Notes under the pieces: model-generated
Seen by the model: the letters and a program-made list of their open reading frames with translations, nothing else
The model's database searches: none
What the model was told of the DNA's origin: nothing
Program-made: the position numbers and the translations under genes
Shown: piece by piece, positions 1-35,402 of the stretch
Layout: every line of letters starts with the position of its first letter
Numbering within the stretch: the stretch's first letter is position 1
Assembly (NCBI GenBank): GCA_904420465.1
Contig: CAJFVL010000012.1
Location: 1 to 35,402 of the forward strand
Length of the DNA stretch: 35,402 bases
Source of the DNA: an uncultured Clostridium sp.
GTDB taxonomy: Bacteria; Bacillota; Clostridia; Oscillospirales; Oscillospiraceae
Reading direction: 5' to 3'

Positions 1-2580
1 GAGATCGGCACCTATGCCGACACCAGCATCCTGAAGGCCACCTACACCGCCAAGGTCAACAAGGGCGACCTGTACAGCCTGGTGGGCTCCACCGTGGTCC
101 GCGACCTGGAGAGCGGCGTGAACAGCCTGACCGTCTTTGTGGATGGCGACGAGGTTGCTGACCCCGCCGTGTCCGACTACTTCGTCCGCAACAGCTCCTC
201 CTCCATCGGCAGCCCTGAAGCGAACCATGCCGCCTTCACCGGCAACGGCACCCTGACTGAAGTGTATGTTGACAACGACAACAACGTCACCATCGTCATT
301 GTCAACACCTATCTGATGCAGGCCACCGCCGACTACAACGCCAACCAGGAGACCCTGTCCGTGGAGCAGATCAAAATCAACACCGATGACGGGACTGGAG
401 TCGAGACCAACCAGATCAACGACCCTGTGCTGCCCACCACTCTGGACAACGAGGACCTGGATGTCTCCGGCTTCCAGGAGGACGACTACATTCTGGTCAC
501 CTACTCCCGCGCCACCAAGGAAGTGGAATCTGTGCAGCTGGCCGAGGTTCTGACCGGCGAGGTGTCTGAGTACACCCAGCGCGAGGAGGTCATCCTGGAC
601 GGCAACACCTACAAGTACAACAACCTGGTGGGCAAGGCTGAATCCTCCACCGAGTACACCATCGGCGAGGACGCCGCTGTGGTTCTGGACGCCTACGGCT
701 ACATCATCTATATTGACGAGGCCCTGAGCATCAACAGCTATGTCTATATCCTGGAGACCGGTACCGCCGCCGGCGTGGGCAACAGCGTGGTGGCTGACGC
801 CTACTTCACCGACGGCACCAATGAGACCATCACTCTGTACCGGGTGGCCGGCAGCACCAGCCGGAACAGCAAGCTGGCAGCAGATGGCGGCACCGTCACG
901 GACGGTGAGTCCGACGGCACCGGCCGCTGGTGGACCTACAGCGTGAACGCTGACAACGAGTATACCCTGAACGAGGTCACCGATCCCCGGACCGCTCTGG
1001 CCACCGGCACGGTTACCGGCAACGGCACCGACCGTGAAGATGTCATCCTCAACAGCACCGTCCGCTTCATGCCCAATGCAACTGGCAACTATGACGTTAA
1101 CCTGGACGATGTAATCGAGGCGGGTACAGATGAGCCCGACGAGGATGCGACTATGGCCTCTGTCCGCGGCGACAGCGACACCGTGTTCGTGGTGCTGGAA
1201 GCTGACGGCGACGTGTCCACCTACACCGGCATCGCCAACGCCCCCGACGTCTCCACCGGCACCTCTGTCGTTGGTGGCGACACGAATGAGGCTCGCATCA
1301 CCGCTGTGGTGAACACCAGCAACGGCTACGCTGAGTATGTGTTCGTGGACCTGTCCAGCGACGCTGACGCCCGGGTGAAGGATTCCAACACCGCCGCTGA
1401 TTACCTGTTCCTGCTGAATCCCACCGGCAACCGCACCACCGACTCCAACAACGAGACCTACTTCCGCTACGATGTGGTCTACGACGGCACAGAGATGGAG
1501 AAGTATGTCGAAAGCTCCATCGGCGTTAACGATGCCGGCGGCGATCTGTACATCGACGTCAAGGAGAACAGCAATGGCTGGGTCACCGACGCTGAGCCGT
1601 TCAACGGCGACGATGCTGACAAGGATGTGCTGGACCTGGGCGGCAGCGGTACGATCGTCTACCGCGGCAACACCCTGACCATTGACGGCACGAATGACGG
1701 CGAGTACATCGTCAATGACAACACCAATGTGGTCCTGGCCATTGACGGCGTCGCCGCCAATGTGACCGCCGATCTGGTGGACCAGGGCGATGATTACGAG
1801 CTGTACCTGACCAGCGCCCGGAACGCTGCGGCTGTCCTGGACAACTGCACCCTGAACGGTACCGTGTATGTGGCTCTGGATGACGACAACAGCGAGGTTG
1901 CCACTGACATCTACATCTGGATCAGCAGCGCTACCCGCACCGAGACTCCCGACAGCGGTGAGGACGACGATGAGGACAATAGTTTTGACTCCAGCGTTGG
2001 CATTGCCAAAAACGGCATGGCCACCATCGAGATCAGCAACTTCGTCTGGAGTGATCCCGCAGACGGCGAGCCTCCCTACGAGAGTGCCACCATCACCTTC
2101 GACCTGAAGGATGAGGACGGCCTCATCGTCAATGAAACGCCTCTGACCATCGAGCTTGACGCAGGCGAGACAAGGGGCAGCACCAGGCTGAGTGTGGAAG
2201 GCTACGCCAGCGGGGACAAGCTGACCATTGCCAACGCGGCTGTGAGCTATACGCCGGTTGAGACGCTTCCGTTTGCTGTGAGTCTCAAGGGAGGTTTCAA
2301 CAATACGGACAACTGGCAGCTGGCAGAGGGATATGACATTCCCAAAACCGTGTGGGCCGGACAGACGGTCGCAGTCTATGTTGAATACATTGGTGCTGGC
2401 AATGTTACCCAGGTTGGTGAAAAGTGGACTGCATCCGTCGCTGGCTGCAACGGTGAGGAGTCTCATACGCTGACCATCACTAAAGCGGAGACGGAAGAGA
2501 ACTTCACCTGCTATGTGACCTTTGAGGTCACCTCCTTGAACGAGGGGGCTGAGAAAGTAGAGGTTACCTTCAACGCCTGA
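1..2580 (+). CDS. Large acidic, Thr/Asp/Asn-rich cell-surface/S-layer-like protein, 5' end outside the window
   Basis: Open frame continues from base 1 (EIGTYADTSILKATYTAKVNKGDLYSLVGSTVV...) through the listed 82..2580 ORF, so the true start is upstream; beta-rich repetitive acidic composition; stop TGA at 2578-2580. Confidence 0.75.
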   Translation, partial: EIGTYADTSILKATYTAKVNKGDLYSLVGSTVVRDLESGVNSLTVFVDGDEVADPAVSDYFVRNSSSSIGSPEANHAAFTGNGTLTEVYVDNDNNVTIVIVNTYLMQATADYNANQETLSVEQIKINTDDGTGVETNQINDPVLPTTLDNEDLDVSGFQEDDYILVTYSRATKEVESVQLAEVLTGEVSEYTQREEVILDGNTYKYNNLVGKAESSTEYTIGEDAAVVLDAYGYIIYIDEALSINSYVYILETGTAAGVGNSVVADAYFTDGTNETITLYRVAGSTSRNSKLAADGGTVTDGESDGTGRWWTYSVNADNEYTLNEVTDPRTALATGTVTGNGTDREDVILNSTVRFMPNATGNYDVNLDDVIEAGTDEPDEDATMASVRGDSDTVFVVLEADGDVSTYTGIANAPDVSTGTSVVGGDTNEARITAVVNTSNGYAEYVFVDLSSDADARVKDSNTAADYLFLLNPTGNRTTDSNNETYFRYDVVYDGTEMEKYVESSIGVNDAGGDLYIDVKENSNGWVTDAEPFNGDDADKDVLDLGGSGTIVYRGNTLTIDGTNDGEYIVNDNTNVVLAIDGVAANVTADLVDQGDDYELYLTSARNAAAVLDNCTLNGTVYVALDDDNSEVATDIYIWISSATRTETPDSGEDDDEDNSFDSSVGIAKNGMATIEISNFVWSDPADGEPPYESATITFDLKDEDGLIVNETPLTIELDAGETRGSTRLSVEGYASGDKLTIANAAVSYTPVETLPFAVSLKGGFNNTDNWQLAEGYDIPKTVWAGQTVAVYVEYIGAGNVTQVGEKWTASVAGCNGEESHTLTITKAETEENFTCYVTFEVTSLNEGAEKVEVTFNA

Positions 2581-2641
2581 GATGAACCAAAGATTCTGCT
2601 TGGTGCAGGCTGTACATGATACAACCCCGTACTGACAAGAA

Positions 2642-2673
2642 GGGAGCCCCGCGCCGTTTGGCGCGGGGCTCCC
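2642..2673. terminator. Bidirectional hairpin terminator between convergent genes
   Basis: 14-bp perfect arms GGGAGCCCCGCGCC / GGCGCGGGGCTCCC, loop GTTT. Confidence 0.7.
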
Positions 2674-2689
2674 CCTTTCCTCCTTATTT

Positions 2690-3334
2690 CTACCCCCAGA
2701 CCTCGTATCTGCTCCCGGCCTGGAAATGCCCGCCGCTGCCGTTGCGGAGCCGCACCTGGATATCGGTAATCCCGTCAAAGGCGACGTCCAGCATAAAGGA
2801 ACCGTCGTTTTCCATCCCGAAGCAGTATCCCAGCGCCCGCCGGTCCCCATTGTGGAGGGGAAGCAGCAGGATGCAGAACCACCGATGAATATCGTTTACC
2901 GCCTCTGCGTAATTGGCGTCGGTCCAGCCCAATACCAGACCGGTATCGCCGTTGATGTAGACATCACAGTCTCCGTATCCATTCAACGTGGTGGCCTCCA
3001 CCGTCACATATACGGAGGTCCAGTCCTCCCACGCAATAGCGGACATGGGAATGGTGAGTGAGGTGCTGGTGTTCCCACTCACCGTCCCCGAGAGCAGCAG
3101 CTTTGCGGTGGCCTTTTCCTCGATCTCCTCCAGCTGCTGGGCGTGCTGGCTCAGGGCGGCCGTGTGGCCGGCCAGGGTGGCCGCCTGCCCCGCGAATCCC
3201 TCTTCCAGCTCCTCCGCCAGCCCGGCCAGCGCCGCGTCGATTTTCGCGTTGTCAGAGTTGAAGTCGGTGCGCAGCACCTTGTCCGTTGCCTCCCATTGGC
3301 ACAGCTGGTAGCTGCTTGTATAACTGCTCGCCAT
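2690..3334 (-). CDS. Phage tail/appendage-like hypothetical protein (N-term YQLCQWEATDKVLRTDFNSDNAKIDAAL, coiled coil, C-terminal beta domain)
   Basis: 214-aa ORF with RBS-like GGAGG upstream; the N-terminal motif resembles phage minor structural proteins. Confidence 0.55.
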   Translation of the reverse strand: MASSYTSSYQLCQWEATDKVLRTDFNSDNAKIDAALAGLAEELEEGFAGQAATLAGHTAALSQHAQQLEEIEEKATAKLLLSGTVSGNTSTSLTIPMSAIAWEDWTSVYVTVEATTLNGYGDCDVYINGDTGLVLGWTDANYAEAVNDIHRWFCILLLPLHNGDRRALGYCFGMENDGSFMLDVAFDGITDIQVRLRNGSGGHFQAGSRYEVWG

Positions 3335-3564
3335 CTCTCATTTCCTCCTTAAAAATATGGTAATGGTATTTGCCCGCAATCCCGCAGTCCCGCCCGTCCC
3401 CGCAGAACAGCAGGGCGGTCCGGTGGTCCGCTTCCCCCCTCATATTCTCTGTGTACCCCTCCCGTTGTTGCATCTTTTCATACAAATAACAGGGAAAAAA
3501 TCTGCATTCATCTGTTCTGAAGGCGCCCCCGGAAGAATTTTGATCTGTTCAGGGCCGCACACCG

Positions 3565-3631
3565 CCGGAGGTCTCTGTGCCGAGAGATGCTGGCATTCGC
3601 CGGTCCTCCGGTTTCCTCCTTTTTTGTTTTT
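3565..3631 (+). terminator. Branched hairpin (three-way junction) followed by a U-tract upstream of hpf
   Basis: CCGGAGG(3565-3571)/CCTCCGG(3605-3611) enclosing TCTC..GAGA and CTGGC..GCCGG hairpins, then TTTCCTCCTTTTTTGTTTTT. Confidence 0.45.
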
Positions 3632-3745
3632 AGAAAAAATTCACAAAATTCTATGGTTTTTTGGGGGAACTATGGTATAATGGAATAACAGAGGGAACGT
3701 CTCCCCTCTCTATACCAGCCCTCCGGGGCGAAAGGAGCGGATTTT

Positions 3746-4297
3746 ATGAAATTCGTATTTACCGACAAAAAGGTCAGTCTGCCCAACGCCATCCACGCCT
3801 ACGCGGAGAAAAAGGTGGGAAAGCTGGACCGTTTCTTTAAGGAGGACGCCACCGCATCCATCACGTTCAGCGTGGAGAAGGAGCGGCTGAACAAGGTGGA
3901 GATCACCATCCGCTCCAGCGGCACCATTTTCCGGGTGTCCGAGAGCACCTCCGACATGCATGCCTCCATTGACGCCGCCGTCACCACCCTGGAGCGGCAG
4001 ATCCGCAAGAACAAAACCCGCCTGGAGCGCCGGCTGCGTCAGGGCGCCTTTGAGCGGGCGATGGACGAGGGCGAGATCTCCTCCTTTGCCCCCGAGGAGC
4101 CGGAGGAGGGCGAGTACCGCATCGTCCGCAGCAAGACCTTCCCCATCAAGCCCATGACAAGGGAGGAGGCAATTCTCCAGATGAATCTGCTGGGCCACAG
4201 CTTCTTCGCCTTTAAGGACGAGGAGTCGGGCGGGGCCTTTGCCGTGGTTTACCGCCGCTACGACGGGGACTACGGACTGATTGAGGACGAGGGGTAA
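3746..4297 (+). CDS. hpf: Ribosome hibernation promoting factor, long form (RaiA/HPF)
   Basis: MKFVFTDKKVSLPNAIHAYAEKKVGKLDRFFKEDATASITFSVEK... plus C-terminal SFFAFKDEESGGAFAVVYRRYDGDYGLIE; RBS AAAGGAG. Confidence 0.93.
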   Translation: MKFVFTDKKVSLPNAIHAYAEKKVGKLDRFFKEDATASITFSVEKERLNKVEITIRSSGTIFRVSESTSDMHASIDAAVTTLERQIRKNKTRLERRLRQGAFERAMDEGEISSFAPEEPEEGEYRIVRSKTFPIKPMTREEAILQMNLLGHSFFAFKDEESGGAFAVVYRRYDGDYGLIEDEG

Positions 4298-4314
4298 AAC
4301 AGCGGGAAAATCGC

Positions 4315-4342
4315 ACCGGGGGCGGCACAGGCCGCCCCCGGT
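4315..4342 (+). terminator. Hairpin terminator after hpf
   Basis: 12-bp arms ACCGGGGGCGGC / GCCGCCCCCGGT followed by TTCCATTTT. Confidence 0.75.
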
Positions 4343-4358
4343 TTCCATTTTGGGGCAG

Positions 4359-4387
4359 TTGACGGCCCGCCCCCCAGCCCCTATAAT
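4359..4387 (+). promoter_or_regulatory. SigA-type promoter for birA
   Basis: TTGACG - 17 nt - TATAAT. Confidence 0.7.
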
Positions 4388-4464
4388 AGTGTGTATGAAA
4401 CAGAGCGGCGGGACAGGCGCAGAGGCCGGAGCCCCGCCAGCCGTCCCAGAGGAGGAAATCAGAT

Positions 4465-5457
4465 ATGAGCCGGGAAAAGGTGCTGTCCCTGCTGCTGGAG
4501 CAGGGGGACGCCTATGTGTCAGGGGAGGATATGAGCCGCAGGCTGGGCATCAGCCGGGCCGGGGTCTGGAAGGCCATTCAGGCCCTGCGGGGGGAGGGGT
4601 ATGAGATCGACTCCGCCCCCAACCGGGGCTACCGCCTTCTCTCCGCCCCTGACCGGGTGCGGGAGGGGGAGCTGGCCGGCCCCCTGGCCGGCTGTCTGGT
4701 GGGCAGCTCCCTGGCCTGCCTGGACGTGATCGACTCCACCAACACCGAGTGTAAGCGCCGGGCCATGGCGGGGGCCCCCGAGGGGCTGGTGGTCATCGCC
4801 GAGGAGCAGACCGGGGGCCGGGGGCGGCGGGGCCGCTCCTTCCAGTCTCCCCGGAGCGCCGGGCTGTACCTGTCCGCTCTCCTCCGCCCCAGGCTGGAGC
4901 CGGAGGCGGTCACCGACTTCACCGCCTGGACAGCGGTGGCGGTGTGCGACGGCATCCAGGCCGCCTGCGGCGTCCGCCCCCGGATCAAGTGGACCAACGA
5001 CATCGTGATGAACGGGAAAAAGCTGGTGGGCATCCTCACCGAGCTGGGGCTGGAGAGCGAGACCAACGCTTTGGACTACCTGGTCCCCGGCATCGGCATC
5101 AACGTAAACCAGCAGCCCGAGGACTTCTCCCCCGATATCCGGGACATGGCGGCCTCCCTGGCCATGGTGCTGGGTCATCCGGTGCGCCGAAGCGAGCTGG
5201 CCGCCCAGGTCATCCGGGCGCTGGACCGGATGTACCGCGCCTTCCCCAAGGAGAAAGGGCGCTACTTAGAGCAGTACCGGGCCGATTGTTTGACGCCCGG
5301 CTGCCAGGTGCAGCTGATCACCCCCGCCTCCCGCCAGGAGGCAAAGGCCCTGGCCATCGACGACGACTTCCGGCTGGTGGTGGAGCTGCCCGACGGCACC
5401 CGGAAGGCCCTGTCCTCCGGCGAGGTGTCGGTGCGGGGGATGTACGGCTATGTGTAA
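4465..5457 (+). CDS. birA: Bifunctional biotin-[acetyl-CoA-carboxylase] ligase / biotin operon repressor
   Basis: N-terminal HTH (SGEDMSRRLGISRAGVWKAIQALRGEGYEI), GGRGRRGRSFQSP and KWTNDI ligase motifs. Confidence 0.95.
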   Translation: MSREKVLSLLLEQGDAYVSGEDMSRRLGISRAGVWKAIQALRGEGYEIDSAPNRGYRLLSAPDRVREGELAGPLAGCLVGSSLACLDVIDSTNTECKRRAMAGAPEGLVVIAEEQTGGRGRRGRSFQSPRSAGLYLSALLRPRLEPEAVTDFTAWTAVAVCDGIQAACGVRPRIKWTNDIVMNGKKLVGILTELGLESETNALDYLVPGIGINVNQQPEDFSPDIRDMAASLAMVLGHPVRRSELAAQVIRALDRMYRAFPKEKGRYLEQYRADCLTPGCQVQLITPASRQEAKALAIDDDFRLVVELPDGTRKALSSGEVSVRGMYGYV

Positions 5458-5484
5458 GCGCGAGGACACAAAGGAGGGACCGGC

Positions 5485-5760
5485 ATGAGACAGTGCATGG
5501 ACGCGGACAACCTGCACCGCAGGCTGAAGAAGATCATCGGACAGGTCCAGGCCATCGACCGGATGGTGGACGAGGACGTGCCCTGCGAGGACGTGCTGGC
5601 CCAGATCAACGCCGCCAAGTCCGCCCTCCACCGGGTGGGGCAGGTGGTGCTGGAGGGACACATCCAGCACTGCGTCCGGGACGGCATCCAGAACGGGGAC
5701 GCGGACAAGACCATCGAGAGCTTCACCAAGGCGGTAGAGCGGTTTGCCAATATGGGATAA
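5485..5760 (+). CDS. csoR: CsoR/RcnR-family metal-sensing repressor
   Basis: 91 aa; all-helical LKKIIGQVQAIDRMVDEDVPCEDVLAQINAAKSALHRVG...HIQHC with Cys/His-x3-Cys metal ligands. Confidence 0.9.
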   Translation: MRQCMDADNLHRRLKKIIGQVQAIDRMVDEDVPCEDVLAQINAAKSALHRVGQVVLEGHIQHCVRDGIQNGDADKTIESFTKAVERFANMG

Positions 5761-5762
5761 GG

Positions 5763-5791
5763 AAAAAGAGGCGCCGCAGGCGCCTCTTTTT
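5763..5791 (+). terminator. Rho-independent terminator after csoR
   Basis: AAAAAGAGGCGCC GCA GGCGCCTCTTTTT. Confidence 0.85.
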
Positions 5792-5884
5792 CCTTAGAGT
5801 TGAGAGTGAAGAGTGGAGATACCAGCCATATCTTCACTATACGGACTGCCGCCCCAAAAGGCAAGGGCCGGGCGCATTTTCTCC

Positions 5885-5933
5885 TTGACAGGATACCTAT
5901 GGGGGTATATGATGGATATACCCCCATAGGTAT
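5885..5933 (+). promoter_or_regulatory. P-type ATPase promoter overlapped by a double CsoR-type operator
   Basis: TTGACA(5885-5890)-17-TATGAT(5908-5913); 18-bp perfect inverted repeat 5893-5910/5916-5933, each arm containing ATACC-N6-GGTAT. Confidence 0.8.
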
Positions 5934-5944
5934 TAAGAAAGGAT

Positions 5945-7831
5945 GTGGTCCCTGTGATCTCTGCCCTGGAGCGGTTTCTGGAGTGGGGCGGCGTGAAGAA
6001 GGACGTCACCTGTCTGGTGATCTCCGCCGCCGCCCTGCTGGCCAGCATGTTCGATCTTCTGCCCCAGCTGCCCTTTGACCCGGCCTGGGCAGCGATTCTC
6101 CTGTGCGGCGTCCCCATCCTCCTGGAGGCAATCATCGGCCTGGTCACCGCCTTTGACATCAAGGCCGACGTGCTGGTATCCATCGCCCTCATCGCCTCGG
6201 TGGTCATCGGGGAGGACTTCGCCGCCGGGGAGGTGGCCTTCATCATGCAGCTGGGGGCCCTGCTGGAGGACCTGACGGTGGCCAAGGCCCGGGCGGGCAT
6301 CGAGAAGCTGGTCCGCCTCACTCCCCGCACCGCCCGGGTGCTGACAGAGGGGGGAGAGTCGGTGGTCCCGGCGGAGCAGGTCCGGGTGGGGGACCGGCTG
6401 CGGCTCCTTCCCGGCGAGACGGTGCCGGTGGACGGGGTCATCCTCTCCGGGCAGACCTCCATCAATCAGGCGGTGATGACAGGCGAGGCCCTTCCCGTGG
6501 ATAAGGGGCCGGGGGACCAGGTCTCCAGCGGCACGGTGAACCAGTTCGGCTCCTTTGAGATGGAGGCCACCCGGGTGGGAGAGGACAGCTCCATCCAGCG
6601 CATGATCCGCCTGGTTCAGTCGGCCGACGCGGGCAAGGCCAAAATTGTGGGACTGGCCGACCGCTGGGCCACCTGGATCGTGGTCACTGCCCTGACTGCG
6701 GCCCTCCTCACCTTTTTGTTCACCCATGAAATCATCCGCTCGGTGACCATCCTGGTGGTGTTCTGCCCCTGTGCCCTGGTGCTGGCCACCCCCACCGCCA
6801 TCATGGCTGCCATCGGAAACGCCACCCGCCACGGCTTTCTGGTGCGGGAGGGGGACGCCCTGGAGCGGCTGGCCGCCGTCTCCCAGGTCACCTTTGACAA
6901 GACGGGCACCCTCACCTACGGCGCCCCCCAGGTGACAGCGGTGAAAAGCCTGATGCCCGGCGTCTCGGAGGAGCAGCTGTACGCATGGGTGGCCGGGGCG
7001 GAGCAGTTCTCCGAACACCCCCTGGGCAGGGCGGTGGTCCGGGGATATCAGGAGTCTGCCGGCTCCCCGCCCCCTCGGGCATCCGACTTTCAGATGCTCC
7101 CCGGCCGGGGGGTGGAGGCGGTGGTGGAGGACCGGCGGATCATCGCCGGAAACCGGGAGCTGCTTACCCAGCGGGGCGTCTCCTGTGAGGAGCTGGCACA
7201 GGCAGCTGCTTCAGCGCTGGAGGAGGGCTGCACGATGATTTACGCGGCGGCGGACGGCCGCCCCGCGGGCTTTCTGGCCCTGGCGGACTCCCTGCGGCCC
7301 GATGCCGTCCGGACCATCCGGGGGGTGCAGGAGGCCGGCGTCACGCCGGTGCTCCTCACCGGCGACCACGAGAAGGCCGCCCGGCATATTGCCGGCCAGC
7401 TGGGCATCGGGACCTTCCGCGCCCAGTGCCTGCCCGAGGACAAGCTGGACTGGATCGACCGGCGGCAGCAGGCCGGGACCCAGGTGTGCATGGTGGGGGA
7501 CGGCATCAACGACGCCCCCGCCCTGAAAAAGGCCTGGGTGGGCATCGCCATGGGGGGCGTGGGCAGCGACATCGCCGTGGACGCCGCCGACATCGCCCTG
7601 GTGAACGACGATATCCGGGAGCTGCCCCATCTGCTTCGGCTGGCCAGGCGAATGATGGGGACCATCAAGTACAACCTGACTTTCTCTATGGTTCTCAATT
7701 TCGTGGCCATTGTTCTGGCCATCACCAATGTCCTGAACCCGGTGACAGGGGCGCTGGTCCACAACGCGGGCTCCGTTTTTGTCATTGTCAATTCCGCCTT
7801 TTTGCTGAATTGGAGAGAAAAGGTGAAATAA
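5945..7831 (+). CDS. P1B-type heavy-metal translocating ATPase without N-terminal HMA domain (GTG start; 5954 also possible)
   Basis: CPCALVLATPTA, DKTGTLT, HPLGRAVV, GDGINDAPAL motifs; downstream of CsoR operator. Confidence 0.93.
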   Translation: MVPVISALERFLEWGGVKKDVTCLVISAAALLASMFDLLPQLPFDPAWAAILLCGVPILLEAIIGLVTAFDIKADVLVSIALIASVVIGEDFAAGEVAFIMQLGALLEDLTVAKARAGIEKLVRLTPRTARVLTEGGESVVPAEQVRVGDRLRLLPGETVPVDGVILSGQTSINQAVMTGEALPVDKGPGDQVSSGTVNQFGSFEMEATRVGEDSSIQRMIRLVQSADAGKAKIVGLADRWATWIVVTALTAALLTFLFTHEIIRSVTILVVFCPCALVLATPTAIMAAIGNATRHGFLVREGDALERLAAVSQVTFDKTGTLTYGAPQVTAVKSLMPGVSEEQLYAWVAGAEQFSEHPLGRAVVRGYQESAGSPPPRASDFQMLPGRGVEAVVEDRRIIAGNRELLTQRGVSCEELAQAAASALEEGCTMIYAAADGRPAGFLALADSLRPDAVRTIRGVQEAGVTPVLLTGDHEKAARHIAGQLGIGTFRAQCLPEDKLDWIDRRQQAGTQVCMVGDGINDAPALKKAWVGIAMGGVGSDIAVDAADIALVNDDIRELPHLLRLARRMMGTIKYNLTFSMVLNFVAIVLAITNVLNPVTGALVHNAGSVFVIVNSAFLLNWREKVK

Positions 7832-7844
7832 TTTCCGCTGCCGC

Positions 7845-7873
7845 GCGTGGATGACCTTGTCATCCACGCTTTT
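7845..7873 (+). terminator. Rho-independent terminator after P-type ATPase
   Basis: GCGTGGATGAC CTT GTCATCCACGC TTTTA, 11-bp perfect stem. Confidence 0.85.
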
Positions 7874-8173
7874 ATATCCCGGTACCGCTCGGTCCGCCAA
7901 CACCTTTCCAGATGGAAAGGACGCATGCAAGCTGCCGAAAACGCCGATCCCGGGACATGCGATCCCGCGTGAAGCGGGCCGCCGCCCCCTGATCCCCTCG
8001 CCCGGCATCCGCCGGATTCTGCTCGGCGAGCGACCTTCAGCAGGCTGATTCTGACCATGGGAGAGATCGAAGCAAAGCTGCCAAGGGAGGATATTTTTCC
8101 CGTTTCCCTTATCTTACGGGTATAATTGGTCGATAAAGTATTGTAAAGATAGGGAGAAAGGGGCGCGCATGTA

Positions 8174-10186
8174 ATGCGGAGCATCAAACAAAAAATTTTG
8201 GTCTGTGTTCTGGCCCTGACAGTTGCTGCCGCGGTGATCTGCGGCGGCGTGGGCATTGCGGCCAACTATGTCAGTTCTTACGCCATGCTGGAGCAGACGC
8301 TTCAGTCCACTGCCACGCTGGCGGCCAGCAGGGTGTCTTATGAGCTGGAATCCTACCGCAACGCGGCAGAGGCGCTGGGTATGGTGCCGGAGCTCAGCGA
8401 CGACACGGTTTCCGTGGAAGAAAAGGAGCGGATTGTGGATCAATGGGCCCAGGATTACGGCATGGAGCGGGGCAACCTGCTGAATCGGGCAGGTGACAGC
8501 CTGTTCGACGGCAATAACTATGCCGACCGGGAGTATTTCCAGCATGCCCTTGACGGGGAGGCCTGGATTTCCACCCCCACGATAAGCAAAATCACCGGCC
8601 AGCTGTCCATTATGGTTGCAGCTCCCCTCTGGACAGGCGGAGTATCTGGAAGCACGGTGGCCGGCGTGGTGTATTTCGTCCCGAACGAGACTTTTCTGAA
8701 CGACATTATGAGCTCCATTCATATCAGCGCCAACAGCGGAGCTTATATGATTAATTCCACGGGGGTGACCATCGCCGACACTACCCTGGACACAGTGGCG
8801 GTGCAGAATATTGAGGAGGAGGCGCAGAACGATCCCTCCCTGGCCCGGCTGGCTGCCCTCCATGCGGATATGCGGGCGGGCAACAGCGGCTATGGACCCT
8901 ATGAGATCAACGGGGCGTCCAAATACCTCGCTTATGCCCCGGTGGACGGAACCAACGGCTGGAGCATTGCCGTCACCGCCCCTGCAGGCGACTTTCTGGG
9001 TACGACTTACCAAAGCACGGCCGTGATTGCGGTTCTGCTGGTGGTTATCATCGCCGCAGCGGTTTTTCTGTCAATCCGTCTGGCCAAGCGGATCGGCGAT
9101 CCCATCAGGCTCTGTGCGGAACGGCTGTCTCTGGTGGACGAGGGGGATCTCAGTTCTCCCGTGCCGGAATATGAGAACCGGGATGAGACCGGGACGCTCT
9201 CCCGCGCGACGGCCGGCATTGTAACAACACTGCAGGAGCTGATCGGGGACGTGGATTATCTGCTCAGCGAGATGTCAAACGGCAATTTCGATGTGCGTTC
9301 CCGGAATTATGACCTCTACCGCGGGGACTATACCGGACTCCTTCAGTCGGTCCGCAATATCAATATTACACTCAGCGAGACGCTGCAGCAGATCAATCAG
9401 GCCGCAGATCAGGTGTCGGCCGGAGCGGAGCAGGTGTCCTCCGGAGCGCAGGCCCTGGCGCAGGGCGCCACGGAGCAGGCCAGCGCGGTGGAGGAACTCT
9501 CCGCCACAATCTCTGAAATTGACTCCAGGGCGGAGAATAACGCAGATGCGGCCACCCAGTCCAAGGGAAAATCCGGCGAGGCCGGAAGCCAGGTTCAGGT
9601 GAGCGTCCAGAAAATGGAGGCCCTCCAGAGCGCCATGGCGGACATTCTCCAGGGACACAGAGAAATCGGTCAGATTATTGAAACCATTGAGAATATCGCG
9701 TTCCAGACCAATATTTTGGCCCTGAATGCAGCGGTGGAGGCCGCCCGGGCCGGCAGCAGCGGCAAGGGCTTTGCCGTGGTGGCCGACGAGGTCCGGAACC
9801 TGGCGCAGAAGTCCGACGCCGCGGCCAAGCAGACCAAGGAGATTATCGAGCGGTCCACCCAGAATGTGGAGCGGGGCAGCGAGTTGTCCAAAGAAGTGAG
9901 CGACGCCCTGCAAAAGACCACCACACTGGCAACTGAGGCCGTGGCCTTTATTGACCAGGTGACAGACAACATTGTGGCGGAGGCCCACTCCATCACCCAG
10001 GTCAAGGAGGGCATCGACCAGGTCTCCAGTGTGGTGCAGACCAACTCCGCCACGGCGGAGGAGAGCGCCGCGGCCAGCGAGGAGCTGTCCGGGCAGGCTC
10101 AGCTGCTCAAAGATCTGACCGCCAAATTTACATTCCGTCAGGACAAGACAAATCTTTTGGTCGGGGCAGGCCAATCCCGGGAATAA
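8174..10186 (+). CDS. Methyl-accepting chemotaxis protein (extracytoplasmic sensor, HAMP, MA signalling domain)
   Basis: Two TM segments and signalling hairpin [42 protein letters not shown]. Confidence 0.95.
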
Positions 10187-10198
10187 GCAAAAGCAGGA

Positions 10199-10227
10199 CC
10201 GGGAGCATCTCATGGGGATGCTCCCGG
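10199..10227. terminator. Hairpin terminator between convergent MCP and ftsH
   Basis: CCGGGAGCATC / GATGCTCCCGG then CCCTGTTTTCTT. Confidence 0.75.
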
Positions 10228-10279
10228 CCCTGTTTTCTTGTATCGCTGAATCAGAGAGATCTACACAGCCGGAGTGCAG

Positions 10280-12169
10280 TCAAGTGGGAGATTCAGCATA
10301 GGCGGTAAACTCCTCCGCTCCGGGGTCGGTAAATACCTTGGCAAAGACGGCGCCGTCCATGGTCTCGTGGTCCAGCAGATAGCGGGCGGTCAGCTCCAGC
10401 TCCTTCCGGCAGCCGCTTAAAATCTCCTCACAGCGGCGGTAGGCCCGGTCGATGATGTCCTTGACCTCCTGGTCAATCTGCCCCGCCACCTCCTCGGAGT
10501 AGGTGCGGGCCTGGGCCATGGTGCGGCCGATGAAGATCTCATCACTCTCGTTGCCATAGGCGATGGTGCCCAGTTTTTCGCTCATGCCGTATTTGGTGAC
10601 CATGGCCCGGGCAATCTGAGAGGCTTTCTGGATGTCGCTGGAGGCCCCGGTGGAGATGTCGCCCAGCACCACCTGTTCGGCCACGCGGCCCCCTAGGCAG
10701 ACGGCAATGCGCTCCTCCAGCTCCTTTCTGGACTGATAGGCCCGGTCCTCGTTGGGCAGGGAGATGGTCATGCCGCCGGCCGGTCCCCGGGGAATGATGG
10801 TGATCTGATGGACCGGGTCCTGGGAGGGCAGCTGGTGGATCACCACCGCATGGCCCGCCTCGTGGTAAGCGGTGAGACGGCGGGCATGCTCGGTGACCAC
10901 CCGGCTTTTTTTCTCAGGACCGGCGATGACCTTCAGCATGGCCTCCTGCAGGTCCTCCATGGTGATGAAGCGTTTATCCGCCCGGGCGGCCAGCAGGGCC
11001 CCCTCGTTGAGCAGATTCTCCAGGTCGGCCCCGGTGAAGCCGGAGGTGGCGCGGGCCACATCCCGCAGGGAAACGTCCTCCCCCAGCGGCTTTTTCCGGG
11101 CGTGGACCTTTAAAATCTCCTCCCGGCCCTTGATGTCGGGCAGCCCCACATAGACCTGCCGGTCAAAGCGGCCCGGCCGGAGCAGGGCGGGGTCCAGAAT
11201 ATCCTGGCGGTTGGTGGCGGCCAGGACAATGACGCCCTCGTTGGAGCCAAAGCCGTCCATCTCCACCAGCAGCTGATTCAGGGTCTGCTCCCGCTCGTCA
11301 TGGCCGCCCCCCAGGCCGGTGCCGCGCTGGCGGCCCACAGCGTCGATCTCGTCAATAAAGACAATGGCGGGCGCCTCCTTCTTGGCCTGGTCAAACAGGT
11401 CCCGCACCCGGCTGGCGCCTACGCCCACATACAGCTCCACAAAGTCAGAGCCCGAGATGGACAGAAAGTGAACCCCGGCTTCACCAGCCACCGCCTTGGC
11501 CAGCAGGGTCTTGCCGGTGCCCGGCGGGCCCACCAGAAGCACGCCTTTCGGGATGCGGGCTCCCAGGGAGGTGAACTTCTGCGGGTCCCGAAGGAACTCC
11601 ACAATTTCCTGCAGCTCCTCCTTTTCCTCATCCGCTCCCGCCACGTCGTCAAAGGTGACCCGCCGGCTCTGATCGGCCAGAGTCCTGGTGCGGGCATGGC
11701 CAAAGCGGGAGGCACCGGGGGCTCCGCCTCCGCCGCTGCCCATGGCGGCCGCCCTCTGGCGGTAAAACACATAGCAGATCAGGGCGGCCAGAGCAATTCC
11801 CACCAGAATGGGAAGGGACTGGTACCACCAGGTGCTCTCGATCCCCGGCACAATGTCGTAGGTCAGAATACCGTCTGCCTGCTGTTCCTCCCACACATCA
11901 TGCAGGTCCTGATAGAGCCAGTCCGGCCGGGCCACCTGATAGGTGATGGTGCTGCCGGTTCCCGGCCCCTCCTCCCCGCGCAGGGTCAGTGTCAGGGTGT
12001 TGTCCTGGAGCGTAAAAGATTCCACCTGCCGCTGCAGAAAATAGGCCCGGATATCACTGTACTCCGGCGCTTCCGCCTGATCCATCTGCATCAGGGTGCT
12101 GACAGCAGCCAGCATCATCAGAATTACCAGCAGGTACAGCACCATATCCCGGGGGCTGATTCGTCTCAT
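10280..12169 (-). CDS. ftsH: ATP-dependent zinc metalloprotease FtsH
   Basis: [36 protein letters not shown] zinc site, N-terminal TM segments. Confidence 0.97.
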
Positions 12170-12253
12170 GGGGAGACCATCCTTTCCGGCGGCAGGGGTG
12201 AGTGCGGCCGCTGCGGTCCGCCATCCGCAACGAAGCGGGAAACGGAGGACGGC

Positions 12254-12796
12254 CTAACCGCCGTATACCTCCGGCTTCAGAATTCCGATGTAGGGCAGGT
12301 TGCGGTAGCGTTCGGCGTAGTCCAGGCCATAGCCCACCACAAAGGCGTCCGGTATGGTAAAGCCTGTGTAATGGACCTCCACCGGCTTGACCCGGCGCTC
12401 CGGCTTGTCCAGCAGGGTACACAGGCGAATGGAGGCGGGACGGCGGTGGTCCAGAATCTTCAGCAGATAGCTCAAGGTATTGCCTGAGTCCAGAATGTCC
12501 TCCACCACAATGACGTGGCGGCCCGAAATATCCTCGGACAGGTCCTTGGTAATCTGCACCTGGCCGCTGCTGCTGGTCCCCTTTCCATAAGAGGAGACCG
12601 CCATAAAGTCCAGAGTACAGGGAAGCCGGATGGCACGGCACAGGTCGGCCATAAAGATAAAGGAGCCCCGCAGGACGCTGATCAGCATGATTTCCCTGCC
12701 CTGGTAGTCCCGCTCGATCTCCCTGGCAATCTCGGCCACCCGGGCCTTCAGCTGCTCCTCGGAAAACAGTATCTGCTGAATGTCTTTCTCTAGCAT
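12254..12796 (-). CDS. hpt: Hypoxanthine phosphoribosyltransferase
   Basis: VLRGSFIFMADL, VVEDILDSGNTL PRPP loop; located between tilS and ftsH as in many Firmicutes. Confidence 0.95.
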   Translation of the reverse strand: MLEKDIQQILFSEEQLKARVAEIAREIERDYQGREIMLISVLRGSFIFMADLCRAIRLPCTLDFMAVSSYGKGTSSSGQVQITKDLSEDISGRHVIVVEDILDSGNTLSYLLKILDHRRPASIRLCTLLDKPERRVKPVEVHYTGFTIPDAFVVGYGLDYAERYRNLPYIGILKPEVYGG

Positions 12797-12849
12797 TTAA
12801 GATCCTCACTTTCACAATATCACAGGAGGCGCGTCCAAAACAGGCGATT

Positions 12850-14256
12850 TTAATCGCAGCAGTCATTTCCCGCCGGGACAATCCGGATGTGCCACGAGGG
12901 GCTGCCGCACCCGGGAAGGAAGGCCGCGTCGGGACCGAGCCCGGCCACAGCGGCCACACGGCTGTCCAGAGCCAAAACCGGAAGAGAATCCCGCAGATGA
13001 GCTGGAATTTTCAGGTCAATACACCACTTCTTCACCGTCTTACCGGGACGGTCCGGCAGCCTCAGCCGGTCGCCGGTGCGCCGGGACCGCAGGGTCAGGG
13101 CGGGGACCGACGCGCGGTCCAGCCAGAATTCCCATTGCCCCTGGGGCCGGCCGCTGTAGCGCTCCTCCGTACAGCGAATGTTCCATTCCCCCGCCGTGAG
13201 CTCGCCTGGCATGGGGAGAGGCCGCTCCTCCGGCGGGACCGGGGGAGCTTTCCTGGTCAGAACAAGGCGAAGATATTCCCGCCGGGCGGTAAGTCCACCG
13301 GGCAGGTCCAGCCGGGCGGAGGGGTCCGGACTGCGGCACAGATTCACCAGCCCCTCCAGGTGGGCGGCGGTGCAGCTGCCGCCGTCCCCATTCACGCGCC
13401 CCAACAGCTTCCGGGCCGCCCGCACCGCCAGCGGCTGGGGCAGGTCTGCCACCGCCTGAACAGGAAAAGAAATCCCTCCGGGGAAAGCTTCCAATCCATT
13501 CAGAGCCTCCTCGGCCTGCGCCTCCAGGCAGGACTCGTCAGCGCTGAGCCGGGCGGCTGTATCAGCCATCCGGGCGGCGAAGCCTGGACAGAGCTCCTCC
13601 AGCACCGGGATCACCTGGTGCCGGATGCGGTTGCGGGCGTAGTCATCACACTGGTTGCTGCTGTCCTCCATGTGGGGCAGGGCGTAATAGGCCAGATAGT
13701 CCTCCACCTCCTGCCGGGTGGTGGTGAGCAGGGGACGGATGATGCTGCCCCGGACCAGGGGGATTCCTCCCAGTCCACGCAGGCCGCTGCCCCGGGCCAG
13801 ATGAAAGAGAATTGTTTCCGCGTTGTCATCGGCGGTGTGGGCAGTGGCAATGAGCTGCGCCCCCTCCCGCCGGGCGGTTTGGAGGAGGAAGGCATAGCGC
13901 ATCTCCCGGGCGGTCTCCTCCAGGCCGCGGCCGGTTTCCCTGGCCCGTCCGGCCACATCACCGCCCCCGGAGAACAGAGGAACCGCGGGGAGTGTCCGGC
14001 CGTCCGGCAGCCGCGCCTCTCCGCAGCACAGCTCCACAAACTGGGCCGCAAAGGCGGCGTCCCGGTCAGACTCCTCTCCCCGCAGCTGGTGGTTGTAGTG
14101 GGCGGCAGCCAGGGAAAAGGCATACCGCTCCCGCAGACGGTACAAGGCGTGAAGCAGGCAGATGGAGTCCGCTCCGCCGGAGACGGCGCACAGCACGACA
14201 GAGCCGGGAGAAATCAGTTTTTTGTCCCGGATCAGCTTTTCCATGGACTCCAGCAT
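12850..14256 (-). CDS. tilS: tRNA(Ile)-lysidine synthetase
   Basis: AVSGGADSICLLHAL PP-loop, AAHYNHQLRGEESDRD, TAHTADDNAETIL. Confidence 0.95.
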   Translation of the reverse strand: MLESMEKLIRDKKLISPGSVVLCAVSGGADSICLLHALYRLRERYAFSLAAAHYNHQLRGEESDRDAAFAAQFVELCCGEARLPDGRTLPAVPLFSGGGDVAGRARETGRGLEETAREMRYAFLLQTARREGAQLIATAHTADDNAETILFHLARGSGLRGLGGIPLVRGSIIRPLLTTTRQEVEDYLAYYALPHMEDSSNQCDDYARNRIRHQVIPVLEELCPGFAARMADTAARLSADESCLEAQAEEALNGLEAFPGGISFPVQAVADLPQPLAVRAARKLLGRVNGDGGSCTAAHLEGLVNLCRSPDPSARLDLPGGLTARREYLRLVLTRKAPPVPPEERPLPMPGELTAGEWNIRCTEERYSGRPQGQWEFWLDRASVPALTLRSRRTGDRLRLPDRPGKTVKKWCIDLKIPAHLRDSLPVLALDSRVAAVAGLGPDAAFLPGCGSPSWHIRIVPAGNDCCD

Positions 14257-14310
14257 AGGGCACCCCCCACCATCAGAGAAAAGAGGCCCGCTGCCGGGCC
14301 CGGCCTGTTG

Positions 14311-15663
14311 TCATTCGCTGTGCTGCCACTCAATGTCGCTGAATGTGGTGAACTCGGGCAGCCACTGCAGCTCCACTGTCCGGGTCTCGCCGTGCCGGTT
14401 CTTGGCCACAATACACTCGGCCAGATTGGGGTTCTCCGTGTCCTTGTTGTAGTACCCCTCCCGGTAGAGGAAGAGCACAATATCCGCGTCCTGCTCAATG
14501 GCGCCCGACTCCCGCAGGTCGGAGAGCATGGGCCGTTTGTCACTGCGGCTCTCATTGGCACGGGAGAGCTGGGAGAGGCACAGAACGGGGACGTTCAGCT
14601 CCTTGGCCATGATTTTCAGGGAGCGGGAGATATCGGAGACGATCTGCTGCCGGTTGTCTCCGGAGCGCACCTTGCCTCCCGCCGACTGCATCAGCTGGAG
14701 ATAGTCGATGATCACCAGTCCCAGATTTTCCACCCGACGGCACTTGGCACTGATATCGGCCACCGTGACCGAGGAGTCATCGTCAATGAGAATTTTGGAG
14801 CGGTTCAGGGAGTCGGCGGCCACCGCCACCTTCTCCCAATCCTCCTCTGTGAGCTTGCCGGTAACCAGCTTTTTGTTGTCCACGAAGCACTCCCCTGAGA
14901 TCAGCCGCAGGGCCAGCTGCTCCCGGCTCATCTCCAGCGAGAAAAAAGCCACGTTTTTTCCCGACTTTTTTCCGGCCTCCAAAAGAATGTTCAGCGCCAT
15001 GGAGGTCTTGCCCATGCCCGGCCGGGCGGCCAGCAGAATCAGGTCGGACCTGTTCAGGCCGGCGATGGCGCGGTCCAGATCCCGCAGGCCGGTGGACATG
15101 CCGGGGATGGCACTGTCGCTGGCGGCCAGCTCGCTGAGACGGTCATATACGTCGATGAGCACGTCAGAGATGGGCGTCAGGCCCCGGGAGGCCCGGCCCT
15201 GGCGGATGGCATAGATCCGCTGCTCCGCAGCCTCCAGCACATCCTGGCCGGTGTCGGTGCCCTGCTGGATCATGGCGGTCAGGTCTCCAGCGGCTTCCGC
15301 CACCCGGCGCAGCAGGGTTTTGTCCTTTAGGATGTCAATATATTCCTTGACGTTGGCCGCTGTGGGGGTGGTGTCCATCAGCTGGAGGACGTAGCCCCGG
15401 GACTGCTGCTCGTCGTAATAGCCGTGCTGCTTCATCTGCTCCAGCACCGTCACCGGGTCAATGGTGAGGGAGTAGTTGAACATGGCGTAAATGGTCTCGT
15501 AGATCTCCCGGTTCTGCCGCACATAAAAATCGTCGGAGCGCAGCTTGTCAATGACCTCGGGCACACAGCGGGGGTCAATCAGCATGGAGCCCAGCACCGC
15601 CTGCTCGGCCTCCACACTGTGGGGCAGCTGACGGAGCAGCAGCTCCTCATCTTCCATCGGCAC
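14311..15663 (-). CDS. dnaB: Replicative DNA helicase DnaB
   Basis: LPHSVEAEQAVLGSMLIDP, AARPGMGKTSMALNI, IDYLQLM, DLRESGAIEQDAD. Confidence 0.97.
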   Translation of the reverse strand: MPMEDEELLLRQLPHSVEAEQAVLGSMLIDPRCVPEVIDKLRSDDFYVRQNREIYETIYAMFNYSLTIDPVTVLEQMKQHGYYDEQQSRGYVLQLMDTTPTAANVKEYIDILKDKTLLRRVAEAAGDLTAMIQQGTDTGQDVLEAAEQRIYAIRQGRASRGLTPISDVLIDVYDRLSELAASDSAIPGMSTGLRDLDRAIAGLNRSDLILLAARPGMGKTSMALNILLEAGKKSGKNVAFFSLEMSREQLALRLISGECFVDNKKLVTGKLTEEDWEKVAVAADSLNRSKILIDDDSSVTVADISAKCRRVENLGLVIIDYLQLMQSAGGKVRSGDNRQQIVSDISRSLKIMAKELNVPVLCLSQLSRANESRSDKRPMLSDLRESGAIEQDADIVLFLYREGYYNKDTENPNLAECIVAKNRHGETRTVELQWLPEFTTFSDIEWQHSE

Positions 15664-15679
15664 TTCAGCACCCCCTTGT

Positions 15680-15794
15680 GAAAATTAGGAATTAGGAGTG
15701 AGAATCAGAAATTAAGGCGCGCGCTGCGCGTAAATGAAAATAAGTCCGGCGGAGCCGGACACCACAATTCCTAACTCCTCATTTCTCATTCCAG
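15680..15794. repeat. MITE/REP-like intergenic palindromic element
   Basis: Imperfect inverted termini (TTAGGAATTAGGAGTGAGAAT versus AATTCCTAACTCCTCATTTCTCATTCC) flanking hairpins CGCGC-GCT-GCGCG and GTCCGGC-GGA-GCCGGAC. Confidence 0.55.
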
Positions 15795-15821
15795 ATTGAG
15801 CGGGAGGATAAACATTCCCGC

Positions 15822-16271
15822 TTATTTTTCCTCGGTCACGACCACGTTGACGGTTCCGCTGATCTCATAGCCCAGCTTGGCCTTCACCTGGTAGCTGCCG
15901 CAGGCCTTGATGGGCTCATCCAAAACCAGCTTGGCCTTGGCAATGTTCAGCCCGTGCTGGGCGGAGAGGGCATCGGAAATCTCCTTGGCCGTGACAGCGC
16001 CGAACAGGCGGCCGCCCTCGCCGGCCTTGGCGGGAATTTTTACCATCAGCTCCTCCAGCCGCTTGGCCAGAGCCTCGGCCTCCGCCTTTTCAGCGGCCTC
16101 CTGGGCCTTACGGGCCTTCTCCTGCTGCTTCATGGTGTTGACATTTTCAGCGGTGGCCGCTACGGCCAGCTTTTTGGGGAGCAGGAAATTGCGGGCGTAT
16201 CCGTCGGATACCTCCACCAGCTGGCCCTTTTTGCCCTGGCCTCTCACATCCTGCTGCAAAATTACCTTCAT
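15822..16271 (-). CDS. rplI: 50S ribosomal protein L9 (start at internal ATG, MKVILQQDVRGQGKKGQLVEV)
   Basis: Canonical L9 N-terminus; gdpP-rplI-dnaB order. Confidence 0.96.
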   Translation of the reverse strand: MKVILQQDVRGQGKKGQLVEVSDGYARNFLLPKKLAVAATAENVNTMKQQEKARKAQEAAEKAEAEALAKRLEELMVKIPAKAGEGGRLFGAVTAKEISDALSAQHGLNIAKAKLVLDEPIKACGSYQVKAKLGYEISGTVNVVVTEEK

Positions 16272-16360
16272 GTTGCTTCCTCCTAAACAAATTATAGTCT
16301 GCATCAGACGTTTGCCTGTGCTTCGCTGCTGCGAATGGGACGGCGGCCGCTCCGGGCCGC

Positions 16361-18343
16361 TCAGGAGTCCAGATAGCGGTCAATGGCCCGCCCCAGCTCC
16401 ACCGCCACCTCCTGAATGGACTTGCCCGTCACCTGACCGCCTGCGGAGGCCGCGTTGCCGCCGCCGCCCAGCTGCTCCAGGATCACCTGGACGTTGGTGT
16501 CCCCCATGGAGCGGGCGGAGATGTTCACCCGGTCCCCATCGGGGGAGAGGACAAAGGAGGTGTCGATGCCGATGATATTCAGCAGCTCGTCAGCCGCCTG
16601 GGCGGCGATGACCCGGCCCACCGGGTTATCCGCCACCGCCACGGCGATGTTGTCCCGATAGAGCCTGGCGTTCTGGATGATGGCATATTTGGCGATGGTG
16701 CCCGCCAGATCATTCTGATACAATTTTTTCACATCGGCGGTATCCGCCCCGGAGCGGCGGAGGAAAGCCGCCGCCTCAAAAGTACGGCCGCCGGTGCGCA
16801 TTGTGAAGTTTTTGGTGTCCAGCACGATGCCGGCCAGCAGGGCCTCCGCCTCGGTGCGCAGCAGGTGGCTGGGCTCCATAATATACTGCAGCAGCTCGGT
16901 GACCATCTCAGAGGCGGAGGATGCATAGGGTTCGTGGTAATTCAGGGCCGCCCCCTCGATATAAGTGGCCGCCCGGCGGTGGTGGTCAATGACGGCGACC
17001 CGGTTGCAGGACTGGAGAAGCTCCTCCGCCTGGACCGACTCGGGACGGTTGGTGTCCACCACCACCGCCAGCGAGCGGGTGTCCGCCATCAGCAGGGCGT
17101 CCTGAGAGGAGAGGAATGCGTCCTGATACTCGGGCAGCTGGGTCAGCCGGTCAATCAGCTCCTGGGCCGGCGGTGTGCCGGGGTCCCGGATGATGTGGGC
17201 GGGAACACCGTTCTTCCGGCACAGGGCAAACACCCCGGCGGCGGCGCCCACCGCGTCGTTGTCCGGAAATTTGTGCCCCATAATAAACACCTGGGAGGAG
17301 TCGGAAATGAGGGAGGAAAGGGCGTTTGCCATGACCCGGCTCTTCACCTTGGTGCGCTTCTCGGTCTCCTTGGAGTGGCCCCCGTAGAATTCAAAGGTGA
17401 ATTTGTTGCGGATCACGGCCTGGTCCCCTCCCCGGGAGAGCGCCATGTCAATGGACAGGTTTGCAAAGCTCATCAGCTCCTGGTAGGAGTCCCCGTCCTT
17501 GCCGATTCCGATGGACAGCGAGGCGTTGATGCCGCTGGGATTGACCACCTGGTGGATGGTGTCCAGGATGTCAAACTTCTGATCCACAAATTTGGCGAGG
17601 TGCTGCTCCTCGAAGAGAAACAGGTACCGCTCCCGCTGGTAGCGGCGCAGCAGGCCGCCGGTGTCCGCCACCCAGGCGTCCAGCCGGGCGTCGATGTCAG
17701 CCAGCAGAGCGGAGCGCTCGTTATCGGACAGATTCTTCATCAGGTCCTCATAGTTGTCGATGAGGAGGACGGCGGCCACTGGCCGGGTGGCCTGAAACTG
17801 GTCCCGGACCCGGCAGAACTCGGTGACGTCCACCCAGTACATGGTGGCCAGAAAGCCGCCGCTGCGGCTGCCGGTGCGCACCAGATGGCCGAACACCAGG
17901 AATTTCCGGCCCGCATACTCCACCTCGGTGGGGCACTCGCTCTTCCCCTCCATCAGCCAGCGGGTGTCAAAGCCGGGGATCAGGGTGGAGAGCTTGGCGT
18001 CAAACAGGTGCTCCCGCTGCCCGGTGAGCTGAAGAAAGCGGTCGTTGGTCCATACAATGTCATCGCTCTCCGGGCGGAAGATGACCATGGGCATGGGGGC
18101 GTTGGCCGCGGTGTCCTTGGTGGCGGTCTCAACCGTTCCGGTGACACTCTCCAGATACTTGGAGATCTCCCGGTGCCGGCGCCGGTTGCTGCTCTGGTTG
18201 TACAGCCCAAGGCACAGGATAATCACCAGCTCGCAGCCGGCCAGCGGCAGCGAGTAGACGGCGGACAGCAGTGCAAACAAAACCAGGCAGATATAATAAA
18301 GCTGTAAACTGGGCTGGAGCAGCTTGAGCAGCTTGCGGTTCAT
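16361..18343 (-). CDS. gdpP: GdpP-type c-di-AMP phosphodiesterase (TM, PAS, degenerate GGDEF, DHH/DHHA1)
   Basis: GHKFPDNDAVGAAAGV, AVIDHHRRA, GGGGNAASAGGQV; gdpP-rplI-dnaB synteny. Confidence 0.94.
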   Translation of the reverse strand: MNRKLLKLLQPSLQLYYICLVLFALLSAVYSLPLAGCELVIILCLGLYNQSSNRRRHREISKYLESVTGTVETATKDTAANAPMPMVIFRPESDDIVWTNDRFLQLTGQREHLFDAKLSTLIPGFDTRWLMEGKSECPTEVEYAGRKFLVFGHLVRTGSRSGGFLATMYWVDVTEFCRVRDQFQATRPVAAVLLIDNYEDLMKNLSDNERSALLADIDARLDAWVADTGGLLRRYQRERYLFLFEEQHLAKFVDQKFDILDTIHQVVNPSGINASLSIGIGKDGDSYQELMSFANLSIDMALSRGGDQAVIRNKFTFEFYGGHSKETEKRTKVKSRVMANALSSLISDSSQVFIMGHKFPDNDAVGAAAGVFALCRKNGVPAHIIRDPGTPPAQELIDRLTQLPEYQDAFLSSQDALLMADTRSLAVVVDTNRPESVQAEELLQSCNRVAVIDHHRRAATYIEGAALNYHEPYASSASEMVTELLQYIMEPSHLLRTEAEALLAGIVLDTKNFTMRTGGRTFEAAAFLRRSGADTADVKKLYQNDLAGTIAKYAIIQNARLYRDNIAVAVADNPVGRVIAAQAADELLNIIGIDTSFVLSPDGDRVNISARSMGDTNVQVILEQLGGGGNAASAGGQVTGKSIQEVAVELGRAIDRYLDS

Positions 18344-18544
18344 CGGGACAGTCCTCCCCTCTCTCCGGCGGCAGGCCCCGGACGGCCGTTTGAAATACCA
18401 AAGGCATTTTATTATATCAGATTACAGCCGGGAAAACAAGAGGTCAAGCCGTCTGGAGCACTGCGGATGCAGACATTCGGCGCAGATTTGAGTTCATTTT
18501 GCTGCCTGGCGGGTACTTCGCCTGCGGCCCGGGGGACAGAAAAA

Positions 18545-18570
18545 GAGCTCCCTCCGAAAGAAGGGGGCTC
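18545..18570 (-). terminator. Terminator of the metNIQ/amidohydrolase operon
   Basis: Minus-strand GAGCCCCCT..AGGGAGCTC followed by TTTTT. Confidence 0.65.
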
Positions 18571-18583
18571 TCTTCTGTCTGCT

Positions 18584-19761
<1,178 letters not shown>

Positions 19762-19765
<4 letters not shown>

Positions 19766-20604
19766 TTCCAGGCGGGGATCTGGGTCCCCTGGAAGATCTC
19801 TTCGATGGCGGCGGCTGTCTCGTCAGACTGATAAGCGGCCAGCACCTTCTGGTACACCTCGTTGTCCAGGTCCTCGGTACGGCAGGCGATGATGTTCACA
19901 TAGGGGTTGTCGCTGCCTGCCTCCACCTGCTCGGTGTAGATGGCGTCAGACACATTCAGCCCGTGGTCCACCGCGTGGGCCCCGTTGATGAAGGCGGCGG
20001 TGACGTCGGGCAGCAGGCTGGCGGTGGTGGCGGCCTCCACCTCATAGAACTCCAGATTCAGGGGGTTGGCAGTGATGTCGGTGATCTCCGGGGTGTAGCC
20101 GGCGGCAGGGTCCACCTCCAGCACTCCGGCGGACTCCAAAATCTTGAAGCAGCGGCCCTCGTTGGTGGGGTCGCTGGGGACGGCGATGGTGTCCCCCTCC
20201 TTCAGCTCGCTGACGTCGGTGATATAGTTGGAGTACAGGGACAGGGGGGCGATGATGGTGTCCCCCAGCACAGACAGGTCATAGCCCAGGTCGTCGATCT
20301 CTCCCTGGAGGTAGGCCTTGTGCTGGAAGGCGTTCAGGTCGATCTCCCCGCTGTTCAGCGCCGCGTTGGGCAGCTTGTACTCGGAGAACTCCACCAGAGT
20401 GACGTGGATGCCCTCGTCGGCCAGCAGCTCGTTGACGGTGTCCCACTGCTCGTTGGTGGAACCCACCACGCCCACGGTGACCTCGGTGATCTCGTTTTCG
20501 CTGGGATCGGGAGCGCTGGAGCCCGAGCCGGAGCTGCCGCAGGCGGCCAGAGTCAGGGACAGAGAGAGCGCGAGGGTGAGAGCGGCAATTCGTTTCTTGT
20601 TCAT
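19762..20604 (-). CDS. metQ: Methionine-binding lipoprotein MetQ/NlpA family
   Basis: Lipobox LTLAACGSS; VGVVGSTNEQWDTV, YTQP-type fold AFQHKAYL, clustered with metI and metN. Confidence 0.9.
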
Positions 20605-20639
20605 TTCTTGTTCCTCCTGTTTTTCATTTGGATGTGTCA

Positions 20640-21320
20640 TCAGTGAGTGGCTTTCTTTGCAATATGGGTTCCCAGGGCCTGGATGATGCTGACCATGACG
20701 ATGATGATGAGAATGACCACAACCATCACGTCGTTCCGGTTCCGGGCATAGCCATAGGAGTAGGCGAAGTTGCCCAGCCCCCCCGCGCCCAGGGTCCCGG
20801 CCATGGCGGTAAAGTTGATCAGGGAAATCAGGGTGATGGTCACGCCCCGGGCAATGCCGGGGATGGCCTCCTTCAAATAGACCCGCCAGATGATCTCCAG
20901 GGGGGAGGCGCCGATGGACTGGGCCGCCTCGATCATCCCGGAAGGCACTTCAGCCAGGGCGTTTTCCGTCTGACGGCCCAGATAGGGGATGGTGCCGAAC
21001 AGCAGGGGGATGATGGCCCCCCGCACCCCGATGGCCGTGCCCATGATCAGGCGGCTCAGGGTCATCAGCAGCATGGCCAGCAGGATATAGGGGATGGAAC
21101 GGAACACGTCGCAGAACTTGCTCAGCAGGAAATGGACCGGCCGGTTCTCCAGAATTCCCCCCCGCTTGGTGGTGAACAGCAGCACCCCGAAGGGGATGCC
21201 CAGCAGCAGGGAGATGGAGCCGGCGATCCCCACCATCTGGAGAGTCTGGAGAAAGGCCTGCCAGAGCTGACTTTTCAAGGCCACCACATTGGGCATGATC
21301 TGATTCAAAAGCTCAGCCAC
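20640..21320 (-). CDS. metI: Methionine ABC transporter permease
   Basis: PNVVALKSQLWQAFLQTLQMVGIAG, FRSIPYILLA, TMAGTLGAGGLGNFA-like EAA region. Confidence 0.93.
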   Translation of the reverse strand: MAELLNQIMPNVVALKSQLWQAFLQTLQMVGIAGSISLLLGIPFGVLLFTTKRGGILENRPVHFLLSKFCDVFRSIPYILLAMLLMTLSRLIMGTAIGVRGAIIPLLFGTIPYLGRQTENALAEVPSGMIEAAQSIGASPLEIIWRVYLKEAIPGIARGVTITLISLINFTAMAGTLGAGGLGNFAYSYGYARNRNDVMVVVILIIIVMVSIIQALGTHIAKKATH

Positions 21321-22347
21321 GGGCGATCACCTCCACCAAGACATTGCGGCTGGACAGATCTCCCATGGCGGCGGCGATCCGGTCGTGTTCCCCGCTGGCA
21401 ATGACCACCAGTCCGCCCAGGGGGTTGCCGTCGATCAGTTCGATGTCTCCCAGCAGAATATTCGCGTCAATTTCATAGGTGCGGGAAATATAGGAGATCA
21501 GCGCCTCGGAGGAACTGCGCTCCAGGTACCGCAGCCGGATCAGATAGTCCCCGGGCGAAAGCCGGACGGGATGGCCCGGGTCCTGAAGCAGGTCGTCGAT
21601 GCGGGAGAGGGTGGAGGTGCTGGACACAAAGCTTCGGGTAATCTCCTTCTGAGGGAAGGAGAACACCTGGAATACATCTCCCTCCTCCACCACCTGTCCG
21701 CCGTCCATGACATAGACCACGTCGCAGATCTCCTTGACCACCTGCATCTCGTGGGTGATGACCACAATGGTGATGCCCAGCGTCCGGTTCAAATCCTTGA
21801 GCAGCTGGAGGATGGACTTGGTGGTCTGGGGGTCCAGAGCGCTGGTGGACTCGTCGCTGATGAGCACCTCCGGGTCGTTGGCCAGCGCCCGGGCGATGGC
21901 CACCCGCTGCTTTTGTCCGCCGGACAGCTGGGAGGGATAGGCCCCCGCCTTGTCGGACAGGCCCACCAGCTCCAGCAGGCGGCGCACCTTCTGGTCCCTC
22001 TCCCGCCGGCCGATGCCGCTGCGGCGCAGCGGAAAGTCTACATTGCCGTAGGCCGTGCGGGCGGAGAACAGATTGAACTGCTGAAAGATCATGCCGATCT
22101 TTTTCCGCTTTTCCCGGAGCTCACCCGCCCGCAGCGCGGTGAGGTCAGCCCCGTCCACAACGACCCGCCCCTCGGTGGGCCGCTCCAGCAGGTTGATGCA
22201 CCGGGCCAGTGTGGACTTGCCCGCGCCGGAGAAGCCGATAATGCCGGCAATCTTTCCCTTTTCAATGTGCAGGCTGACGTCTCTCACCGCCTCCACCGCC
22301 TGCGCGCCATTGGCAAATCGCTTGGAGACGTGTTCCAATTGGATCAC
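21313..22347 (-). CDS. metN: Methionine ABC transporter ATP-binding protein with C-terminal NIL domain (GTG start)
   Basis: [37 protein letters not shown]-terminal NIL-like domain; RBS AAAGGGG before GTG at 22347. Confidence 0.93.
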   Translation of the reverse strand: MIQLEHVSKRFANGAQAVEAVRDVSLHIEKGKIAGIIGFSGAGKSTLARCINLLERPTEGRVVVDGADLTALRAGELREKRKKIGMIFQQFNLFSARTAYGNVDFPLRRSGIGRRERDQKVRRLLELVGLSDKAGAYPSQLSGGQKQRVAIARALANDPEVLISDESTSALDPQTTKSILQLLKDLNRTLGITIVVITHEMQVVKEICDVVYVMDGGQVVEEGDVFQVFSFPQKEITRSFVSSTSTLSRIDDLLQDPGHPVRLSPGDYLIRLRYLERSSSEALISYISRTYEIDANILLGDIELIDGNPLGGLVVIASGEHDRIAAAMGDLSSRNVLVEVIARG

Positions 22348-22361
22348 AGTGTTTCCCCTTT

Positions 22362-22403
22362 CCTGAAAATGAAAACGGCAGACACGCCAGTGCGCATCTG
22401 CCG
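22362..22403 (-). terminator. Putative attenuator terminator upstream of metN
   Basis: Minus strand CGGCAGATGCGC ACTG GCGTGTCTGCCG (12-bp stem with 2 GU pairs) followed by TTTTCATTTT. Confidence 0.75.
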
Positions 22404-22421
22404 CCGGACGAAAAACTCCGT

Positions 22422-22526
22422 TCACATTCGGAAGCGCGCAGCACAGCCGTCCATCATTCCAGAGCGCATGGAATCATGGAAGCAGATGGTCCGCATCCCG
22501 CTGTGCAGTACAATCGCATGCCGCAT
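22422..22526 (-). CDS. 34-aa methionine-rich leader peptide MRHAIVLHSGMRTICFHDSMRSGMMDGCAARFRM
   Basis: ATG preceded by AAAGGAG at 6-nt spacing; 6 Met of 34; stop lies upstream of the attenuator hairpin and metN. Confidence 0.6.
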   Translation of the reverse strand: MRHAIVLHSGMRTICFHDSMRSGMMDGCAARFRM

Positions 22527-22569
22527 GATGGACTCCTTTCTGGCTGAGCGCCCGGCTGATGTGCTTTTC

Positions 22570-22599
22570 AGCATACCACAATTCCCGAAAAAGTGTTAA
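22570..22599 (-). promoter_or_regulatory. Promoter of metN leader
   Basis: Minus strand TTAACA - 18 nt - TATGCT. Confidence 0.55.
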
Positions 22600-22690
22600 T
22601 ACACAAAGCCGAATGTTAGGTATAGCTAAATTCTATAACAGAGAGGCCGGGTCCGCGGGAAGAAAGCCGATCCGCGGGAGGCAGCCGCAC

Positions 22691-23590
22691 CTATGTGGCC
22701 ATGGCCTGCCTGACCTCCTTCAAATACAGCGCGCCCAGCCGGCTGAGTTCGCTGCCCCGGCGCTGGATATAGCCGATGCGCATAATGCCGCCGCCCCCCA
22801 GGGGGACCGCCTTGTACTCCGAGCCGTTGAGCTCCTCACATATAATACCGGAGCAGAGGGTAAAGCCATTGATCCCCTTCATAAAATTCAGGGCGGTGGC
22901 CCGGTCGCAGACCCGGATCAGCTGTCGGTAGGGGTAGGTGCTCATAACCTCCTCCGCGAGAAACAGGGAGTTCTCCTTCCCCACCTCGAAGGCGATGCAG
23001 GGGTAGGGCTCCAGGTCGGCCATGGTCAGCTCCGGGCGGGCGGCCAGGGGGTGTCCCTGCCAGAGATATACGCAGGTGGAGCAGTCCTTCAGCGGGTGAA
23101 ACTCCAGATTGTTCTCGTCCAGAAGCTTGGAGATATACCGCTGATTGAAATCATCCTGGTACAGGATGCCCAGCTCGCTTTTGTAATCCCGCACATTTTC
23201 AATGCACTCATAGGTTTTGGTCTCCAGCATGGAGAACTCATACTCCTCCATGCCCACCTTGCGGATCAGCTGGGAAAAGGCGTTGACCGCGAAGGTGTAG
23301 TGCTGGGCGGAGACGGAAAATTTCTTTTTGGATTTCCCCTCCACAAAGCGCTCCTCCAGCAGGGCATACTGGGCGCACACCTGCCGGGCGTAGCTGAGGA
23401 ATTCCTCCCCCTCCGCCGTGATGGTCACCCCGCGGTTGGAGCGCCGGAACAGCTCAAAGCCGATTTCCGCCTCCAGTTCTTTTACCGCGCTGGACAGGCT
23501 GGGCTGTGACACATACAGGTTTTTGGACGCGGCATTGACCGAGCCGCTGTCCGCGATCACGGTGACATATTTCAGCTGCTGCAGGGTCAT
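22691..23590 (-). CDS. LysR-family transcriptional regulator
   Basis: MTLQQLKYVTVIADSGSVNAASKNLYVSQPSLSSAVKELEAEIGFELFRRSNRGVTIT. Confidence 0.93.
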   Translation of the reverse strand: MTLQQLKYVTVIADSGSVNAASKNLYVSQPSLSSAVKELEAEIGFELFRRSNRGVTITAEGEEFLSYARQVCAQYALLEERFVEGKSKKKFSVSAQHYTFAVNAFSQLIRKVGMEEYEFSMLETKTYECIENVRDYKSELGILYQDDFNQRYISKLLDENNLEFHPLKDCSTCVYLWQGHPLAARPELTMADLEPYPCIAFEVGKENSLFLAEEVMSTYPYRQLIRVCDRATALNFMKGINGFTLCSGIICEELNGSEYKAVPLGGGGIMRIGYIQRRGSELSRLGALYLKEVRQAMAT

Positions 23591-23679
23591 GACTCCGGCC
23601 CTCCCTTTCCGTTGTTTCCATTATTATAATGAGGATGCCTCCGCTGCGCAAGAAGTCCCGTAGCTTTTTCACGGAGAGG

Positions 23680-23739
23680 CAGCGGGAAATCAAGGCGGTT
23701 TTCTCTTTTTTTCAAAAAAACAGGAGAGATTTCCCGCTG
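23680..23739. repeat. Long inverted repeat between the divergent LysR gene and lysine-transporter promoter
   Basis: 12-bp perfect arms CAGCGGGAAATC / GATTTCCCGCTG with inner CTCTTTTTTT / AAAAAAACAGGAG. Confidence 0.7.
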
Positions 23740-23756
23740 TTTTGGCCTGAATGTAA

Positions 23757-23785
23757 TTGACAAGGCCGTCCCTATGTGATATTAT
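23757..23785 (+). promoter_or_regulatory. Promoter driving the lysine riboswitch/transporter transcript
   Basis: TTGACA - 17 nt - TATTAT; ends 11 nt before the aptamer. Confidence 0.8.
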
Positions 23786-23796
23786 GCCTGCAAAGC

Positions 23797-23970
23797 AAAG
23801 ATGATAGAGGCGCAAAGCTCATCAGTATCCCCGTCCAGGCGCACAACCGCCGGCGAAGCGGGGAGAAAGGGTGCTTTGCCGAAATGGGGCGCCGGATTGT
23901 GCGGCGTTCTGTTGGGCGGCGGGATAAGATCCCGACGACTGTCACACTGCGTGAAGCGCTATCGTTCTTT
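23797..23970 (+). ncRNA. Lysine riboswitch (L box) aptamer
   Basis: P1 AAAGATGATAG/CTATCGTTCTTT; conserved AGAGGCGC...AGTA, GGGTGCTTTGCCGAA, P4 CGGGATAAGATCCCG, ACTGTCA; L2 CACAA (23842-23846) complementary to L3 TTGTG (23897-23901). Confidence 0.92.
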
Positions 23971-23992
23971 CCATGTATGGCTTTGGGATTGG

Positions 23993-24028
23993 AAACGACT
24001 GCGGCGCCGCGCGCTGTGGTCGTTTTTG
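23993..24028 (+). terminator. Riboswitch expression-platform terminator
   Basis: AAACGACTGCGGCGC..GCGCTGTGGTCGTTTTTGTTT hairpin plus U-tract before the SBP RBS. Confidence 0.75.
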
Positions 24029-24053
24029 TTTACCTTGCAGATGGAAAGGAAGA

Positions 24054-25013
24054 ATGAAAATGAAAAGATTTTCTGCTCTGTTCCTGGCTCTTGCCATGGC
24101 GCTCTCTCTGGCCGCCTGCTCCGGCGGCAGCGGCTCCTCCAGCTCCTCCGGCGGCAGCTCCAGCAGTTCCGGAGAGGGCGGCGAACAGGTGACCGTTCCC
24201 CCCGTGGAGGATCTGACCGGCGTGGACACCAGCGCCATCCCTGGCGTGGAGGACGGGGTCCTCACCGTGGGTATGGAGTGCGCCTACGCACCCTACAACT
24301 GGATGCAGATGGACGACTCCAACGGTGCGGTGCCCATCTCCAACGTGGCGGGCTCCTACGCCAACGGCTATGACGTGATGATCGCCAAGCGTATCTGCGA
24401 GGCCTACGGCTGGGAGCTGGAGATCGTCTCCAGCGACTGGGAGGGCCTCACTGCCTCCATCCAGTCCGGCGTGATGGACGCCAACATCGCCGGCCAGTCC
24501 ATGACCGCCGACCGGCTGGAGGAGGTGGACATGGCGGGCCCCTACTTCTATGCCACCATCGTCTGCGTCACCACCAAGGATTCCGCTAACGCTGAGGCCA
24601 CCTCCATCCAGGAGCTGAGCGGCAAGTGCACCGCCCAGACCGGCACCATCTGGTACGACTCCTGCCTGCCCCAGATCGAGGGGGCCGAGATCCTGCCCCC
24701 CGCCGAGTCCGCCCCTGCCATGATCATGCAGCTCCAGACCGGCACCGCCGACTTCATCTGCACCGATCTGCCCACCGCCATGGGCGCCGTGGCCAAGGAT
24801 GACGACCTGGTCATCCTGAACTTCTCCGGCACCGACGGGGATTTTCAGTTCGCCGACGAGGCGGAGCGGGCCGAGAATGTGAACATCGGCATCTCCGTGG
24901 AGAAGGGCAACACCCAGCTGGTGGAGGCCATGGACCGGGTGCTCTCCGCCCTGAACGAGGAGCAGTTCAACGCCCTCATGGACCAGGCCATCGCCATCCA
25001 GCCCGAGATCTGA
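24054..25013 (+). CDS. Amino-acid ABC transporter substrate-binding lipoprotein (family 3), probably lysine
   Basis: MKMKRFSALFLALAMALSLAACSGG signal/lipobox; MECAYAPYNW; RBS GGAAAGGA; tracked ORF start at 23973 lies inside the riboswitch and is rejected. Confidence 0.92.
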   Translation: MKMKRFSALFLALAMALSLAACSGGSGSSSSSGGSSSSSGEGGEQVTVPPVEDLTGVDTSAIPGVEDGVLTVGMECAYAPYNWMQMDDSNGAVPISNVAGSYANGYDVMIAKRICEAYGWELEIVSSDWEGLTASIQSGVMDANIAGQSMTADRLEEVDMAGPYFYATIVCVTTKDSANAEATSIQELSGKCTAQTGTIWYDSCLPQIEGAEILPPAESAPAMIMQLQTGTADFICTDLPTAMGAVAKDDDLVILNFSGTDGDFQFADEAERAENVNIGISVEKGNTQLVEAMDRVLSALNEEQFNALMDQAIAIQPEI

Positions 25014-25099
25014 TCGGGGAAAACAGCATCTTCACCGTGTCATCCGGCGCCGCCATCGGGGCCGGATGACGCGGCCTATACAGGAAAGGAGCGCCCTCT

Positions 25100-25981
25100 A
25101 TGGAGCGGTTTATCGATCTGGGCCGGGATATGTCCCTTCTCTGGGAGAACTATAAGGGAAGCTTTTTCCTCGGCAGCGGTTACCTGGGCGGTATCCGGAA
25201 CACGCTGGTGCTGGCGGTGGTGGCCACCCTGATTGGCTGCGTCATCGGCTTTACCTGCGGCGTCCTGAACACCATCCCCTACACCAAAAACGACCCCGCC
25301 CCCAAGCGCTTCGTCCTGAAGCTGATCCGGATGCTGGTGCGGGTCTATGTGGAGGTATTCCGGGGCACCCCCATGGTGCTTCAGGCGGTGTTCATCTATT
25401 ACGGCCTGCCCTACTTCTGGAACATCCAGTGGCCCAGCGTGTGGGCGGCTGCCATCCTGGTGGTGTCCATCAACACCGGGGCCTATATGGCCGAGTCGGT
25501 GCGGGGGGGCATCATCTCCATTGACCCCGGCCAGACCGAGGGGGCCAAGGCCATCGGCATGACCCATGTGCAGACCATGACCAGCGTGATCCTGCCCCAG
25601 GCCCTGCGGAACATCATGCCCCAGATCGGCAACAACTTTATCATCAACATCAAGGACACCTCGGTGATGTTTGTCATCACCTTCTCTGAGTTCTTCGCCT
25701 TCCACCGCTATCTGGTGGGGGTGAACAGCAAGTACTTCCCCTCCGCCGCCATCGAGATGATCGGCTACCTTACCATGACGCTGCTCGCCTCCCTCCTGCT
25801 GCGGCTGCTGGAGAAGCGGTTGGACGGCAGCGACAGCTATGAGCTGGTCCAGGGGGACCAGCTGGTCATGGCCGCCGGCACCTACCGCCACCCTGGCCAG
25901 CCCGGCGCCGAGGTACATAAGGAGCAGAGGGACCGGATTGCCCAGAATCTGAAGCACGGCCGGAACAGGGGGGAGCGGTGA
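25100..25981 (+). CDS. Amino-acid ABC transporter permease (His/Glu/Gln/Arg/opine family)
   Basis: [71 protein letters not shown]. Confidence 0.93.
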
Positions 25982-26724
25982 ATATGAACGACGCCATTTT
26001 AGAGGTCCGGCACCTGTCCAAGACCTTTGGAAAGAACGAGGTGCTGCGGGACATTGACTTCACCGTCCGTCCCGGGGATGTGACCAGTATCATCGGAGCC
26101 TCGGGTTCAGGCAAGTCCACCTTGCTGCGGTGTGTCAACCTGCTGGAGACCCCCACCAGCGGAGAGATTGTCTTTCATGGGGAGAGCGTCACCGGCGGCC
26201 GTGTCAACGCCAACGCCTACCGGACCAAGGTGGGCATGGTCTTTCAGTCCTTTAACCTGTTCAACAACATGACGGTTCTGCAGAACTGCATGGTGGGTCA
26301 GACCAAGGTGCTGAAAAAGAGCAGGGAGGAGGCCCGGGAGAATGCCATGCGCTACCTGACCCAGGTGGGGATGGCCCCCTATGTCAACGCCAAGCCCCGA
26401 CAGATCTCAGGCGGCCAGAAGCAGCGGGTGGCCATTGCCCGGGCCCTGGCCATGGAGCCTGAGGTGCTCCTCTTTGACGAGCCAACCTCAGCTCTGGACC
26501 CGGAGATGGTGGGCGAGGTGCTGGAGGTCATGCGCTCCCTGGCCGACGGAGGCATGACCATGCTGGTGGTCACCCACGAGATGGCCTTTGCCCGGGATGT
26601 GTCCAATCAGGTCGTTTTTATGTCGGAAGGGGTCATCTGTGAGCAGGGCAGTCCCCAGGAGGTTCTGTCCAATCCGAAGCAGCAGCGCACACGGGAGTTT
26701 CTGACGCGCTTTGCCAAGGGATAG
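25978..26724 (+). CDS. Amino-acid ABC transporter ATP-binding protein
   Basis: [52 protein letters not shown]. Confidence 0.95.
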
Positions 26725-26748
26725 ATATGCAGAAGAACAGCAAAAGCT

Positions 26749-26788
26749 GAGCCGGAAGGCAGCGGTGCCGCTGCCTTCCGGCTCTTTT
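26749..26788 (+). terminator. Rho-independent terminator of the lysine transporter operon
   Basis: GAGCCGGAAGGCAGCGG TG CCGCTGCCTTCCGGCTC TTTT, 17-bp stem. Confidence 0.9.
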
Positions 26789-26802
26789 ATCCGGCGGCCG
26801 GG

Positions 26803-27519
26803 TCAGGATGCCTCAGACGGCTTGAAGCGCAGCAGCTTCTCCACCAGCTCCTCCCGACGGGCACTGAATTTTCGGAACAATCCGATGCCGCTCATGACAC
26901 AGAAAACGGCGGCGAGCTTCCATGGGTCGGGAAAGCCCGTCCACTGAAAGAGGGCGGCGCTCAGAGCAGAGCTGAACAGCAGGGACAGTCCGAGCAGGAT
27001 GCTTATCCGAGCCAGCAGGGCGACGGTGGACAGGCCCTGGAAATAGGCCTCCCACTTCTCCCCGTCCATGTGCTGCACCTTGAACTTCACCCAGAAGGCC
27101 CCCAGAGTCAGCCCCAGAAAGAGGAGGGCGGCCACGCCCTTCATCGCCTGGAACAGGACCAGGAGGGCCGCCAGCCGCCCCAGGGTCAGCCACTCCGGCC
27201 GGTGCTCCAGGAAGAACCAGCCGCACAGGGTCAGGGCCGCCCCCGCGGCGGCCAGCCCCAGGAACAGATAGACGCCCTCCCGGTCACTGGAAAAACGGTG
27301 AAAGGCCCGTACAGCTCCCGCCGCGAAGGACAGGGAGAGCAGCACCGTCCAGGCCGGGTCCTCCTGGAGGATGCACAGCACGGCCAGCCCCTGGGACAGA
27401 GTGAGCACCGCCCGCCCGGCCTTCCCCTGTCCCTCCGCCTGGAGCGCCAGGTCCCGCTCATCCCGCAGCAGGTGCAGGTCCCGGGCGCGGCGGGCCTCTT
27501 CTTTTCTTGTATTGGACAC
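26803..27519 (-). CDS. Multi-pass membrane protein, unknown function (GTG start)
   Basis: VSNTRKEEARRARDLHLLRDERDLALQAEG... then four or more hydrophobic segments; RBS GGAGGAG upstream of GTG 27519. Confidence 0.65.
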   Translation of the reverse strand: MSNTRKEEARRARDLHLLRDERDLALQAEGQGKAGRAVLTLSQGLAVLCILQEDPAWTVLLSLSFAAGAVRAFHRFSSDREGVYLFLGLAAAGAALTLCGWFFLEHRPEWLTLGRLAALLVLFQAMKGVAALLFLGLTLGAFWVKFKVQHMDGEKWEAYFQGLSTVALLARISILLGLSLLFSSALSAALFQWTGFPDPWKLAAVFCVMSGIGLFRKFSARREELVEKLLRFKPSEAS

Positions 27520-27548
27520 AGATTTGCTCCTCCTTACAGGTTTTGATG

Positions 27549-27809
27549 CTATGGACTCACAGCAAACTTCAGCAGCAGGGCGGCGCCCAGCAGGCACCAG
27601 AGGACGCCCAGCAGAAACCTGGACACTGCCTGATCCCCGGCAAAGCGGCACCAGCAGGCCCCAGCCAGCCCCAGAAACAACAGCGACAGGCCGCCCTGCC
27701 AGGCTCCGTTTCCCTTCAGCCAGCACAGCAGGGTGAGCAGCTGGCTGGCCGCCGCCCCCCACTCCAGGCTCAGGGCGGCCCACTCCCAGCGGTTAGCTCC
27801 GGCGCTCAT
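27549..27809 (-). CDS. Small membrane protein, unknown function
   Basis: 86 aa, hydrophobic segments, overlaps preceding gene by 17 bp. Confidence 0.55.
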   Translation of the reverse strand: MSAGANRWEWAALSLEWGAAASQLLTLLCWLKGNGAWQGGLSLLFLGLAGACWCRFAGDQAVSRFLLGVLWCLLGAALLLKFAVSP

Positions 27810-28224
27810 AGTAAATGAATACGATCAGCTCCACCAGGACACTGATTCCCGCCAGCACACCGGAGGTGACGAAGATGAAGCCCCAGCCCAGGTTTTCCGT
27901 GAGCAGGTAAGCCAGCAGGGAGAGCAGCATTACCGCCATGGTGATCCAAAACATGATGTCAAAGGTGCGGGCCCTGTACTTCAGCTTCACCAGCTGGTTG
28001 CGCTCGTCCAGCTCCGCGATCCTGTCCTCCCGTGTGGCCGATTTGGAGAAGGCCCGGACAAAGCCGGCGATCCCCAAAAGCAGCACCACCGCCGCGATCA
28101 CCAGATGCTTGATCTGCCGGGGCAGGAAATCGACGGGGTCTGTAATATAGCGGTACAGGCTGAACAGGCCCAGAGCCGTCCAGAAGGCGCCCCACGCCAG
28201 CCCCTTTTTGTTATAGACCTTCAT
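27793..28224 (-). CDS. Integral membrane protein (DUF2178-like)
   Basis: DRIAELDERNQLVKLKYRARTFDIMFWITM between TM pairs; overlaps XRE gene by 14 bp. Confidence 0.7.
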   Translation of the reverse strand: MKVYNKKGLAWGAFWTALGLFSLYRYITDPVDFLPRQIKHLVIAAVVLLLGIAGFVRAFSKSATREDRIAELDERNQLVKLKYRARTFDIMFWITMAVMLLSLLAYLLTENLGWGFIFVTSGVLAGISVLVELIVFIYYERRS

Positions 28225-28441
28225 ACTGTTGATCCTCCAATCGTTTGTTCTCCTCCAGACAGCACAGCTCCTCCACCGTGGTGCCGAATACCTGGGCCAG
28301 GCGGTAGGCCAGCATCAGGGAGGGACTGTATTGCTCCTTTTCGATGGAAATAATCGTCCGGGCGGACACCCGCACCAGGTCGGCCAGCTGCTGCTGCGTC
28401 AGCCCGGAGGCCAGCCGAAGTTCCTTTACCTTGGTTTTCAT
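28211..28441 (-). CDS. XRE/Cro-family transcriptional regulator
   Basis: MKTKVKELRLASGLTQQQLADLVRVSARTIISIEKEQYSPSLMLAYRLAQVFGTTVEELCCLEE. Confidence 0.93.
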   Translation of the reverse strand: MKTKVKELRLASGLTQQQLADLVRVSARTIISIEKEQYSPSLMLAYRLAQVFGTTVEELCCLEENKRLEDQQYEGL

Positions 28442-28460
28442 GGGGTCCCCCTTTCAGTAA

Positions 28461-28522
28461 AATATGAAGCTTGCTTCATGTGAAGCTAGCTTCATATTAC
28501 ACGGGGCGGGGACCTTTGTCAA
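28461..28522 (-). promoter_or_regulatory. XRE operon promoter with double-palindrome operator
   Basis: Minus strand TTGACA(28517-28522)-17-TAATAT(28494-28499); abutting palindromes ATGAAGCTTGCTTCAT (28464-28479) and GTGAAGCTAGCTTCAT (28480-28495). Confidence 0.8.
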
Positions 28523-28584
28523 GGGGGATGGGACGTTTTGCTTTGGGGAAGTGTAAACAATTTTTGAATCCGCCGGGAAATCCC

Positions 28585-28612
28585 TTGACATCTCCCGGCG
28601 GCGTGCTAAAAT
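28585..28612 (+). promoter_or_regulatory. Promoter of the ABC exporter operon
   Basis: TTGACA - 16 nt - TAAAAT; -35 lies in the loop of inverted repeat CCGCCGGGA / TCCCGGCGG (28570-28601). Confidence 0.65.
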
Positions 28613-28743
28613 GGTCCGCACGCCGATTGTTAATGCGTTAATAAAGCTGGGAGTGATGGAAATGCTGAACGGATGCAGGGAGCCGGAGCTGCCCAGCCGG
28701 AGGCTCCGGCGGGCGCACCGAAGCAGAGAGGAGGCGGATTGGC

Positions 28744-30483
28744 TTGCTGGCGCTGTTTCTTACCCATCTTCAAGGCTATAAACGGCAGGCGCTCCTGTCC
28801 CCCGTTCTCATTGTGCTGGAGGTTGTGTGCGAGCTGCTGCTGCCCCTGGTCATGGCGGAAATTGTGGACACCGCAATCCCCGCGGGAGATGAGGGCTACA
28901 TTTTTCAGCTGGGTATCCTGATGCTGGTCCTCGCCCTGGCCGCCATGGCCTGCGGCGTGGGCTCCGCCAAATACGCCACCTTTGCCAGCCAGGGCTTTGG
29001 GGCCAATCTGCGCCAGTGCCTCTTTGACAAGGTGCAGGAATTTTCCTTTGCCGATATTGACCGCTTCTCCTCCGCCTCTCTGATTACCCGTATGACCAAC
29101 GATGTCAATGCCATGACCATGATGCTGTCCATGGGGCTGCGGATGCTGGTCCGCGCCCCGGTGATGCTGGCGGCCGCCCTGGTGATCAGCATCACTCTGA
29201 ACGCCCGGCTGGCCCTGGTGCTGGCGGTGGTCATTCCCCTTATGATCCTGGTCATCGGTGTGCTGATGAAGCTGTGCACCAAACTGTTCGAGACGGTGCA
29301 GAAGCGGATCGACGCGCTGAACAACACCCTCCAGGAGAATCTGGTGGCCGTCCGGGTGGTCAAGGCCTTTGTCCGGGGAAATTTTGAGCGGAAGAAGTTC
29401 AAGCAGGCCAACGACGACCTGATGCAGGCCGGTCTGGCGGTGGGGCTGCGGATCATCGCCATCCTGCCGGTGATGATGCTGGCCATGAACGGGGCCACGG
29501 TGGCGGTGCTCTATTTCGGCGGCCGGATGGTCATGGGGGCGGAGTTTGACCTGGGCAGCCTTCAGGCTTTCATCAACTATATCTTTCAGATCCTGATGAG
29601 CGTGATGATGGTGGCCATGTCCCTGCTTCAGCTCTCCCGAGCCCAGGCCTGCGCCCGCCGCATCCATGAGGTTTTGAGCACCGAGCCCTCGGTGGAGGAC
29701 CGGCCGGAGGCCGCCGGGCGGCCCCTGCCCGAGCCCCGGGGGGCGGTGGAATTCCAAGATGTATCCTTCAAGTACGCCGCCGGCGGCACGGGAGACGATG
29801 TGCTCTCCCACGTCAGCTTCACAGTCCGGCCGGGGCAGTTTATTGCCATTGTGGGGGGAACCGGCACCGGAAAGTCCACGCTGGTCAATCTGATTCCACG
29901 GTTTTACGATGTCACCGGCGGGGCCGTCCTGGTGGATGGGACAGACGTGCGGGACTATCCCCTGGAGGAGCTGCGCAGCCGGATCGGCATGGTGCTTCAG
30001 ACCAATGTTCTTTTCTCGGGCACCATCCGGGAGAACCTGCTGTGGGGTGATCCCAACGCCACCGAGGAGCAGATGATTCAGGCGGCCAGGGACGCCCAGG
30101 CCTATGATTTCATCATGTCCTTCCCGGACGGATTTGACACCAACCTGTCCCAGGGAGGCGTCAACGTATCCGGCGGGCAGAAGCAGCGGCTGTGCATCGC
30201 CCGGGCCATGCTGCGGAAACCCGCGGTGCTCATTCTGGATGACTCCACCTCGGCGGTGGACTCCACCACCGAGGCGGCCATTCGCGCCTCCTTTGCCCGG
30301 AACCTGAAGGGCACCACCGTCATCATGATTGCCCAGCGCATCTCCTCGGTGCAGTATGCCGACGAAATCCTGATCCTGGATGATGACCACATTGCCGGCC
30401 GGGGGACCCATGAGGAGCTGCTGGCCTCCAGCCGGATCTATCAGGAGATCTACCAGTCTCAGCAGGAAGGGGTGAAGGAGTAA
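28744..30483 (+). CDS. ABC exporter half-transporter (TMD-NBD), TTG start likely
   Basis: GGTGTGKSTLVNLIPRFYDV, VNVSGGQKQRLCIARAMLRKPAVLILDDSTSAVD; AGGAGG upstream. Confidence 0.92.
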   Translation: MLALFLTHLQGYKRQALLSPVLIVLEVVCELLLPLVMAEIVDTAIPAGDEGYIFQLGILMLVLALAAMACGVGSAKYATFASQGFGANLRQCLFDKVQEFSFADIDRFSSASLITRMTNDVNAMTMMLSMGLRMLVRAPVMLAAALVISITLNARLALVLAVVIPLMILVIGVLMKLCTKLFETVQKRIDALNNTLQENLVAVRVVKAFVRGNFERKKFKQANDDLMQAGLAVGLRIIAILPVMMLAMNGATVAVLYFGGRMVMGAEFDLGSLQAFINYIFQILMSVMMVAMSLLQLSRAQACARRIHEVLSTEPSVEDRPEAAGRPLPEPRGAVEFQDVSFKYAAGGTGDDVLSHVSFTVRPGQFIAIVGGTGTGKSTLVNLIPRFYDVTGGAVLVDGTDVRDYPLEELRSRIGMVLQTNVLFSGTIRENLLWGDPNATEEQMIQAARDAQAYDFIMSFPDGFDTNLSQGGVNVSGGQKQRLCIARAMLRKPAVLILDDSTSAVDSTTEAAIRASFARNLKGTTVIMIAQRISSVQYADEILILDDDHIAGRGTHEELLASSRIYQEIYQSQQEGVKE

Positions 30484-32633
30484 TGCCCGGACCCAACCGC
30501 GCCCCAAGGGGGGGCTATCAAAAGCCGAAGGACCTGAAAAAGACCATTCTCCGCCTGCTGGGCTATCTCACCCGCAGCAAGCTGCCCCTGATGGCAGTGC
30601 TGGGCTGCCTGCTCATCTCTGTGTGCACCAATATCGGCGGCTCCTATATGCTGCGGGGCATTATCAATGACTTTATCTGGTCAGGATGCACCGACTTTGC
30701 CGGACTGGGCCGGGCCATTCTGCGGCTGATCTGCGTCTATCTGCTGGGCTGCCTGGCCACCTACTGCCAGTCCGCCGTCATGGTCCGGCTGGCCCAGCGG
30801 GGCGTCAACCGCCTGCGTGGGGACCTCTTCGACAAGCTTCAGGATCTGCCGCTGTCCTACTTCGACCAGCATCCCCATGGAGAGCTGATGAGCCGCTTCA
30901 CCAATGATGCGGACAACGTGCAGCTGGCCCTGGAGCAGAGTGTGGTGTCCATGTGCTCCAGCTGCCTGATGTTCGCGGGGCTGGTGGTCATGATGCTCTT
31001 TATCAACTGGCAGCTGTTTCTGGTTACCGCTGTTATCCTGGTCGTCACCATGACCGTGTTCAACCGGCTGGGAGGGCGCAGCCGCCGCTTTTATCAAAAG
31101 CAGCAGGCCGCCCTGGGCGATGTCAACGGCGATATCCAGGAGATGATCGAGGGTCTGAAGGTGGTCAAGGCCTTCACCCATGAGGAGCAGGCCAAGGAGC
31201 AGTTCCGCAGGCTCAACGAGGCCTACCGGGATGCCGCCCAGAAGGCTAATTTCTACTCCGGTGTGATCATGCCGATCTCGGGCAACCTGATGAATATCAG
31301 CTACGCCCTCACCGCCTCCTTCGGAGGGCTGCTGTCCGTCCTTCAGGGCTTTGATTTGGGCGGCCTGGTGGTCTACCTCAACTACTCCCGGCAGGTGGGC
31401 CAGCCCCTGAACCAGATCTCCCAGCAGATGACCACCCTGCTTTCCGCCCTGGCGGGCGCTGAACGCATTTTCGAGGTGATGGATACCCCGCCTGAGGCAA
31501 ACGAGGGAACAATCACGCTGGTCCAGGCGGACAAGGATGCCAACGGCACCCTGTCCCAGGCCGGGGGGCACACCCGGATCTGGGCCTGGAAAACCCCGCG
31601 CTCCGCGGGGCTGGCTCTGGTGCCCGTGCTGGTTGGGGCGGATGAAGCCCTCACTGAGCTGGGCCAGGCCGAGCGGGAGAAGGGCGGGCTGCGCCTGCTG
31701 CCCCCCGGCGTGGACTCCAGCGAGGGGATCTGGGTAAGGGCGGCGCCCGATGGGAGTCTGACTGAGGTGACGGACCTGTCCGTCCTCGCCGGCCATCGCT
31801 GGGCCTGGAAGTACCCGGACCACACAGGCGCGCCCTCCCTCCACCTGATCCGGGGCACCGTGCGGAATGTCCCGGGGGAGGACTACTACCTCACCGAGCT
31901 GAAAGGGGCGGTCCGCTTTCGCCATGTGGATTTCTCCTATGTCCCCGGCAAGCAGATTTTAAAGGATGTGTCCGTCTACGCCAATCCGGGTCAGAAGATC
32001 GCCTTTGTGGGCTCCACCGGCGCGGGGAAAACCACCATCACGAACCTGATCAACCGCTTTTATGAAATTCAGGGCGGCCTGATCACCTATGACGGTATTG
32101 ACGTGAAGGCCATCCGCAAGGAGGACCTGCGCCGGTCCCTGGGGATGGTTCTTCAGGACACCCACCTGTTCACCGGCACAGTCATGGAAAATATCCGTTA
32201 CGGAAGGCTGGACGCCACTGACGAGGAGTGTATCGCCGCCGCCAAGAGCGCCAACGCCCACTCCTTTATCCGCCGCCTGCCTGACGGCTACCATACCATG
32301 GTCACCGGAGACGGGGCCAATCTGTCCCAGGGCCAGCGCCAGATGCTGGCCATCGCCCGGGCCGCTGTGGCCGATCCGCCGGTGATGATCCTGGACGAAG
32401 CCACCTCCTCCATTGACACCCGCACCGAGGCCCTGATCCAGCGGGGTATGGACGCGCTGATGGAGGGCCGGACGGTCTTTGTCATTGCCCATCGGCTGTC
32501 CACCGTCCGCAACTCCAACTGCATCGTGGTTATTGAGCACGGCCAGATTGAGGAGAAGGGAGACCACCGCCAGCTGCTGGAGAAGCAGGGGCGCTACTAT
32601 CGTCTCTATACCGGGCAGTTCCAGCTGAGCTGA
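30483..32633 (+). CDS. ABC exporter half-transporter (partner) with long TMD-NBD insertion
   Basis: GSTGAGKTTITNLINRFYEI, LSQGQRQMLAIARAAVADPPVMILDEATSSID; start overlaps previous stop (TAATG). Confidence 0.93.
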   Translation: MPGPNRAPRGGYQKPKDLKKTILRLLGYLTRSKLPLMAVLGCLLISVCTNIGGSYMLRGIINDFIWSGCTDFAGLGRAILRLICVYLLGCLATYCQSAVMVRLAQRGVNRLRGDLFDKLQDLPLSYFDQHPHGELMSRFTNDADNVQLALEQSVVSMCSSCLMFAGLVVMMLFINWQLFLVTAVILVVTMTVFNRLGGRSRRFYQKQQAALGDVNGDIQEMIEGLKVVKAFTHEEQAKEQFRRLNEAYRDAAQKANFYSGVIMPISGNLMNISYALTASFGGLLSVLQGFDLGGLVVYLNYSRQVGQPLNQISQQMTTLLSALAGAERIFEVMDTPPEANEGTITLVQADKDANGTLSQAGGHTRIWAWKTPRSAGLALVPVLVGADEALTELGQAEREKGGLRLLPPGVDSSEGIWVRAAPDGSLTEVTDLSVLAGHRWAWKYPDHTGAPSLHLIRGTVRNVPGEDYYLTELKGAVRFRHVDFSYVPGKQILKDVSVYANPGQKIAFVGSTGAGKTTITNLINRFYEIQGGLITYDGIDVKAIRKEDLRRSLGMVLQDTHLFTGTVMENIRYGRLDATDEECIAAAKSANAHSFIRRLPDGYHTMVTGDGANLSQGQRQMLAIARAAVADPPVMILDEATSSIDTRTEALIQRGMDALMEGRTVFVIAHRLSTVRNSNCIVVIEHGQIEEKGDHRQLLEKQGRYYRLYTGQFQLS

Positions 32634-32643
32634 CGGACAAGAG

Positions 32644-32689
32644 AAAACGTGAGAGGGACTTCCCGGATGGGAAGTCCCTCTCACGTTTT
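32644..32689. terminator. Bidirectional terminator
   Basis: AAAACGTGAGAGGGACTTCCC GGAT GGGAAGTCCCTCTCACGTTTT, 21-bp perfect stem. Confidence 0.9.
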
Positions 32690-32767
32690 GTGTACCCCTG
32701 GACCTGGTATGGCAACGGTCCTCCTTATGGAAGGACAAGACGGACACGGCTTAAGAAGGGCCTGCTG

Positions 32768-32857
32768 CTACTTTTTCTTTCTGCCGACGTTGCTTCCGAT
32801 AACCGCAACCGCCAGGATCACCGCAATTGCCAGAAGAAAGATTGTTCCGCCATTCAT
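32768..32857 (-). CDS. 29-aa single-TM small membrane protein MNGGTIFLLAIAVILAVAVIGSNVGRKKK
   Basis: RBS AGGGGGG 7-8 nt before ATG; hydrophobic core and RKKK tail; not in ORF track; faces the bidirectional terminator at 32644-32689. Confidence 0.55.
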   Translation of the reverse strand: MNGGTIFLLAIAVILAVAVIGSNVGRKKK

Positions 32858-33142
32858 GGCAAGTCCCCCCTTTTTTGATTCTTAACGAAATTTTTTTGAT
32901 TTCCTCTATATTTTAACGAAATCTTTATATAGAGTTTAGCAGAACAGGAGGAAAAAATCAAGAGGACCAACCTTTTTTTGTGAAAAATGACGTCGCAGCT
33001 TTTCACCTCCCCGGAAATATTAAAAAAATATGGCGAACTATTGAAAAAGCAGCGAAAATTCGATATATTTGATTGGAAATTTCATTCCTGCGGCCGTGTC
33101 TCCCAGAGCCGGAACACGCCGGTTTGAACGATAAACGGCAAA

Positions 33143-33180
33143 AAAGCAACACCTTGTCCGCCTGAACAAGGTGTTGCTTT
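33143..33180. terminator. Bidirectional terminator of LytTR operon
   Basis: AAAGCAACACCTTGT / ACAAGGTGTTGCTTT, 15-bp perfect stem. Confidence 0.85.
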
Positions 33181-33192
33181 CTGTATAAAATC

Positions 33193-33705
33193 TTAATACA
33201 TTGGAAGGAAAAACAGCCAGGGAGCGGTGACAATGGCCAGCGCCAGGGCCAGGGTGCGGCTCTGCCCTCCGTCCAGCTCCGGGACGCGCCGGAACACCCG
33301 GCGGTCAAAGCGGCAGATGCACACTCCGGCCAGAGCGGTCCCGACGGCCGTCCAGGCCAGAGCCAGCGGGTGCCGGAAGGGGTTGACCGTCATGGCCATG
33401 GCAAAATCGCTGATCCAGCCGCCGGTCCCGCCCGCGTCCAGCGCCCAGGCCCCGAACAGGCCGGCGGCCAGCCAAAGAGCCCCAATGATATCGGACAGGA
33501 AGCCGTACAGCCATACCCTCCACCAGCACCGCCGCAGCACCGCCCCCTTGGCCGGGTGCCGCAGGGCCAGCAGGACAAGGAAAAGCACGGCGCAGTCGAT
33601 GACCAGATTTCCGAAGAAGGTAACCAGAAACACTGGCGGGCTGGGCCAGAACATGATAATCCAGATGGGGAAGATCACGTTGTAAAGACGGGTTTCACGC
33701 TTCAC
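33193..33705 (-). CDS. Membrane protein, unknown function (GTG start, GTGA overlap with upstream gene)
   Basis: MKRETRLYNVIFPIWIIMFWPSPPVFLVTFFGNLVIDCAVLFLVLLAL...; RBS GGAGGAGG. Confidence 0.7.
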   Translation of the reverse strand: MKRETRLYNVIFPIWIIMFWPSPPVFLVTFFGNLVIDCAVLFLVLLALRHPAKGAVLRRCWWRVWLYGFLSDIIGALWLAAGLFGAWALDAGGTGGWISDFAMAMTVNPFRHPLALAWTAVGTALAGVCICRFDRRVFRRVPELDGGQSRTLALALAIVTAPWLFFLPMY

Positions 33706-34559
33706 AGGGCCTCCTCCTTTCCGGGACCGGGTCTTTTCCGGCTCAGGGTCGCCCCTGCCAGATTCCCTGCCAGAGCGGGCAGGACAAAGAGCAGGCAGTG
33801 GGGCAGGGCGGTGTAGTTGTACAGCAGGAGCACAGTGGTCAGGCAGAGAAGCCCCCCTTCCACAGGATACAGCAGGCACACCCCAGCCCGCCGGCCCAGG
33901 GACAGACCGGAGAAGAGCCCCCCCACCGGATACAACAGATAGGGCAGCAGCAGTCCGGTGAGCACCGGCACGTCGGGAGGGTCCAGCAGCCGCAGAACGA
34001 CAGGCAGCAGGACGCACAGTCCCAGGGCAAAGGCCAGATAGGGGAGAGACTCCTTCCACTTCAGGGGGGAGGGGCCAGGCGCCAGTCCCAGTCTGGAGCG
34101 CAGGTCGGCCACCTCGGCGTACCAGCCCACCCACCGGGCCAGCCAGATGAGCAGATAGACCGCCGCCAGCAAAATCAGGTAGACGGCCAGGGCCTGCCAG
34201 TTCCAGGCCCAGCCCAGCAGCCAGGTGGTCAGGGACAGCAGCCCGGCAGTCACCATGAAATGCGCCAGGGAACGCAGAAGCAGGCTTTTGCCATCGTCGG
34301 CAAAAGGGAGGGTGGCCAGTGCCGCGACCGCCCCCATTGCAAAGTACAGCAGGAGCTGAATGACAAGGGCCAGAGGCTGAGAGCCCACCAGCCATACCAG
34401 CTGGGAGCTGATCAGCCGGAAGGGGGTGTGAAAGCCCATGGAGATAAGCCCGCCGCTGACCAAATCGTTGAACAGTCCCCCCACGGGAATCATCACGGCT
34501 ATGCCCAAAATGCCGCCCAGTCCGATACGGAGGACCGCCCGCTTATCAGTCTTGTTCAT
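33702..34559 (-). CDS. Membrane protein with DUF3021-like N-terminal part and extra C-terminal TM domain
   Basis: Adjacent to LytTR gene; hydrophobic segments; ATG at 34559 with AAAGGAG. Confidence 0.65.
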   Translation of the reverse strand: MNKTDKRAVLRIGLGGILGIAVMIPVGGLFNDLVSGGLISMGFHTPFRLISSQLVWLVGSQPLALVIQLLLYFAMGAVAALATLPFADDGKSLLLRSLAHFMVTAGLLSLTTWLLGWAWNWQALAVYLILLAAVYLLIWLARWVGWYAEVADLRSRLGLAPGPSPLKWKESLPYLAFALGLCVLLPVVLRLLDPPDVPVLTGLLLPYLLYPVGGLFSGLSLGRRAGVCLLYPVEGGLLCLTTVLLLYNYTALPHCLLFVLPALAGNLAGATLSRKRPGPGKEEAL

Positions 34560-34561
34560 GG

Positions 34562-35014
34562 TCAACGCTCCTTTCTCAGTCCTAGAGCTTCTTTGATTTT
34601 CTTGACATACCGCCGGGAGACATAGGTGCTGACCGAATGATTCAGGGTCATGCGGATGGTCCCTGTCAAGGACAGGTCCAGGGCGGTGACACGGTCCAGA
34701 TTGACAATCTCCGAATTGGAGATGCGGACAAACCGCCGCCGGTCCAGCCGCTCCTCCAGCTCATACAGCCGCAGACGGACAGCGTATACATCCTGTTCAG
34801 TCTGGGCCGACACTCCCCGGCCGTCGGCGTAGAAGCGGAGAAAATCCCGCTGCGCCACCACATCGGCTCTGTCTCCGCGCCACACGGTGAGAGGGCCCAG
34901 AGACAGCCCGGCCAGCTGGCCGGCCAGCTCCTCCAGCTCCGGGGTGGCCTCCGCCGACAGAATGATGATTTTAGGCTCTCTCCGGCCTGGCTCCAGTTTC
35001 CATTCCACATCCAC
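34562..35014 (-). CDS. LytTR-domain DNA-binding regulator (GTG start)
   Basis: RRRFVRISNSEIVNLDRVTALDLSLTGTIRMTLNHSVSTYVSRRYVKKIKEALGL; RBS GGAAGGAGGGG before VDVEWKLE; tracked start at 35224 would run through the tRNA-like promoter. Confidence 0.88.
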   Translation of the reverse strand: MDVEWKLEPGRREPKIIILSAEATPELEELAGQLAGLSLGPLTVWRGDRADVVAQRDFLRFYADGRGVSAQTEQDVYAVRLRLYELEERLDRRRFVRISNSEIVNLDRVTALDLSLTGTIRMTLNHSVSTYVSRRYVKKIKEALGLRKER

Positions 35015-35132
35015 GGAAATCCCCTCCTTCCCCGTTCCAGTTTCAGTATAGCCAAGTCCCCGCGCCCCGTCCAGCGTTTTGGCGCAGACGGTCGTTTTCA
35101 GCGTACATCTGGCGCTGCCGCAGGATTTGCGG

Positions 35133-35161
35133 TTGACAGGGCCGCCGCCTTGGGATAAAAT
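35133..35161 (+). promoter_or_regulatory. Consensus promoter of the tRNA-like array
   Basis: TTGACA - 17 nt - TAAAAT, 21 nt upstream of first tRNA-like unit. Confidence 0.75.
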
Positions 35162-35182
35162 ACAAACGGTTCCGTGAGACAA

Positions 35183-35251
35183 GCCCCCGTAGCTCAGTTG
35201 TATAGAGCGACCGCCTCCTAACAATCGAACCGTTCGAATCCCGGAGCCTTG
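35183..35251 (+). tRNA. tRNA-Arg(CCU)-like unit 1: canonical 5' half, non-canonical 3' half
   Basis: Acceptor GCCCCCG, D-arm GCTC/GAGC, anticodon loop CTCCTAA; the anticodon 3' strand and acceptor 3' strand do not pair; residual TTCGAAT is displaced. Confidence 0.5.
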
Positions 35252-35275
35252 TATAACTGAATAATTTCTGTATAT

Positions 35276-35352
35276 GCCCCCGTACCTCAGATGGATAGAG
35301 GGTCCGCCTCCTAAGAGAACTAACTACGGTTCACTAAAGGAGGCGGCGTGGG
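35276..35352 (+). tRNA. tRNA-Arg(CCU)-like unit 2: canonical 5' half, 3' half replaced by a complementary arm
   Basis: GCCCCCG, D-arm CCTC/GAGG, loop CTCCTAA; CCGCCTCCT (35304-35312) pairs with AGGAGGCGG (35338-35346). Confidence 0.5.
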
Positions 35353-35381
35353 ATAACTTTGTTAAGTTCAAAATTTAATAT

Positions 35382-35402
35382 GTGCCAGTAGCTCAGTTGG
35401 AT
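35382..35402 (+). tRNA. Third tRNA or tRNA-like unit, truncated by window end
   Basis: GTGCCAGTAGCTCAGTTGGAT: acceptor 5' strand plus start of D-arm. Confidence 0.5.

Follow-up and report, generated by a model that had tools for sequence, protein, structure and literature searches.

Methionine transport operon and its leader

The window (the whole 35,402-nucleotide stretch of DNA analysed here) carries on its minus strand an apparent operon in the order metN (21313-22347, GTG start at 22347), metI (20640-21320), metQ (19762-20640) and, as its last gene, an M20-type amidohydrolase gene (18584-19765; TIGR01891). The first three encode the ATPase of a methionine ABC transporter with its NIL domain, the permease and the substrate-binding lipoprotein; the substrate of the amidohydrolase is perhaps an N-acylated methionine. 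A LysR-type regulator gene (22691-23590, minus strand), whose product is a candidate activator, lies directly upstream of the met operon.

The metN leader begins with the promoter TTAACA-18-TATGCT (22570-22599, minus strand; TTAACA at 22599-22594, TATGCT at 22575-22570), which has a TG before the -10 box and 9 of 12 consensus matches; promoter-like sites number 2 in 1.4 kb against 0.3 expected, and TATTAACAC of the promoter region is retained by congeners. The Shine-Dalgarno (SD) sequence AAAGGAG (22533-22539) precedes an ORF of 34 codons (22422-22526), encoding MRHAIVLHSGMRTICFHDSMRSGMMDGCAARFRM, with Met at codons 1, 11, 20, 24, 25 and 34, that is, six Met counting the start, a tandem MM at 24-25 and one Met just before the stop. 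These elements stand exactly as they were first described. The ORF closes with an R-M-stop signal, CGAATGTGA (22422-22430), common to other metN leaders, and its tail (GCTGCGCGCTTCCGAATGTGA, 22422-22442) is a candidate 5' strand of an antiterminator, predicted to pair with the 5' arm of the terminator. The preliminary description had rightly placed an intrinsic terminator between the ORF and metN; the hairpin (22375-22404, followed by the tail TTTCATTTT) has 13 bp instead of 12, starts 17 nt past the ORF stop instead of 19, and has a predicted stability of about -23 kcal/mol. When the leader is shuffled with its dinucleotides preserved, 0.02% of the shuffles contain an ORF of up to 60 codons that has an SD and at least five internal Met (p ~2e-4), and a chance origin of the ORF is rejected. 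The leader as a whole folds mildly better than its shuffles (z -1.7).

A perfect 17-bp palindrome, TATAGAATTTAGCTATA (TATAG-N7-CTATA, 22621-22637), lies between the LysR-type gene and metN, about 21 bp ahead of the metN -35 box. Nowhere else does TATAG-N7-CTATA match exactly, 0.03 matches being expected in the window when up to one mismatch is allowed, and the site is kept by congeners both with and without the leader ORF. Its arms are identical to those of TATAGTTTSAAACTATA, the streptococcal CmhR/MtaR site (PMC5359408). The metN promoter of this genus also holds a candidate operator for a LysR-type (MtaR/CmhR-like) protein, which would be one outside streptococci and lactococci. In Lactococcus lactis the met operon is under the joint control of a Met T-box and the LysR protein CmhR (PMC7058034); by analogy, the leader peptide would take in the window operon the place held there by the T-box.

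Known RNA switches

Rfam searches of the window leader returned no family at cut-off, and relaxing the threshold to E<=5 brought up neither a SAM nor a T-box model; nor does the leader contain a T-box signature (GGTGG-N-ACCACG-like). Neither a SAM riboswitch nor a Met T-box was thus found in this leader, as had been stated at the outset, and both were rejected as explanations of it. A match to the COG2827 RNA family (22.8 bits, E 0.08, cut-off 49.1) was taken as chance. Rfam was likewise negative on 15 leader-peptide loci. Across the whole window the sole Rfam match is a lysine riboswitch (110 bits; 23797-23969, plus strand), ahead of a different transporter, a polar amino-acid ABC transporter (23973-26724). 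The genome of the window contains one SAM-I match (L031, G000:C14), which adjoins metK and serves as a positive control; since it is the only one in the genome, SAM and Met sensing may be split between metK and metN.

Leaders of close relatives

The close comparison drew on the metN leaders of seven congeners, with MetN identities of 73-76%. The preliminary description had proposed comparing orthologous leaders for a short Met-rich ORF and a terminator; two keep a short Met-containing ORF together with a terminator. Of the seven congeners, G030 (L007) has the ORF MRTIITITTSTMMMCRGSMCRGTTVGFAARFRM, preceded by an identical Shine-Dalgarno sequence and followed by a terminator that differs in sequence; G352 (L070) has MESISTRIAPVLSCHPAMCAGMMASLVPRARM plus a terminator. 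The ORF ends AARFRM-stop in L007 and RARM-stop in L070. In the six other congeners (L002-L006, L081) the promoter is followed at once by the metN SD, with neither ORF nor terminator. On the MetN tree the three rows with a leader cluster together, next to the six leaderless rows, themselves one clade. ORF and terminator are present together or missing together, so the two appear to travel as a unit; a terminator kept where the ORF was lost was not seen among the close homologues. When a profile of two leader peptides was run across the genus, no more than 2 of 64 genomes proved to have the leader, and an order-wide leader-peptide profile added matches that were weak and unconvincing; the productive route was a search by MetN followed by reading of the upstream leaders.

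Methionine-rich leaders and T-boxes across the family

A wider set comprised 137 metN upstream regions of the family, taken to be Oscillospiraceae, many from metagenome-assembled genomes (MAGs). With each region placed in a single class, T-box taken first, a Met-rich ORF is present in 41, a T-box signature in 40 and only an R-M-stop ORF in 4; metQ lies directly upstream in 6, another 42 have none of these features and 4 are too short. An unbiased scan of 118 metN upstream regions gave 32 SD-preceded ORFs with at least five internal Met against 0.10 from shuffles, with none on the reverse strand of the same regions and none at the 37 loci with a T-box signature. The ORFs chosen for further analysis contain 282 ATG triplets in frame and 28 out of frame (24 and 4); their residues include 24% Met, a descriptive figure because the set was picked for Met-rich ORFs, and 6.3% Cys. 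Examples are MRIRRQNSMMMGMMMCMDTMRMMMRAQNAGLSHIISE (L104), MTHGYGMMMRGMDMAMMPMPTLLRASVKQF (L075) and MQTQTKKIALSMMMC (L078). Every parsed leader ORF has a terminator ahead of metN. Dozens of more distant metN or metQ leaders, with terminators, have ORFs far richer in Met than that of the window, which with its five internal Met ranks near the bottom of the set in Met content.

Where close pairs allow a comparison, the leader ORF is under coding selection as judged from its substitutions: the g180 group gave a pS of 0.289 and a pN of 0.048 (pN/pS 0.17), the other groups having too few pairs or changes to gauge it. A leader profile built from one subtype picks up Met-rich ORFs that are followed by metN or metQ wherever the next gene could be identified, and in some metQ-first operons the leader lies ahead of metQ. 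Similar ORFs occur in another family of the order, in Lacrimispora celerecrescens 152B and in a Christensenella MAG; the scan of named genomes found mainly distant MetN, yet supplied named carriers. Chryseobacterium and Flavobacterium possibly carry similar ORFs, as single cases without statistics: in the Bacteroidota loci L209 (Chryseobacterium), L204 (Flavobacterium pectinovorum) and L253, short ORFs containing Met and Cys (motifs MMMYCC and MMCC; L253, MLKFCFVCCSNIFQ, read by eye) and terminator-like hairpins precede metN. The Cys enrichment often takes the form MMMC or CMCM, and such leaders might sense both sulfur amino acids.

The T-box counts rest on the sequence signature. Among five signature-bearing loci submitted to Rfam (L089, L095, L098, L099, L080), L095 and L080 scored above cut-off in the metN leader, and the match of L089 sits on the other strand. 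The specifier region of L095, GAACAUGG, fits a Met specifier when read by eye from the alignment. Because the MetN tree requires several changes of leader type, T-box and leader peptide have probably taken each other's place repeatedly. In bacilli, histidine leader peptides stand in for T-boxes at hisS and hisZ (PMC2965389).

Pairing of the leader ORF with the terminator

The preliminary description had proposed a search for an antiterminator that overlaps the ORF. Two kinds of pairing were assessed, that between the ORF tail and the terminator arm, and that within the stall-state RNA, defined as the RNA left free by a ribosome halted at the last upstream Met; the choice of leaders by Met-rich ORFs has no bearing on either. 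A first pairing test, in which the terminator was cut at its loop, gave a weak result because the pairing uses bases of the loop and of the 3' arm. The tests were revised, with wider limits and as stall-state folds, after that result had been seen; in this form, and at the level of groups, which is preferred because sequences within a group are related and p-values are hence approximate, the stall-state RNA of 30 independent groups folds better than its shuffles (mean z -1.55, p 2e-8) and pairs with the terminator arm in excess (p 1e-4), and in 32 groups the ORF tail pairs better with its own terminator arm than with shuffled (p 6e-4) or swapped partners (p 8e-4). Strong single cases are L142, L241, L168, L104 and L118. 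As a statistical trend of the set, therefore, the leaders favour mutually exclusive pairings. Taken individually, the window leader does no better than chance (z -0.23 for the stall-state fold, +0.89 for the pairing of tail and arm, neither significant), so that a competing antiterminator is supported for the set and not for this leader by itself. Its antiterminator is a predicted fold, in which 10-11 nt of the terminator arm would be paired at -17.5 to -18.1 kcal/mol; the corresponding folds sequester 15 nt of the arm in L007 and 10 nt in L070. A protector helix of the 1:2 type was seen by eye in g180 leaders only, formed by GGAGGCGCGC with GCGCGCCTCC.

A recurrent R-M-stop signal

Seven short ORFs end in R-M-stop, where shuffles give 0.2 and the reverse strand has none. 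The sequence CGAATGTGA closes short pre-metN ORFs in L001, L070, L120, L141, L262 and L265, and its counterpart in L007 is CGAATGTAG; further R-M-stop ORFs were found in L344, L348 and L375 (L136 also belongs to the set). The pattern GARCGAATGTGAN{0,6}CTYC has six matches in 251 genomes, each directly ahead of metN, and the reversed pattern, used as a control, has none among the genomes listed. Four leaders from three genera share the peptide end R[FY]PSGERM-stop (for example MNDLIKPKRYPSGERM), and this conservation across genera leans towards a role for the peptide itself.

In five leaders (L344, L348, L136, L262, L265) an arm that follows the stop is complementary to the metN SD. L262 and L265 have tandem leaders, in which a Met-rich ORF with its terminator is followed by a separate R-M-stop ORF with an SD-masking hairpin. 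We read the combination of R-M-stop and SD-masking hairpin as a putative second switch, acting on translation. The window leader, inspected by eye, has no post-stop arm that pairs with the metN SD, and the terminator stands there instead. The R-M-stop signal, which is separate from the Met-rich attenuators, may represent a new arrest peptide. Tentatively, and with doubt outweighing confidence, we suggest that a dedicated arrest peptide, R-[FY]-P-S-G-E-R-M-stop or the shorter R-M-stop, could pause the terminating ribosome according to Met or SAM supply and so unmask the metN SD; the window leader would then combine Met control codons and the R-M-stop end in a single ORF joined to a terminator, a hybrid that would report both Met-tRNA charging and arrest.

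Proposed mechanism and alternatives

The window leader is probably a methionine-sensing, ribosome-mediated transcription attenuator of metNIQ, and one member of a diverse set of Met-rich leaders in Oscillospirales and some relatives. Leader-peptide attenuation was the original reading of this sequence, and it gains support from the negative SAM and T-box searches and from the ORF and terminator in orthologues. Transcription of the leader by RNA polymerase would be accompanied by ribosomal translation of the short ORF. When methionyl-tRNA is ample, the ribosome would reach the stop and cover the end of the ORF, the 13-bp terminator would form and transcription would halt before metN. Under Met shortage it would stall at Met codons (in the window, those of the MM at 24-25), and the freed ORF end could pair with the terminator's 5' arm, letting transcription enter metNIQ. 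The neighbouring LysR-type protein, acting at TATAG-N7-CTATA, probably has a part in setting initiation as well. Stalling at the Met before the stop would leave the ribosome sitting on the ORF tail, which would promote termination; Met codons within a single ORF could thus act in opposite directions. As a counterpoint to an attenuator, six of the nearest orthologues manage without a leader. Relatives keep remaking the layout of ORF and terminator, from which it appears that these gut Clostridia probably sense Met shortage by ribosome stalling.

The functional core might instead be the conserved R-M-stop end, at which the ribosome would pause by nascent-chain arrest or by Met shortage at the final codon, the upstream Met codons mattering little; elsewhere this end would precede an SD-masking hairpin, and in the window it would have been joined to a terminator. 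The excess of such ORFs over shuffles, the position of all pattern matches directly before metN, the R[FY]PSGERM-stop end of four leaders and the SD-complementary arm of five speak for this account. We nevertheless consider it unlikely, as the end is missing from most Met-rich leaders, the window has a terminator and lacks the SD-pairing arm, and a pause at the last codon would favour that terminator by covering the ORF tail. It is also conceivable that the LysR-type protein alone controls metN, with the ORF and terminator being remnants or a basal dampener that does not sense Met. The operator is kept in congeners, some of them leaderless, and its arms match the CmhR/MtaR site (PMC5359408). 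However, two diverged homologues keep ORF and terminator despite changed sequence, and the Met enrichment of the ORF (p 2e-4) also makes this account very unlikely. Since a LysR protein and an RNA-based Met switch act together in L. lactis (PMC7058034), control by LysR and control by the leader do not exclude one another.

That the leader is filled by an undescribed metabolite-binding RNA, with SAM, Met or another ligand and an incidental ORF, seems highly improbable. The DNA of CGAATGTGA is conserved and can sit in a hairpin loop, and Rfam does not hold all ligand-binding RNAs. Against such an RNA, the leaders show no evident common fold and no Rfam match, their Met codons lie in frame by 282 to 28, the pN/pS of the g180 group is 0.17, and the one SAM-I match of the genome adjoins metK. 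The methionine attenuator is our preferred reading of the window leader.

Comparison with known systems

Leader peptide attenuation is classical, as in the trp, his, leu and ilv leaders. The leaders described here resemble these in having a short ORF rich in codons for the amino acid of the operon, a terminator and, across the set, a tail predicted to pair with its 5' arm. They differ in that Met would be sensed (Cys being enriched in the set), that the operon concerned serves uptake (metNIQ or metQNI), and that the hosts are Clostridia in whose relatives the same operon has T-box leaders; the leader peptides are also highly diverse. Translational attenuators of the ermC type have a leader ORF and, after it, a hairpin that masks the SD. 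Relatives whose R-M-stop leaders have putative SD-masking hairpins resemble this arrangement, unlike the window leader with its terminator.

A Met-containing leader peptide ahead of metNIQ, metL (MSTTSDRTPATEATTTPGARCMCRRMCAF), was proposed in 2021 from RNA-seq for Streptomyces lividans TK24 (PMC8079986, Table 4). As far as the portions of that report consulted here go, metL differs from the window leader in belonging to Actinobacteria, in its leaderless transcript and in the lack of a clear terminator, and comparative support for it was not seen in them. An earlier study, of 2005, found no RNA element for Met operons of Actinobacteria (PMC1262725). In the literature searched, in which subscription papers were thinly covered, we found no report of a Met leader peptide for metNIQ in Clostridia. 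If our reading is right, Met leader-peptide attenuators, proposed once before without a terminator, are widespread in gut Clostridia and share their genomic place with Met T-boxes, the leader type having changed several times along the MetN tree. They would then offer a natural series for asking how sensing mechanisms replace each other, and would identify a control of met transporters in commensals that have hardly been studied.

SAM-I (S-box) riboswitches also govern Met and SAM genes by transcription termination, but they bind SAM, and none matches in the metN leader. The Met T-box, as in L. lactis (PMC7058034) and in L095 and L080, shares with the window leader the operon, the presumed signal (a shortage of charged tRNA-Met) and the terminator readout, and in L. 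lactis it is likewise combined with a LysR activator, CmhR. It reads uncharged tRNA directly, whereas the sensor in the window would be the translating ribosome. An exchange between T-box and leader peptide in Firmicutes is already known, for hisS: the His leaders at hisS and hisZ in bacilli (PMC2965389) are, like the leaders described here, leader peptides of Firmicutes at a place where relatives have a T-box, and they differ in amino acid, gene and clade.

Follow-up and report, generated by a model that had tools for sequence, protein, structure and literature searches.

The window analysed here is the whole stretch of 35,402 nt that forms bases 1–35402 of contig C12, from a draft genome of 133 contigs that is 88.6% complete, and it ends inside an array of truncated tRNA-like units. 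Beside the array lies a divergent host gene encoding a LytTR DNA-binding domain (34562–35020, minus strand, start codon approximate; Pfam PF04397, E = 1.5e-20), and this upstream flank is similar in several array-bearing congeners. On the plus strand between 34900 and 35402 the sole promoter-like site found was a sigma-70-type TTGACA-17-TAAAAT at 35133–35161, with 11 of 12 consensus bases, which we take as the promoter of the original tRNA gene; the first units of relatives' arrays are also preceded by similar promoters. No promoter-like site was found in the tails that follow the units in the window, and some tails in relatives (e.g. L072) contain promoter-like sequence, as read by eye. Elsewhere in the window, a lysine riboswitch at 23797–23969 (RF00168, 110 bits) was the sole Rfam match at the gathering threshold.

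The units, all on the plus strand, start at 35183, 35276 and 35382, as an initial annotation made from the letters alone had placed them. Units 1 (35183–35221) and 2 (35276–35314) both begin with the acceptor 5′ strand GCCCCCG, continue with a D-arm and reach as far as the anticodon loop CTCCTAA (35215–35221 and 35308–35314, respectively), after which tail 1 (35222–35275) and tail 2 (35315–35381) follow. That annotation saw no full cloverleaf in either of them, and ARAGORN and Rfam agree: neither program reported a complete tRNA at the array, and ARAGORN did not accept units 1 and 2 joined to their own tails as tRNAs. A T-loop-like GTTCGAATC, which the initial annotation had overlooked, is retained in the tail of unit 1. 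Unit 3 (35382–35402) is cut by the contig end after 21 nt. Tandem Repeats Finder yielded nothing.

Comparison with related loci placed a crossover point at the core of unit 1, where identity drops towards the left, 50–55 of 55 positions being identical on its right side and 10–31 of 35 on its left. Tail 1, which we read as the left end of a first inserted element, is 100% identical to L173, a locus of Candidatus Avoscillospira, and 98% identical to L155, L140 and G011. Unit 2 is near-identical to the 5′ halves of intact element tRNAs in G011 and G026, as expected of the replacement tRNA of that first element, split by a second insertion. Tail 2, the putative left end of the second element, is identical together with the start of unit 3 over 88 of 88 nt to L140 (Angelakisella massiliensis) and L137, and in L140 the counterpart of unit 3 runs on into a complete tRNA-Arg(CCT) (L140:19974–20050, minus strand). 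The initial annotation had taken the differing D-stems (GCTC/GAGC in unit 1, CCTC/GAGG in unit 2) as a sign of selection on the fold. The sequences are as described there, but the stems differ because each half comes from a complete tRNA gene of its own, that of the host in one case and that of an element in the other. In tail 2, AGGAGGCGG is the reverse complement of CCGCCTCCT, which lies at the core; the two form a strong hairpin (35304–35350), possibly an integrase binding site.

The 3′ half missing from unit 1 was found displaced in the same assembly, at C55:121–165, after 120 nt of other DNA and followed by a terminator-like hairpin and then a flavin oxidoreductase gene. Together with unit 1 it makes up a tRNA-Arg(CCT) that agrees with the intact gene of congener G009 at 76 of 77 positions, and the best reading of unit 1 is therefore a stranded 5′ half left from the gene that the host originally had. 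The link between C12 and C55 is one of sequence logic rather than of reads.

Truncated units and their tails in related genomes

Congeners carry the same arrays, as do other families of the order; there the arrays usually terminate in one intact tRNA-Arg(CCT), and the truncation points likewise lie directly 3′ of the anticodon loop CTCCTAA. The related loci that we fetched contain 112 distinct truncated units, and the pattern is thus not due to chance. Their tails are tied to the next 5′ half, not to the preceding one. Tail GTAGGGAACAGA has three acceptor types to its left and only GCCCGCG to its right, and tail AAATCGAATCGT has six acceptor types to its left and only GCCCCCG to its right. This linkage to the right-hand tRNA implies that the moving unit consists of a tail and the next tRNA, joined to whichever 5′ half was present. 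Many tails start with GCGG and hold a GTTCGA T-loop motif, as if they had descended from an attP that formerly rebuilt the 3′ half of the tRNA; such a descent would fit one route proposed in PMC10865867.

These data bear on one option offered by the initial annotation, that the units are functional RNAs mimicking tRNAs (decoys, guides or processing substrates) and are under selection as such. The D-arm and the anticodon loop are indeed kept, a strong promoter stands ahead of the array, and the two units of the window fold somewhat better than their shuffles (z = −2.4 and −2.7). However, across the 112 units 5′ halves and tails show no coevolution, the real pairs folding no better than swapped ones (means of −21.90 and −21.68 kcal/mol, respectively; Wilcoxon p = 0.88), the tails are linked to the next tRNA instead, and each 5′ half was once the front part of a complete tRNA, with the matching 3′ half located elsewhere in many genomes. 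On the strength of the swapped folds and the tail linkage we rejected an array of mimics, which we consider highly improbable.

L239 (G064:C19:439050–440300) contains four near-same copies of a tail at a pitch of 93 nt, for which no matching displaced 3′ halves were found in G064; it may reflect repeated insertion followed by recombination, or local amplification. At L063:2776–3332, in G019, two units have tails of about 240 nt, compared with the usual 42–85 nt. Arrays of identical units, as in G064, and units that have no displaced partner require recombination or loss as extra steps.

Integrase genes and displaced 3′ halves

In four genomes (G010, G011, G016 and G044) a tyrosine-integrase gene faces the intact tRNA and starts 270–430 nt from the tRNA start; the integrase of G016 was confirmed by Pfam (family PF00589). 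Querying about 85,000 species genomes with the integrase returned 80 loci, many of them from Lachnospiraceae and Oscillospiraceae. A complete tRNA-Arg(CCT) lies 143–263 nt from the integrase in 63 of the 80, and of these 63 loci 61 have the core CTCCTAA, sometimes extended by a following G, at a distance of 49–72 nt on the upstream side of the tRNA, and in 53 a 5′ half can be recognised at the core. Three loci (L100, L102 and L142) carry no tRNA half to the left of the core, reflecting either a non-tRNA site or a lost half, and in L139 and L152 the apparent right end of another element is joined to the left end, in what looks like a tandem or circular attP junction.

Structural hallmarks of tRNA-dependent integration are found here: a tyrosine integrase, a short common core situated in the tRNA anticodon loop, junctions at window units 1 and 2 that rebuild no tRNA, and a complete tRNA of the same isotype in the left end of the element, seen in relatives and, for the second element of the window, through L140. 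Integrase genes with matching att repeats, which the initial annotation had named as a finding that would refute it by explaining each unit as a scar, occur in the relatives, and unit 1 is accounted for by its displaced 3′ half in the same assembly. Within the genome of the window itself, our search returned no continuation of unit 3, no close relative of the integrase and no second element; the element bodies are absent from its assembly, and the integrase behind these particular scars is assigned, putatively, through identical ends elsewhere. Regions of this kind are often lost from metagenome bins. Insertion of elements probably explains why the scar loci end contigs and why tRNA-Arg(CCU) is missing from this bin.

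A first search for displaced 3′ halves, covering the 20 kb downstream of the arrays, retrieved only that of G044, which lies 6.2 kb downstream and forms a tRNA-Arg(CCT) with the oldest 5′ half. When 24 genomes were searched by pattern, many more came to light, farther off (up to about 230 kb downstream) or on other contigs. ARAGORN does not discriminate between specific joins, as it accepted mismatched ones too, and we scored partners instead by the pairing of the acceptor stem (7 pairs) and the anticodon stem (5 pairs), combined with permutation. For 18 of the 24 displaced 3′ halves, all pairs (12/12) form with a truncated 5′ half from their own genome, and six have no perfect partner; shuffling arrays among genomes gave 2.33 such matches on average and never more than 10, with 18 attained in 0 of 20,000 shuffles. 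The order of the halves is mirrored as well. In G010 a nearer displaced half (237 kb) matches the younger unit and a more distant one (394 kb) the oldest, and the same mirror order is seen in G070, where the array is on another contig. G010 also contains a displaced 3′ half with acceptor TATGGAC (L221, near 281464) that has no partner 5′ half in its array, and the matching unit may have been lost.

At 12 loci the 3′ half alone remains, directly preceded by CTCCTAA and unrelated DNA, and these are nested insertions. Such an inner insertion is present in one piece in L140 of Angelakisella massiliensis, about 8.3 kb long and equipped with an intact tRNA of its own. Near the right end of this inner element lies a second tyrosine integrase (L140:11896–13365, minus strand), which is of another type, points away from the element tRNA and may mark a further, inverted or composite insertion.

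The partner halves also bear on whether the units arose as tandem duplicates of a single tRNA gene that then decayed, with no mobile element involved. The units are truncated and adjacent, and the near-identical ones of G064, with their pitch of 93 nt, could stem from unequal crossing-over. Yet the units differ in acceptor and D-arm and all break at the same base, different genera have tails in common, and the missing halves are situated a long way downstream, beyond the ends of elements. The partner halves and the identical truncation points led us to reject the decayed tRNAs that the initial annotation had listed as an option, and as an account of the arrays tandem duplication has, in our view, almost no chance of being correct; local changes in the copy number of units may have arisen by it.

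In one case gene content indicates the kind of element. In Clostridium asparagiforme (CP102272) the tRNA and the displaced half are about 32 kb apart (about 75974–107568), and the genes of the element encode an integrase, a relaxase of the MobA/VirD2 type, a topoisomerase, a TraG-like ATPase, PrgI, a VirB6-like protein and a coupling protein of the VirD4 type. Judged by the gene content between its two attachment ends, this is a complete integrative and conjugative element. It is not a temperate phage of the kind that defines tRNA-dependent lysogeny in the strict sense, having a relaxase, a coupling protein and type IV secretion genes. Other elements (about 6 kb in G044 and 8.3 kb in L140) are too small for a conjugation set and may be mobilizable or decayed.

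Probable successive insertions at tRNA-Arg(CCU)

Taken together, we favour, with a probability of roughly 93%, the reading that the array consists of integration scars left by tRNA-carrying tyrosine-integrase elements and ordered by successive invasions. The array structure, the cores, the partner halves, the nesting and the conjugative gene set were observed directly. The initial annotation had listed att-site scars from elements integrating in tRNA-Arg among its options, and the core, the partner halves and the integrase loci bear out that choice. What it overlooked is that each element brings a complete replacement tRNA, so that the scars queue up to one intact 3′-terminal tRNA.

From these observations we infer a recombination reaction in which the tyrosine integrase would act on tRNA-Arg(CCU) at its anticodon loop, CTCCTAA. 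Next to the integrase, some 60 nt in from its left end, the element carries a complete tRNA-Arg(CCU), and the target gene is not rebuilt at the junction. The product of insertion would then read, in order, host promoter, resident 5′ half, element tail, the element's complete tRNA, integrase, cargo, core and resident 3′ half. The resident tRNA would be destroyed and the element's own would take over, lying just downstream of the host promoter, from which it could be transcribed. The next element would be expected to target the new intact tRNA, the sole gene with both anticodon-stem arms; as only this newest gene keeps both arms around the core, the array would grow at that end. In this way 5′ halves would pile up with the oldest nearest the promoter, and 3′ halves would be displaced downstream in mirror order. 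In the window, unit 1 would then be the 5′ half of the host gene itself, unit 2 the 5′ half of the tRNA brought by the first element, and unit 3 the opening stretch of the tRNA of the second. Old element bodies may decay or vanish while the tRNA persists, as perhaps in G021 and G005, where no integrase was seen beside the tRNA.

More broadly, we are inclined to regard tRNA-Arg(CCU) of gut Clostridia as a contested gene, which conjugative elements would capture in turn, each one owning the cell's tRNA-Arg(CCU), and hence hard to lose, until displaced by the next. The array would then be a time-ordered record of invasion, and the tRNA would have been swapped horizontally many times. The successive-insertion reading explains the contrasting acceptor stems of tRNA-Arg(CCU) among close relatives. 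Under it, the array lists past insertions at a single site in their order, a kind of record that is uncommon among mobile elements and of more interest than an ordinary island.

Relation to known integration systems

The closest parallel is the tRNA-dependent lysogeny of actinobacteriophages (Guerrero-Bustamante and Hatfull, 2024; PMC10865867), compared here on the basis of a portion of that paper. Both systems use a tyrosine integrase and an attB inside a tRNA gene, rebuild no tRNA and carry a complete tRNA of the same isotype. The shared core is 8–17 bp in the phages and 7–8 bp here. The phages are those of Actinobacteria and use tRNA-Lys, Ile2 or Leu, whereas our elements, at least one of them conjugative, reside in Clostridia and use tRNA-Arg(CCU). 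The need of the tRNA for survival was established experimentally for the phages, while the elements reported here are known from their sequences. Stacked arrays of 5′ halves with mirror-ordered 3′ halves are seen here and are not described for the phages in the portion that we used. The same portion cites prophage Lj965 of Lactobacillus johnsonii, which is also from Bacillota, does not rebuild the tRNA and carries a cognate one, but is a single case and a prophage, in contrast to the conjugative element found here. In prophages of Sinorhizobium meliloti (PMC11476347), too, the host tRNA gene is replaced by one resembling that of unrelated bacteria; those elements are phages, and the part of that source available to us describes no stacked scar arrays.

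Fragments of tRNA genes left by integration are widespread (PMC9897764), and a 43.6 kb conjugative element that matches a Faecalibacterium genome is reported from a tRNA-Arg gene of Finegoldia (PMC13041314). In the literature searched, with most subscription journals outside its scope, we found no conjugative elements that follow a replacement-tRNA strategy. Within that literature, both the adoption of this strategy by conjugative elements and the arrays of ordered scars appear to be new; the mode of integration itself is known. Our findings widen the range of tRNA-dependent integration from phages to conjugative elements moving between gut bacterial genera, and answer in part the question, posed in 2024, of how far it reaches beyond actinobacteriophages.

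Classical islands, in which a tRNA fragment in attP rebuilds the gene at the junction, resemble the present elements in other respects. Islander islands (PMC4383910) likewise combine a tyrosine integrase, a tRNA target, a crossover that is often in the anticodon loop and a displaced tRNA fragment at the far end, but they rebuild the target from the attP fragment, whereas here the gene is abandoned and a separate, whole tRNA replaces it. That the window holds such islands is scarcely credible, since its junctions consist of a 5′ half and a tail that make no tRNA, and about 60 nt further on there is a complete new tRNA, whose acceptor stem is often a different one. One classical island may exist at tRNA-Arg(CCU) of Dorea sp. 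5-2 (G061:C9), where an intact tRNA-Arg(CCT) gene and a displaced, near-identical 3′ half are about 11.7 kb apart. Elsewhere in Dorea sp. 5-2, an element of the integrase family occupies a site with no visible tRNA 5′ half, and this genome (L229 and L231) possibly combines a secondary site with a classical island.
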